From NCBI RefSeq assembly GCF_003515945.1, contig NZ_QWLM01000001.1, positions 186,001-250,000 of the forward strand: a stretch of 64,000 bases of DNA, given 5' to 3'. A program made the translations under genes and the position numbers. Source of the stretch: Dermacoccus abyssi. GTDB lineage: Bacteria > Actinomycetota > Actinomycetes > Actinomycetales > Dermatophilaceae. Positions 1 through 64,000 of this stretch are shown here, in pieces. The notes under the pieces were generated by a model. That model was not told the DNA's origin and ran no database searches. It saw only the letters and a program-made list of their open reading frames with translations. How positions within the stretch are numbered: the stretch's first letter is position 1; every line of letters starts with the position of its first letter.

Positions 1-214
1 CGCCCTTGAGGATCAGCTCGTAGTTCTCGAAGCTCGGGTTCGTCGGGAAGAAGTTACCGAAGGTGTTCTCCTTGCCCGTCGTGTCGGTCAGGGCCTTGTC
101 GCTCTTGAGCGACAGGGCGAAGATCCACACGAGCGGCAGCAGCGTCCAGATCATGACGGGAATGGCGAACCCGAGCATTCCCCACTTGGCCTTGTTGGAG
201 ACGTTGGTATCCAT
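1..214 (-). CDS. Sugar ABC transporter permease, second subunit (MalG/SugB-like), partial
   Basis: N-terminal 71 codons of a carbohydrate ABC importer permease; the rest lies beyond the left edge. The ATG at 214 overlaps the TGA of the upstream permease gene (ATGA), so the two are translationally coupled. The fragment has one clear membrane segment (about residues 13-36, GMLGFAIPVMIWTLLPLVW) followed by the periplasmic stretch SLKSDKALTD and FFPTNPSFENY, which is typical of the start of MalG-type subunits. With its partner it should form the membrane channel of the importer. Family assignment rests on this N-terminus plus context. Confidence 0.85.
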   Translation of the reverse strand, partial: MDTNVSNKAKWGMLGFAIPVMIWTLLPLVWIFALSLKSDKALTDTTGKENTFGNFFPTNPSFENYELILKG

Positions 215-1182
215 CAGTTGTTCCTCCCAGCGGCGAGGTCGACCTTGAAGCCCTTGACGAAGATCACCGCGATGATGAGCACGCAGAGGAAGAGGATGAC
301 GGCGAGGGCCGAGCCCATGCCGATCTCCACTCGGTCGATGGCTTCACGCGAGACGAGCATCGACAGGGACGTCGTCTTGTTGGCACCGCCGGTCATGACG
401 TACGGGTTGTCGAAGATGCGGAAGGCGTCGAGCGTGCGGAACAGCAGGGCGACCATGATGGCGGCCTTCATGTTCGGCAGGATCACCTTCGTGAGGCGCT
501 GCCACCACGTGGCGCCGTCGACCTTGGCCGCTTCCTCCATGGAGGAGTCGACCTGGGCGAGACCCGTGAGGAGCAGCAGGGACATGAACGGCGTCGTCTT
601 CCAGATCTCCGAGAGGCAGATGACGAACAGCGCGCTCCAGCGGTCGCCGAACCAGTCGTAGTCGAGCGGGAAGCTACCGAACGACAGCGTGTGCAGCCAG
701 TGGTTGACGAAGCCCGTCGAGACGTCGAAGCCGAACTTCCACGCGAACGCGGAGACGACCGTGATGATCGCGTACGGCAGCAGGACGACGGTGCGCAGCG
801 TGCGACGCGGCATGACGATCTTGTTCATCAGCATCGCGATGGCGAAGCCGAGGATCAGCTCGACGACGACCGTCACGAGCGTGATGATGAGCGTCGTCCA
901 CATGGCCTCCCAGAACAGCGTGTCCCTGAACGCGGACAGGTAGTTCTGCAGACCGACGAACTTCTTGCCCGCCGGGTCGGTGAGGCGGTACTTGAAGAAC
1001 GACAGGTAGAGGGCGTTGAGGATCGGGTACATCGTCACGAGAACCATGACGACGAACGCCGGGCCCGCGAGCTTCCAGCCGAGATTGCGCTCGGCCTTCG
1101 CGCGGTCGGAAAGGCGCGCCTTCTTGGGCTTTCCCGAGTCGGCTGCGGCCGACTTCTTGGTGTCTACAGCAGCGGAACTCAC
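214..1182 (-). CDS. Sugar ABC transporter permease, first subunit (MalF/SugA-like)
   Basis: 322-residue inner-membrane permease of a carbohydrate importer. Six hydrophobic segments are visible (about 40-62, 95-118, 131-152, 183-207, 239-256 and 289-311). The EAA loop that contacts the ATPase is at residues 216-236 (EEAAKVDGA followed by WWQRLTKVILP). The start is GTG at 1182, overlapping the TGA of the binding-protein gene (GTGA). The gene lies in a binding protein-permease-permease operon, and the ATPase is not in the window. Resemblance to actinobacterial SugA suggests trehalose or a related glucoside as substrate; that is inference. Confidence 0.92.
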   Translation of the reverse strand: MSSAAVDTKKSAAADSGKPKKARLSDRAKAERNLGWKLAGPAFVVMVLVTMYPILNALYLSFFKYRLTDPAGKKFVGLQNYLSAFRDTLFWEAMWTTLIITLVTVVVELILGFAIAMLMNKIVMPRRTLRTVVLLPYAIITVVSAFAWKFGFDVSTGFVNHWLHTLSFGSFPLDYDWFGDRWSALFVICLSEIWKTTPFMSLLLLTGLAQVDSSMEEAAKVDGATWWQRLTKVILPNMKAAIMVALLFRTLDAFRIFDNPYVMTGGANKTTSLSMLVSREAIDRVEIGMGSALAVILFLCVLIIAVIFVKGFKVDLAAGRNN

Positions 1183-2483
1183 AGCAGTGCCTTCCCCTTC
1201 AGAACGTCAAGGATGTACTTCTGAGCCGTGGCCGGGGTCTGCTGGTTGACGGCGCTGGGCGGCGAGAACTTCAGCTGGAGCGCACCGGAGACATCGCCCC
1301 AGTAGGGCGAGAGGGGGCGCGGGACGGCCTTGTCGAGCGACGTACGGATCTGGGCGGCGATTCCGTTCGGGAAGGCCTCCTTGACCTTGGCGTCGTCGTA
1401 CGACTTCTTGCGGCTGCTCGGGTTACCCGAGGCCACCATGTAAGCCGTGGTGTTCTCCTGGTTCGTGATGCAGTCGATGGCCTGGTAGGCGAGGTCCGTG
1501 TGCTTGGAGTTCTTGCCGACCGAGAGCTGGATTCCACCGAACGGCGGCGCGGAGTCCTTGTCCGCGACCGTGCGCGGGTAGATCGCCGCGGCAACGTCCT
1601 TCTTGTCACCCGTGTACGCGCCGTAGGTGTACGGCCAGTTCACGAGGAAGCCACCGTTGGGTGCCTGGAAGAGCGTCAGCGAGGCCGTTTCGTCGGAAGA
1701 GCCGACGGCCGGGCCACCCACACCGCTCGTGGCGACCTTGTTGATGATCGTGGCGGCCTTCTTGCCCGCCTCGGAGTCGAGGCCGAGCTTGATGTTCTCG
1801 TACGTGGCGCTGGGGTTCTCGACGAGCTTGCCACCGGCACCCGCGACGAGCGCGTTGATCCACACCGCGTACCCCTCGTAGAGCTTGGCCTGGACACCGA
1901 CCTTGGTGTTCGTCTTCTGCGCGGCGCTGACGAGCTGGTCCCAGGTGACGGGCTTGCTCATGTCGAGGCCGGCCTTCTGGGCGACGGACTTCTTGTACCA
2001 GAGCAGCTGGGTGTTGGCCCAGAACGGAACCGACGTCAGCTTGCCCTTGTACATCGAGGCGTCGATGGAGCTCTGCACACGGTCCTCGGTGAAGTTCTTC
2101 TCCATCCCGGCCGGGATCGGCGCGAGGTAACCCGCGGCCGCGAACTCCGTGACGAAGGCGGGGTCGGCGCTCATGATGTCCATGGAGCTGTCACCCGCCG
2201 CGAGACGACGCAGCAGCTGCGTGCGCTGATCCGAGGCCGAGTTCGGCAGCAGTTCGACCTTGATCTTGTACTTGCCGCCCGAGTTCTTCGTGCAGTTGGC
2301 GGCCAACGTGGCCTGGCCACCCTTGCTGGCGTCGGAGTTACCGACGTCAGGGTTGATGTACCAGGTCAGCGTGGGCGTGCTGCCCCCGCCGCTGTCCCCG
2401 CCGCAACCGGCGAGCACGCCCGTCGCGAGCATCGCCATCGATGCTGCGACGGCTACCCGCCGGCGTGACTTGGATGTGTTCAT
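1179..2483 (-). CDS. Sugar-binding lipoprotein of ABC importer (LpqY-like)
   Basis: 434-residue extracellular solute-binding protein. The ATG at 2483 is chosen over an upstream in-frame start because it directly precedes a signal peptide (MNTSKSRRR, hydrophobic core, lipobox LAGC with Cys27) and has a GGAG Shine-Dalgarno sequence. The mature part begins with a Gly/Ser-rich tether. The pattern NC..NSGGKYKI, QRTQLLRRLAAGDSSMDI and EFAAAGYLAPIP is that of the LpqY family, whose Mycobacterium member captures trehalose for SugABC. It is the first gene of the importer operon, with coupled overlap into the permease. Substrate is inferred from family resemblance only. Confidence 0.9.
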   Translation of the reverse strand: MNTSKSRRRVAVAASMAMLATGVLAGCGGDSGGGSTPTLTWYINPDVGNSDASKGGQATLAANCTKNSGGKYKIKVELLPNSASDQRTQLLRRLAAGDSSMDIMSADPAFVTEFAAAGYLAPIPAGMEKNFTEDRVQSSIDASMYKGKLTSVPFWANTQLLWYKKSVAQKAGLDMSKPVTWDQLVSAAQKTNTKVGVQAKLYEGYAVWINALVAGAGGKLVENPSATYENIKLGLDSEAGKKAATIINKVATSGVGGPAVGSSDETASLTLFQAPNGGFLVNWPYTYGAYTGDKKDVAAAIYPRTVADKDSAPPFGGIQLSVGKNSKHTDLAYQAIDCITNQENTTAYMVASGNPSSRKKSYDDAKVKEAFPNGIAAQIRTSLDKAVPRPLSPYWGDVSGALQLKFSPPSAVNQQTPATAQKYILDVLKGKALL

Positions 2484-2541
2484 GAACACCGCTCCATCCT
2501 TGATGATTGACGTCTCATGATCGCCTGCTCGTGTGACGATC

Positions 2542-2569
2542 GCCATAGTCAGGTAAGCACCGAGACCAA
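2542..2569 (-). promoter_or_regulatory. Candidate promoter of the sugar importer operon
   Basis: On the minus strand TTGGTC (2564-2569) and TATGGC (2542-2547) are separated by 16 bp, about 50 bp upstream of the binding-protein start. The match is partial, so this is a pattern-based guess. Confidence 0.35.
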
Positions 2570-2731
2570 ACGGTTACGCAGCAGCAACCGGCTCGTTATA
2601 GGAGCGGTGATATGGCGACGACAGCTGCCTCCCAAGGGGTGAATTCTGAACCCCTGTCCAGTTTCTTCGGCCCGCTGCGCGTGGGACACGTCCGACGGAT
2701 CCGCCCACACGGCGGACCGCACCCGCTCCGA

Positions 2732-2737
2732 TAGGCT
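2732..2737 (+). promoter_or_regulatory. Candidate leaderless -10 element of the fumarase gene
   Basis: TAGGCT fits TANNNT and ends 6 bp before the ATG at 2744, so transcription would begin at or next to the start codon. There is no good Shine-Dalgarno sequence, which agrees with a leaderless transcript. No convincing -35 hexamer is visible. Confidence 0.35.
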
Positions 2738-2743
2738 CCGCGC

Positions 2744-4480
2744 ATGGCAGATTTCGCGTACTCGGACCTCCTTCCGATCGGCGAGGACACGACGACCTAC
2801 CGCAAGCTCACCGACGAGGGCGTCCGAACCGTCGAGGGCCCCGGCGGACGAACCTTCCTCGAGATCGACCCGAGCGCCCTCGAACTCCTCGCGAAGACGG
2901 CGATGCACGACATCGCCCACTACCTGCGTCCGGCGCACCTCGCGCAGCTGCGCCGCATTCTCGACGACCCCGAGGCCAGCAACAACGACAAGTTCGTGGC
3001 CCTGGACCTGCTCAAGAACGCCAACATCGCGGCTGCCGGCGTGCTGCCGATGTGCCAGGACACCGGCACCGCCATCGTCATGGGCAAGAAGGGCTCGCAG
3101 GTGCTCGTCGACAGCCCGTCGGCGCCCGACGAAGAGGCCCTCTCCAAGGGCATCTACGACGCGTACACCGAGCTCAACCTGCGCTACAGCCAGATGGCGC
3201 CGGTGACGATGTGGGACGAGAAGAACACCGGCTCCAACCTGCCCGCGCAGATCGAGGTCTACGCCGACAGCCAGCCGGGACACGAGACGGCCTATAAGTT
3301 CCTCTTCATGGCCAAGGGCGGCGGCAGCGCGAACAAGTCGTTCCTCTACCAGGAGACGAAGGCGATCCTGAATCCGAAGCGCATGCTCGAGTTCTTCGAC
3401 GAGAAGCTGCGCAGCCTCGGCACCGCCGCGTGCCCGCCCTACCACCTCGCCGTCGTCATCGGCGGCACGAGCGCCGAGTTCGCGCTCAAGACGGCCAAGT
3501 ACGCGAGCGCCAAGTACCTCGACGAACTGCCCACGTCCGGAGACGCGGCCACGGGTCACGGCTTCCGCGATTCGCAGCTCGAGGAGGAGATCCTCGAGCT
3601 CACCCGCAACTTCGGTATCGGCGCCCAGTTCGGCGGCAAGTACTTCTGCCACGACACGCGCGTCGTCCGCCTGCCGCGCCACGGTGCGTCGCTTCCGGTG
3701 GCCATCGCCGTCAGCTGCTCGGCCGACCGTCAGTGCCTCGCGAAGATCACGCCCGAAGGCGTCTTCATCGAGCAGCTCGAGACCGAACCCGCGCAGTACC
3801 TGCCCGACGTCACCGAGGCGCATCTCATCGAGGACGGCGGTGAGGATCTGTCCGACGCCACGGGCGCAGGCTCCACCGGCAAGGGCGCCGCGGTCGAGAT
3901 CGACCTCACCCGGCCCATGCCCGAGATTCTCGCGGAGCTGACGAAACACCCGGTCAAGACCCGCCTGTCTCTCACGGGCACGCTCGTCGTGGCGCGCGAC
4001 ATCGCGCACGCGGAGATCAAGGAACGCCTCGACGCCGGTGAGGAGATGCCCGAGTACCTCAAGAACCACCCCGTCTACTACGCGGGCCCGGCCAAGACGC
4101 CCGAAGGCATGGCGTCGGGTTCGTTCGGGCCGACGACGGCCGGGCGCATGGACTCCTACGTCGAGCAGTTCCAGGCCGCGGGCGGCTCGCTCATCATGCT
4201 CGCCAAGGGCAACCGCAGCGCCCAGGTGACGGAGGCGTGCAAGGCCCACGGCGGCTTCTACCTCGGTTCGATCGGCGGTTCCGCTGCCCGCCTGGCGCAG
4301 GACTGCATCACCAAGGTCGAGGTGCTCGAGTACCCTGAGCTCGGCATGGAGGCCGTGTGGAAGATCGAGGTCGAGAACTTCCCCGCGTTCATCGTCGTTG
4401 ACGACAAGGGCAACGACTTCTTCGCCACCACCGCGAAGCCCACCGCCATGACCATCACCACCCGCCCCGGCCTGAGCTGA
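2744..4480 (+). CDS. fumA: Fumarate hydratase, class I (iron-sulfur)
   Basis: 578-residue oxygen-sensitive fumarase that interconverts fumarate and L-malate in the citric acid cycle, in the cytoplasm. It is the two-domain, single-chain class I type, with N-terminal alpha domain and C-terminal beta domain. The three [4Fe-4S] ligands expected from E. coli FumA (Cys105, 224, 318) align with Cys104 (CQDTGT), Cys230 (AACPPYH) and Cys325 (SCSADRQ). The C-terminal part contains [10 protein letters not shown] and GPTTAGRMD, typical of the beta domain. The start ATG lacks a strong ribosome-binding site and follows a possible leaderless -10. Carbonic anhydrase follows after 30 bp, and malate dehydrogenase, the next cycle enzyme, lies nearby. 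Class II fumarase is not seen in this window. Confidence 0.95.
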
Positions 4481-4510
4481 CGGCGTCGGCGACATCACCA
4501 AGGAGCCACC

Positions 4511-5131
4511 ATGAGCAGCACCCTCACGCCGCAGCAGGCCTGGGACACCCTCGTCGAGGGCAACCGACGCTTCGTCTCCGGCACGACGCAGCGCCCGCAC
4601 AGTGACGGCGAGCGCCGGCGCGAGCTCGTCGCCGGGCAGGCACCCCAGGCCGTCATCTTCGGGTGCGGCGACTCGCGCGTGCCGGCCGAGATGATCTTCG
4701 ACCAGGGCCTCGGCGATCTGTTCGTCGTGCGCACCGCGGGCCACGTGCTCGACCCCAGCGTGCTCGGCTCGATCGAGTTCGGCACCGAGGTGCTGCGCGC
4801 ACCGCTCGTCGTCGTGCTCGCGCACAAGAGCTGCGGCGCCATCAACGCGACGCTCGCCGCCGAGGAGACCGGCGCCATGCCGCCGGGGTACCTCCACACG
4901 ATCATCGAGCGCGTCATGCCGTCGATCCTGCACGGGCGCAAGCACGGGCTGACGACCGGCGAGCAGTTCGAGGCCGAGCATGCCCGGGCGACGAGCGAGC
5001 TCCTCCCCCAGCGCAGTCAGCTGATCCGTGATCGCATCGACGCCGGCCGGCTCGCCGTCGTCGCCGTGCACTACGACATCGGTGAGGGCGAGGCGCACGT
5101 CGTCGGCACCCTGGGTGACATCACGGCCTGA
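4511..5131 (+). CDS. Beta-class carbonic anhydrase
   Basis: 206-residue zinc enzyme converting CO2 and water to bicarbonate. The zinc-site residues are all present: Cys52-Gly-Asp54-Ser-Arg56 (CGDSR) and His105-x-x-Cys108 (HKSC), so Cys52, His105 and Cys108 are the likely zinc ligands and Asp54/Arg56 the catalytic dyad. The start is supported by AAGGAG just upstream. It lies 30 bp after the fumarase gene and may be co-transcribed; a physiological link (supplying bicarbonate for anaplerotic carboxylation) is possible but inferred. An inverted repeat at 5149-5180 probably ends the transcript. Confidence 0.94.
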   Translation: MSSTLTPQQAWDTLVEGNRRFVSGTTQRPHSDGERRRELVAGQAPQAVIFGCGDSRVPAEMIFDQGLGDLFVVRTAGHVLDPSVLGSIEFGTEVLRAPLVVVLAHKSCGAINATLAAEETGAMPPGYLHTIIERVMPSILHGRKHGLTTGEQFEAEHARATSELLPQRSQLIRDRIDAGRLAVVAVHYDIGEGEAHVVGTLGDITA

Positions 5132-5148
5132 TCGTCCGACGCTGTCAC

Positions 5149-5180
5149 CGTGCCGCCGTCCCCCAGCGAGTGGCGGCACG
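5149..5180 (+). terminator. Inverted repeat after the carbonic anhydrase gene
   Basis: Nine-base perfect arms at 5149-5157 (CGTGCCGCC) and 5172-5180, 18 bp after the stop codon, without a T-tract. A second smaller repeat (AGGGCCC at 5251-5257 with GGGCCCT at 5269-5275) follows in the same 223-bp gap before malate dehydrogenase. Confidence 0.55.
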
Positions 5181-5354
5181 CCTGATGTCGCGGCACGCAC
5201 AGGCTGCTGTGCGCCCCTCCCGGGCCACTCGCACACTCGGGGGCCTCGGGAGGGCCCGCAGGGACGTTGGGCCCTGACGCGGCGGGCCGGCTCGGCCTAC
5301 CGTCCGTGGTGACCCGAGGTCTCGTCCGAGAACCCGCCGACGAAATGAGCCGTC

Positions 5355-6338
5355 ATGCCCAAGCCCGCCGTCCGCGTCGCCGTCAGTGGAGCTGCAGGTG
5401 CCATCGGATACAGCCTCCTGTTCCGCATCGCGGCGGGTGGGCTGCTCGGGCCCGATCAGCCGGTGGAGCTGCGCCTGCTCGAGGTCGACGAGGCGCTCGG
5501 CGCGCTCGAGGGCACCGTCATGGAACTGCAGGACTGCGCGTTCCCGTTGCTCGCGGGCATGGAGACCGGCTCCGACGCGCGCCGCATGTTCGACGGCGTC
5601 TCCCACGCGTTGCTCGTCGGGGCTAAGCCGCGCGGCCCGGGCATGGAACGCAGTGATCTGCTCGAGGTCAACGGCCGGATCTTCGGCCCGCAGGGTGAGG
5701 CGCTCAACGACGCGGCGTCCGATGACGTGCAGGTCACCGTCACCGGCAACCCCGCGAACACGAACTGCCTCATCGCGATGCACGCCGCGCGGGACATCCC
5801 GAACGAGCGCTTCAGCGCGCTGACGCGCCTCGACCAGAACCGCGCCGTCGCGCAGCTCGCCACGAAGACGGGTGCGAGCGTCACCGACATCCACGACGTC
5901 ATCATCTGGGGCAACCACAGCGCGACGCAGTACCCGGACGTCACGCACGCGACGGTCCATGGCCGTGCCGCGCGCCTCGAGGTGGGCGACGACGCCTGGC
6001 TCAACGACGTCTTCACTCCCACCGTCGCCAAGCGCGGTGCCGCGATCATCGAGGCGCGCGGAGCGTCCTCGGCCGCGAGCGCGGCGAGCGCAACCATCGA
6101 TCACGCGCGCGACTGGGCGCTCGGCACCGAGGCGATGGTCTCGATGGCCGTTCCGTCGGACGGCTCCTACGGGGTCCCCGAGGGCCTCGTGTCGAGCTTC
6201 CCCGTGACGGTGCGTGACCGCGCCTGGCGCATCGTGCCGGACCTGACGATCGACGAGTTCAGCCGCGCCCGCATCGATGCGAGCGTCGCCGAACTCGCGA
6301 GTGAGCGAGACGCCGTCCGAGCCCTCGGGCTCATCTGA
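5355..6338 (+). CDS. mdh: Malate dehydrogenase (NAD-dependent)
   Basis: 327-residue cytoplasmic enzyme oxidising L-malate to oxaloacetate, the usual length of the actinobacterial long-type MDH. The nucleotide-binding motif GAAGAIG is at residues 12-18, the substrate-loop arginines are in [11 protein letters not shown] (Arg93, Arg99), and the catalytic pair is Asp160 (TRLDQNRA) with His188 ([11 protein letters not shown]). It has no obvious Shine-Dalgarno sequence. It lies downstream of fumarase and carbonic anhydrase but is separated by 223 bp containing hairpins, so it is probably a separate transcript. It converges on an aminotransferase gene, with a shared inverted repeat between them. Confidence 0.95.
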
Positions 6339-6357
6339 GCGTCGAGACCGCGCGTCG

Positions 6358-6390
6358 GCGCGTCAGGAGACCATGGGGTTCCTGACGCGC
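6358..6390. terminator. Bidirectional terminator between mdh and the aminotransferase gene
   Basis: Perfect 11-bp arms (6358-6368 and 6380-6390, GCGCGTCAGGA and its complement) around an 11-base loop, between two convergent genes. No T-tract on either side. Confidence 0.6.
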
Positions 6391-6478
6391 GACGTGCATC
6401 CCACGAACAGTAGGGCCCGAGCGACCGGGGCCGTCTGACGTAGCCGGCACGACTGGTGAACCGCAGGACGTCACAGCG

Positions 6479-7672
6479 TCATGACGAGCTATCGACGAAC
6501 CTCACCATCCGGTCGAACGCCTCGTCGAGCTCATCGCTCGCGACAGCGAAGCTCATCCGCATGAACCGGTGCCCGTCGACGGGGTCGAAGTCGACCCCTG
6601 GCGTGATGGCGACGCCCGTCGCGGCGAGCACGTCGGCGCACCAGCGCGCGGAGTCGTCGGTGAGGTGCGCGACGTCGCACCAGGCGTAGAACGCGCCGTC
6701 CGGTGGCGCGTAGGTCGTCACCCCGATCTCGGGAAGGCGCCGCTGCACCAACTCACGATTGCGCCGGTACGTCTCGACGTGCTCCTTCAGCTCACCGCGT
6801 GCCGCCTCGCCGAGGGCCGCGAGCGCCGCATGCTGTGACACGGCCGGCGGGCAGATCGTGAGATTCGAGGCGAGAATGGCGACGCGTGGGCGCAGGTGCG
6901 CGGGCACGAGCATCCACCCGACGCGCCAACCCGTCATCGAGAAGAACTTCGACACCGAACCGATGACGGCGCCCTGGCGCGACGTCTGCCACGCGCTCGA
7001 CGTCGCGCGCCCGAACGAGATGCCGTGGTAGATCTCGTCGCTGACGAGCAGCACGCCGTGTGCGTCGCACCAGCGCGCGATAGCTGCGAGTTCGTCCGCG
7101 TCGATGATCGTGCCCGTCGGGTTAGCGGGGCTCGCGACGACGAGCCCCTTCGGCGCGGCGCCGCGCGCGGCACGTTCCGCCTCGAGCATCGCGACGGTGG
7201 GTTGGAAGCGCACCTCGGCGCCGCACGCGAGCTCCACGACGGACGTCCCCAGCGCCTGCAGCGTGTTGCGGTAGGCGGGGTAGCCCGGGCGGGTCATCCA
7301 CACCTCGTCGCCGCCGTCGAACGCAGCGAGGAACAGCAGCGTGAACGCGCCCGACGACCCGGTCGTGACGACGACGTCGTCAGCACTCACGTCGTCGACG
7401 CCGAGGTCGCGGTGATACGCGGCGATCGCCTCACGCAGAGGCCGGATGCCGACCGTCTCGGTGTACCCGAGCGCATCGGCCTCGATCGCCGCGACGGCCG
7501 CCTCCCGGGCTGCACGGGGCGCGCCCGTCGAGGGCTGGCCGGCGCACAGGCTGATGACGTCGCCGTGCGTGCGCTGACGTTCCGCTGCCGCGGCGAGCAC
7601 CTCCATGACGTGGAACGGCTCGACGTCGCTGCGTCGACTCGGCTGGGCGGCTGGCAGGCTCATGCCTGCCAC
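6479..7672 (-). CDS. PLP-dependent aminotransferase, class I/II
   Basis: 397-residue fold-type I aminotransferase. The cofactor-binding Lys242 lies in SVSKFFSMTGWRVGW; Asn184 (SPANPTG), Asp212 and Tyr215 (SDEIYHG) and Arg250 are the other expected cofactor contacts. The GTG at 7672 has a GGGGTG sequence at good spacing; an ATG three codons later is too close to its purine run. The donor and acceptor cannot be told from sequence: aspartate, alanine or aromatic specificity are all possible. It follows glmM on the same strand but a very strong hairpin lies between, so it is probably expressed separately. Confidence 0.9.
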   Translation of the reverse strand: MAGMSLPAAQPSRRSDVEPFHVMEVLAAAAERQRTHGDVISLCAGQPSTGAPRAAREAAVAAIEADALGYTETVGIRPLREAIAAYHRDLGVDDVSADDVVVTTGSSGAFTLLFLAAFDGGDEVWMTRPGYPAYRNTLQALGTSVVELACGAEVRFQPTVAMLEAERAARGAAPKGLVVASPANPTGTIIDADELAAIARWCDAHGVLLVSDEIYHGISFGRATSSAWQTSRQGAVIGSVSKFFSMTGWRVGWMLVPAHLRPRVAILASNLTICPPAVSQHAALAALGEAARGELKEHVETYRRNRELVQRRLPEIGVTTYAPPDGAFYAWCDVAHLTDDSARWCADVLAATGVAITPGVDFDPVDGHRFMRMSFAVASDELDEAFDRMVRFVDSSS

Positions 7673-7766
7673 TGTGACACACCCCGCACGCGTGACGGCC
7701 GTCGGCGCTGTTCGTCAGCTCCCGTCGATAGCTCGCCGGGCCACCACACGACTGGGAGGCAGACGA

Positions 7767-7801
7767 CTGCGCCCAGATGCACCCGGTGCATCTGGGCGCA
7801 G
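7767..7801 (-). terminator. Terminator of glmM: 17-bp perfect inverted repeat
   Basis: Arms 7767-7783 and 7785-7801 are exact reverse complements with a single base (7784) between them, 24 bp after the glmM stop. It has no T-tract, so it would be an I-shaped terminator of the kind described in actinobacteria, or a protein-binding palindrome. Confidence 0.65.
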
Positions 7802-7824
7802 GACGAAAGCGCGTAGCCGGCAGT

Positions 7825-9180
7825 TCAGTCGATCGACAGCTCGCGCTTGACGACGTCGGCGAGGTGCGAGGCGACGGAGTGCGCGCGTTCGGCGGTGTCG
7901 GCCTCGACCATGACGCGCACGACCGGTTCGGTGCCCGACTTGCGCAGCAGCACGCGCCCGGCGCCGGCGAGGTCGCTCTCGGCGGCGCGCACAGCGGCCT
8001 GGACGCCCTCGTGCGAATCGACGGCCGACTTGTCGACGCCCTTGACGTTGATGAGCTTCTGCGGCATCCGCTGCATGACGGCGCCGAGCTGGGCGAGCGA
8101 GCGCCCACTCGAGGCCACGCGTGCAGCGAGGAGCAGGCCGGTGAGCACGCCATCACCGGTCGTGCCGTGGTCGAGTGCGATGACGTGCCCGGACTGTTCG
8201 CCCCCGAGCGAGTACGACCCGCGGCGCATCTCCCCGAGCACGTAGCGGTCGCCGACACCGGTCTGCTTGACGGTGATGCCCTCGCGCTCCATCGCCTTGA
8301 TCATGCCGAGGTTACTCATGACCGTCGCGACGAGCGTGTCCTCGGCGAGCACGCCGCGCTCCTTGAGGTCGAGCGCGAGGATCGCCATGATCTGGTCACC
8401 GTCGACCACCTCACCCGTTCCGTCGACGGCGAGGCAGCGGTCCGCGTCACCGTCGAAGGCCACACCGAAGTCGGCTCTATTCGCGACGACCGCTTCCTGC
8501 AGCTTCTCCAGGTGCGTCGAGCCGTAGCCGTCGTTGATGTTGAGCCCGTCCGGCGTCGCACCGATGACGACGACGTCCGCGCCCGCGCGTCGAAACACCT
8601 CGGGCCCGACGACGGAGGCCGCGCCGTGCGCGCAGTCGACGACGATCTTGAGGCCCTCGAGGCGGTGCGGAAGCGCCCCGAGCAGGTGACCGATGTACTT
8701 CTCACCGCCCTCAGCGTAGGAATGCACACGACCGACCGACGCACCCGTCGGACGCTCGTATTCCTCATGCAGGTGCGCCTCGATCGCGTCCTCGAGCGCG
8801 TCGGGCAGCTTGTGGCCGCCGCGGCTGAAGAACTTGATGCCGTTGTCGGGCATCGCGTTGTGCGAGGCGGACAGCATCGCGCCGAGGTCGGCGTTCATCG
8901 TCGCCGTCAGGTAGGCGATGGCCGGCGTCGGCAGCACGCCCGCGTCGTAGACGTCGACGCCCGCGCTTGCGAGCCCGGCGACGGTGGCCGCACCGAGGAA
9001 CTCCCCCGACGCGCGCGGGTCGCGTCCGACGACGGCGACGGGACGCTCGTGATCGGCCGAGACCTCCCCGGCCTCGACGAGTACCCGTGCTGCTGCGACG
9101 GACAGCCCGAGTGCGAGCTCTGCCGTGACGTCCTGGTTGGCGACGCCACGCACACCGTCAGTGCCGAACATGCGGCCCAT
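7825..9180 (-). CDS. glmM: Phosphoglucosamine mutase
   Basis: 451-residue cytoplasmic enzyme converting glucosamine-6-phosphate to glucosamine-1-phosphate for peptidoglycan precursor synthesis. It starts with the characteristic [12 protein letters not shown]. The phosphorylated serine loop is [13 protein letters not shown] (Ser106), the magnesium loop is DGDADRC, and the C-terminal phosphate-binding loop is [11 protein letters not shown]. The start at 9180 has an ideal AGGAGG; a longer open frame upstream is not coding. It follows rplM-rpsI, the common actinobacterial order, with a terminator-like repeat between; a TATTGT sequence on the minus strand at 9214-9219 may belong to its own promoter. 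Confidence 0.97.
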
Positions 9181-9231
9181 GTGCCCCTCCTGTGGTCTTC
9201 GGAATCTCTCTCCACAATACGCGGCGGTACG

Positions 9232-9277
9232 CGAATCGCTCCGCACCCGGCGCATGGGCCGGATACGGAGCGATTCG
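9232..9277 (-). terminator. Terminator of rplM-rpsI
   Basis: Perfect 12-bp arms (9232-9243 and 9266-9277, CGAATCGCTCCG and complement) begin 19 bp after the rpsI stop codon and lie upstream of glmM. Confidence 0.65.
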
Positions 9278-9295
9278 AGCAGTGCAGCGCGTGGA

Positions 9296-9805
9296 TCAGC
9301 GCTTGCTGAACTGCGAAGCCTTGCGGGCCTTCTTGAGACCGGCCTTCTTGCGCTCCGGCACGCGTGCGTCACGCGTGAGGAAGCCGGCCTTCTTGAGCAC
9401 CGGACGGTTCAGCTCCTCGTCGACGCCGTTCAGCGAACGAGCGACACCGAGGCGAACAGCACCGGCCTGGCCCGAGGGGCCACCGCCGTGCACGCGCACG
9501 AGGACGTCGTACGCACCGTTCAGCTCGAGGGCAACGAGGGGCTCGTTGACGATCTGCTGGTGCACCTTGTTCGGGAAGTACTCCTCGAGCGAGCGGCCGT
9601 TGATCTTCCACTCACCCGTGCCCGGGACGATGCGCACGCGGGCGATGGCCTGCTTGCGACGGCCCGTGGCCGCACCCGGTGCGGATGCGGACGGACGACG
9701 AACCTCGCCGTCCTCGCCGACCGGGCCGGTCGACTCGCTCGTGTACTCCGTCAGCTGCGGCTCGTCCGTCTCGAGGGCGTCGAGCTCGACATTCTGGTCT
9801 GCCAC
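9296..9805 (-). CDS. rpsI: 30S ribosomal protein S9
   Basis: 169-residue small-subunit protein whose C-terminal tail reaches the P site. The conserved body runs from about residue 47 ([13 protein letters not shown]) through [21 protein letters not shown] to the basic [12 protein letters not shown] ending, with the universal terminal KR. The first 45 residues are an acidic, Ser/Pro-rich extension seen in many actinobacterial S9 proteins. It is co-transcribed with rplM, 30 bp downstream of it. Confidence 0.97.
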
Positions 9806-9835
9806 GTTTCTCCTAAGAATTCTTGGCAGGCGCGA

Positions 9836-10285
9836 TTACTGCGCGACCTGGGTGATCTCGAACGGCTTGGGCTGCTGCGCGGCGTGCGGGTGCTCGGCAC
9901 CGCGGTACACCTTGAGCTTGGCGATCTGGGCGCGGCCCAGCTTCGTCTTGGGCAGCATGCCTCGGACGGCCTTCTCGACGGCCTTCTCCGGGTCCTTCGC
10001 CATGAGCTCGGTGTAGGAAGTCGCCGTCAGACCACCCGGGAAACCGGAGTGGCGGTAGGCCTTCTTCTTCTCGAGCTTGGCGCCGGTGAGGGCAACCTTG
10101 TCGGCGTTGATGATGATGACGAAGTCACCGGTGTCGATGTGCGGAGCAAACGTCGGCTTGTGCTTGCCGCGCAGCAGCGCCGCGGTCTGGGACGCGAGGC
10201 GGCCCAGAACGACGTCGGTGGCGTCGATGACGTGCCAGGCGCGGTCGGCCTGCGCCGACTCCTGGTTGGGGGTGAACGTACGCAC
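9836..10285 (-). CDS. rplM: 50S ribosomal protein L13
   Basis: 149-residue early-assembly protein of the large subunit. The start is GTG at 10285 (VRTFTPNQE), preceded by AAGGGA; the longer open frame upstream has no protein-like character. The conserved [36 protein letters not shown] and YRHSGFPGG blocks are present. First gene of the rplM-rpsI unit. Confidence 0.97.
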
Positions 10286-10376
10286 GGTCGTTCCCTTCGT
10301 TCTGTCGTTGACGATGGGGGCGGCCACTTCGCACGTCACACCCTGTGCAGGGCGCGCTGCGAAGCAACAGATGTCA

Positions 10377-10406
10377 ATGTTACGCGGCCCTGCTGACCTG
10401 AACCAA
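10377..10406 (-). promoter_or_regulatory. Candidate rplM promoter
   Basis: Minus strand TTGGTT (10401-10406), 18-bp spacer, TAACAT (10377-10382), about 90 bp upstream of the rplM start. The -10 fits TANNNT; the -35 is a partial match. Confidence 0.45.
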
Positions 10407-10487
10407 TCGAGCGCAAACCGTGACAACCATTGCGGCCCAACGCTTTTCATCGCCGTTCAGTGGGCCACCTCCGCGCACGAGTCACTC

Positions 10488-10528
10488 TTTGCACAACTTT
10501 TGTGCAAAATCTTCACGCGTCGTACCCT
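10488..10528 (+). promoter_or_regulatory. Promoter with overlapping operator palindrome, HTH regulator gene
   Basis: Nine-base perfect inverted repeat: TTTGCACAA (10488-10496), CTT spacer, TTGTGCAAA (10500-10508). Its right arm contains the -35 hexamer TTGTGC (10500-10505); after a 17-bp spacer comes TACCCT (10523-10528), and the ATG is 7 bp further on. A bound repressor would cover the -35 element, so this looks like autoregulation of a leaderless transcript. Confidence 0.6.
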
Positions 10529-10535
10529 GGATGCC

Positions 10536-11102
10536 ATGGAGCCCACGGCTGCCGCAGACACCTACCGAGTGCTCGCTCACCCTCTGCGCTCACGCATCCT
10601 CGCCCATCTGCGTCTGCACGGTGGCTCGACCTCCGCCGAGCTCGCCCGCGCACTCGGCACACACACCGGCGCCACGAGCTACCACGTGCGTGTCCTCGAA
10701 TCGGCGGGCCTCGTCGAGGACACCGGGCTCGGCAACGCCAAGACCCGGGTGTGGGCGATCGCCGACGACGAATCCGACGATGACGACGGTCCGACGACCG
10801 ATGCTCTCGGCTTCATCGACGAGGCCGACGCGGAGGACGCGCGGTGGCTCGAGCACGACTACGTCACCCACGTCAGCGAACGCGCCCACGCCTGGGTCGA
10901 CGAGCAGGAGGGCTGGACCTACGTGTGGCAGGAGGAGTGCCGCGCCTTCGACGCTCCCGTCCTGGTGAGCGAGGAGCAGATGAGCGCGCTGCGTTCCGAG
11001 ATGGAGGCGCTGCTCGGGCGCTACCGCCGCATGGGTGCAGGTACACCCGGCGCTCGCCGGGTGGCCGTCACCGTCATCCCGCTGCCCCTGCCGCCGAGCT
11101 GA
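10536..11102 (+). CDS. Winged-helix (ArsR-like HTH) transcriptional regulator
   Basis: 188-residue predicted DNA-binding protein. Residues about 6-75 form a winged helix: TYRVLAHPLRSRILAHLRLHGGSTSAELARALGTHTGATSYHVRVLESAGLVED in consecutive segments matches the ArsR/HTH_20 pattern, followed by a wing (NAKTRVWAIADD). No metal-binding ELCVCDL-type motif is seen. The C-terminal half is acidic and Trp-rich and resembles ligand or dimer domains of uncharacterised actinobacterial HTH proteins. The start at 10536 is favoured by a -10 hexamer 7 bp upstream. No transporter or enzyme partner is adjacent; it converges on truA with a 2-bp gap. Confidence 0.85.
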   Translation: MEPTAAADTYRVLAHPLRSRILAHLRLHGGSTSAELARALGTHTGATSYHVRVLESAGLVEDTGLGNAKTRVWAIADDESDDDDGPTTDALGFIDEADAEDARWLEHDYVTHVSERAHAWVDEQEGWTYVWQEECRAFDAPVLVSEEQMSALRSEMEALLGRYRRMGAGTPGARRVAVTVIPLPLPPS

Positions 11103-11104
11103 GC

Positions 11105-11941
11105 TCAGGCGTGCGGCAGCTCGCGCATGACACGCGACGCCTCCGCGCGCGCTGCCCACTCCTCGGCCGGCGGGTACGAGACCTCCTCGAGGCACAAGCC
11201 GTGCGCCGGCATGACGACGACGCCCGGGTCACGACGGCCGGATGTCATCACCTCGCGTGGCCAGCCGACATCCCTGCGCCCCTCCCCCACAGGCACCACC
11301 GCGCCGACGAGGGCCCGCACCATCGAGTGGCAGAAGGCATCGGCCTCGATCCGCCCGACGACGACACCCTCGTCGTCCCGGCTCCAGCCGTAGTGCAGGA
11401 GAGTGCGAATCGTCGTGGCTCCCTCGCGCTTCTTGCAGAACGCCGCGAAGTCGTTCAGCCCGACGAGTCGTGCGGCTGCCTCGTTCATGGCCTCGACGTC
11501 AAGGCCCCGCTTCACGACGACCGTGTCGTGGCGGCGCAACGGGTCGAGCTGCTCCGGCCGATCGAGGATGCGATACGAATACCGCCGCTGTGTCGCCGAG
11601 AAGCGCGCGTCGAAGTCTTCGGAGACGTTCGCCACGCGTCGCACGACGACGTCACGCGCGAGAACTCCGTTGAGGCGGGTGACGAGCGCCTCGGCGGGCG
11701 TGCGATCGCTGCGTCCCGGAAGACGCTCAGCCACCACCTGGTCGAGGTCGACGTGGCAGACGCCCCCACGGCCGTGGACACCGGCATCCGTCCGGCCGGC
11801 CACGGTGAGCTTGAGGCCGTCGACGCGGCACACCGTCTCGAGGGCCGAGGTCAGTTCACCCTCGACCGTCCTGCGCCCCGGCTGCGCCGCCCACCCGCTG
11901 AACTCGGTGCCGTCGTAGGCGAAGTCGATCCGAAAGCGCAT
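11105..11941 (-). CDS. truA: tRNA pseudouridine(38-40) synthase
   Basis: 278-residue enzyme isomerising uridines 38-40 in the tRNA anticodon stem-loop. Starts MRFRIDFAYDGTEFSGWAAQ; the catalytic aspartate is Asp52 in AGRTDAGVHG. Length is normal for TruA. Position after rplQ is the standard bacterial order. The gene follows a terminator-like repeat by about 20 bp and has no good Shine-Dalgarno sequence, but TAGGCT (minus strand, 11949-11954) ends 7 bp before the ATG, suggesting a separate leaderless transcript. Confidence 0.95.
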   Translation of the reverse strand: MRFRIDFAYDGTEFSGWAAQPGRRTVEGELTSALETVCRVDGLKLTVAGRTDAGVHGRGGVCHVDLDQVVAERLPGRSDRTPAEALVTRLNGVLARDVVVRRVANVSEDFDARFSATQRRYSYRILDRPEQLDPLRRHDTVVVKRGLDVEAMNEAAARLVGLNDFAAFCKKREGATTIRTLLHYGWSRDDEGVVVGRIEADAFCHSMVRALVGAVVPVGEGRRDVGWPREVMTSGRRDPGVVVMPAHGLCLEEVSYPPAEEWAARAEASRVMRELPHA

Positions 11942-11962
11942 GGGCGAAAGCCTACCGACAAC

Positions 11963-12006
11963 GACGGAGCCCACCCGACCTCCGAAGAGGAAGGGTGGGC
12001 TCCGTC
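11963..12006 (-). terminator. Terminator-like repeat after rplQ
   Basis: Perfect 14-bp arms (11963-11976 and 11993-12006; core GGAGCCCACCC) with a 16-base loop, 40 bp after the rplQ stop and 21 bp before the truA start. It likely ends the alpha-operon transcript. Confidence 0.65.
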
Positions 12007-12046
12007 CGAGATGATCACCGCAAGGCGGGAATCACGAGCGTGACGC

Positions 12047-12517
12047 TCAGGCCTCGTCGACCTTCTGAGCCTCAGTCGCGGCCGGAGCGGCCTGCTCGTC
12101 CTTGGCCGCACGCTGCGTGGCAGCCTCGGCCTCCTTGACCGTCGACTGCTTGGCGGAGTAGGCCTCACGCACGAGCTCGATGACGACCATGGGGGCGTTG
12201 TCGCCCTTACGGGGAGCGATCTTGGTGATGCGCGTGTAACCGCCCGGACGCTCGGCCATGTCGGGCGCGATCTCCGTGAAGAGGCGGTGGACAACGCCCT
12301 TGTCGCCGATCGAACGCATGACGCGACGACGCGAGGCGAGGTCACCGCGCTTGGCGAACGACACGAGACGCTCGGCGTACGGACGCAGGCGCTTGGCCTT
12401 GGCTTCCGTCGTCGTGATGCGGTCGTGGGCGAACAGCTGCGTGGCCATGTTGGCCAGGATCAGCCGCTGGTGCGCCGGGCTACCGCCGAGGCGGGCACCC
12501 TTCGTGGGGGTAGGCAT
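12047..12517 (-). CDS. rplQ: 50S ribosomal protein L17
   Basis: 156-residue large-subunit protein. Begins [21 protein letters not shown]; the conserved core through [11 protein letters not shown] is followed by an Ala/Glu/Lys-rich C-terminal tail of about 30 residues that is longer than in E. coli and common in actinobacteria. Last gene of the alpha block, 60 bp after rpoA. Confidence 0.97.
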
Positions 12518-12577
12518 GTGTTTCTCCTTGGTCTACCGGTCCGCTCCGAGTGGGCTCGGAGCGATCCGAAAAGCTGC

Positions 12578-13597
12578 TCAGTACTGCTCGTCCTCGGCGA
12601 GGTCCGCGCCGTCGGCGTCCTCGTCGTAGCGGTCGGCGATGACGCTGGCGTCGAACCCGGGCGGGCTGTCCTTCAGCTGGAGGCCCATGTCACGGAGCTT
12701 GTCGGCGACCTCGTGGATCGACTTCGAACCGAAGTTACGAATGTCGAGCAGGTCAGCCTCGCTGCGGGACACGAGTTCACCCACGGTGTGGATGCCCTCG
12801 CGCTTGAGGCAGTTGTAGGAGCGGACGGTGAGGTCGAGGTCCTCGATCGGCAGAGCCAGGTCCGCGGCGAGCGCGGCGTCGGTCGGCGACGGGCCCATGT
12901 CGATGCCCTCGGCCTCGACGTTGAGCTCACGGGCCAGACCGAACAGCTCGACGAGCGTCGAACCGGCCGAAGCCATGGCGTCACGCGGAGCCATCGAGTT
13001 CTTCGTCTCGACGTCGACGATGAGCTTGTCGAAGTCGGTGCGCTGCTCGACTCGCGTGGCCTCGACCTTGTAGGTCACGGCCAGCACGGGCGAGTAGATG
13101 GAGTCGACCGGGATGCGGCCGATCTCCTGCTCCGCCGACTTGTTCAGCGCTGCCGAGACGTAACCGCGGCCGCGCTCGACCGTCAGCTCCATCTCGATGT
13201 TGCCCTTGTCGTTGAGCGTGGCGATCTCGAGGTCCGGGTTGTGCACCTCGACACCGGCCGGGGGCGCGATGTCAGCGGCGGTGACCACTCCGGGGCCCTG
13301 CTTGCGCAGGTACATCACCACGGGCTCGTCGTGCTCCGAGGAGACGACCAGACCCTTGATGTTGAGGATGACCTCGGTGACGTCTTCCTTGACGCCCGGG
13401 ATCGTCGAGAACTCGTGCTGCACACCGTCGATGCGAAGGCTGGTGACGGCGGCACCGGGGATGCTCGAGAGCAGGGTGCGACGCAGGGAGTTGCCGAGCG
13501 TGTAGCCGAAGCCCGGCTCCAGGGGCTCGATGACGAACCGCGAACGGCTCTCGGAGACAACTTCCTCCGACAGGGTGGGGCGCTGTGCGATGAGCAC
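12578..13597 (-). CDS. rpoA: DNA-directed RNA polymerase subunit alpha
   Basis: 339-residue subunit that dimerises to nucleate polymerase assembly. The N-terminal domain (about 1-225) carries [26 protein letters not shown]; the C-terminal domain (about 245-315), which touches UP elements and regulators, carries [22 protein letters not shown] and the [10 protein letters not shown] helix-hairpin-helix. An acidic tail ([15 protein letters not shown]) ends the protein. It lies between rpsD and rplQ in the usual order, but a 155-bp gap with a hairpin separates it from rpsD. Confidence 0.98.
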
Positions 13598-13698
13598 TGT
13601 CGATGTCCTTTCCTACGGCGACCGCTATTTGACGCCGGGTGAACGAGCAGGAATCGAGTCCTGCGCCGGAACGAGCTCTGTCTCTCGAACCGGCCGGT

Positions 13699-13738
13699 GG
13701 ACGGCGGCGGGCGCACTGGGTGCGGCCTGCCGCCGTCC
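13699..13738 (-). other. Hairpin between rpsD and rpoA
   Basis: Ten-base perfect arms (13699-13708 GGACGGCGGC and 13729-13738) with a smaller inner stem (CGCAC/GTGCG), beginning 14 bp after the rpsD stop. It may be an attenuator, RNA-processing site or partial terminator that sets rpoA dosage. Confidence 0.5.
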
Positions 13739-13752
13739 GACGTGAAGAAGGA

Positions 13753-14360
13753 TCAGTTCTTCGAGTAGAGCTCGACGATGAGCTGCTCGGTGAGCTGGCT
13801 GTCGATCTGCTCACGGGTCGGCAGCTGGTGGATGAGCACCTGCAGCGTGCCGGGCACGACGTGCAGCCACGCCGGAACCGGACGCTCGCCGAACGTCTCG
13901 CGAGCGAGCTGGATCGGGAAAGCCTCGCGCGACTTCTCACGGACCGTGATGATGTCGTACTGCTCCACGCGGTAGGACGGAACGTCGACGCGCTTGCCGT
14001 TGACCTCGAAGTGACCGTGCGTCACGAGCTGACGAGCGGCACGACGGGTGCGGGCAAGGCCTGCGCGGTAGATGACGTTGTCGAGGCGGGACTCGAGGAT
14101 GACGAGCAGGTTCTCACCGGTCTTACCAGGACGGCGCGCGGCCTCCTTGTAGTAACGGATGAACTGCTTCTCCATGACGCCGTAGGTGAAGCGAGCCTTC
14201 TGCTTCTCCTGCAGCTGGTGGAGGTACTCCTTCTCCTGGACGCGGCCGCGGCCGTGCTGTCCGGGCGGGAAGGGGCGCATCTCGAAGTTCTTGTCGCCAC
14301 CGACGAGGTCGGTCTTGAGTCGACGCGACTTCTTGGTGATCGGGCCGGTGTAACGGGCAT
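13753..14360 (-). CDS. rpsD: 30S ribosomal protein S4 (apparent frameshift at codon 2)
   Basis: Primary 16S-binding assembly protein of the small subunit. The ATG at 14360 has a proper AGGAG 10 bp upstream, but reading from it leaves the S4 frame immediately. The S4 frame resumes from GCC at 14358 (ARYTGPITKKSRRLKTDL, then VGGDKNFEMRPFPPGQHG) and runs intact to the stop. One base is missing: the usual ATG-GCC-CGT is here ATG-CCC-GT. No in-frame ATG, GTG or TTG exists before Met at 14280, and a TAG lies upstream. Starting at 14280 would drop 27 conserved residues. The restored length, 202 residues, is normal. This is most likely a sequence error. Confidence 0.9.
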
Positions 14361-14407
14361 GGTGGGTTGTCTCCTAGTTCGTCAGGAAGGTCGTGCGGAT
14401 CTGGTGA

Positions 14408-14815
14408 TCAGACGCGACGACGCTTGGGCGGGCGGACGCCGTTGTGCGGCGTGGGCGTGACATCGCTGATCGCGCCGACCTCGAGGCCGGTTGCGGTGAG
14501 CGAGCGGATGGCGGTCTCACGACCGGAACCCGGGCCCTTGACGAAGACGTCGACCTTGCGCATGCCGTGGTCCATGGCACGACGCGCGGCGGCCTCGGCG
14601 GCCATCTGCGCTGCGTAGGGGGTCGACTTGCGGGAGCCCTTGAAGCCAACCTGGCCCGCGGACGCCCACGAAATCACGGCACCGGTGGGGTCCGTGATGG
14701 AAACGATGGTGTTGTTGAACGTGCTCTTGATGTGGGCCTGGCCCGCAGCAACGTTCTTCTTCTCCTTGCGGCGCACCTTCTTGGCGCCCGCGGCCGTACG
14801 GCTCTTGGGAGGCAT
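14408..14815 (-). CDS. rpsK: 30S ribosomal protein S11
   Basis: 135-residue small-subunit platform protein. Starts [20 protein letters not shown], a basic tail, followed by the conserved [33 protein letters not shown] and the C-terminal [17 protein letters not shown]. Standard alpha-block position between rpsM and rpsD. Confidence 0.98.
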
Positions 14816-14880
14816 AGTTCGAATCTCCTGTTTCGACGCTCGTTAGAGGAAGTAGTCGTGCTCAGCGTGAGCTGAGTGAC

Positions 14881-15255
14881 TTACTTGGCCTTCTTCTTGC
14901 CGGCCACGGTGCGCTTCGGACCCTTGCGGGTACGAGCGTTCGTCTTGGTGCGCTGACCGTGCACGGGCAGGCCACGGCGGTGGCGCAGACCCTCGTAGCT
15001 ACCGATCTCGACCTTGCGGCGGATGTCGGCGGCGATTTCACGGCGCAGGTCACCTTCGAGGCGGAAGCTGGCCTCGAGGTGGTCACGCAACTTGACGAGA
15101 TCTTCCTCGGTGAGGTCGCGGACACGGGTGTCCGGGTTGACGCCGGTTGCTGCCAGCGTCTCCTGAGCGCGGGTGCGTCCGACGCCGAAGATGTAAGTGA
15201 GGCCAACCTCGACGCGCTTCTCGCGCGGCAGGTCGACACCGATGAGACGTGCCAT
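14881..15255 (-). CDS. rpsM: 30S ribosomal protein S13
   Basis: 124-residue head protein that contacts the P-site tRNA and the inter-subunit bridge. Starts [21 protein letters not shown] at 15255, where AGGAG precedes the ATG; a longer frame starting at 15294 is unsupported. Helix-hairpin-helix [13 protein letters not shown] and the basic [19 protein letters not shown] tail are present. First gene of the alpha block proper, after a 280-bp gap following rpmJ. Confidence 0.98.
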
Positions 15256-15345
15256 GAGTTCTCCTGAATCATGAGCGGAGGTCTGGAGCAACACCGGTCC
15301 CGCTATGGCGTGAACCCCGTTGCCGATGTCGGCGGGTCCGCGGGT

Positions 15346-15458
15346 CCCCGGCCTCCGCGCCGGGGGTGACGTCCACTGGCGTGTCTCGTGAACAGATCGC
15401 TGTTTCCATCGCTCTGATGAGATCTCGACGACGATCCGCGTGCGGGTCTCGTCAGAGC
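15346..15458 (-). other. Two hairpins in the rpmJ-rpsM gap
   Basis: The 280-bp gap 15256-15535 holds no credible gene. It contains CCCCGGC/GCCGGGG (15346-15352 with 15359-15365) and GCTCTGATGAGA/TCTCGTCAGAGC (15411-15422 with 15447-15458, one T/G position). They may terminate infA-rpmJ transcripts or form an rpsM leader structure; sequence alone does not decide. Confidence 0.45.
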
Positions 15459-15535
15459 CCAGTGGGGCCGGGTGCTGCAGTTGTTTTTGCTGCGTCCTGT
15501 GGAAGACGCTGCGAGCAAGATGCTCTAGGGGATGA

Positions 15536-15649
15536 TCAGCCCTGGCGCTGCTTGTGGCGCAGGTTGTCGCAGATCACCATGACGCGCCCGTTACGGCGAA
15601 TCACCTTGCACTTGTCGCAGATCTTCTTGACGCTCGGCTGAACCTTCAT
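15536..15649 (-). CDS. rpmJ: 50S ribosomal protein L36
   Basis: 37-residue protein, the smallest of the large subunit. It reads [20 protein letters not shown] and then [17 protein letters not shown]. The zinc ligands Cys11, Cys14, Cys27 and His32 are all present, so this is the zinc-containing (C+) form. It lies 89 bp after infA, the normal order. Confidence 0.97.
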
Positions 15650-15738
15650 CTGCCTGCTGTCTTGTCGATCGCGCCCCTGACACGCGAGCCGCGCTGCATC
15701 CGCGAGGGAGCAGCGCGCCGGCCAAGGACTGGGTTGAA

Positions 15739-15960
15739 TCAGCGGTAACGGAAAACGATACGGCCGCGGGTCAGGTCGTACGGCGAGAGCTCCACCACGA
15801 CCCGGTCCTCAGGGAGGATTCGGATGTAGTGCTGACGCATCTTGCCCGAGATGTGAGCGAGCACCTTGTGACCGTTCGTCAACTCGACCCGGAACATTGC
15901 GTTCGGGAGAGCCTCGACGATCGTGCCCTCGATCTCGATGACACCGTCCTTCTTGGCCAT
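15739..15960 (-). CDS. infA: Translation initiation factor IF-1
   Basis: 73-residue S1/OB-fold protein that occupies the ribosomal A site during initiation. [20 protein letters not shown] and the ending [15 protein letters not shown] are near invariant. It leads the infA-rpmJ unit downstream of map; a promoter candidate and a hairpin lie in the 191-bp gap upstream. Confidence 0.98.
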
Positions 15961-16071
15961 GTCCTCCGCATTTCGCTGAGCGATCCCACCCCGGTTGGGT
16001 GTGATCTCGTGCAGGTCCGCGACACGCCTTGACCCAGGTTCGGGCAGGGTGTGACAAACAGACCGTTCACC

Positions 16072-16100
16072 AGTCTACGATCAGCGTCCGCCATCCCCAA
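16072..16100 (-). promoter_or_regulatory. Candidate infA promoter
   Basis: Minus strand TTGGGG (16095-16100), 17-bp spacer, TAGACT (16072-16077), about 110 bp before infA. Its upstream half overlaps the hairpin that follows map. Confidence 0.4.
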
Positions 16101-16114
16101 ATCGGGGACGGCGG
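16088..16114 (-). terminator. Terminator-like hairpin after map
   Basis: Eleven-base arms (16088-16098 and 16104-16114) with one A/C mismatch and a 5-base loop, 38 bp after the map stop. Confidence 0.5.
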
Positions 16115-16151
16115 GCGCCGAGGCACACGCCTGCGAAGGCGCACGGACACC

Positions 16152-17068
16152 TCAGTCGTCGAGCCCTCCGTAGAGGTCGCCGAGCGCGCTGCGCCCGCCG
16201 TCGTGCGCGGTGAGAACCCACAGGCCGCGCTCGGTGACGGCGACCGTGTGCTCGAAGTGGGCGGCGAGCGAGCCGTCGTCGGTCTTGACCGTCCAGCCGT
16301 CGTCGAGTTCGTGGGTCTCGTACGTTCCGAGCGTCACCATCGGCTCGACGGCGACAACTAGGCCGGTCTCGACCTTCGGCAGCCGCTCCGAGACTGCCTC
16401 GTTGTAGACCGTCGGCTCCTGGTGCAACTCGCGCCCGACGCCGTGGCCCGTGTACCCGTCGACGATCTCGAAGTCGGCCAGTTCGGCGTACCCCGTGCGC
16501 AGGGCGGCTTCGACCTGGGAGCCGACGTCGTTGAGGCGCTTGCCGGCGGCAAGGGCTCGAATGCCGGCCCACATCGAACCTTCGGCCGCGAGGACGAGGG
16601 AACGCACGGCATCGCCCCCGGCGGCCGCGATCAGCCCTGCTTCGTCGAGGTGGAGGTCCTCCCCCGCGTGACGAGCCGCCACCCGTGCGGCGCCGGCCGG
16701 GTTGTCGTCGCTCGCGCCGACGACGAACGTCAGCGCGGAGTCGCCGTGCCAGCCGTCGACGATCGCACCGCAGTCGAGGGAGACGACGTCGCCCTCGCTC
16801 AGGACCCGGGGCCCGGGGATGCCGTGAACAACCTCGTCGTTGACCGAGATGCACAAGGTGGCCGGGAAGCCGTGGTAGCCGAGGAAGGAGGGCGTGGCGC
16901 CACGCTCACGCATGTGGTCGTGGGCGACGGCGTCGACGTCCTGCGTCGTCATGCCGGGACGGGCGGCGAGCGCGGACGCACGAAGCGCCGAGCCGGTCAC
17001 GAGACCGGCCCGGCGCATCGCGCGGATGTCGTCGCTCGACTTCAGGGGAAGGCGAGTGCGTCCGAACA

Positions 17069-17069
<1 letters not shown>
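16152..17069 (-). CDS. map: Type I methionine aminopeptidase
   Basis: 305-residue metalloprotease that removes the initiator methionine from new proteins. Predicted active-site residues are His82 (EVVHGIPG), metal ligands Asp99 (SLDCGAI), Asp110 (HGDSALTF), His209 (GYTGHGVGRELHQEP), Glu242 (AVEPM) and the Glu of FEHTVAVTE. The region between the second aspartate and the SMWAGIRAL helix (about residues 120-158) is roughly 20-25 residues longer than in E. coli Map. The start overlaps the adk stop (ATGA), giving the usual secY-adk-map coupling. Confidence 0.96.
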
Positions 17070-18959
<1,890 letters not shown>

Positions 18960-19112
18960 TACAACCTCCTGCGCCACGCGCTTACGTGGCAGGTTTTTGG
19001 ATCGATCCGTCGGGCCAAAAGGCCGTCAGGTGAGTTCGCGACTCGGGCGCGGGTACGCCGGGCGCAAGCATCAACGGATGAACGATACCTGTCCGTTCCC
19101 CCGTGATGCGAA

Positions 19113-19160
19113 GAACCCCGGCCCGGGCGGTCACATCGTGACTCCCCCGGACCGGGGTTC
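19113..19160 (-). terminator. Terminator of the spc block after rplO
   Basis: Fifteen-base arms (19113-19127 GAACCCCGGCCCGGG and 19146-19160) with one mismatch, 17 bp after the rplO stop. It implies that secY-adk-map uses its own promoter within 18960-19112. Confidence 0.6.
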
Positions 19161-19177
19161 ATCGGTCGAACAGTGCG

Positions 19178-19648
19178 TCACTCAGCGGTGACGGAACCGC
19201 CGGCGGCCTCGATCTTCTCCTTGGCCGAAGCCGAGAACTTCTGGGCCGTGACGTTCACCTTGACGGTGATGTCACCGGTGCCGAGCACCTTGACCGGCTG
19301 GCCCTTGCGGACCGCACCCTTCTCGACGAGCGCAGCGACGTCGACGTCGCCACCGTTCGGGAAGAGAGCCGAGATCTTGTCCAGGTTCACAACCTGGTAC
19401 TCGACCTTGAACGGGTTCTTGAAGCCGCGGAGCTTGGGCAGACGCATGTGCAGCGGCGTCTGGCCACCCTCGAAGCGGGCGGGAACCTGGTAACGAGCCT
19501 TCGTACCCTTGGTACCACGGCCTGCGGTCTTACCCTTCGAGCCCTCACCGCGACCGACACGGGTCTTCGCGGTCTTGGCTCCCGGGGCGGGACGCAGGTT
19601 GTGGATCTTCAGGGTCGAACCGCCCGTAGCTGCCTTGGTGTCAGCCAT
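19178..19648 (-). CDS. rplO: 50S ribosomal protein L15
   Basis: 156-residue late-assembly large-subunit protein. The Gly-rich basic N-terminus ([34 protein letters not shown]) and [16 protein letters not shown] are diagnostic. It follows rpmD by 2 bp and closes this ribosomal block before secY. Confidence 0.97.
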
Positions 19649-19650
19649 TG

Positions 19651-19833
19651 TCAGTCAACCTCCTCGACGGTCACGAGGTGCGCGACCGCGCGGACCATGC
19701 CACGGAACTCGGGGCGGTCCTCCTTGACGACCGTGTGGCCGATGCGCTTGAGGCCCAGCGAACGCAGGGTCTCGCGGTGCTGCGGCTTGCCACCGATCTC
19801 GGAACGGATCTGGGTCACCTGGAGCTTAGCCAT
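19651..19833 (-). CDS. rpmD: 50S ribosomal protein L30
   Basis: 60-residue protein ([20 protein letters not shown], then [17 protein letters not shown]). The ATG at 19833 overlaps the rpsE stop (ATGA); a GTG one codon upstream is less likely. Order rpsE-rpmD-rplO is standard. Confidence 0.97.
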
Positions 19834-20480
19834 CACGCATCAGCTCCTGCCGACATCGCGTGCTGCATCGCTGCCGGGGCAACCGCGTCGAGCGGCAGAC
19901 CACGGCGGGCGGCGACAGCCTCCGGACGCTCGAGACCCTTGAGGGCCGCGACCGTCGCGTGGACGATGTTGATCGAGTTCGACGAACCCAGGGACTTCGA
20001 CAGGACGTCGTGGATACCTGCGCACTCGAGCACGGCGCGAACCGGACCACCGGCGATGACACCGGTACCCGGCGAAGCCGGCTTCAGCAGGACGACGCCT
20101 GCGGCGTCCTCACCCTGGACGGGGTGCGGGATGGTGCCCTGGATGCGCGGGACGCGGAAGAAGTTCTTCTTCGCCTCCTCGACACCCTTGGCGATGGCGG
20201 CCGGAACTTCCTTGGCCTTGCCGTATCCGACACCCACGGTGCCGTCACCGTCACCGACGACCACGAGGGCGGTGAAGCTGAAGCGACGACCACCCTTCAC
20301 GACCTTGGCGACACGGTTGATGGTGACGACGTTCTCGACGTACTGGTTGCGCTCTTCCTCGCGACCGCGGCCACGGCCGCCGTCACGACGACCGCCGTCA
20401 CGACGGTTGTCACGCTGGTTGTTGTCGCGCTCGCCGCCCGTCTGAGCGGTACCGGCGCCTCGACGCTGGGGTCCAGCCAT
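19833..20480 (-). CDS. rpsE: 30S ribosomal protein S5
   Basis: 215-residue small-subunit protein involved in decoding fidelity. The first 45 residues are an Arg/Gly/Asp-rich low-complexity extension; the double-stranded RNA-binding core begins at [21 protein letters not shown] and includes [15 protein letters not shown] and [15 protein letters not shown]. Longer than E. coli S5 (167) because of both tails, as in other actinobacteria. Confidence 0.97.
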
Positions 20481-20517
20481 CAGACATTCCTCTTCTCGGC
20501 GTTGTTCTTGTTGGTCA

Positions 20518-20892
20518 TCACAGGCTCAGGCCACCCTCGCGGGCACCGTCAGCGATCGCGGCGACGCGACCGGCGTACCGGTTACCACCACGGTCGAAGA
20601 CGACGGCCTCGATGCCGGCAGCCTTCGCGCGCTCGGCGACGAGCTCACCGACCTTGCGGGCCTTGGCGGACTTGTCACCGTCGAAGGTGCGCAGGTCGGC
20701 TTCCATGGTGGAAGCGGACGCAACCGTCTTACCGACGGTGTCGTCGACGACCTGGACGAAGACGTGACGGCTGGAACGCGAGACGACCAGACGGGGACGG
20801 ACAGCCGTACCCGTGACCTTCTTGCGCAGACGCAGGTGGCGACGGCCACGAGCTGCGGACTTGGACGCAGAACGCTTGACGATCTTTGCCAT
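20518..20892 (-). CDS. rplR: 50S ribosomal protein L18
   Basis: 124-residue 5S-rRNA-binding protein. [21 protein letters not shown] and the C-terminal [20 protein letters not shown] with GLSL ending are conserved. Three bases downstream of rplF. Confidence 0.97.
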
Positions 20893-20895
20893 GGC

Positions 20896-21435
20896 TTACT
20901 TACCAGCCTTTCCGACCTTGCGGCGGATGTGCTCGCCTTCGTAGCGGACACCCTTCGCCTTGTACGGGTCGGGCTTGCGCAGCTTGCGAATGTTGGCCGA
21001 GATCTCGCCGACGAGCTGCTTGTCGATACCGGAGACCGAGAAGCGCGTGGGGTTCTCGACGGCGAAGGTGATGCCCTCGGGCGCCTTGACGAGAATCGGG
21101 TGCGAGTAACCCAGAGCGAACTCCAGGTCGCTGCCCTTGGCCGTGACGCGGTAACCCGTGCCGTGGATCTCGAGCTTCTTGGTGTAGCCGTCGGTGACAC
21201 CGACGACCATGTTGTTGATGAGGCTACGCGTGAGGCCGTGACGCGAGCGCGAGTCGCGCTCGTCGTTCGGACGCGTCACCTCGACGGAACCGTCCTCGCC
21301 CTTGGCGACGGTGATCGGCGCGGGAACCGTCAGGTCGAGGGTGCCCTTGGGGCCCTTCACCGTGACGTCCTGGCCGTCGATGGTCACCTCGACACCGGAC
21401 GGGACAGGAACCGGGAGACGTCCAATACGTGACAT
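20896..21435 (-). CDS. rplF: 50S ribosomal protein L6
   Basis: 179-residue protein near the factor-binding site. [38 protein letters not shown] and the C-terminal signature [19 protein letters not shown] with VGKAGK are all present. 23 bp after rpsH. Confidence 0.98.
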
Positions 21436-21458
21436 CTGTTTCTCCTCCTAATTCCTGA

Positions 21459-21857
21459 TTACCAGACGTAGGCGAGGACTTCCCCGCCCACACCCTTCGC
21501 GGCTGCCTGCTTGTCGGTCAGGAGGCCGGACGACGTGGAAATGATGGCAACACCCAGGCCACCGAGAACCCGCGGGAGGTTCGTGGACTTGGCGTACACG
21601 CGAAGACCGGGCTTCGACACGCGACGCACGCCGGCGATGGCGCGCTCACGGTTCGGGCCGTACTTCAGGTTGATCGTGAGTGTCTTGCCGACGCGGGCGT
21701 CCTCGACGGTCCAGCCGGCGATGTAACCCTCGCGCTCGAGAATCTCAGCGATGTGGGACTTCAGCTTCGAAAACGGCATGGACGTCGAGTCGTGGTGCGC
21801 CGAGTTGGCGTTCCGGACTCGCGTCAACATGTCCGCGATCGGGTCGGTCATGGTCAT
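21459..21857 (-). CDS. rpsH: 30S ribosomal protein S8
   Basis: 132-residue central-domain 16S-binding protein. Begins [20 protein letters not shown]; the ending [22 protein letters not shown] is typical. In E. coli S8 represses the spc operon; no such site was identified here. 85 bp after rpsN. Confidence 0.98.
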
Positions 21858-21942
21858 TGGGCTTCTCCGCCCTTCCTCACCGGGGTTTCAACCAGTCCTG
21901 GTCGACCTACGGTGTAGAGAGAATTGTGGGAGTTGTGAGTTC

Positions 21943-22128
21943 TTACCAGCTGGACTTGGTGACGCCGGGCAGCTCGCCGGCGTGCGCCATTTCCCGCAGG
22001 CAGATACGGCAGAGGCCGAACTTGCGGTAAACCGAGTGCGGACGGCCACAGCGCTGGCAGCGCGTGTAGGCACGGACGCCGAACTTCGGCTTCTTGTTCG
22101 CCTTGTTGATCAGTGCGGTCTTCGCCAT
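21943..22128 (-). CDS. rpsN: 30S ribosomal protein S14, zinc-binding type Z
   Basis: 61-residue S14 of the zinc form. The knuckle cysteines are Cys24, Cys27 (CQRC), Cys40 and Cys43 (CRIC). The ATG at 22128 gives [20 protein letters not shown]; an in-frame GTG two codons upstream overlaps the rplE stop region and is less likely. AAGGAG is placed in the end of rplE. The zinc form is the housekeeping copy in actinobacteria, which often keep a zinc-free paralogue elsewhere. Confidence 0.97.
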
Positions 22129-22130
22129 CG

Positions 22131-22694
22131 TCACTTCTCCTTGAACGGGAATCCGAGGGCGCGCAGCAGGGCGCGGCCTTCGTCGTCGTTGGCGGCCGTG
22201 GTCACAACGGTGATGTCCATGCCGCGCACGCGGTCGATCTTGTCCTGGTCGATCTCGTGGAACATCGACTGCTCGTTCAGACCGAACGTGTAGTTGCCGT
22301 TGCCGTCGAACTGCTTCGGCGACAGGCCGCGGAAGTCACGGATACGCGGGAGCGCAACCGAGACCAGACGGTCGAGGAACTCCCACATGCGGTCGCCACG
22401 CAGCGTGACGTGCGCACCGATGGGCATACCCTCGCGCAGCTTGAACTGAGCGATGGACTTGCGCGCCTTGGTGACGGCCGGCTTCTGACCGGTGATCGCC
22501 TCGAGGTCGCGGATGGCGCCCTCGATCAGCTTGCTGTCCTTCGCGGCGTCGCCGACACCCATGTTGACGACGACCTTGACGACACCCGGAACCTGCATCG
22601 CGTTGGCGAAGTTGAACTCGCCCTGCAGCTGGCCCTTGATCTCGTCGGCGTAGCGCGTCTTGAGACGCGGGGTGGTCTTGGTGGTCTCAGACAT
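22131..22694 (-). CDS. rplE: 50S ribosomal protein L5
   Basis: 187-residue protein of the 5S RNP and intersubunit bridge. Contains [39 protein letters not shown] and [18 protein letters not shown]. The ATG at 22694 overlaps the rplX stop (ATGA). Confidence 0.98.
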
Positions 22695-23056
22695 CACAGG
22701 TCCTTACCGGAACGCACGGCCACGCGGGTACGCACGTTCTTGGTCTTGCCGTCGCGCTCGACCTGCTCGACGCGGGTGCGCACACGGGTGGGCTTGTTCG
22801 TCTCAGGGTCGACCAGGGCCACGTTCGAGACGTGGATCGGCGCCTCGACGACCGTGAGGCCGCCGGTGCCGGCACCGGGCTGACCGGCCTTGACGTGCTT
22901 CGTGACGCGGTTGATGCCCTCGACGAGGACTCGCTGCGTCTCCGGGAACACGGCAATGACCTTGCCCTGCTTGCCCTTGTCGCCACCGTTCTTCTCGGAA
23001 CGGCCGCTGATGACCTGGACGAGGTCGTTCTTCTTGATCTTCATCTTGGCCGCCAT
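22694..23056 (-). CDS. rplX: 50S ribosomal protein L24
   Basis: 120-residue assembly initiator with a KOW motif ([33 protein letters not shown] in consecutive segments, residues 5-37). A start four codons later (MKIKKND) is also possible. 3 bp after rplN. Confidence 0.97.
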
Positions 23057-23059
23057 GGT

Positions 23060-23428
23060 TCAGAGCACCTCCGGGGCAAGCGAAATGATCTTCATGAACT
23101 TCTTGTCGCGCAGCTCGCGCCCGACCGGGCCGAAGATGCGCGTACCACGCGGGTCGCCGTCGCCCTTGAGGATGACGGCCGCGTTCTCGTCGAAGCGAAT
23201 GTAGGAACCGTCTGCACGACGGCGTTCCTTCTTGGTGCGAACGATGACGGCCTTGACGACGTCACCCTTCTTGACGTTGCCACCGGGGATGGCGTCCTTG
23301 ACGGTGGCCACGATGGTGTCACCGATGCCGGCGTACCGACGGCCAGAGCCACCGAGCACGCGGATGCACAGGATCTCCTTGGCACCGGTGTTGTCGGCGA
23401 CACGAAGTCGCGACTCCTGCTGAATCAC
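23060..23428 (-). CDS. rplN: 50S ribosomal protein L14
   Basis: 122-residue protein, the binding site of the silencing factor RsfS in other bacteria. [20 protein letters not shown] and [20 protein letters not shown] are near invariant. First gene after a 191-bp gap that contains a terminator, so the spc-type unit probably starts here. Confidence 0.98.
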
Positions 23429-23542
23429 AGTTTCTACTCCTGTCGTCTCACTGGTTCTCGCCCTACCTGAGCGAGCCTTGCGGAACGTTTAATGGTCTCA
23501 TACCGGTCCGCACAGCCAAAAACCGGGGTAATCTGCGCCCTC

Positions 23543-23574
23543 CCACGGGGGACGAGCAGGCTCGTCCCCCGTGG
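23543..23574 (-). terminator. Terminator of the S10 block after rpsQ
   Basis: Perfect 14-bp arms (23543-23556 CCACGGGGGACGAG and 23561-23574) with a CAGG tetraloop, 45 bp after the rpsQ stop. It separates the S10 block from rplN and the genes that follow. Confidence 0.7.
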
Positions 23575-23619
23575 TGTGCGTGGCTCAGAACTGCCCCGGC
23601 TCCGGCTGTGCCATCCGGC

Positions 23620-23910
23620 TTACTTGGCGCGCTCGAGGATCTCGACGATGCGCCAGCGCTTGGTTGCCGACAGCGGGCGGGTCTCCATGATGAGCACGCG
23701 GTCGCCGATACCGGCGCTGTTCTGCTCGTCGTGGGCCTTGACCTTGCTGCTACGGCGCATGACCTTGCCGTAGAGCGCGTGCTTGACGCGGTCCTCGACC
23801 TCGACGACGACCGTCTTGTCCATCTTGTCGCTGACGACGTAGCCCTGGCGCGTCTTGCGGTAGTTACGCTCGGCGCTCTCGCTCACGGCGGTCTCCTGCT
23901 TGTCGTTCAT
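23620..23910 (-). CDS. rpsQ: 30S ribosomal protein S17
   Basis: 96-residue OB-fold protein binding 16S rRNA early. [20 protein letters not shown] and [19 protein letters not shown] mark it; about 12 extra N-terminal residues precede the core. Last gene of the S10 block, followed by a strong inverted repeat. Confidence 0.97.
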
Positions 23911-23912
23911 CT

Positions 23913-24149
23913 TCAGCCAACCTTCTCGTCACGGCCGATGTTGAGCTCGCGCTCACGCATCTCCGTGTAGATACGCGCGATGTCCGTGCGGACGGAACGC
24001 AGACGTGCCGAGCTCTCGAGCTGGCCGGTAGCCGACTGGAAGCGCAGGTTGAAGAGTTCCTTCTTCGCCTCTGCGAGCTTCGAAGCCAGCACCTCGTCCG
24101 TCATCTCGCGCAGTGCCTGCGGCTGCAGGTCCTCCGAACCCTTGGCCAT
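23913..24149 (-). CDS. rpmC: 50S ribosomal protein L29
   Basis: 78-residue helical protein beside the exit tunnel. [39 protein letters not shown] are conserved. The start overlaps the rplP stop. Confidence 0.97.
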
Positions 24150-24568
24150 CAGATGTCACCACCTTCACGCGCGACGAAGCGGCACTTCATCGGCAACTTG
24201 TGCATCGCCAGGCGCATGGCCTCACGAGCAACTTCTTCGGACACACCGTTGACCTCGAACATGACGCGGCCCGGCTTGACGTTGGCAACCCACCACTCCG
24301 GCGAACCCTTACCGGAACCCATGCGGGTTTCGGCCGGCTTCTTCGTGAGCGGACGGTCCGGGTAGATGTTGATCCACACCTTTCCGCCACGCTTCATGTA
24401 GCGCGTCATGGCGATACGAGCGGACTCGATCTGACGGTTGGTGACGTAGGCCGGCTCGAGAGCCTGGATGCCGTAGTCGCCGAACGTCACCTCGGTGCCG
24501 CCCTTGGCCATACCCGTACGCTTCGGGTGGTGCTGCTTGCGGTGCTTCACACGACGGGGAATAAGCAT
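24149..24568 (-). CDS. rplP: 50S ribosomal protein L16
   Basis: 139-residue protein shaping the A-site. [37 protein letters not shown] and [19 protein letters not shown] are diagnostic. It overlaps rpsC upstream and rpmC downstream by a few bases. Confidence 0.98.
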
Positions 24569-25398
24569 CAGGCTTCAGCTCCCTCGGTCTTCGGGGCGGA
24601 CTCGGTGGCCTCGGTGGCCACGTCGTTCGCCTGTGCGGTCTGCTCCGAACGCTGGCCGCGACCGCGACCGCGCTCTCCACGCTCACCGCGGGGACCGTCG
24701 CCACGACGACCGCGCTGCGGACGCTGCGGGGCGGCGGCCTGCTCGCGAGCGAGCTCCTTGGCCGTCAGGTCACCCTTGTAGATCCAGACCTTGACGCCGA
24801 TGCGACCGAACGTCGTCTTGGCCTCGAAGAAGCCGTAATCGATGTTCGCGCGCAGCGTGTGCAGCGGCACACGACCCTCGCGGTAGAACTCCGAACGGCT
24901 CATCTCTGCGCCGCCCAGACGGCCGGAGCACTGGACACGGATGCCCTTGGCGCCGGCGCGCTGTGCGGACTGGATGCCCTTGCGCATCGCGCGTCGGAAG
25001 GACACGCGGGCCGAGAGCTGCTCGGCGATGCCCTGGGCGACGAGCTGAGCGTCGGCCTCGGGGTTCTTGACCTCGAGGATGTTCAGCTGGACCTGCTTGC
25101 CCGTGAGCTTCTCCAGGCGACCGCGCAGGCGGTCGGCCTCGGCGCCGCGGCGACCGATGACGATGCCCGGGCGAGCGGTGTGGATGTCGACGCGAACGCG
25201 GTCACGCGTGCGCTCGATGTCGACGCGGGCGATGCCGGCGCGCTCCATGCCCTCCGAGAGGAGCTTGCGGATCGCGACGTCTTCCTTGACGTAGTCGCTG
25301 TAGCGCTGACCCGGCTTGGTCGAGTCGGCGAACCAGCGGCTCTTGTGCTCGGTGGTGATACCGAGGCGGAAACCGTTCGGGTTGATCTTCTGACCCAT
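24568..25398 (-). CDS. rpsC: 30S ribosomal protein S3
   Basis: 276-residue protein at the mRNA entry channel. [20 protein letters not shown], a KH domain ([20 protein letters not shown]) and [20 protein letters not shown] are present. The last 55 residues are an Arg/Gly- then Ala/Glu-rich tail ([19 protein letters not shown]), commonly seen in actinobacteria. Confidence 0.98.
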
Positions 25399-25766
25399 CA
25401 GCGGTTACCTCCCTTCGAGTCGCGCTCGCCCACAACGATCGTGATGTGGCTCGTGCGCTTGAGGATGCGGCTTGCGCGACCCTGAGCGCGCGGACGGAAT
25501 CGCTTCATGGTCGGACCCTCGTCGACGAACGCGGTCTTGACGACCAGCGCGTTCTCGTCGAAGGCCACGGAGTTCTTGTCCGCCGTGAATCGTGCGTTCG
25601 CAATGGCGCTGTTGAGCGTCTTGAGAACCGGCTCGCTGGCCGCCTGCGGAGCGAACTGCAGCAGCGCGATCGCGTCAGCGGCCTGCTTGCCACGGATCAT
25701 GTCCACGACGCGGCGGGCCTTCATCGGCGTTACGCGGACGTGCCGCGCCTGCGCCTTGGCTTCCAT
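25398..25766 (-). CDS. rplV: 50S ribosomal protein L22
   Basis: 122-residue tunnel protein. The ATG at 25766 ([20 protein letters not shown]) has AAGGGA at correct spacing; an in-frame ATG nine codons upstream would add an unusual TDESKGTA leader. The tunnel loop is [20 protein letters not shown]. Confidence 0.96.
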
Positions 25767-25813
25767 CGCTGTCCCTTTACTTTCGTCAGTCATGGTGGAG
25801 TACCCCCGCCGCG

Positions 25814-26095
25814 TCAGCGACGGCGACCCTTCTTGTCGTCCTTCTCGTGACCCTTGAAGGTACGAGTAGGAGCGAACTCACCCAGCTTGTGGCCGACCAT
25901 GCTCTCGGTCACGAAGACCGGGACGTGCTTGCGGCCGTCGTGCACGGCCAGGGTGTGGCCGAGCATGTCCGGGGTGATCATCGAGCGGCGCGACCACGTC
26001 TTGATGACGTTCTGCGTGCCGGCGGCGTTCTGGGCTTCGACCTTCTTCGCGAGGTGATCGTCGACGAAGGGGCCCTTCTTGAGGCTACGAGGCAT
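25814..26095 (-). CDS. rpsS: 30S ribosomal protein S19
   Basis: 93-residue head protein. [20 protein letters not shown] and [20 protein letters not shown] are near invariant. Between rplB and rplV as usual. Confidence 0.98.
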
Positions 26096-26110
26096 TTCGA
26101 AAGGCTCCTA

Positions 26111-26947
26111 TCAGCGCTTCTTGCCAGTGCGACGGCGACGCACGATGAGCTTGTCGCTGTCCTTGTTCGGGCGGCGGGTGCGGCCTTCCTTCTGGCCCCA
26201 CGGGCTGACGGGGTTACGACCACCAGAGGTCTTACCCTCACCACCACCGTGCGGGTGGTCCACCGGGTTCATGGCGACACCGCGGACGGTCGGGCGCTTG
26301 CCCTTCCAACGCATGCGGCCGGCCTTGCCCCAGTTGATGTTGCTCTGCTCGGCGTTGCCCACCTCGCCGATCGTCGCGCGGCAGCGGACGTCGACGTTGC
26401 GGATCTCACCGGAGGGCATACGCAGCTGGGCGTAGGGGCCGTCCTTGGCGACGAGCTGAACGCGAACACCCGCGGAACGGGCGATCTTCGCGCCACCGCC
26501 GGGGCGGAGCTCGACGCAGTGGATGACCGTACCGACGGGGATGTGACGCATCGGCAGGTTGTTACCCGGCTTGATGTCGGCCTCGGGGCCGTTCTCGATG
26601 CGGTCACCCTGCTTCAGGCGGTTCGGCGCAATGATGTAGCGCTTCTCGCCGTCGGCGTAGTGAAGCAGCGCGATCCGGGCGGTGCGGTTGGGGTCGTACT
26701 CGATGTGAGCGACCTTGGCCGGGATACCGTCCTTGTCCGCGCGGCGGAAATCGATCACACGGTAGGCGCGCTTGTGGCCACCACCGATGTGACGGGTCGT
26801 GATGCGACCGGAAGCGTTGCGGCCACCGGTCTTGGAAAGCGGGCGCACCAGCGACTTCTCGGGCGTGGAGCGAGTGATCTCGACGAAGTCGGCCACACTC
26901 GAGCCACGACGACCGGGGGTCGTGGGCTTGTACTTGCGAATAGCCAT
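26111..26947 (-). CDS. rplB: 50S ribosomal protein L2
   Basis: 278-residue protein needed for subunit joining and peptidyl transfer. [20 protein letters not shown], the central [19 protein letters not shown] type segment and the C-terminal [20 protein letters not shown], which holds the conserved histidine, are present. Confidence 0.98.
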
Positions 26948-26999
26948 GGGTCTAAGTCGTCCTCAGTCTTGGATTGATTCGGCGATCGTCATCTGTTGG

Positions 27000-27299
27000 T
27001 CAGGAAGCCTGACCGAAGATGTCGATGTTGCCTTCCGTGAGCGAGACGATGGCGCGCTTGGTGTCCTTGCGCTTACCCATGCCGAAACGCGTACGGCGCG
27101 TCTTGCCCTTGCGGTTCAGCGTGTGCACCGAAGCGACCTTGACGTCGAAGATCTGCTCGATGGCGATCTTGATCTCCGTCTTGTTCGCACGGGGGTCAAC
27201 GATGAACGTGTACTTGCCTTCGTCGAGGAGCGCGTAGGACTTCTCCGACACCACCGGCTTGATGATGACGTCGCGCGGGTCCTTGTTCAGCGAGCTCAC
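27000..27299 (-). CDS. rplW: 50S ribosomal protein L23
   Basis: 99-residue tunnel-exit protein that docks SRP and trigger factor. The start is GTG at 27299 ([20 protein letters not shown]), overlapping the rplD stop (GTGA) with GGAGGAGG just upstream; the longer frame in the same phase is shadow sequence. [19 protein letters not shown] is typical. Confidence 0.97.
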
Positions 27300-27946
27300 T
27301 TGGCCTCCTCCTTCACCTGTGCAGCGCCACCGGAGACGAAGCCGTCGAAGGCGGCCTTCGTGAACACGATGTCGTCGGCGCACAGCACGTCGTACGTGTT
27401 GAGCTGGTCGGCCCACAGAACGTGAACGTTCGGCAGGTTGCGAACGCTGAGCTCGGAGACCGAGTCGAAGCGGTCGATGACGACGAGCAGGTTCTTGCGG
27501 TCGGACAGCGACGCGAGGAACTTCGCGGCGGCCTTCGTCGACGGGGTCTCGCCCGCGACGACCGACTCGAGAACCTGGATGCGCTCGAAGCGTGCACGGT
27601 CCGACAGGGCGCCACGCAGAGCGGCGGCCTTCATCTTCTTGGGCGTGCGCTGGCTGTAGTCACGCGGCTGCGGGCCGTGGACGGTGCCACCGCCGGCGAA
27701 CTGCGGCGCGCGGGTCGAGCCCTGGCGGGCGCGACCGGTGCCCTTCTGGCGGTAAGGCTTGCGGCCACCGCCGCGGACCATGCCGCGGGTCTTGGTGGCG
27801 TGAGTGCCCTGACGAGCTGCTGCGAGCTGAGCCACCACGACCTGGTGGATCAGCGGCACGTTGGTGACAACGTCGAAGATGTCAGCCGGCAGTTCGACAG
27901 AACCGGACTTCTTGCCCTCAGGGCTCAGGATGTCAACGGTAGTCAT
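27296..27946 (-). CDS. rplD: 50S ribosomal protein L4
   Basis: 216-residue tunnel protein; in E. coli also the repressor of the S10 operon. The tunnel loop [20 protein letters not shown] with [14 protein letters not shown] is intact. Two bases after rplC. Confidence 0.98.
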
Positions 27947-27948
27947 GC

Positions 27949-28605
27949 TCAGGCTCCCTTGAGTGCCGTACGCACGAGAACGACAGCGCCCGCGGGGCCG
28001 GGAACGGCACCCTTGATGAGCAGCAGACCCTTCTCGGCGTCGACGGCGTGGATCTGGAGGTTCTGGGTGGTCTGGCGAACGCCGCCCATGCGACCGGCCA
28101 TACGCATGCCCTTGAAGACACGACCCGGCGTGGCGCAGCCACCGATCGAGCCCGGCTTGCGGTGGTTACGGTGCGCACCGTGCGAGGCCGAGACACCGGC
28201 GAAGCCGTGACGCTTCATGACACCGGCGAAACCCTTGCCCTTGGTGCGGCCGACGACGTCGACCTTCTGGCCGGCCTCGAAAGCCTCGGCCGTGATCTCC
28301 TGGCCGAGCGAGTACTCGCCGGCGTCGGAGGTACGCAGTTCGGCCAGGTGACGACGCGGCGTGACGCCGGCCTTCTCGAAGTGGCCGGTCAGCGGCTTGG
28401 TGACCTTGCGCGGGTCGATCTGGCCGTAGCCGATCTGGACCGCGTTGTAGCCGTCGGCGTCAGCGTTACGGACCTGCGTGACGACGCAGGGGCCGACGGC
28501 GACGACCGTGACGGGGACGAGGCGGTTGTCGGCGTCCCAGACCTGGGTCATGCCGAGCTTCTCGCCGAGGAGCCCCTTCACGGAGCGCTCAGTGGTTGCA
28601 GTCAT
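27949..28605 (-). CDS. rplC: 50S ribosomal protein L3
   Basis: 218-residue protein near the peptidyl transferase centre. [40 protein letters not shown] and [16 protein letters not shown] are conserved. Follows rpsJ by 15 bp. Confidence 0.98.
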
Positions 28606-28620
28606 GAGTCAAACCCTCGC

Positions 28621-28929
28621 TTACAGCTTGATCTCGATGTTGACGTCAGCCGGAAGGTCGAGTCGCATGAGCGAGTCGACGGCCTTCGGCGTCGGGTCAA
28701 CGATGTCGATGAGGCGCTTGTGCGTACGCATCTCGAAGTGCTCGCGGCTGTCCTTGTACTTGTGCGGCGACCGGATGACGCAGAAAACGTTCTTCTCCGT
28801 CGGCAGCGGCACCGGTCCGACGACCGTTGCGCCTGCACGGGTCACCGTGTCGACAATCTTGCGCGCCGAGCTGTCGATGACCTCGTGGTCATACGACTTC
28901 AGTCGGATGCGGATCTTCTGTCCCGCCAT
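28621..28929 (-). CDS. rpsJ: 30S ribosomal protein S10
   Basis: 102-residue head protein that also acts with NusB in antitermination in E. coli. The ATG at 28929 gives [20 protein letters not shown]; the ending [11 protein letters not shown] is typical. A longer open frame upstream is Arg/Gly-rich and not conserved. First gene of the S10 block; the 435-bp region upstream carries its promoter and structured leader. Confidence 0.98.
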
Positions 28930-29364
28930 TCGCGTGAGTCTCTCTTCTCGCCAATCATGTTCAGTGCCGGCTCCCCACCCACGCGCTCGGGCGTGTCGCG
29001 ACCCCTTCGGGCCGTCGCCTCCGTCGGGGAGGCGAGGGCTTTTCAGCCGGTGCTTGCGCTTCCCTGAAGCGCACGTCACCCGCTCGGGGTGGTCGCACCT
29101 TCAGGAGGCGCAGAACAGGTGCGTTTCAGAGGCGGCAGTGCAGGTACGGACCTTCACCACGCGTCAAGCAACTTGTCCATAGTGCCAGACGCCCCGGCGA
29201 TGGCCAAATCGGGGCGGCCGTGGCGATGGCCACACCGCGCCTTGTCCTCACACACCGACCGAGCCCACCTCGGAGCGCACCGCTCGGTTCGAGCACGGTG
29301 CGCCCCGAGCGGGCCCGGCCTCTCGAACCCCGGCACGGGACCGTGGTTCGGTCGTGTGTCGTGT
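28930..29364 (-). other. Non-coding region upstream of rpsJ: leader hairpins
   Basis: No credible gene. It holds two compact hairpins near rpsJ, TCGCCTCC/GGAGGCGA (29015-29022 with 29028-29035) and TGCGCTTC/GAAGCGCA (29055-29062 with 29066-29073), plus the aminotransferase terminator further upstream. A TTGACG on the minus strand (29162-29167) is a possible -35 but has no clear -10 partner. Whether the hairpins serve L4-type autoregulation is unknown. Confidence 0.5.
29269..29309 (-). terminator. Terminator-like repeat after the aspartate aminotransferase gene
   Basis: Fourteen-base arms (29269-29282 and 29296-29309) with one A/C mismatch; inner eight pairs GCGCACCG/CGGTGCGC. It lies about 55 bp after the stop codon. 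Confidence 0.5.
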
Positions 29365-30633
29365 TCAGGCTGTGTTCTTCGCCTCGGCCGCTGCGAGCAG
29401 CACACAGAGGGCGACACCCTCCATGGCCGTGCGTACCTCGTCGAGCGGAGGGAGCGACGGTGCGAGACGGATGTTCTCGTCCTTCGGGTCCTTGCCGTAG
29501 GGGAACGACGAGCCGGCGGGTGTCAGCGCGATGCCGGCTTCCTTGGCGAGTTCCACGACGCGTGAGGCCGTGCCGGGCACGACGTCGAGGTTGACGAAGT
29601 AGCCGCCGTGCGGCGTGTTCCATCGCGCGACGTCGTAGCTTCCGAGCCGAGCCTCGAGGGCTGCGCCGACGGCGGCGAACTTCGGCGCCATGATGTCGCG
29701 GTGCTTGACCATGTGTGCGCGCACCCCGGCTGCGTCACCGAAGAACTCGGCATGGGCGAGCTGGTTGACCTTGTCCGGTCCGATGGAACCGTTGCCCAGG
29801 TTCTCGAGGTACCAGGCCACGGTGTCGCGCGAGCCCGCGAGGAAGGCGACACCGGCACCGGCGAAGGTGATCTTCGACGTCGAGGCGAACATGATCGGGC
29901 GGTTCGGGTGACCCGACGCCTGCGCGAGGCTGACGATGTCCGCCGTCTTGGCCTCCACGCCGTCGAGGTGGTGCACGGCGTAGGCGTTGTCCCAGAAGAT
30001 GCGGAAGTCGGGAGCTGCGGTCGGCATCGCGGCGAGCGCGGCCGCGACCTCCTGCGAGCAGACGGCCCCCGTCGGGTTCGCGTAGGTGGGCACGACCCAC
30101 ATGCCCTTGATGCTCGGGTCGGTCGCCACGAGGCGGGCGCACTCTTCGGCGTCGGGGCCGTCGTCGTTCATCGGGACGGTGATCATCTCGATGCCGAACG
30201 ACTCCAGGAGCGCGAAGTGGCGGTCGTAGCCGGGCACAGGGGCCAGGAAGCGAACCTTCTCCTCCAGTGCCCAGGGGCGCGGGGAGTCGAGGCCGCCACG
30301 CAGGAGGTGGTACACGAGGGTGTCGTGCATCATCGTGAGGCTCGAGTTGTTGCCCGCGACGATCTGGTCGAGCCCCACACCGAGCAGTTCGGCGAAGATG
30401 CTGCGGATCTCAGGGAGGCCCGCGAGCCCGCCGTAGTTGCGTACGTCGACGCCGTCGGCCGTCGTCTGCGAGGGGAGGGTGAGCAAGGCGTTCGCAAGGT
30501 CGAGCTGCTCGGCCGAAGGCTTGCCGCGCGTCAGATCGAGCTTCAGCCCCTTGCCCTTCAGCTGCTCGTACTCGTCACGCAGGGATGTCACCAGGCCCGC
30601 CAGGTCATCGGCGGCCATGTCGGCGAGGGTCAT
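29365..30633 (-). CDS. Aspartate aminotransferase, class Ic (Rv3722c/AspT-like)
   Basis: 422-residue PLP enzyme of the subgroup that includes C. glutamicum AspT and M. tuberculosis Rv3722c, which exchange the amino group of aspartate and glutamate. PLP lysine Lys254 is in FASTSKITFAGAG; Asn186 (YANPTGAVC), Asp215 and Tyr218 (FWDNAYAVHHLDG) and the N-terminal LDLTRGKPSAEQLDL block are characteristic. GGAAGG precedes the ATG. It connects oxaloacetate, made by the nearby malate dehydrogenase pathway, to amino-acid synthesis. It sits between the S10 block and tuf, divergent from a lipoprotein gene. Confidence 0.93.
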   Translation of the reverse strand: MTLADMAADDLAGLVTSLRDEYEQLKGKGLKLDLTRGKPSAEQLDLANALLTLPSQTTADGVDVRNYGGLAGLPEIRSIFAELLGVGLDQIVAGNNSSLTMMHDTLVYHLLRGGLDSPRPWALEEKVRFLAPVPGYDRHFALLESFGIEMITVPMNDDGPDAEECARLVATDPSIKGMWVVPTYANPTGAVCSQEVAAALAAMPTAAPDFRIFWDNAYAVHHLDGVEAKTADIVSLAQASGHPNRPIMFASTSKITFAGAGVAFLAGSRDTVAWYLENLGNGSIGPDKVNQLAHAEFFGDAAGVRAHMVKHRDIMAPKFAAVGAALEARLGSYDVARWNTPHGGYFVNLDVVPGTASRVVELAKEAGIALTPAGSSFPYGKDPKDENIRLAPSLPPLDEVRTAMEGVALCVLLAAAEAKNTA

Positions 30634-30827
30634 CGGGTTCCTTCCGGTCGCTCACAGTCGTTCTCATCCTTCCACGCACGGAGCCCCGCAGCCAGACACG
30701 TCTCACTCCCCCAACGCCGCCTCGGGTTCGAGCAGACTTCCGCCGTACACGAATTCGATGGAACCTCTCGGCGCGCAGGCCCGTCAGACGTTCATCCAGC
30801 CCGGCTCACACACGAAGGAAGACGATC

Positions 30828-31673
30828 ATGCGTAAGACGACACGAGCTACGGTCCTTTCCCTCTCCCTCGCCTCGGCGCTGGCTCTCGGCGCCTGCGGCC
30901 CGGAGTCGGCAACCGGCGGGAGCGGTTCCTCCTCGACCACGTCGAAGTCCAGCAGCACGGACGAGGCCTCGCCGTCGACGCAGTCCGAGAAGTCGAGCGA
31001 AGACACGACGTCGTCCACGACGACGCCCTCTGACCCGACCGAGGACGCAGGCACGACGGACGAGAAGGACCAGGGGGCAGCATCACCCGAACAGGCGGCC
31101 AGCATGCCCAGCGGCCCCGTGACGAAGGCGACGCTCGTCACCGCCGGCGGTTACCAGAAGCGTCCGAACAGCAAGTACGGCGAGTTCTACGCCGTCCTCA
31201 AGGTCGACGGCACCGGCCCGGGCAAGGCCACGGTCCGCTACGACATGCTCGACGCGAGCGGCAAGGTGATCGGCACGGTCGAGGACACGATCAAGGTCGG
31301 CAAGGGCAAGGACATGATCAAGATCAGCACCAAGCTCGGCAAGGCCCCGGCGGGCATCAAGAAGGTGCGCCTCAGCCTCACCAAGAACGAGACCGACGAC
31401 CGCTCGGACGACATCACGATGAGCAACGTCAAGATCAACAACGACGGCCCGAACCGCCGCCCGGTCATCACCGGCAACTACGCCGCGAACGGTGACTCGC
31501 CGGTCACCGGGATCCGGGCCATCTGCATGGACGCGAACAAGCGTGTGATCGTCGGCCACGGCCTGCCGGACGTCAAGGGCGCCAAGAGCGGCACCTTCAA
31601 GGCTGAGCTGCACGAAGCGCCGCGCGACTGGAAGGCGAGCACCTGCTACGTCGGCCAGAGCGGCACGCTCTGA
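30828..31673 (+). CDS. Secreted lipoprotein of unknown function
   Basis: 281-residue predicted lipoprotein. Signal peptide MRKTTRATVLSLSLASALAL with lipobox LGAC (Cys23), AAGGAAG ribosome-binding site. Residues about 26-95 are a Ser/Thr/Glu/Asp-rich, probably disordered tether. The rest (about 100-281) is a folded domain with ATVRYDMLDASGKVIGTVED, typical of a beta-sandwich of the FxLYD kind, and cysteines in RAICMDANKR and ASTCYVGQ that could form a disulfide. I do not recognise a specific function. It is a single gene, ended by a strong repeat and flanked by the aminotransferase and the GT-C-like gene. Confidence 0.85.
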   Translation: MRKTTRATVLSLSLASALALGACGPESATGGSGSSSTTSKSSSTDEASPSTQSEKSSEDTTSSTTTPSDPTEDAGTTDEKDQGAASPEQAASMPSGPVTKATLVTAGGYQKRPNSKYGEFYAVLKVDGTGPGKATVRYDMLDASGKVIGTVEDTIKVGKGKDMIKISTKLGKAPAGIKKVRLSLTKNETDDRSDDITMSNVKINNDGPNRRPVITGNYAANGDSPVTGIRAICMDANKRVIVGHGLPDVKGAKSGTFKAELHEAPRDWKASTCYVGQSGTL

Positions 31674-31679
31674 GTTCGA

Positions 31680-31728
31680 ACGAACGTGGGCCGGACCATC
31701 GCGTGCCCCCCCCCGGCCCACGTTCGTG
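31680..31728. terminator. Bidirectional terminator with a ten-C loop
   Basis: Perfect 15-bp arms (31680-31694 ACGAACGTGGGCCGG and 31714-31728) between convergent genes. A run of ten C (31706-31715) starts in the loop, which makes this spot prone to length errors in sequencing. Confidence 0.7.
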
Positions 31729-31735
31729 CGTTCCC

Positions 31736-33979
31736 CTAGTCCAGTCGATAGACCGTGACGGTTCCGGAGTGATGTACGGCATCCGCGTAATCCGCGAGGT
31801 CGGGAGAGACGTCGCTGGCCGCGGTGTCGGCGTAGAGCCAACGGACTCCCCGCCGTTGCAGTTGCTCGACGGTGGCGCGGTCGGGATCGTGAAAGACCTT
31901 CTCGTTGAGGGCGAAGAGCTCACGGTCCTCGAACGGCTGCGAGGTGGCTCGCAGCCCGTGTCGGCCCGCCTGGCGCTGTGCCGGATCCGAGTACCCCCAG
32001 CTCTCGATGAAGGCGCGACGTTCGGTGAGCGCGCTCACCCAGAAGGCTCGCGCATCACATTCGGATGTGCGGGCCACCCTGCAGTGCACGTTGGTCGCCA
32101 CGACATCCGTCTGCCCGGAGTGTTCGCGCACCCATGCAGCGGCGGCTGTCTCGTCCGCAGACACGGTCCACGGTGCGTCGTTCGAGACCGGGGTGAAGGG
32201 CGATCCACCCGCGTTCTTCACAACGGTGTAGGCGGGGAAGGTCAACGCTGCTCCGAGCAGCACGCCGATGCCGACGAGCGGGCTGCGACGGCCGATCATG
32301 AGCGCCGCGCCCACGAGGACGAGCGCTGCCACGGCCACCGTGAAGACGGCGACGGGGATGGAGTCCCGCTCCGGCTTGGCCGTGCCACTCGCCCAGCGCA
32401 GGAGAAGCAGCGCGGCCCCTCCGATGACGAAGCCCGATCCCACGAGGCGCCACCGTGCCGTGCGGCATCGTTCCCAGACAACGGACACACCCCAGCCGGC
32501 CAACACCGCGAGCAGGGGCAACGCCCCCAGCGGGAAGTAGCCCTGCGACGCACCGGTGTGATCGATGAGCAGGTAGGCGGCGAGGCTCGCCACGAAGGAG
32601 GCCGCGAGGAACGTCGGCATCGGGTCCTTCGTCCACACCCGCCCCAACGAGAGACTCGTGGCGACGTAGCCGTATTGCGCGAGCAGCGCCAGGGCCAGGC
32701 CCGTCACGAGGAGGAACCCTCCCCCGGTTGCGATGTAGGGCATGACGAACGGTCCGTGATCGAACGCCGTAGGCAGGTGCACGTAGTCCTTGTAGGCCAC
32801 CTCGCGTCGGAAGCTCGAGAACAGTCGGATCTTGGAGCCCGCGGACCCGCCGGCGAACAGCGGCATGGCGAGCGCGATGCCGACGAGGCAGACACCGGCG
32901 ACGACGGCCGCGCCGCGCCTGATCGCAGCACGCCGGATGAAGAGGACGCCCACGGCCAGCGCACCGCACAGGAAGGTCGGAAGAATGCTCGACTTCGACC
33001 CGGCGCACAGGAAGGCTGCCGCGACGAGGAGCGCCAGCCCCCGCTTCGTGGGCCGCGCTCCACGAAGCACGGGCACGAACAGCCACGTCGCGCCCAGCGT
33101 GAACGCCAGCCCGAAGATCTGCGAGGGGCTGGCCCACACGAAGGGGCTCGTCGGACCCGTCGCGCCCTTCCACGCGAACGGCAGGATGGCCGACGGGACG
33201 ACGAGAAGGACGACGGCGACGTTGCCGGCGACCCACGTCCCGCTGAGCCGACGCCCGACCACGAGACACGACGCCAGCACGAGCGCCACGACGGGCAGGT
33301 ACCACAATCTCAGGGCCACGTCGGACGTGCTCGTGAAGGAGCCCAGGCTGCCCGAGGCCATGTAGGCGTTGCTCAGCCAGTGGTAGTTCAGCTGACCCAA
33401 CACCTCGGCCTGCGGCACGGTCGGCAGAACCGCCCTCTTGAGCTCGGCCACGATGCCCAGGTGCCAGTACAGATCCTGGTACATCGTGCTGGGGCCGGGC
33501 GGGCGCGTCTGATGACGGCTGAACCCGACGAGGAGCCACCCCAGCCACGAGGTCGACGCGACGAGAAGCCACAGCGAGCCCGTCGGCGCCCCTGACGCGT
33601 CCGCGACCGACTCGGGCACGGAGTTCGGCTCGTGGCCTTGCGGTGACGGGCGCGATGGGGACCCGGCGCGACAGTGAAGAAGCACGCCGACGACCAGGGC
33701 GACGACGCCACCCACCACCGTGAGCGAGGGGGCGCCGATCAGCTGCCACAGGCACCAGTTCGCCAACTGCACCGCCATGCCGACGAGGGCACCGATCGTC
33801 GCCCGTTCGAGACCACCGGCCGTGTGCTTCGCGACCACGAGGTACCCGAAAGCCCACCACAGTGCTGACCACGCGGCGTAACGCAGCGCTGCCGCCCACG
33901 TCACGTCGACGAGAACGGGAGCCGCGAACATCACGACGAGAAGGATGACGAACGCGGGGGCGTTACGGCGGTTCAGCAC
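31736..33979 (-). CDS. Large polytopic membrane protein, GT-C glycosyltransferase-like
   Basis: About 747 residues with some 12-13 hydrophobic segments followed by a soluble C-terminal domain (last ~150 residues: ADETAAAAWVREHSGQTDVV, FIESWGYSDPAQRQ, LQRRGVRWLYADTA). Layout and the loop GPSTMYQDLYWHLGIVAELK fit GT-C-type lipid-linked sugar transferases and related uncharacterised actinobacterial proteins; no substrate can be named. The GTG at 33979 (VLNRRNAPAFVILL) is preferred because TACGAT lies 6 bp upstream, fitting leaderless transcription; an ATG at 34021 would start 3 bp past the tuf terminator with no ribosome-binding site. Confidence 0.8.
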   Translation of the reverse strand: MLNRRNAPAFVILLVVMFAAPVLVDVTWAAALRYAAWSALWWAFGYLVVAKHTAGGLERATIGALVGMAVQLANWCLWQLIGAPSLTVVGGVVALVVGVLLHCRAGSPSRPSPQGHEPNSVPESVADASGAPTGSLWLLVASTSWLGWLLVGFSRHQTRPPGPSTMYQDLYWHLGIVAELKRAVLPTVPQAEVLGQLNYHWLSNAYMASGSLGSFTSTSDVALRLWYLPVVALVLASCLVVGRRLSGTWVAGNVAVVLLVVPSAILPFAWKGATGPTSPFVWASPSQIFGLAFTLGATWLFVPVLRGARPTKRGLALLVAAAFLCAGSKSSILPTFLCGALAVGVLFIRRAAIRRGAAVVAGVCLVGIALAMPLFAGGSAGSKIRLFSSFRREVAYKDYVHLPTAFDHGPFVMPYIATGGGFLLVTGLALALLAQYGYVATSLSLGRVWTKDPMPTFLAASFVASLAAYLLIDHTGASQGYFPLGALPLLAVLAGWGVSVVWERCRTARWRLVGSGFVIGGAALLLLRWASGTAKPERDSIPVAVFTVAVAALVLVGAALMIGRRSPLVGIGVLLGAALTFPAYTVVKNAGGSPFTPVSNDAPWTVSADETAAAAWVREHSGQTDVVATNVHCRVARTSECDARAFWVSALTERRAFIESWGYSDPAQRQAGRHGLRATSQPFEDRELFALNEKVFHDPDRATVEQLQRRGVRWLYADTAASDVSPDLADYADAVHHSGTVTVYRLD

Positions 33980-33985
33980 CGGAAC

Positions 33986-33991
33986 ATCGTA
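33986..33991 (-). promoter_or_regulatory. Candidate -10 element for leaderless GT-C-like gene
   Basis: Minus strand TACGAT ends 6 bp before the GTG at 33979. No strong -35 is seen. Confidence 0.35.
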
Positions 33992-34023
33992 CGGGCTGGC
34001 TCGGGCGAGCGACCCGAACATGA

Positions 34024-34060
34024 CCAAAGGGCCCGAGGCGACATGCCTCGGACCCTTTGG
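34024..34060 (-). terminator. Terminator of tuf
   Basis: Sixteen-base arms (34024-34039 and 34045-34060) with one position that pairs as U-G in the minus-strand transcript; loop of 5. Begins 24 bp after the tuf stop. No long T-tract. Confidence 0.75.
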
Positions 34061-34084
34061 TTGATGTTCCCCGAAGGGTTCAGA

Positions 34085-35281
34085 TCACTTGATGATCTTC
34101 GTGACGCGACCGGCGCCGACCGTACGACCACCCTCACGGATGGCGAACTTCAGGCCCTCCTCCATGGCGATGGGCTGGATGAGCTCCACCGTCATGTCGG
34201 TGTTGTCGCCGGGCATGACCATCTCGGTGCCCTCGGGCAGGTGAACAACACCCGTGACGTCCGTCGTACGGAAGTAGAACTGCGGACGGTAGTTGTCGTA
34301 GAACGGCGTGTGACGGCCACCCTCGTCCTTCGAGAGGATGTAGACCTGACCCTCGAAGTCCGTGTGCGGGGTGATCGAACCCGGCTTGACGACAACCTGG
34401 CCACGCTCGACGTCCTCGCGCTTGACACCGCGAAGGAGCAGACCGACGTTCTCACCGGCGCGACCCTCGTCGAGCAGCTTGCGGAACATCTCGATGCCCG
34501 TGACGGTCGTCTTGGTGGCCGGGCCCTCGTGGATGCCGACGATCTCGACGTCCTCGTTGACGTTCAGGACACCGCGCTCGATGCGGCCCGTGACGACGGT
34601 TCCACGACCGGTGATCGTGAAGACGTCCTCGACCGGCATGAGGAACGGCTTGTCGATGTCGCGCTCCGGCTCCGGGATGGAGTCGTCGACAGCGTTCATG
34701 AGCTCCATGAGCTTGTCGCCCCACTCGGCGTCGCCCTCGAGCGCCTTGAGCGCCGAGACCTGAACGACCGGCAGGTCGTCGCCCGGGAAGTCGTAGGAGG
34801 ACAGCAGTTCGCGGACCTCCATCTCGACGAGCTCCATGATCTCCTCGTCGTCGACCATGTCAGCCTTGTTCAGCGCGACGACGATGTAGGGAACGCCGAC
34901 CTGGCGGGCCAGGAGGACGTGCTCCTTCGTCTGCGGCATCGGGCCGTCGGTGGCCGCGACCACGAGGATGGCGCCGTCCATCTGAGCAGCACCGGTGATC
35001 ATGTTCTTCACGTAGTCAGCGTGACCGGGGCAGTCGACGTGAGCGTAGTGACGCTTCTCCGTCTGGTACTCGATGTGCGCGATCGAAATCGTGATACCGC
35101 GCTGCTTCTCCTCCGGCGCCTTGTCGATCTCGTCGAACGGCGTGAAGGGGTTGAGTTCCGGGTACTTGTCGTGCAGAACCTTAGAGATTGCTGCCGTCAG
35201 CGTCGTCTTGCCGTGGTCGATGTGACCGATGGTGCCGATGTTGACGTGCGGCTTGCTCCGCTCGAACTTCGCCTTCGCCAC
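34085..35281 (-). CDS. tuf: Translation elongation factor Tu
   Basis: 398-residue GTPase delivering aminoacyl-tRNA to the ribosome. G1 GHIDHGKT (residues 19-26), switch sequence [13 protein letters not shown]3 [13 protein letters not shown]4 NKAD and the C-terminal beta-barrel domains ([29 protein letters not shown]) are complete. It follows fusA after 119 bp and ends at a strong terminator. Only one tuf copy is in the window. Confidence 0.99.
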
Positions 35282-35400
35282 TTGGGTCCTCCTCAGGACT
35301 TGTGTTGGTCAAACGCTTTGTCGCCTTCGGGGTTGAAGGCGCCGGGACGCGTCTGTTGTTTACAGGTTGTGTTACGGGTCTCTAGACGGGACGGACCCGT

Positions 35401-37515
35401 TCACTCGCCCCGGATCTTCTTGATGATCTCGTCCGCGACGCTCCGGGGAACCTCGGCGTACGAGTCGAACTGCATCGTGTAGTTGGCACGACCCTGCGTC
35501 TTGGAACGAAGGTCACCAACGTACCCGAACATCTCCGACAGCGGAACGAGGCCACGAACGACCTTGGCGCCGCTGACGTCCTCCATGGCCTGGATCTGGC
35601 CACGGCGGGAGTTGATGTCGCCGATCACGTCGCCCATGTACTCCTCGGGCGTACGGACCTCGACTGCCATCATCGGCTCGAGCAGCACCGGGTCGGCCTT
35701 GCGGACGGCCTCCTTCAGTGCCATGGAGCCGGCGATCTTGAACGCCATCTCCGAGGAGTCGACGTCGTGGTAGGCGCCGTCGACCAGCGTGGCCTTGAGG
35801 CCCACCAGCGGGTAACCGGCGAGGACACCCTGCTGCATGGCGTCCTGGATGCCGTTGTCGACGCTGGGGATGTACTCACGCGGCACGCGACCACCGACGA
35901 CGGCGTTGACGAACTCGTAGAGCTCGCCCTCGGACGTGTCGAGGGGCTCGAAGGTGATCTGGACCTTCGCGAACTGACCGGAACCACCGGTCTGCTTCTT
36001 GTGCGTGTAGTCGTACTTCGCGACGGCCTTGCGGATCGTCTCGCGGTACGCCACCTGCGGGGCGCCGACGTTGGCCTCGACCTTGAACTCACGCTTCATG
36101 CGGTCGACCAGGATGTCGAGGTGGAGCTCGCCCATACCACGGATGATGGTCTGGCCAGTCTCCTCGTCGAGCTCGACCTGGAAGGTCGGGTCCTCCTGAG
36201 CCAGCTTCTGGATGGCCGTGGAGAGCTTCTCCTGGTCACCCTTCGTCTTCGGCTCGATGGCGACCGAGATGACCGGCTCCGGGAACGTCATCGACTCGAG
36301 GACGATCTGGCTGCTCGGGTCGCTCAGGGTGTCACCCGTCGTCGTCTCCTTGAGACCGATGGCGGCGTAGATGTGACCAGCCTGTGCCTCGTCGACCGGG
36401 TTCTCCTTGTTGGCGTGCATCTGGAAGAGCTTTCCGATGCGCTCCTTCTTGCCCTTGGTCGTGTTGACGACCTGCGAGCCTGCGGAGATCTTGCCCGAGT
36501 AGACGCGGATGAAGGTGAGCGAACCGAAGAACGGGTGCGCAGCGACCTTGAACGCAAGGGCCGAGAAGGGCTCGTCGAGAGCCGGCTTACGCGTGATCTC
36601 CTGCTCCTCGTCACCCGGGACGTGGCCGATCATCGGCGGCACGTCGAGCGGGCTCGGGAGGTAGTCGACGACGGCGTCGAGCATCGGCTGGACGCCGCGG
36701 TTCTTGAACGCGGAGCCACACAGAACCGGGTAGAGCTCGGAGTTGACCGTGAGCTTGCGGATGCCGGCCTTGATCTCGTCCTCGGTCAGCTCCTCGCCGC
36801 TGAGGTACTTCTCCATGAGGTCGTCGTCGGACTCGGCGACACGCTCGACGAGCGCGTTGCGGTACTCCTCGGCCTTGGCCTTGAGGTCGTCCGGGATCTC
36901 CTGGATCTCGTACTTGGCACCCATGGTGACGTCACCCTTGGCGTCACCAGGCCACACGAGAGCGCGGTTGTAGATGAGGTCGACGACACCGACGAAGTCG
37001 TTCTCGGCACCGATCGGCAGCTGGAGCACGAGCGGCTCCGCACCCAGGCGGTCCTTGATCGTCTGGACGGTGAAGTAGAAGTCAGCGCCCATCTTGTCCA
37101 TCTTGTTGACGAAGCAGACGCGCGGAACGTCGTACTTGTCAGCCTGGCGCCACACCGTCTCGGACTGGGGCTCGACGCCCTCCTTGCCGTCGAAGACAGC
37201 GACGGCACCGTCGAGAACGCGCAGCGAGCGCTCGACCTCGACCGTGAAGTCCACGTGACCCGGGGTGTCGATGATGTTGATCTGGGTACCTTCCCAGAAC
37301 GACGTCACAGCAGCAGACGTGATCGTGATGCCACGCTCCTTCTCCTGCTCCATCCAGTCGGTCGTCGACGCACCGTCGTGCGTCTCACCGATCTTGTGGT
37401 TGACGCCGGTGTAGAAGAGGATGCGCTCGGTCGTCGTCGTCTTGCCGGCGTCGATGTGCGCCATGATGCCGATGTTGCGGACCTTCTTCAGGTCGGTCAG
37501 CACGTCCTGTGCCAC
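35401..37515 (-). CDS. fusA: Translation elongation factor G
   Basis: 704-residue GTPase driving translocation. G1 AHIDAGKTT (residues 19-27), G2 around [12 protein letters not shown]3 [10 protein letters not shown]4 NKMDKMGAD, and domains III-V ([23 protein letters not shown]-type segments) are all intact. It is the third gene of the rpsL-rpsG-fusA-tuf string. Confidence 0.99.
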
Positions 37516-37614
37516 GGTGTCTCTTCTCGTTCGAAGTTCAGTATCAGTACTGGGTGAGCCGGGGTGACGGCCCGATCCATTCTACGAAGAGAACGGACCG
37601 CCACCCCAACTCGA

Positions 37615-38085
37615 TCACCAGCGGTAGTGCGCGAAGGCCTTGTTGGACTCGGCCATCTTGTGCGTGTCCTCGCGACGCTTGACAGCGGCACCCAGGCCGT
37701 TGCTGGCGTCGAGGATCTCGTTCATCAGGCGCTCCGTCATCGTCTTCTCACGACGCTGACGCGAGTAGCCGACGAGCCAACGCAGCGAGAGCGTCGTGGC
37801 GCGGGCCGGCTTGACCTCGATCGGCACCTGGTAGGTCGCACCGCCGACGCGGCGGGACTTGACCTCGAGCGACGGACGGATGTTGTCGAGCGCACGCTTC
37901 AGCGTGACGACGGGGTCGGTGCCCGTCTTCTCACGGCAGCCTTCGAGGGCGTCGTACACGATGCGCTCAGCGATGGACTTCTTGCCATCCATGAGGATCT
38001 TGTTGACGAGCTGCGTGACGAGCGGCGAACCGTAGACCGGGTCGACGACGAGGGGGCGCTTAGGAGCAGGACCCTTACGAGGCAT
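37615..38085 (-). CDS. rpsG: 30S ribosomal protein S7
   Basis: 156-residue head-assembly protein. [20 protein letters not shown], the [20 protein letters not shown] beta-hairpin and AHYRW ending are conserved. The ATG overlaps the rpsL stop (TAATG). Confidence 0.98.
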
Positions 38086-38459
38086 TACTTCTTCTCCTTC
38101 TTCGCGCCGTAGCGGCTACGCGCCTGGTTACGGCCCTTGACACCCTGGGTGTCGAGCGAGCCGCGGATGATCTTGTAGCGCACACCGGGAAGGTCCTTCA
38201 CACGGCCGCCACGCACGAGCACGATCGAGTGCTCCTGCAGGTTGTGGCCGACGCCCGGGATGTAGGCCGTGACCTCGATACCCGAGGTGAGCTTGACGCG
38301 GGCGACCTTGCGCAGAGCCGAGTTCGGCTTCTTCGGGGTCGTGGTGTAGACGCGGGTGCAGACACCGCGTCGCTGGGGGCTGCCCTTAAGAGCCGGAGTT
38401 GCAGCCTTGACGGCCTTGTCCTGGCGACCCTTACGGACGAGCTGGTTGATCGTAGGCAA
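38085..38459 (-). CDS. rpsL: 30S ribosomal protein S12
   Basis: 124-residue decoding-centre protein. The start is TTG at 38459 ([15 protein letters not shown] when read literally, initiator Met in the cell), with GGAG 8 bases upstream; no ATG or GTG is nearby in frame. Lys43 and Lys88, the sites of streptomycin-resistance changes in other bacteria, are both lysine, the wild-type state. Asp89 of RVKDLPGV is the site of beta-methylthiolation in some bacteria. First gene of the str-type string. Confidence 0.97.
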
Positions 38460-38880
38460 CCTGGTTCTCCGAACGTGTCGTTTCTGTTCCGCTCGTCGAC
38501 CTGGGCCGACGAGCTCCTTGTCATGCCGCGCACCCACGCTCTCGGGCGTGTCCGGCGCGACCCCTCCCCTGCACTTTCGCGCAGACGATCCGCCGGTCCG
38601 GCGGACCTTGCCTGACATACGACTGCCCGGCGAGGGTGTGGCAATGGGCAGACTTCCGCCCAAGCACCCATCAAGAGTACCGAGTCGGGGTGCACGCGGC
38701 CAAATCCGGCCTGGACCGCAACCCGACACGCCGCCTGAGGTGTCGCCACCCGGATCCCTCGACTCTCCTGCGGCGTCGTCGTCGGAGCGCCCCCTCCGGA
38801 GGTGCCCGCGTCGTGCAGGTCGACGACGGGTCGCCGCCTCGACGGTGGCCCCCGGCCCGTGCTGCCGGCCTGCGTCTACG
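38460..38880. other. Divergent intergenic region, rpsL and glycosyltransferase genes
   Basis: 421 bp without a credible gene. For rpsL it contains a promoter candidate (38674-38703) and a leader hairpin with eight-base arms TCCGCCGG/CCGGCGGA (38589-38596 with 38598-38605). I see no clear promoter for the plus-strand glycosyltransferase. Confidence 0.5.
38674..38703 (-). promoter_or_regulatory. Candidate rpsL promoter
   Basis: Minus strand TTGGCC (38698-38703), 18-bp spacer, TACTCT (38674-38679); implies a leader of about 210 bases before the TTG start. Confidence 0.45.
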
Positions 38881-39951
38881 ATGTCGTTGATCCAGTCTCC
38901 GACGACTCAGGGCGAGGGCACGCACTTGCACACCATCTCCATCGTGATTCCGGTCTACCAGGGTGAGACCACGTTGCCCTCGGTGATCGACGAGCTGCTC
39001 CCCTACACCGAGCCCAGCCGAACCGCGCGCGGAACCGAGTTCCAGGTGTCGGAAATCCTTCTCGTGCACGACAACGGACCCGACGCGAGCGACGACACCA
39101 TGCGTGCTCTCGCCGAGGCGCACCCCGTGGTCCGTCCGGTCTGGCTGAGCCGCAACTTCGGACAGCACGCGGCGACGCTGGCGGGTATGGCGTCCACCGG
39201 CGGTGACTGGATCGTCACGATGGACGAGGACGGTCAGCACGACCCGAAGTTCATCGCCGACATGCTCGACACCGCTCTCACCCAGCAGGCGAGTCTCGTC
39301 TACAGCATGGCGCGCAACCCTCCGCCCCACGGCTTCGTCCGCAATCTCGCCTCGGTGGGCGCCAAGCGTGTGCTCAGCTCCGCGTCGGGCCTGAAGAACG
39401 CCAAGGACTTCCAGAGCTTCCGCCTCATGCTGGGCTCCATCGGTCGCAGTGTCGCCGCGTACGCGGGTCCGAACATCTACCTCGACGTGGCGCTCGGTTG
39501 GGTGACGAAGGACGTCGCCACCTGCCCGATCGATCTGCGCGAGGAGGGTGACCGCCCCTCGGGCTACAACTACAAGAGTCTCTTCGGCCACTTCTGGCGG
39601 ATGTTCCTCACCAGCGGTACACGCGGCCTGCGTGCCGTCAGCCTCCTCGGCGTGGTCGCAGCGATCGCCGGTCTCGTCCTCACCGTCGTCCTCGTCGTGG
39701 CGAAACTCTTCTTCGAACCCAGCCTGCCCTCGGGGTGGCCGTCTCTCATGGTCGCGCTCCTCATCATCGGCGGCGCGATACTCATCTCGCTCGGCATGAT
39801 CGCCGAGTACATCGGCGTCAACGTCAACATGGCGATGGGTAAGCCCTTGTACCTCATCGTGCCCGATCCGGCTGCCGGACCCCTCGGCCGCGCCCGCGCT
39901 CAGAGCGGGCCCCAGGCCGGCGCCGAGCAGCCCGCGCGACGTGATGGCTGA
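38881..39951 (+). CDS. Membrane-anchored GT2 glycosyltransferase (GtrB/ArnC/DPM1-like)
   Basis: 356-residue family 2 glycosyltransferase predicted to move a sugar from a nucleotide to polyprenyl phosphate at the inner face of the membrane. The GT-A fold starts at [20 protein letters not shown], the metal-binding DxD-type motif is Asp115-Glu-Asp117 ([12 protein letters not shown]), and two C-terminal membrane helices (about 232-258 and 272-297) match the GtrB/DPM1 layout. Sugar and lipid are not predictable. The start ATG at 38881 lacks a clear ribosome-binding site; an alternative start within the first 15 codons is possible. The stop overlaps the following epimerase gene. Confidence 0.88.
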
Positions 39952-40879
39952 TCGTCCGACGCTCGTCGTCGGATCGAGCGGCCTGCTCGGTTCGTCCGTC
40001 AGCACGCTGCTCGGTGACCGGGCGTTGCGCGCCCGCGTCCGGTGGAGCACACCGGACGCGCCGGGCGACCTGGCCGCCGCGGCGAACGCTCTTCTCGCGA
40101 GTGTCGAAGACGCGCCGTGGCGCGTCATGTGGTGCGCAGGCGCCGGCGTGGTCGGCACGTCCCAGGAGGCGCTCGATCGGGAGGTCGAGGAGTTCGCCGG
40201 ATTCCTCGAGCACCTCACCGCAGCGGCCGGCGACCAGCGCGGCACCGTGTTTCTGGCCTCGTCGGCCGGCGGCCTGCTCGCCGGTGCCGACGGTCCTCGG
40301 CCTTTCACCGAGGCAACCGAACCCGCTCCTCTGGCGCCCTACGGCCACGCCAAGCTCGCCATGGAGCAGGTCGCGACGAGAATCCTCGGTGACGCACATC
40401 AGCGCCTCGCCATCGGCCGCATCGCCAACCTCTACGGCCCGGGACAGAACCTGGCCAAGATGCAGGGACTCATCTCCCACCTCGGCCGCACGCTCGTCTC
40501 CGGCAGTCCGCTCGGGGTCTACGTGCCGATCGACACGATCCGCGACTACCTCTACGCCGACGACTGCGCCGCCATGGCGCTCGCCTTCGTCGAGACGGCC
40601 GAGGAGCGCGACCTCGCGCACACGACGAAGATCCTCGCCAGCGGCAACGGTGTGACGATCGGCGAGCTGATCGGCCTGTTACGTCACCTGACGAAGCGCA
40701 AACCGCACGTCATCTACGCCGCCTCCAAGCTGGCCTCCGCGCAGTCGAGCGACCTGCGACTGCGCTCCATGGTGCTGCCGGAGCTCAACGCGTACGCCAC
40801 CACTCCCCTGCCCGTCGGCGTCTCGGCGACGGTCGAGGGCATCCTGCGCCAGTTCCGCGAGGGAGAACTCGCGAGCTGA
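39944..40879 (+). CDS. NAD-dependent epimerase/dehydratase (SDR family)
   Basis: 311-residue extended short-chain dehydrogenase likely acting on a nucleotide sugar. The Rossmann motif GSSGLLG is residues 10-16; the active-site YGHAK (Tyr-x-x-x-Lys) follows an SSAGG strand; RIANLYGPGQN and DYLYADDCA are typical of sugar epimerases. A GTG directly before the ATG is an alternative start. It overlaps the glycosyltransferase gene by 8 bp, so the two are coupled and probably act in one pathway, with one enzyme making the sugar that the other transfers (inference). Ends before a compound hairpin shared with rpoC. Confidence 0.88.
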   Translation: MADRPTLVVGSSGLLGSSVSTLLGDRALRARVRWSTPDAPGDLAAAANALLASVEDAPWRVMWCAGAGVVGTSQEALDREVEEFAGFLEHLTAAAGDQRGTVFLASSAGGLLAGADGPRPFTEATEPAPLAPYGHAKLAMEQVATRILGDAHQRLAIGRIANLYGPGQNLAKMQGLISHLGRTLVSGSPLGVYVPIDTIRDYLYADDCAAMALAFVETAEERDLAHTTKILASGNGVTIGELIGLLRHLTKRKPHVIYAASKLASAQSSDLRLRSMVLPELNAYATTPLPVGVSATVEGILRQFREGELAS

Positions 40880-40933
40880 CCCAGCACGCGCGAGCCCGAC
40901 AGGGGTCCTCCCCATACGCACAGCTCAACTGAG

Positions 40934-40974
40934 ACGCCGAAGGCGCCGGTCGAAACCGGGGCCGCCTTCGGCGT
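40934..40974. terminator. Bidirectional terminator between epimerase gene and rpoC
   Basis: Perfect 12-bp arms (40934-40945 ACGCCGAAGGCG and 40963-40974) enclosing an inner CCGGT/ACCGG stem with a CGAA loop. Lies between convergent genes. Confidence 0.7.
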
Positions 40975-40989
40975 TGGTCCTGCGAACGA

Positions 40990-44886
<3,897 letters not shown>

Positions 44887-44983
44887 TGTGCTGATTCCTT
44901 CTCTCGCCTAAATCTGAAAGGTCTGATCGTTGCTGTTGTGGTTGTCCGCACGCCGATAGGCGCGGGACCTAACGTCTGCCGGG

Positions 44984-45027
44984 GACCGGGGCGCGCTCGT
45001 CACGCTCGGCGCGAGCGCGCCCCGGTC
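44984..45027 (-). other. 16-bp perfect hairpin between rpoB and rpoC
   Basis: Arms 44984-44999 (GACCGGGGCGCGCTCG) and 45012-45027 are exact complements with a 12-base loop, starting 9 bp after the rpoB stop. No T-tract. It could be a partial terminator, an RNase processing site or a stability element. Confidence 0.65.
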
Positions 45028-45036
45028 TGGCCGTGA

Positions 45037-48000
45037 TCAGACTTCCTCGACGCTGCTCGGCTCGCGGCGCGACAGGTCGATACCCAGCTCCTCGGCAGCG
45101 CGGAAGACTTCCTGCTCCGAGTCGCGAAGGTCGATCGCCGTGCCGTCGCTGCTGAGGACCTCAACGTTGAGGCAGAGCGACTGCATTTCCTTGATGAGAA
45201 CCTTGAACGATTCCGGAATGCCGGGCTCGGGGATGTTCTCGCCCTTGACGATGGCCTCGTACACCTTGACGCGGCCGGTGACGTCGTCCGACTTGATGGT
45301 GAGCAGCTCCTGCAGCGCGTAGGCGGCGCCGTACGCCTCCAGGGCCCACACCTCCATCTCGCCGAATCGCTGACCACCGAACTGCGCCTTACCGCCGAGC
45401 GGCTGCTGGGTGATCATCGAGTACGGACCGGTCGAACGGGCGTGGATCTTCTCGTCCACCAGGTGGTGGAGCTTGAGGATGTACATGTAGCCCACCGACA
45501 CCGGGTCCGGGAACGGCTCGCCGGAACGACCGTCGAACAGCTGCGCCTTGCCGGAGTTGTCGATGAGACGCACGCCGTCACGGGTCTTGTTCGTCGAGTC
45601 GAGCAGACCGCGGATCTCGGCCTCTCGCGCACCGTCGAACACCGGGGTGGCGATACGCGTGTTGGCGCCGGCCTGACGCGCGTCCTCGGGGATCTTGGCG
45701 GCCCACTCCGGCGTGCCCTCGATGTCCCAACCACGCGACGCGGCCCAGCCCATGTGCAGCTCGAGGACCTGACCCGGGTTCATTCGGGACGGAACACCGA
45801 GCGGGTTGAGCACGACGTCGACCGGCGTGCCGTCCTCGAGGAACGGCATGTCCTCAACCGGCAGGATCTTCGAGATGACGCCCTTGTTGCCGTGACGGCC
45901 GGCGAGCTTGTCACCGTCGGTGATCTTGCGCTTGTTGGCGACGTACACACGCACGAGCTGGTTGACGCCCGGGGGAAGCTCGTCGCCCTCCTCGCGGTCG
46001 AAGACCTTGACGCCGATGACCGTGCCGGTCTCGCCGTGCGGGACCTTCATGGACGTATCACGGACCTCGCGGGCCTTCTCACCGAAGATGGCGCGCAGGA
46101 GGCGCTCCTCCGGCGTCAGCTCGGTCTCACCCTTCGGCGTGACCTTGCCGACGAGCAGGTCGCCGTCGCGGACCTCGGCGCCGATGCGGATGATGCCGCG
46201 CTCGTCGAGGTCGGCCAGGACCTCCTCGGAGACGTTCGGGATGTCCCGCGTGATCTCCTCCGGGCCGAGCTTCGTGTCACGAGCGTCGATCTCGTGCTCC
46301 TCGATGTGGATCGAGGAGAGCGTGTCGTCCTGGACGAGACGCTGGCTGAGGATGATGGCGTCCTCGTAGTTGTAGCCCTCCCACGGCATGAACGCCACGA
46401 GCAGGTTCTTACCGAGCGACATCTCGCCACCGTCGGTCGCGGGACCGTCGGCGATGACAGCGCCTTCCTCGAGACGCTCACCCTCGGTGACCACGACACG
46501 CTGGTTGTAGCAGGTGCCCTGGTTCGAACGCGTGAACTTCGCGATGCGGTAGGTGCTGTACGTGGCGTCGTCGTTGGCGACGGTCACGAGGTCCGCGGAG
46601 ACCTCCTGCACGACACCGGCCTTCGTCGCACGCACGACGTCACCCGAGTCGAGTGCCGCGCGGTACTCGATGCCGGTACCCACGAGCGGGGCCTCCGAGC
46701 GCACGAGCGGCACGGCCTGACGCTGCATGTTGGCACCCATGAGGGCACGGTTGGCGTCGTCGTGCTCGAGGAACGGGATGAGCGCGGTGGCGGCCGAGAC
46801 CATCTGACGTGCGGACACGTCCATGAAGTCGACCTCGTCGCGCGCGACGTCGCTCGCCTCGCCGCCCTTGGTGCGGGCCATGACGCGATCCTCGACGAAC
46901 TCGTTGTCCTGCGTCAGCGGGGCGTTGGCCTGCGCGATGACGTAGGTGTCCTCCTCGTCGGCGGACAGGTAGACGACCTCGTCGGAGACCTTGCCGTTCT
47001 CGACCTTGCGGTACGGGGTCTCGACAAATCCGAACGGGTTGATGCGACCGTACGACGCGAGCGAACCGATGAGGCCGATGTTCGGGCCTTCCGGCGTCTC
47101 GATCGGGCACATGCGGCCGTAGTGCGACGGGTGGACGTCACGGACCTCCATGCCGGCGCGGTCACGGGAGAGACCACCCGGGCCCAGCGCGGAGAGACGA
47201 CGCTTGTGCGTCAGACCGGCGAGCGGGTTGTTCTGGTCCATGAACTGCGACAGCTGCGAGGTGCCGAAGAACTCCTTGATCGACGCCACGACCGGGCGGA
47301 TGTTGATCAGGGTCTGCGGCGTGATGGCCTCGACGTCCTGCGTCGTCATGCGCTCACGAACCACGCGCTCCATACGGGAAAGACCCGTGCGGACCTGGTT
47401 CTGGATGAGCTCACCGACGTTGCGGAGGCGACGGTTGCCGAAGTGGTCGATGTCGTCGACCTCGACACGCACGTCGACGTCATCGCCGTGACGCTTGCCC
47501 TTCATCGTGTCCTCGCCGGCGTGCAGCGCGACGATGTACTTGATGGTGGCCACGACGTCGTCGACCGACAGCGTCGAGTCCTCGAGGCCGCCGTCGACAC
47601 CGAGCTTCTTGTTGACCTTGTAGCGGCCGACCTTCGCGAGGTCGTAACGCTTGCCGTTGAAGTACAGGTTGTCGAGCAGCTGCTGAGCGGCCTCACGCGT
47701 CGGCGGTTCGCCCGGACGCAGCTTGCGGTAGATCTCGAGCAGCGCGGCGTCCTGGTCGGCCGTGTGGTCCTTCTCCAGGGTGGCGCGCATCGACTCGTAC
47801 TGGCCGAACTCCTCGAGGATCTGAGCCTCGGTCCAACCGAGGGCCTTGAGCAGGACGGTAACGGACTGCTTGCGCTTGCGGTCGACGCGAACGCCGACCA
47901 TGTCGCGCTTGTCGACCTCGAACTCGAGCCAGGCACCGCGGCTCGGGATGACCTTGGCCGTGTAGATCTCCTTGTCGGAGGTCTTGTCGATGCTGCGCTC

Positions 48001-48522
48001 GAAGTACACGCCGGGGCTGCGCACGAGCTGCGAGACGACGACACGCTCGGTGCCGTTGATGACGAAGGTGCCGCGGTCGGTCATGAGCGGGAAGTCGCCC
48101 ATGAAGACCGTCTGGCTCTTGATCTCGCCGGTCTCGGCGTTCATGAACTCGGCGGTGACGAAGAGGGGAGCCGCGTACGTCATGTCGCGCTCCTTGCATT
48201 CGTCGATCGAGTACTTGACGTCCTCGAAGCGGTGGTCGCGGAAGCTCAGCGACATGGAGCCGGAGAAGTCTTCGATCGGGGAGATCTCCTCGAAGATCTC
48301 CTCGAGACCGGAGCGCTCGGGGACGTCGACACGGCCCTCGGCCTTGGCGGCAGCCACGCGGGCCTGCCACTTCTCGTTGCCGAGGAGCCAGTCGAAGCTC
48401 TCGGTCTGCAACGCGAGCAGATCCGGGATTTCGAGGGGCTCACGAATTTTGGCGAAGGTGAGACGGCCGGAGGCAGTCTTCGCCGAGGACAGAGTCTGGG
48501 TCGCGGTGCGCGAAGCAGCCAA
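45037..48522 (-). CDS. rpoB: DNA-directed RNA polymerase subunit beta
   Basis: 1161-residue catalytic subunit, standard actinobacterial length. The rifampicin pocket reads [20 protein letters not shown] then [12 protein letters not shown], with the resistance-hotspot Asp, His and Ser all in the wild-type state. The flap, [13 protein letters not shown] and the C-terminal [20 protein letters not shown] segments are intact. ATG at 48522. Preceded by a 468-bp region with a good promoter candidate; upstream is the ABC exporter gene, an unusual neighbour since rplL commonly precedes rpoB. Confidence 0.99.
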
Positions 48523-48735
48523 GGAGTGTTCCTTCCACAGGCCTAACAGAGCGGCTAATACGTGCCCTCAGCCCCCGGACGGAACCCGAACCCCAACGCA
48601 CTCGAGCGCGAGGATCGAACCCACCCGTCGTGGTGACCGGGACGCGACGCGGCCGCAGCCGGTCGAACAGTCGATCTCGTCGTCGTGCTTCGTTGGTTTT
48701 CGAGGGTGCCCAGAGACAAGGCAGCGCAAAATAGC

Positions 48736-48764
48736 AGAATAGTCCCCCGGTCGGGGACATGCAA
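48736..48764 (-). promoter_or_regulatory. Candidate rpoB promoter with palindromic spacer
   Basis: Minus strand TTGCAT (48759-48764), exactly 17 bp, TATTCT (48736-48741). The spacer (48742-48758) is itself an inverted repeat, GTCCCC and GGGGAC arms around 5 bases, filling it end to end. Expected start about 48729, leader about 205 bases. Confidence 0.6.
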
Positions 48765-48822
48765 GTTCGACGTCGTCGAGCGTTCGCTTCGTGCGTCGCG
48801 CTCCACCTGAGCCGATATGGAA

Positions 48823-48844
48823 CGAGCCTCTCCCCCGAGGCTCG
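48823..48844 (-). terminator. Terminator-like repeat after the ABC exporter gene
   Basis: Eight-base perfect arms with a TCCCCC loop, located 147 bp past the exporter stop codon and upstream of the rpoB promoter. Distance makes the assignment modest. Confidence 0.4.
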
Positions 48845-48990
48845 TATTGAGTTACATGAGGATGGCTCAGCCGGGCTCGCCAGTCAAGCACCCACACCGC
48901 GCCGCGCCCGAGCGACCGGCAAAACCCCCGTGATGACACCCCATCCGGGTGATTCGCGGCAGGTCGCCGAGCGGGCGCCCGAGGCTCCGG

Positions 48991-51900
48991 CTAGCCCGCC
49001 AGAGCCCCGAACCGCCCACTCAGCCTGGACCACGGACCGACAGCGGCGACGCGCCCGTCCACGAGCACGACGACGCGGTCGGCCCGGGCCAGTGCGGCCC
49101 GCTTCGAACTCGCCCCGATGACGGTGGAGCCTCGCTCGCGCAGCGCGTTCCACAACTCCAGCTCGGTGGCGGCGTCGAGGGCGCTCGAGACGTCGTCGGC
49201 GACGATGAGTTCGGCGTTGGTGGCGAGTGCGCGCGCCAGGGCGAGACGTTGCACCTGCCCGCCCGACAACCGCAGGCCGCGGTGACCGACCAGCGCATCG
49301 ACACCCCCGGCCCGCTCGATGTCGGGCACGAGACGGGCATCGGCGACGGCCTCGTCGTACCGTCGCGGCAGACCGAGACGGATGTTGTCACCGAAGGTGC
49401 CCGACAGAACGCGGGGCGTCTGGGACACGTACGCCACCTGGCCCGGCCGCAGGAAGCTCTCCTCGTCCTCGACGACCTTCCCGTTCCACCGCAGTTCGCC
49501 GGTGTAGCGCACGAGCCCGGCGAGCGCGCCGAGCAGGCTCGACTTGCCTGCACCCACCTGACCGAGGACGAGGACGAGTTCGCCCGCCTCCACGGTGAGC
49601 GAGACGTCCTCGACGCCCAGCGTGCCGTCGTCGTGCACGGCCGAGAGGTGCTCGAGGCGCAGGCTCTCGAGCCGTTCCCCCGGCTCCTCTTGGGGCGCCG
49701 GGGCCCGGCCCGCCGCGAGGTCGACGTCCTTCGGCAGCGACGTGATGTCACGACCACCCGCGTAGGCCACCGTGGCCTGCTGCCACGCCCGGGTGCCGGG
49801 AGCCTCCGTGACCACGGCGCTGGCCACCTGGCCGAACCACTCGAACCCCATCGCCGCGTTCGCGACGAGGAGGCCCGTCGCGAGGCTCCACACGTCCCAG
49901 ACGACACCGGCCCAGGCGATGACGACACCGGCTTCGATCGCGACGAGCGGAACGCCCTGGAGCACTGCGGCGATGCGGTGTTCACGCACGGCGGCGTCGA
50001 CGCGGCCCGCGTCCACCTGGCGCAGGTGCTCGCGCGCCTCCCGCAGACGCCCCGCCAGCTTGACGGTGCGCGCCGACTCGACGACGGAGACCAGCGCCCG
50101 GCCGAAGCGGGCACGGCTCTTCGACGCCGCGGCGGCTGAACTTCCCGCGAGGGGACGCCCGAGGGCCGAAGCGGCAGCGGAGACCAGCAGGATCGCGGCG
50201 AGCACAGCGCCGGTGAGCGGTGTGCCGGACACGAGCGACGTCACCGCGACGATGGCCAGACCGTTGAGGAAGTCGACCCAGCGGTCGGCGTATTTCACGA
50301 AGCGGTCGGCGTCCATCGCTCGGGCCACGACCTCACCGGGCGGGGTGGCCTCCAGCCGCGACGTTGCCGTCTGACCGAGCAGCACGTTGAGTCGCACTCG
50401 AAGGAGCACCTCGATCCACCACCGGGGGTAGCGCGAAACGGCCCACGCGAGGATGCCCGGCCCGAGCAGCACCGCGACGAGGGAGGCGACGAGCCAGGGG
50501 CGCCACTCAGCATCCGCGACGAGGGCCTCGACCGTCGTTCCCCACACCCAACCGGTGATGGCTCCCACCGAACCGACGAGGGAGAAGGCGAGGAAGCCCA
50601 GCCCCGGGATGGCGCCCCACAGGGGCTTGACCAGGAGCGCGTCACGGATACCCCGCCACAGCGGAGGGGCGGGGTCGACCTTGCGGGCGGCAGGCACGTC
50701 AGTGCGCCGACGAGCTCGCAGAACGGGTTGATCGTCCGGCGCCGACGGCGCGTCAGGCGTATCGGCCTCGGGTACTGAAGCGTCGGCTGCCTCCGCAGCC
50801 TCGAGGAGGCGGCTGAAGTGGCCCGGTGCCTGCGACAGCTCGTCGTGCGTGCCGAACTGCGCCACGCGGCCGCGATCGAGCACCGCGACGAAGTCAGCGC
50901 GTTCGATGGTCGAGAGGCGGTGGGCGATGATGACCCCGGTGCGGTTCTTGAGCAGCCGCTCCGACGCCGCGACCACGCGCGCCTCCGTCACCGGATCCAT
51001 CCGCGCCGTGGCCTCGTCGAGGATGACGACCTCGACGTCGCGTGCGAGCAGACGGGCGAAGGCGACGAGTTGCGCCTCCCCCGCCGAGAGCGTGATGCCT
51101 CCCGGGCCGAGCAGGGTGTCGACGCCGTTCGGCAGTCCCTCGACCCAGTCGCTCAACCCGAGCTCGGCCATGATCGCCGTCACCCGGGCATTGTCCGCCT
51201 CGCCGAAGAGCGTGACGTTCTCGGCCAGCGTGCCCGCGAGGATGTCGGTCTTCTGGGTCACCGTCCCCACAGCGGCGCGCAGGGCGTCGACGTCGAGCTC
51301 GAGCACATCACGTCCGCCGACGAACACCTGGCTCGCAGGCGGCTCGACGGCCCTGGGGACGAGGCTCGCGAGCGTCGACTTGCCGGAACCCGTGCGCCCG
51401 ACGAGCGCGAGCGTCGCACCGGCGGGAAGCCGCAGGTCGACGTTCTCGAGGACGACGTCGTCCCCCGTGTAGGAGAACGTGAGGTCGCGGAACTCGAGGC
51501 TGAGATCGCCGTCGGGGACCGGATCGCCCTCGACGCGCTCGGGCTCGACCGCCATGAGCTGACGCAGTCGGGTGATGGCGCCGAGGCCGGCCTGCAGGTC
51601 GGGAAGCTGCTCGGCGAGGCGCCCGACCCGCCCGACGAAGGTGCTCGTCACGAGCACGAGCGTCACAACCTGCGAGACCGCGAGGTCACCGCGCGAGGCG
51701 AGAACGACACTGACCGCCATCGCCACGGCGAGCAGGAGATGCAGCGTCAGCCCGGAGCGAAGGATGACGCCGACTTCGAGGCGCAGCACGTCCTGGAAAC
51801 GACGGTGCACCACCGACGACAGGCGCACGATGTTGGCGAGGACGAAGCCCTGGCCGAGGTTGGTGCGGATGTCGTCACGCGCGGCCACGCCCTCTTCGAA

Positions 51901-52506
51901 CGCAGCGGCGTGCTCTGTCCACTGGGCTTCCTCGATGACCTTCCGCTCGGCGATCTTGCCCAGCAGGGGTTTGATGAGCCAGAAGGCCCCCGCGGCGAAG
52001 AGCGGGAACAGCACCCACGCGGGAGTCCAGGACACGCCCGCCACGACCCACATGGGCACGAGCGCGAAGACGGTGTTGAGCACCATCCACAGCTGCATGC
52101 GCACGAGGTTGTTCACCTCGTGGGTGTCGTCGTCGACGCGGTCGAGCACCTCTCCCACGGCCTGCTCCGACAGCGCCGCGAGGGGCTGGTGGAGCACGGC
52201 GTCGACGAGGTCCTGGCGCAGCGCGCCGGCAGCCCGGTCGACGACGGTGGCCCACACGTATCGACCCACCGTGTTGAGCACGGCGCTGCCGAGCAGGAGC
52301 ACGGCCAGCCACGCGACGAGCCCGCCCTCGGGATGTTCCGCGAGCCGCCCTGCGAGGAGCGCCGCGATCGAAGGACCCACCGACGAGACGGCCAGTGCAA
52401 CGAGCGCGATCACAGCGGCGGGGCCACGCAGGCGTCGCCAATCGACAGGAGCCCGATGGGCTTCGGAAGCCGATCGGGTGGGGGCGGACGCTGACTGCTG
52501 ACTCAT
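48991..52506 (-). CDS. ABC exporter, two half-transporters fused (TMD-NBD-TMD-NBD)
   Basis: 1171-residue predicted efflux ATPase. First membrane domain about 35-330, first NBD about 345-570: Walker [10 protein letters not shown] (~369), signature LSAGE (~471), Walker [13 protein letters not shown] (~491), switch AHR. A charged linker follows, then a second membrane domain (~640-900) and second NBD: Walker [10 protein letters not shown] (~982), signature LSGGQ (~1077), Walker [13 protein letters not shown] (~1099). In the second NBD the catalytic Glu is Asp and the switch His is Ser (GASSKR), so one ATP site looks degenerate. Start ATG 52506; a TAATGT 10 bp upstream suggests a near-leaderless transcript. 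It appears joined to rplL only because of a base missing in rplL. Substrate unknown. Confidence 0.92.
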
Positions 52507-52567
52507 GGCCCGGAACACATTAGAGGCAGCCGGTGACAACCGCACACGAATATTGCCCCGACACAAA

Positions 52568-52606
52568 CGACCATCGGCCGCACCCGCAGGTGCGACCCGA
52601 TGGTCG
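52568..52606 (-). terminator. Terminator of rplJ-rplL
   Basis: Ten-base outer arms CGACCATCGG (52568-52577) and complement (52597-52606) continue into an inner CGCACC/GGTGCG stem. It lies 33 bp after the rplL stop; the minus-strand transcript continues TTTGTGT. Confidence 0.7.
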
Positions 52607-52639
52607 AAGTTCACGATCCCAGGCGAGCCCGGGACGAGA

Positions 52640-53025
52640 TCACTTGAGCTCGACGGTGGCGCCGGCGCCTCGAGGGACTCCTTGGCCTTGTCCGCGGTCT
52701 CCTTGTTGACACCCTCGAGAACGGGCTTCGGAGCACCGTCAACGAGGTCCTTGGCCTCCTTCAGACCGAGGGACGTCAGGGCGCGGACCTCCTTGATGAC
52801 CTGGATCTTCTTGTCACCGGCAGCGGCCAGGATGACGTCGAACTCGTCCTTCTCCTCGGCAGCGGCAGCGTCGCCACCGGCAGCCGGAGCGGCACCGGCA
52901 ACTGCAACCGGGGCAGCAGCGGTGACGTTGAACGTGTCCTCGAAGAGCGTCACGAACTCGGAGAGCTCGATGAGCGTCATTTCCTTGAAAGCCTCAAGGA
53001 GCTCGTCGTTGGAGAGCTTCGCCAT
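52640..53025 (-). CDS. rplL: 50S ribosomal protein L7/L12 (apparent frameshift near the end)
   Basis: Stalk protein that recruits translation GTPases. N-terminal dimerisation domain [20 protein letters not shown], Ala-rich hinge, and C-terminal domain [40 protein letters not shown] are intact. After KAKESLEA the family ends AGATVELK and stop; here the frame reads PAPPSSSSD because one base is missing at about 52667 (GAGGCGCC where GAGGCCGCC is expected). In the restored frame TGA lies at 52640-52642 and the protein has 128 residues. As written, translation would run on into the ABC exporter. Probably a sequence error. Confidence 0.93.
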
Positions 53026-53127
53026 GATGGGCGTCCTTTCTGTTCTTGTCGGATCGCAGATGTTCTCTGGTGATCCGTGCCGTGAGTGGCGTTGTGTTGG
53101 GTGCGACCTGCTCGACGGGTGTCGAGA

Positions 53128-53718
53128 TCAGGCCTCGTCGCCACCCTCGGCGACGTCTGCGGTGGCCTCTTCGGCAGCCGGAGCTGCGTCGGAAACCGGG
53201 CCCTCGGTCTCGACCTTCGCGCGCAGGGCCTCGATTGCACGAGAGCTCTGCGACAGCGGGGCCGCGAAGAGGTAAACCGCCTGGCTGAGCGAGGCCTGGA
53301 AGCCCCCGGCCAGCTTGGCGAGCAGGGTCTCGCGGGACTCGAGGTCCGCAAGCTTGTTGATCTCCTCGGCCGACATGGCCTTGCCGTCAAGGACGCCGCC
53401 CTTGATGACGAGGAGAGGGTTGGCCTTGGCGAAGTCACGCAGCTTCTTCGCCGTCTCCACCGGGTCACCGGTGACGAAGGCGATAGCGGACGGGCCCTGG
53501 AGCTGGCCGTCGAAGGCCGTCACTCCGGCCTCGGCAGCCGCACGAGCGGTCAGCGTGTTCTTCACCACGGAGTAAGTGGCGTGCTCACGAATGGAGTTAC
53601 GCAGATCGGTGATCTGCGCCACGGTCAGGCCGCGGTACTCCGTCAGCACGGCAGCATCCGAGTTGCGGAAGTTGTCCGCGAGCTCGGCAATGGCTGCATC
53701 CTTTGCGGCAGTAGCCAT
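53128..53718 (-). CDS. rplJ: 50S ribosomal protein L10
   Basis: 196-residue base of the L7/L12 stalk; represses its own operon by binding the leader in other bacteria. [40 protein letters not shown] and the C-terminal helix that binds L12 dimers, followed by an Ala/Glu tail, are visible. The ATG at 53718 has AAGGAGG; the 14-codon longer frame is rejected. Followed after 102 bp by rplL. Confidence 0.97.
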
Positions 53719-53768
53719 GCGTGCCTCCTTCGGTGGTGAATGCCAGTCGTGAGGGCGCACATGAAAAA

Positions 53769-53797
53769 GAGCCTCAGGCGCAGGCGCGCTGAGGCTC
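53769..53797 (-). promoter_or_regulatory. Ribosomal protein L10 leader: attenuator hairpin with T5
   Basis: Perfect nine-base arms (GAGCCTCAG and CTGAGGCTC) with an 11-base loop; on the minus strand the stem is followed directly by TTTTT, 51 bp before the rplJ ATG. This is a classical intrinsic terminator inside the leader, the form expected when L10 controls rplJL by attenuation. Confidence 0.75.
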
Positions 53798-53942
53798 GTA
53801 TGTCACCGACGATCACACTCGAAGAGGCGATCACGATGGACGGCTTAGCTCACCTGCGCGGGCTGCTCACTTCCGTGAGGCCTTCGGTCGTGCGCCGCTT
53901 CGAGAAGCAACTCATGACAACCGGCGGTCATTGGTACGCAAG

Positions 53943-53971
53943 AGACTACCGGGCGCGGTGCCAGCGACCAA
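53943..53971 (-). promoter_or_regulatory. Candidate rplJ promoter
   Basis: Minus strand TTGGTC (53966-53971), 17-bp spacer, TAGTCT (53943-53948). A start near 53936 gives a leader of about 218 bases, enough to contain the L10 leader structure. Confidence 0.5.
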
Positions 53972-54120
53972 ATCGAGGGCGCCGTCTTGCCCGGACGGCA
54001 CGGACGTCGTCGACAGCACACCTGCTGTTCATCCACCGGACGCATCGGGCGCGCTCCGCGAACTCCTTTGGCAGCGTATGTTTTTCGGCGCACCCTGAAA
54101 ACTCCTTGGAAGGCATCCCC

Positions 54121-56508
54121 ATGGGTCAGCACCCTCCCCGCCGGTTCCTCGCCGGCACGACCGCCCTCGTCGTGGTCGGCGCGCTCGGCACCGCGTTCAG
54201 CCCCGCGCAAGCCGCGTCCTCGACCGTCCTCGTCTCCGAGGTCTTTGGGGGCGGCGGCAACTCCGGCGCTCCGCTGCGCAGCGACTTCGTCGAGCTGTAC
54301 AACGCCTCCGGCACGGCGATCGACCTCACCGGGTGGAGCGTGCAGTACTGGTCCGCCTCAGGCACGAGCGCGCAGACGACGCCCCTCACCGGCTCGGTCC
54401 CGGCGGGCCACCACTTCCTCGTCCAGGAGGCTGACGGAGCGAACACCTCGGCCGCGGCCCTTCCGAACGCCGACGTGACGGGCCGCATCCCCATGTCCTC
54501 CTCCGCCGGTCGGGTCGCCCTCGTCAACGCCGATGGCGCCACCGTCGACCTCGTCGGCTGGGGCAATGCGGCGGTCGCCGAAGGAGCCCCGGCTCCCGCG
54601 ACGTCGAACACCACCTCCGTCGCACGCCGCAGCGAGTGCACAGACACCGACGACAACGCGAGTGACTTCGCCACCGGGGCGCCCTCTCCGGCGGGCGCTG
54701 CCGCCGGCGCGAGCTCGTGCTCTGCCGTGCAGCCGCCAGCCCCATCGGCCACGACCATTCAGGAGATCCAGGGATCGTCGCACCTCTCCCCGCTGCGCGA
54801 TCAGCGCGTGAGCGGCGTTGCCGGTGTCATCACGGCGACCTCGCGCACCGGCTTCTGGATGCAGGCGCCCAGCGACGAGAACGACGCCACGAGTGATGCT
54901 GTCTTCGTCTACACCAGGTCGGCGCCGGCGCAGAGCGTCGGTGACGCCGTCGAGGTCGCCGGCGTGGTCACCGAGTTCCGCCCCGGCGGCGCATCCGGCA
55001 ACGACAACCTCACGACGACCCAGATCTCGAGCCCGAAGGTCTCCGTCACCGGCCACGGCCAGGCGATTCCGGCCGTGTGGATCGGCAAGGACCGCATCGC
55101 ACCGCAGCAGACGATCGAAGCGGGCGACCCCAAGAGCGTCGAGTACGACTCCGCCGTCTTCGACCCGGCCCGGCACTCCATCGACTTCAACGAGTCCCTC
55201 GAGGGCATGAAAGTGGCTCTCGACGATGCGCGCGCCGTCGGCCCCACGAACGCGCGCTACGGCGAGACGCCCGTCGTGCCCGGCCAGAACGTCAGCGCCA
55301 CCACCAGCCCGCGCGGCGTCGTGTACGGCGGATATGACCGCCCCAACGCCATGCGCCTCGTTCTCGACGACTCGCTCATCCCGGCGAACTCCATCCCCGC
55401 AGCCAACGTCGGCGACACCTACACGGGCACGACCATGGGCATTATGGACTATGCCTTCGCCATGCCCCACGTCCTCGTCACGACGCCCGCCGGCCACATG
55501 ACGTCCGGCCTCACCCGCGAGACGACGAGCGCACAGTCGAACAACCAGCTCGCCGTCGCCACGTTCAACGTCGAGAATCTCGCGCCCAGCGACCAGCAGG
55601 ACAAGTACGACCGCCTCGCCGACCAGGTGACGACCAACCTCCGCTCGCCCGACGTCCTCGCGCTCGAGGAGATCCAGGACGACAACGGGGTGCAGAACGA
55701 CGGCACCGTGGACTCCTCCACCACCGTGCGCAAGCTCGTCGACACGACCAGGGCCAGGCGCGGTCCCGCCTACGAGGCACGGTGGGTCAACCCCGAGGAC
55801 GGCCAGGACGGCGGCGCGCCCGGCGGCAACATCCGTCAGGTCTTCCTCTTCCGCACCGGCCGCGACATCGACTTCGTCGACGCCGGCAACCCGTCCGCGA
55901 CGACAGCCACGCAGGTCATCGGGCGCGGCAAGAAGGCGGCGCTCGCCGTCTCCCCCGGCCGCATCGACCCGACGAACCCCGCCTTCGCGGACTCCCGCAA
56001 ACCACTCGTCGGCCAGTTCCGCTTCCGCGGCGAGAACGTCTTCGTCATCGCCAATCACTTCAACTCCAAGGGCGGCGACGACCCGCTGTTCGGTCGGTGG
56101 CAGCAACCCGTTCGCTCCTCCGAGACCCAGCGCCACGCCCAGGCGCAGGTGGTGCGAACCTTCACCGACCAGCTCCTCGCAGCCGACCCCGACGCACGAA
56201 TCGTCGCCCTCGGCGACATCAACGACTTCGAGTTCAGCCGCACCACCGACATCCTCGTCGGCTCCGGAGCGAACGCGATGACGGACCTGCCGCGCACGCT
56301 CACCGCGAACGAGCGCTACAGCTACGTCTACGAGGGCAACAGCCAGATCCTCGACCACATCCTCGTCTCGCCGCAGCTGACGCGCAGCCCCAAGGGCTGG
56401 AAGGGCGCGCCCTACAGCTACGACATCGTGCACACGAACAGCGAGTTCACCGACCAGGACTCCGACCACGATCCGCAGGTGGTGCGACTGCAGATCCGCC
56501 CCAACTGA
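54121..56508 (+). CDS. Secreted nuclease: lamin-tail domain plus endonuclease/exonuclease/phosphatase domain
   Basis: 795-residue predicted extracellular nuclease. Signal peptide with a twin-arginine-like PPRRFLAG, hydrophobic core and FSPAQA cleavage site. A lamin-tail domain (about 35-150: VLVSEVFGGGGNSGAPLRSD, FVELYNASGTAIDLTGWSVQ) is followed by an OB-like middle region (about 210-450) and a C-terminal EEP domain (about 480-795) with ATFNVENL, LALEEIQDDNG, HFNSKGGDD, LGDINDFE and DSDHDPQVV, covering the metal and phosphodiesterase residues. This is the ExeM/NucH-type architecture, which degrades extracellular DNA in studied members. It is a single gene between rplA and rplJ, ended by a long hairpin. 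Confidence 0.92.
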   Translation: MGQHPPRRFLAGTTALVVVGALGTAFSPAQAASSTVLVSEVFGGGGNSGAPLRSDFVELYNASGTAIDLTGWSVQYWSASGTSAQTTPLTGSVPAGHHFLVQEADGANTSAAALPNADVTGRIPMSSSAGRVALVNADGATVDLVGWGNAAVAEGAPAPATSNTTSVARRSECTDTDDNASDFATGAPSPAGAAAGASSCSAVQPPAPSATTIQEIQGSSHLSPLRDQRVSGVAGVITATSRTGFWMQAPSDENDATSDAVFVYTRSAPAQSVGDAVEVAGVVTEFRPGGASGNDNLTTTQISSPKVSVTGHGQAIPAVWIGKDRIAPQQTIEAGDPKSVEYDSAVFDPARHSIDFNESLEGMKVALDDARAVGPTNARYGETPVVPGQNVSATTSPRGVVYGGYDRPNAMRLVLDDSLIPANSIPAANVGDTYTGTTMGIMDYAFAMPHVLVTTPAGHMTSGLTRETTSAQSNNQLAVATFNVENLAPSDQQDKYDRLADQVTTNLRSPDVLALEEIQDDNGVQNDGTVDSSTTVRKLVDTTRARRGPAYEARWVNPEDGQDGGAPGGNIRQVFLFRTGRDIDFVDAGNPSATTATQVIGRGKKAALAVSPGRIDPTNPAFADSRKPLVGQFRFRGENVFVIANHFNSKGGDDPLFGRWQQPVRSSETQRHAQAQVVRTFTDQLLAADPDARIVALGDINDFEFSRTTDILVGSGANAMTDLPRTLTANERYSYVYEGNSQILDHILVSPQLTRSPKGWKGAPYSYDIVHTNSEFTDQDSDHDPQVVRLQIRPN

Positions 56509-56521
56509 TCCGATCAGCACA

Positions 56522-56566
56522 ACGCACGAGGCCCCGCCGAGTTCGACTCGGTGGGGCCTCGTGCGT
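56522..56566. terminator. 21-bp bidirectional terminator between nuclease gene and rplA
   Basis: Arms 56522-56542 and 56546-56566 are complementary except one position (G-U in the plus-strand transcript) with a TCG loop; between convergent genes, 14 bp after the nuclease stop. Confidence 0.8.
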
Positions 56567-56578
56567 CAACGAGAAAGA

Positions 56579-57298
56579 TCAGGCCTGCTCGCCCGACTCC
56601 TCCATGAGGTTGCGCGTACGCGACTGGTCGAGCAGGATGCCGGGGCCCATCGTCGTGGCCAGCGTGGCCTTCGTGATGTAGCGACCCTTCGACGCGGACG
56701 GCTTGAGGCGCAGGATCTCCTCCAGCGCAGCCGCGTAGTTCTCGACGAGGGCGCGCTCGTCGAACGAGGCCTTGCCGATGATGAAGTGAAGGTTCGCGTG
56801 CTTGTCGACGCGGAACTCGATCTTTCCGCCCTTGATGTCGGAGACGGCCTTGGCGACGTCCATCGTCACCGTGCCCGTCTTCGGGTTCGGCATGAGACCG
56901 CGGGGGCCGAGGACCTTACCGAGACGACCGACCTTGCCCATGAGGTCCGGCGTGGCGACGACGGCGTCGAAGTCCGTCCAGCCGCCCTGAACCTTGGCGA
57001 TGAGGTCGTCCGAACCGACGAAGTCGGCGCCGGCGGCCTCAGCCGCAGCTGCCTTGTCGCCGTTCGCGAAGACGAGGACGCGGGCCGTCTTACCCGTGCC
57101 GTGCGGCAGGTTGACCGTGCCGCGGACCATCTGGTCGGCCTTGCGCGGGTCGACACCGAGACGCATCGCGACCTCGACGGTGGGGTCGAACTTCGTCTCG
57201 TTCGTCGACTTGGCGATACGAACCGCCTCGAGCGGGGAGTAGAGCTTGCCGGCCTCGATCTTCTCTTCGGCCGCGCGGTAAGCCTTGCTGCGCTTCAT
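56579..57298 (-). CDS. rplA: 50S ribosomal protein L1
   Basis: 239-residue L1-stalk protein. [39 protein letters not shown] and [17 protein letters not shown] are conserved. It is separated from rplK by 285 bp with a hairpin, unlike the tight rplK-rplA pair of most bacteria. Confidence 0.98.
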
Positions 57299-57436
57299 GA
57301 GTTCTCCTTGGAACAGGTGGAGGTCGTGGTTGTACGGACCAGCGCGGGCCCAACCACTTTCGAACCGTGAGGTTCACGACGGACGGAAAGGCCCCGAACG
57401 CCGCTGATACCACAAGGGCAACCCTTCAAGGATAGC

Positions 57437-57478
57437 CGAAGGGCCCAGCCCACCGAAATCGGTGAGCCAGGCCCTTCG
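57437..57478 (-). other. Compound hairpin between rplK and rplA
   Basis: Outer nine-base arms CGAAGGGCC (57437-57445) and complement (57470-57478) enclose CACCGA/TCGGTG (57451-57456 with 57459-57464). Possible terminator of the nusG-rplK transcript or attenuator for rplA. Confidence 0.55.
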
Positions 57479-57583
57479 AGGACGACAGCGGTGGAGATCA
57501 GGCCATATTTTCTGGACTGAAAGCACACCGCCGGATCGTCACCTACGAAGCGAACGCGCGGCGTCCGTTCCGTCGGTGCACTT

Positions 57584-58012
57584 TCAGTCCGTCGTGATAC
57601 CCATCGAGCGCGCGGTCCCGGCAATGATGCGCGAGGCCATGTCGATGTCGTTGGCGTTCAGGTCCTGCATCTTCATCTCGGCGATCTCGCGGATCTGGTC
57701 CTTGCTCAGGTGAGCGACCTTCGTCTTGTGGGGCTCGCCGGAACCCTTCTGCACGCCCGCAGCCTTCTTGATGAGCTCAGCAGCCGGCGGCGTCTTCGTG
57801 ATGAACGTGAAGGAGCGGTCTTCGTAGACCGTGATCTCGACCGGGATGACGTTGCCACGCTGGGATTCCGTCGCGGCATTGTACGCCTTGACGAACTCCA
57901 TGATGTTGACGCCGTGCTGACCCAGCGCCGGACCGACCGGCGGTGCCGGCGTAGCCGCGCCGGCCTGGATCTGCAGCTTGATGAAGCCGGAAACCTTCTT
58001 CTTCGGGGGCAT
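57584..58012 (-). CDS. rplK: 50S ribosomal protein L11
   Basis: 142-residue factor-binding-region protein, the thiostrepton site with 23S r[43 protein letters not shown] and the C-terminal [15 protein letters not shown] are present. 98 bp after nusG. Confidence 0.98.
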
Positions 58013-58110
58013 GGTGCCACCTCTTTCGTGTTGTGGGCCGACGCCGTGGGCGATGACCCGGTTGCATCCTCGTCACCCGGACGGGCGACGAGAGGAACAG
58101 GTGGGGCTGA

Positions 58111-58938
58111 TCAGATCTTGGCGACCTGGTTGAAGCCCAGTTCGACCGGCGTTTCGCGGCCGAAAATGGAGACGAGGACCTTGAGCTTCGCGGTGTCAGC
58201 GTTGATCTCGGAGATCGTCGCGGGCAGCGTCTCGAACGGGCCCTCCATGACGGTGACGGACTCGCCGACGGTGAAGTCGACAGCAACCGGGGCCGTGCCC
58301 GAGCCGCCCTTGGCGCCTCCGGTGGCAGCGGCGTCGGAAGCCTTCTCCGGCTCGTCGAACGTCGGGTTCAGCATCGTGACGACCTCATCGATCGACAGCG
58401 GCGACGGCTGGTGGGCGTTGCCCACGAAGCCGGTGACGCCCGGCGTGTGACGCACGGCGCCCCACGACTCGTCGGTGAGGTCCATGCGCACGAGGACGTA
58501 TCCGGGCATGCGAACGCGCGTGCCGGACTTCTTCTGACCGTTGCGGATCTCGGTGTACTCCTCGATCGGCACCTCGCTCTGGAAGATGTAGTCCTCCATG
58601 TTGAGGCTCGTGATGCGCTGCTCGAGGTTCGTCTTCACGCGCTTCTCGTAGCCGGCGTAGGAGTGGATGACGTACCAGTCACCGAACTGCGACTTGAGGT
58701 CGGCGATGAAGGCCTCGCGCGGGTCGACGGCAGCCTCGTCGGCGCCGTCCTCGGAAGCGGACGCCTCGTCCTCGGTGCGCGCGGCGTTCTCCTCGTCGGC
58801 TTCGTCGGCCGTCGGCAGCTTGCCGATCTCGCCGAGCTCGGGCGTGAGATCGGCGTCCGGCGTCTGTGCGGCGTCGGCCGCGTACTCGGCCTCTTCTCGA
58901 GCGGCGGGCGAGAGCTGCTCGGGGTTCTGCTCGGTCAT
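58111..58938 (-). CDS. nusG: Transcription termination/antitermination protein NusG
   Basis: 275-residue protein linking RNA polymerase to Rho and the ribosome. The ATG at 58938 ([20 protein letters not shown]) begins an acidic extension of about 85 residues typical of actinobacteria. The NGN domain starts at [20 protein letters not shown] and holds [10 protein letters not shown]; the KOW domain is near the C-terminus ([20 protein letters not shown]). A linker of about 20 residues rich in Gly/Ala/Ser lies between the domains. Follows secE after 118 bp. Confidence 0.97.
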
Positions 58939-58995
58939 CGACCCTGCTTCCTTCACATGAGGGGAACTACATTCAAGTGGTGCGCCACACAAGCG

Positions 58996-59035
58996 CGCCG
59001 CCCGTGCCTCCCGCGAAGCGGGCGCCCAGGCGGCG
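58996..59035 (-). other. Hairpin between secE and nusG
   Basis: CGCCGCC/GGCGGCG arms (58996-59002 with 59029-59035) with an inner CCCGC/GCGGG stem. Position suggests leader structure or partial termination between secE and nusG. Confidence 0.4.
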
Positions 59036-59056
59036 ACTCTCGTGATGTCTCGGGGA

Positions 59057-59308
59057 TCAGCCGGAGCCGAAGACCCACGACACCGCACGCGTGAACATCC
59101 AGTCTAGACCGTTGACGTAGGCCATGATGACCGCGAGGAACACCAGGACGGCAATCGTGAAGCTGGTGAGTTCGTCACGCGTGGGGTAGACGACCTTGCG
59201 CATCTCGTCGATCACCTGTCGGACGAACAACAGGATGCGGCCGAAGAAACCGCGGCGCTCACGCTCGCCTGCGACGGCAGTGCTCGTCGCTGCGTCGTTG
59301 TCTGCCAC
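59057..59308 (-). CDS. secE: Preprotein translocase subunit SecE
   Basis: 83-residue single-spanning subunit that clamps SecY. The start is GTG at 59308 ([20 protein letters not shown]) with GAAGGG upstream; the longer frame runs into tRNA-Trp. The conserved amphipathic [20 protein letters not shown] is followed by one membrane helix (about 53-76). The gene follows tRNA-Trp by about 30 bp, the same order as in mycobacteria. Confidence 0.96.
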
Positions 59309-59338
59309 AGTGTCACCCTTCCGGATCAGTGCGCTGTG

Positions 59339-59411
59339 CAGGGCACGAGGGACTTGAACCCCCAACCCCCGGTTTTGGAGACCGGTGCTCTGCCAATTGA
59401 GCTAGTGCCCT
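59339..59411 (-). tRNA. trpT: tRNA-Trp (CCA)
   Basis: 73-base cloverleaf on the minus strand: acceptor AGGGCAC pairs with GTGCCCT, anticodon loop CTCCAAA with anticodon CCA, T-loop GTTCAAGTC, discriminator G. The 3' CCA is not encoded. Confidence 0.97.
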
Positions 59412-59566
59412 TCGCGGGTTGCCCCGCGCGGTATCCCGAATGGGTGTCCGGTCTACCGGCGCACGAGTCTACGGGACGAACGGCGCTGGGTGGAAATCGG
59501 GGTGGCCTCAGGCGGCGGGGCTGCGTCACGGTCGGGAACGCCCGCGCTCGGTGACAGGATGAGGGT

Positions 59567-60631
59567 GTGACCGGAACGACCAGGACCGCCCGCGACATCG
59601 ACACCCTCCCGAAGGCCCACCTGCATCTGCACTTCACTGGCTCGATGGCGTTCGACACGCTGCTCGACCTCAGCGTCGCTCACCGAGTTCGCCTTCCGGA
59701 GAGCCTCACCGCCCACTGGCCGCCGACGCTCGCCTCTGCCATGGACGAACGCGGCTGGTTCCGGTTCCAGCGCCTCTACGACGCGGCCCGCGCCTGCGTG
59801 CGCTCGGAGGACGACATGCGACGCATCGTGGACGAGGCCGCGGCCACAGACGCCGCGGAGGGTTCGCGATGGCTGGAGATCCAGGTCGACCCCACCTCCT
59901 ACGCCCCCTTCGTCGGCGGAATCACACCCGCGCTGGAGATCGTGCTCGACGAAGCGCAGAAGGCGTCCGAGCGCCACGACATCGGCGTCGGCGTCGTCGT
60001 GGCTGCCTCGCGCCTCAAGCACCCCTTCGACGCCCGCACACTCGCCCGGCTCGCCGCGAGGAACGCAGGCCCGGTTGTCGGCTTCGGGTTGAGTAACGAC
60101 GAGCGCCGCGGTGACACCGAGAGCTTCGCGCCGGCCTTCCGCATCGCCCGGGACGCCGGGCTCGCCTCGCTCCCCCACGGCGGTGAGCTGCTCGGCCCCG
60201 ACGCGGTCACGGAAACGCTCGATGCGCTGCGTCCCGACCGCCTCGGCCACGGGGTGCGCAGTGCGGATTCCGATGACGTCCTGCGCAGGGTCGTCGACGA
60301 CGGTGTGGGCCTCGAGGTGTGTCCCGGCAGCAACGTCGCGCTCGGCGTCTACGAGGAAGCCCGTGACGTGCCCCTGCGCCGCCTCTTCGACGCCGGCGCC
60401 AAGATGGCGCTCGGCGCGGACGATCCCCTGCTGTTCGGCTCGCGCCTGAGCGATCAGTACCGCACGGCGCGCGAGGTCCACGGCCTCAGCGACGCCGAAC
60501 TCGCGCAGCTGGCACGCGACAGCTTCGCCATCTCCCGAGCACCGCAGGACGTCGTGCACCGCGCGAACGCCGACATCGACGCGTGGCTGCTCGCCCAGCC
60601 CGCCGGCTCGACCCAGACCAGCGACGCGTGA
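59567..60631 (+). CDS. Adenosine deaminase-like amidohydrolase
   Basis: 354-residue zinc-dependent deaminase of the ADA family. Metal and active-site motifs in order: HLHLHFTGS (residues 18-26, zinc His20 and His22), LPHGGE (general acid Glu), RLGHGVRS and GADDPLLF (zinc and catalytic Asp). The first motif has FTGS where classical adenosine deaminases have LDGS, a pattern I associate with an actinobacterial subgroup whose substrate is less certain (adenosine or another aminopurine). Start GTG 59567, no strong ribosome-binding site. Convergent with murB, 3 bp between stop codons. Confidence 0.88.
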   Translation: MTGTTRTARDIDTLPKAHLHLHFTGSMAFDTLLDLSVAHRVRLPESLTAHWPPTLASAMDERGWFRFQRLYDAARACVRSEDDMRRIVDEAAATDAAEGSRWLEIQVDPTSYAPFVGGITPALEIVLDEAQKASERHDIGVGVVVAASRLKHPFDARTLARLAARNAGPVVGFGLSNDERRGDTESFAPAFRIARDAGLASLPHGGELLGPDAVTETLDALRPDRLGHGVRSADSDDVLRRVVDDGVGLEVCPGSNVALGVYEEARDVPLRRLFDAGAKMALGADDPLLFGSRLSDQYRTAREVHGLSDAELAQLARDSFAISRAPQDVVHRANADIDAWLLAQPAGSTQTSDA

Positions 60632-60634
60632 CGC

Positions 60635-61741
60635 TCAGAGCGTGAGGCCGACCCAGACGGGCTCGGGCACGAGACGGACGCCGAAGGCCTCCTCCACGCC
60701 GTCGACGACGACGCGGGCGAGCGCTGCGACATCGGCAGCAGTGGCCGTACCGCGGTTCGTCAGGGCGAGCGTGTGCTTCGTCGAGAGTGCCGCCGGGCCG
60801 GGCATGTTGTAGCCCTTGCCGAAGCCGCCCTTGTCGATGAGCCACGCGGCCGACGTCTTGAGCATGTCGGGGTGCGCCGCGCCCGCGGGGAACTGCGGAG
60901 GCACCGGGCCGTCGGCGCCGAGGCGCTCCTCGGCGCGCGCGACGATCGAGTCCATTTGCTCACGCGTGACGATGGGGTTGGTGAAGAACGAGCCGCACGA
61001 CCACGTGTCGTGATCGCCCGCCTCGAGCACCATGCCGCGCTTCGCGCGCTGCGCGAGAACGCCTGCACGCGCGTCGGCGAGCGGCACGCGCTGGCCCTGC
61101 TCGACGCCCAGGCCGGCCGCGAGGTCGGCGTACGCGATGGGCTGGCTGCGGTCTGCCTTGCGCAGATGGAACGAGACGTCGAGCACGACGTAGCGCCCGC
61201 TCTTGTCACCGTCGCGATACGGGGTGTTCTTGAAGATGCTGTGGCGGTAGGTGAACTCGCAGTCGGCGTTCGCGAAGGTCTTGATCTGCTGCGTCACCCG
61301 GTCGTAGGTGCGCACGCTGGAGATCGTCTGGGCGACCTCCTGGCCGTAGGCGCCGACGTTCTGCACCGGGGTGGCACCGACGAGGCCCGGAATACCGGAG
61401 AGCGCCTCGATGCGCGACCAGTCACGCTCACACGCCTCGCGCACGAAGTCGTCCCACACGACGCCGGCACCGACGCGGACGGTGACGCCACCGCAGTCGG
61501 AGTCGTGCTCGATCTCGAGGCCCTGGTTGGCGATCTTGACGACCGTTCCGGGGAACCCCTCGTCGGCGATGAGCAGGTTGGAGCCGCCGGAGAGAACGAG
61601 CAGGGGCTCGCCCGCGTCGTCGGTCTCGCGCACGGCGTCGACGATCTCGTCGATGGTCTCGGCCACGACGAGGCGGCGTGCGGGGCCGCCGACGTGCATC
61701 GTCGTCAGCGATGCCAGGGGGATGTCGAACTGCTCCTGCAC
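60635..61741 (-). CDS. murB: UDP-N-acetylenolpyruvoylglucosamine reductase
   Basis: 368-residue FAD enzyme reducing enolpyruvyl-UDP-GlcNAc to UDP-MurNAc in peptidoglycan synthesis. FAD-binding LVLSGGSNLLIADEGFPGTV, ALSGIPGLVGATPVQNVGAY and the catalytic serine loop SCGSFFTNPIV (type I MurB) are present. Start GTG at 61741 (read VQEQFDIPLASLT). It lies 11 bp after a MaoC gene and is likely co-transcribed with hadA/hadB-like genes. Confidence 0.96.
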   Translation of the reverse strand: MQEQFDIPLASLTTMHVGGPARRLVVAETIDEIVDAVRETDDAGEPLLVLSGGSNLLIADEGFPGTVVKIANQGLEIEHDSDCGGVTVRVGAGVVWDDFVREACERDWSRIEALSGIPGLVGATPVQNVGAYGQEVAQTISSVRTYDRVTQQIKTFANADCEFTYRHSIFKNTPYRDGDKSGRYVVLDVSFHLRKADRSQPIAYADLAAGLGVEQGQRVPLADARAGVLAQRAKRGMVLEAGDHDTWSCGSFFTNPIVTREQMDSIVARAEERLGADGPVPPQFPAGAAHPDMLKTSAAWLIDKGGFGKGYNMPGPAALSTKHTLALTNRGTATAADVAALARVVVDGVEEAFGVRLVPEPVWVGLTL

Positions 61742-61752
61742 GAAGACCTCAC

Positions 61753-62178
61753 TCAGATGTTGACGACCGCTCGGGCTCGGTTCAAGACCTTAATGCCTGC
61801 CACCGACACGGCCGCATCGAGCGTCACGGTGCCGGCGGACTCGTCCGTTGCGGCGACCGTGAGAACGAGCGCCACCTCGACGCCGTCGTCACCGGCCGGC
61901 ACGACGACCGGGGCGGCGAAGCGCGTCGTGAAGGATGCGACCTCACGCCCCGCCGCTACCGTCTCGACGGCGGAAGCCACCAGGCCCATGGTGAGCATGC
62001 CGTGCGCGATGACGTCGGGCAGACCGACGGAGCGGGCAAACTCCTCGTCCTGGTGGATGGGGTTCTGATCGCCACTCGCGTTGGCATAGGCCACGAGGTC
62101 GGCTCGCAGCAGACGGTGGGTCGTCGACCAGACCTCGTCACCGACCTCGGCGTCGGCGAGGCATGTCACGGTGCTCAT
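61753..62178 (-). CDS. MaoC-family hot-dog dehydratase (HadB-like)
   Basis: 141-residue single hot-dog protein. The hydratase motif is ASGDQNPIHQDEEFARSVGL with catalytic Asp37 and His42, followed by IAHGMLTMG. It closely resembles mycobacterial HadB, the catalytic subunit of the (3R)-hydroxyacyl-ACP dehydratase, and occupies the same place between rpmG and secE. The start overlaps the hadA-like stop (ATGA). In a bacterium without mycolic acids the substrate is unknown; a role in fatty-acid metabolism is inferred. Confidence 0.88.
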   Translation of the reverse strand: MSTVTCLADAEVGDEVWSTTHRLLRADLVAYANASGDQNPIHQDEEFARSVGLPDVIAHGMLTMGLVASAVETVAAGREVASFTTRFAAPVVVPAGDDGVEVALVLTVAATDESAGTVTLDAAVSVAGIKVLNRARAVVNI

Positions 62179-62597
62179 GCCTGCTCCCCTCGAATGACGA
62201 CGACACTCGTCGTCGTGACGCGGGGCTCGCCCGCAGTGGTCTCGACGCCCGTCTCGAGCGTCACCATGTCGTGGCCCCCGGCCGAGCGCACCCGGCGCAC
62301 CGTGGTGGTGGCGACGAGTTCGTCACCCGCGACGATCGGGGCGTGGTAGGTGAAGCCCTCCTCGCCGTGGACGAGCCGCGAGAAGTCGACGTTCGCCTCC
62401 GGATCGACCATGAACTCGGCCTCGGCGCGCTGTGCGATCGTGACGGCGAACGTCAGGGGCGCAGCCTGTGACGTCGCGCCCGAGCTGGCGCCGGGCGAGC
62501 GAACGGCCGCAGCGAAGGCGTCGAGCTCGTCCTGCGTCACGACGTGCGGCTCCGGAATGGAATAGGTGCGGCCCTCGACGGCCGGATTCACTGCCAT
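62175..62597 (-). CDS. Hot-dog protein, FAS1-like dehydratase N-domain (HadA-like)
   Basis: 140-residue partner of the HadB-like protein. The N-domain features VEGRTYSIPEPHVVTQDELD, PLTFAVTIAQRAE and EEGFTYHAPIVAGDEL are those of HadA-type subunits, which lack the catalytic dyad and bind substrate. Together the pair should make a heteromeric (R)-specific enoyl hydratase/dehydratase. No HadC-like third gene is adjacent. Follows rpmG downstream of a strong terminator, so it probably has its own promoter in 62598-62670. Confidence 0.87.
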   Translation of the reverse strand: MAVNPAVEGRTYSIPEPHVVTQDELDAFAAAVRSPGASSGATSQAAPLTFAVTIAQRAEAEFMVDPEANVDFSRLVHGEEGFTYHAPIVAGDELVATTTVRRVRSAGGHDMVTLETGVETTAGEPRVTTTSVVVIRGEQA

Positions 62598-62674
62598 GGC
62601 TCGACCGTAGGCGCCCCGCAGGGCTACCCGGAAGTCGCTGCCGACGCCGAACCTGCGCGAGCGGCTCAGACATG

Positions 62675-62710
62675 ACGAAGGGTCGTCACCGTGCGGTGAC
62701 GACCCTTCGT
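62675..62710 (-). terminator. 17-bp perfect terminator after rpmG
   Basis: Arms 62675-62691 and 62694-62710 (ACGAAGGGTCGTCACCG and complement) with a 2-base centre, 20 bp after the rpmG stop. Confidence 0.75.
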
Positions 62711-62729
62711 GGATGTTTCGTGCGCGAGA

Positions 62730-62900
62730 TCAGCGGGTCTCGCGGTGCGCCGTGTGCTTCACGCAGCGCTTGCAGAACTTCGCCAGTTCGAGACGGTCGG
62801 GGTTGTTCCGACGGTTCTTCTTGGTGATGTAGTTGCGCTCCTTGCACACGGTGCAAGCCATCGTGATCTTCGGGCGAACGTCAGCGCTCTTGGAGGCCAT
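62730..62900 (-). CDS. rpmG: 50S ribosomal protein L33
   Basis: 56-residue protein, [20 protein letters not shown] then [20 protein letters not shown], ending in [14 protein letters not shown]. Zinc ligands Cys16, Cys19, Cys43 and Cys46 are all present, so this is the zinc-containing form. It lies between tRNA-Met and the hadA-like gene, as in mycobacteria. Confidence 0.97.
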
Positions 62901-62946
62901 GTCCCACACCTGCTCTCGGAAAGTCGAAATCTGTTGTCATGAAGAT

Positions 62947-63023
62947 TGGTAGCGGGAGCGGGACTCGATCCCGCGACCTCACGATTATGAGTCGTGCGCT
63001 CTAACCAGCTGAGCTACCCCGCC
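62947..63023 (-). tRNA. metT: tRNA-Met (CAT, elongator type)
   Basis: 77-base tRNA including an encoded CCA. Anticodon loop CTCATAA gives CAT. The acceptor GGCGGGG pairs with TCCCGCT with G-U at both ends; T-loop ATCGAGT. The acceptor begins with a 1-72 pair (G-U), unlike the unpaired end of initiators, so elongator. Confidence 0.93.
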
Positions 63024-63063
63024 GCGCCGTGAACCTTCCGGGCGAGCCCGAAACATTCAAGCG

Positions 63064-63136
63064 AGCCCCCAAACGGAATCGAACCGTTGACCTTCTCCTT
63101 ACCATGGAGACGCTCTGCCGACTGAGCTATAGGGGC
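63064..63136 (-). tRNA. thrT: tRNA-Thr (GGT)
   Basis: 73-base cloverleaf: acceptor GCCCCTA/TGGGGGC, anticodon loop ATGGTAA with anticodon GGT, T-loop GTTCGATTC. CCA not encoded. 40 bp upstream of tRNA-Met and probably co-transcribed. Confidence 0.96.
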
Positions 63137-63566
63137 CTCGCGCCACCGGTATCGAAGGCTCGACACGTTTTGGGCGCGAGGAAGACCTTACACGGGTGGG
63201 TAACCAAAGTGAAATCGAGATGACCTGCGGATGCGGGTGTTCTCGACCACACACGACGCCGCTTCGTGACGCCATCGCTACGACCGTGTAACACCGACCG
63301 GTACCCGGGCATTCCCGACGCTGCGCCGGGGCCACTCGGGCCACTCTGGGCCGTCGGAAGCCACTGGCGGCCGTTCGCGCACAGGATGACGGCGGGGCCT
63401 CCCCCAGAGGTGGCCCCGCCGTCTGCACCTTGTTCACCCTTGCCCTCGACGTGGCCGTCAGGCTCCACGCGAGGACACCCGGACAAACGCCTCGGGGCGC
63501 CGGGAAAGTTCCCGACGCCCCGAGGCGTTCTTTCGGCGCTTCCTTTGCGCCGCGATCCGATGCGGC
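63137..63566. other. Non-coding region with two strong hairpins
   Basis: 430 bp without a credible gene. Hairpin A has perfect 12-bp arms (63388-63399 and 63412-63423). Hairpin B has 21-base arms (63486-63506 and 63509-63529) with one mismatch and an AG centre, about 40 bp after the MaoC stop, so it is the likely MaoC terminator. Between A and tRNA-Thr lies the expected tRNA/rpmG promoter, but I see no clear hexamers. Confidence 0.55.
63486..63529 (-). terminator. Terminator of the edge MaoC gene
   Basis: Near-perfect 21-bp arms, 37 bp after the stop codon; minus-strand transcript continues with TTTGTCC. Confidence 0.7.
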
Positions 63567-64000
63567 TCAGGCGAGCGGACGCACCGATCCGCGCACGTGT
63601 TCCGTGCGCTTCTTCGCGTTGCGCAGGGCAAGGTCGAAACCGCCGTCGCGCGCACCCTCGGCCACGAACGACACCGTGCTCGGGATGAGCAGCGGCTTGC
63701 GGAAGCTCATCGTCGCCTCGTAGGCGTCCGGCAAGCGGTTCTCGATCGCCGCGAGCATGCGCGCCTTGCTCCACATGCCGTGCACGATCGTCGTCGGGAA
63801 ACCGAGCGCCTTGGCGGCGAGCGGGTTCATGTGAATCGGGTTCACGTCGCCCGAGACCTTGGCGTAGCGACGCCCGAGGTCTGCCCCGAGGCGCCACGTG
63901 GCTCCGAAGCCCTCGACGGCGTCCGGCTCGTCCACCTTCGGCGGCACCTCGCCCTCGACCTTGCGGCCGCGAAAGAGGTACGTCGAACGCCCTTCCCACA
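63567..64000 (-). CDS. MaoC-family acyl dehydratase, partial (start beyond right edge)
   Basis: C-terminal 144 codons of a hot-dog hydratase. The motif SGDVNPIHMNPLAAKALGFP holds the catalytic Asp and His; TTIVHGMW follows. The visible N-terminal part (WEGRSTYLFRGRKVEG) shows a preceding domain, so the full protein is probably a two-hot-dog enzyme of 270-300 residues. It is the third hot-dog protein in this corner, after the hadA/hadB-like pair. Substrate unknown. Confidence 0.85.
   Translation of the reverse strand, partial: WEGRSTYLFRGRKVEGEVPPKVDEPDAVEGFGATWRLGADLGRRYAKVSGDVNPIHMNPLAAKALGFPTTIVHGMWSKARMLAAIENRLPDAYEATMSFRKPLLIPSTVSFVAEGARDGGFDLALRNAKKRTEHVRGSVRPLA

Follow-up and report, generated by a model that had tools for sequence, protein, structure and literature searches.

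The window, i.e., the whole 64 kb stretch of Dermacoccus abyssi DNA that was analysed, carries rpoB on its minus strand. The coding region and the elements that precede it are the following:

45037-48522, minus strand: rpoB coding region, with a TTG start codon
48523-48729, minus strand: untranslated rpoB leader, 207 nt long if transcription starts at the box
48560-48566, minus strand: GGCACGT, a weak counterpart in the window of the leader segment GGYRYGCGY, which in many relatives is complementary to the box; it was picked out visually from its matching distance to the start codon
48720-48729, minus strand: start-site box TTGCGCTGCC, which follows the -10 element at exactly 6 bp and is the part of the locus that is conserved
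48736-48741, minus strand: TATTCT, -10 element of the very probable main rpoB promoter, matching the class-wide rpoB promoter
48742-48758, minus strand: spacer palindrome GTCCCC-GACCG-GGGGAC, i.e., GTCCCCGACCGGGGGAC, judged to be a chance repeat private to the species
48759-48764, minus strand: TTGCAT, -35 element of the same promoter, placed by alignment with relatives and common to the congener G001
48859-48887, minus strand: second promoter-like element TTGACT-N17-CATCCT, by its layout the counterpart of mycobacterial Promoter I

The original prediction described a TTGCAT and a TATTCT hexamer, 17 bp apart, with an inverted repeat as spacer. This description is exact on the minus strand (48764-48736), about 214 bp upstream of the TTG start of rpoB (48522). 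It had also named the site as the likely rpoB promoter, and this is very probable, the -10 element and the start region matching the rpoB promoter found across Actinomycetia. When both strands of the region were scanned strictly for the sigma-70 consensus, no promoter was called, TTGCAT sharing just 3 of 6 positions with TTGACA; because of this silence, the assignment of the main rpoB promoter rests on conservation. The closest match to the RpoB N-terminus among 80 rpoB loci is that of a Luteipulveratus (95%). The site very probably serves as main promoter of rpoBC in an actinobacterium related to this genus.

For the comparison, 217 rpoB upstream loci were oriented by tblastn, 80 of them coming from one genome collection. 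Removal of 66 redundant loci left 151 non-redundant upstream regions. The window promoter, TATTCT-GCTATT-TTGCGC, is one of the 126 regions having an exact TAnnnT-N6-TTGCGC. The spacer between the -35 and -10 elements measures 17 bp in 100 of these 126 promoters and 18 bp in 23. The -35 element is mostly TGGACA in relatives, and TTGCAT in the window and in G001.

MerR promoters have a palindrome between the -35 and -10 elements, with a spacer of 19-20 bp. The window resembles them by the position of its palindrome and differs from them by its spacer of 17 bp and by the lack of conservation of the palindrome in relatives. On this likeness, the original prediction had proposed that rpoBC may be under the control of a dedicated factor bound to the spacer, be it an activator of MerR type or a repressor. 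A perfect 6-5-6 dyad lying exactly between the hexamers speaks for such a factor, as does its low probability in one given spacer (about 5e-4 from composition), although a reader of 64 kb inspects very many features. Repeats of the same shape are, however, common in the window: 58 perfect 6-5-6 inverted repeats were counted, vs. a mean of 34 (range 26-46) in 20 first-order Markov simulations. It must be noticed that this excess over the Markov expectation concerns the window as a whole.

Comparison with relatives goes in the same direction. The promoter of G001, the one other species to which the genus comparison extends, is TTGCAT-CCTTCTTCTCTGGGTAC-TATCCT, i.e., its -35 element is unchanged and the box further down is kept while the spacer differs, and only 1 of the 6 arm pairs remains. 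When 481 bases were compared with G001 by blastn, alignment was found only at the -10 element and box (window positions 48747-48714) and at the gene start. The rpoB spacer of Luteipulveratus also has 1 of 6 arm pairs. Promoters scoring <15 and upstream stretches that were too short were left out of the spacer count, giving 125 distinct spacers; complementary outer pairs average 1.73 of 6 in these, with 1.68 expected, and all six arm pairs occur in a single one, the window's own. GTCCCC-N5-GGGGAC itself was sought in the 217 rpoB upstream regions and was found in none besides that of the window.

At the scale of the genome, this motif is present somewhere in 28 of 58 genomes (that of the window included), with 0-3 copies each, and lies at rpoB only in the window's genome. 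The latter (3.16 Mb) contains it in two places, namely the rpoB spacer and an intergenic stretch resembling oriC, the second location being a further argument against a dedicated rpoB factor. This other copy belongs to a longer, perfect palindrome of 19 bp, CGTCCCCAG-A-CTGGGGACG (L002:1500-1518; G000:C12, near 108924), and by eye the intergenic stretch around it contains repeats resembling DnaA boxes.

The search upstream of rpoB in relatives thus found the repeat gone from G001, from Luteipulveratus and from all the other regions, and absence from close relatives is the outcome that had been named beforehand as refuting a regulatory role. Without conservation, and with a spacer of ordinary 17 bp length, control of rpoBC by a dedicated palindrome-binding factor is unsupported and appears very improbable. 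The sequence comparison is best read in line with the caveat that accompanied the proposal, i.e., as chance in GC-rich DNA, considering the 58 such repeats in the window and the relatives devoid of the dyad: the palindrome would be a species-private chance repeat to which no dedicated factor binds. It may also be a very young operator private to this species, the congener comparison being limited to one species. The result on the palindrome removes a false lead.

What relatives conserve at this locus, as judged from the aligned upstream regions, is the start-site box TTGCGC(TGCC), found exactly 6 bp past the -10 element throughout the class Actinomycetia. In promoters, the strongest conservation does not usually lie beyond the -10 element. 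TAnnnT-N6-TTGCGC is exact in 126 of the 151 non-redundant regions (0.0 in shuffles), and not one of the 151 has TAnnnT and TTGCGC at spacings of 2-5, 7 or 8. In 14 more regions the box is one base off with its spacing unchanged, and the relaxation of any single box position brings up no more than 7 deviating sequences. The box is absent from the remaining 11 regions; six of these belong to two families (f4 and f108) with genomes of 1.2-2.7 Mb. In Mycobacteriaceae-like genomes (a label inferred from sequence), GTTGCGCTGGCTG is found at the equivalent place and spacing.

The box is also restricted to one gene. The exact TTTGCGCTGCC occurs once in the window's own genome. The longer form TAnnnT-N6-TTGCGCTG gives 16 matches in 20 genomes, one in each of 16, all of them beside rpoB; no regulon of the box is seen in the own genome and in this 20-genome search, which give one site per genome. 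A phylum-wide pattern search (296 genomes) found a related pattern at the rpoB spacing in 8/8 genomes of one family (f21), and the matches outside the class Actinomycetia look like chance. The box is described nowhere in the searched literature on actinobacterial rpoB leaders and promoters, which covered few subscription journals. A sequence preserved at a single gene and with a single spacing throughout a bacterial class suggests that the supply of RNA polymerase is under direct control. Taken together, a real main promoter, a palindrome due to chance and a conserved box make up the reading that we prefer, with a probability of about 0.85 for the three jointly.

In the 126 relatives, the 20 nt immediately following the box (+12 to +31, counted from its start) are rich in C (0.40) and poor in G (0.20), and resemble in this a Rho-loading site; the next 20 nt have C 0.34 and G 0.31.

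If the -10 hexamer is taken as -12 to -7, the TTG of the box falls on +1 to +3. We infer from this numbering that rpoB transcription would start within the box, at TTG or at the G at +3. Since its distance to the -10 element never slips, the box would be read during initiation, i.e., it would act during promoter opening and the synthesis of the first nucleotides by RNA polymerase. The steps concerned might be the choice of the start base, early pausing or escape, and the polymerase would read the start sequence of its own gene. We consider the odds of such a role in initiation to be even. The rigid distance between the -10 element and the box would also be compatible with a need for one precise RNA 5' end.

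Two other functions of the box were considered. The first is a binding site for a DNA-binding protein, overlapping the rpoB transcription start; it would account for the single site per genome and for the strict position. Inspection reveals no dyad in the box, however, and a class-wide factor with a single site, whose distance from the -10 element never shifts by even 1 bp, would be less economical than reading by the polymerase itself, so that such a protein is improbable. The second is a leaderless upstream reading frame that the box would open with a TTG start (Met-Arg-Cys...), giving a leader peptide. The position of TTG at about +1, again with the -10 hexamer at -12 to -7, is in its favour. 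On the other hand, the first base of the box is T in 126 of 128 cases and C in 2, and never A or G as in ATG or GTG; moreover, stop codons occur within 20 codons in 50, 51 and 41 of 126 sequences for the three frames, respectively, i.e., no frame is favoured. This reading frame was rejected on these two grounds, and a leader peptide is hardly credible.

The box may also act as RNA, possibly in addition to its role in initiation. The rpoB mRNA would then begin with the box, positions +3 to +10 (GCGCUGCC) pairing with a segment GGYR-Y-GCGY located about 42-46 nt before the start codon. Such a pairing would close the leader beside the ribosome site and set translation or mRNA stability. For the duplex count, leaders with <40 nt searchable or with a distance from box to start >300 nt were left out. 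In 82 of 122 leaders, vs. 25.8 expected, the leader segment that pairs best with the box is found 30-49 nt ahead of rpoB. GG[CT][AG][CT]GCG[CT], whose pairing with GCGCUGCC leaves one pyrimidine bulged, is present there in 38 of 124 leaders, vs. 2.7 in shuffles. When its positions are relaxed singly, every base seen at the three two-letter pairing positions is compatible with pairing except for one A, and the fixed positions of the segment show 12 departures in total. In 34 aligned leaders 89.7% of the pairs form (15-70% in slid versions). Folding of 118 leaders gives for +3 to +6 a pairing probability of 0.92-0.96, vs. 0.68-0.85 with the rest of the leader shuffled.

Several results weigh against this pairing. 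Since the box hardly varies, shuffles pair equally well and P1 shows zero two-sided changes. Pairing energies are barely beyond those of shuffles (mean z -0.48). The inner stem has no common register, the ground on which it was rejected as an inner hairpin of the leader; its two-sided changes are weak. When boxes were swapped between Mycobacteriaceae-like and other leaders, the own box was the better one in 10/11 and 46/74 leaders, but a control stretch upstream of the promoter behaves alike and the swap was not counted. The covariance search covered 96 sources rather than all loci; in the window its model finds only the ribosome-site end (E 0.18) and does not find the GGCACGT segment (48560-48566). 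Lastly, RNA pairing leaves the fixed spacing to the -10 element and the invariant unpaired TT unexplained. The leader sequences suggest, for many relatives, a pairing of the RNA 5' end with the leader near the ribosome site, which would be weak in the window; as a function added to the role in initiation, it appears less likely than not.

Pairing of the box with rpoB codons 4-6, although striking in folds, was dropped, other coding windows pairing equally well; at the start codon, the pairing of the box reaches about -9.6 kcal/mol vs. a coding background of -8.1 (sd 2.0). No Rfam family matches the window at the gathering score, and searches at relaxed thresholds, which took in the upstream region of the window and the loci of 20 relatives, gave spurious matches only. 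A conserved cis element listed as a candidate upstream regulator of rpoB is Lacto-rpoB RNA (RF01709; PMC2864571); according to the part of that source consulted, it is restricted to Lactobacillales, and the rpoB leader of the window has no Rfam match.

The second promoter-like element, TTGACT-N17-CATCCT, is about 117 bp upstream of the -10 element of the main promoter. Elements of this type are found in 22 of the 151 upstream regions in a strict form and in 54 in a loose form (0.0 and 0.5 in shuffles, respectively). By sequence, two tandem promoters precede rpoB, at 48887-48859 and 48764-48736, as do Promoter I and Promoter II upstream of mycobacterial rpoB-rpoC in the sections consulted of Zhu et al. 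2018 (PMC6181997). In mycobacteria, according to the same sections, the downstream promoter is the stronger of the two and is kept in check by the upstream one, an effect that rifampicin relieves, shifting the balance between them. The downstream mycobacterial promoter has its counterpart in the Mycobacteriaceae-like genomes compared here, where it is followed by GTTGCGCTGGCTG at equal spacing. What those sections report is a CGCTATNGTT motif and a conserved region between the promoters, and not a class-wide start-site box. A further system responding to rifampicin is the helD/pps alarm (PMC12802891), in which paired promoters sense the state of the polymerase. Its promoters are opposed while those of rpoB are in tandem, its genes differ, and the start-site box is not mentioned in the part of the article consulted.

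The bases of the box sit next to the promoter governing rifampicin-induced rpoB expression in mycobacteria. The presence of the box at rpoB alone in nearly all Actinomycetia, together with the duplex between box and leader, could constitute an undescribed autoregulatory device setting the supply of beta and beta-prime via the polymerase itself; such a device is conceivable rather than likely. If true, it would bear on rifampicin tolerance in a class that includes Mycobacterium and Streptomyces.

As for the surroundings of the locus, a large ABC-transporter coding region lies on the minus strand at about 49000-52500, between rpoB and rplL (ribosomal protein L7/L12; about 52637-53025, minus strand). 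The gap between rplL and rpoB amounts to 4-13 kb in 5 of the 6 relatives checked and to about 0.5 kb in one. The rplL sequence of the window is one base short near its end, and its frame runs into the next gene; the frame is intact in 6/6 relatives, and the break is probably a sequencing or assembly error.
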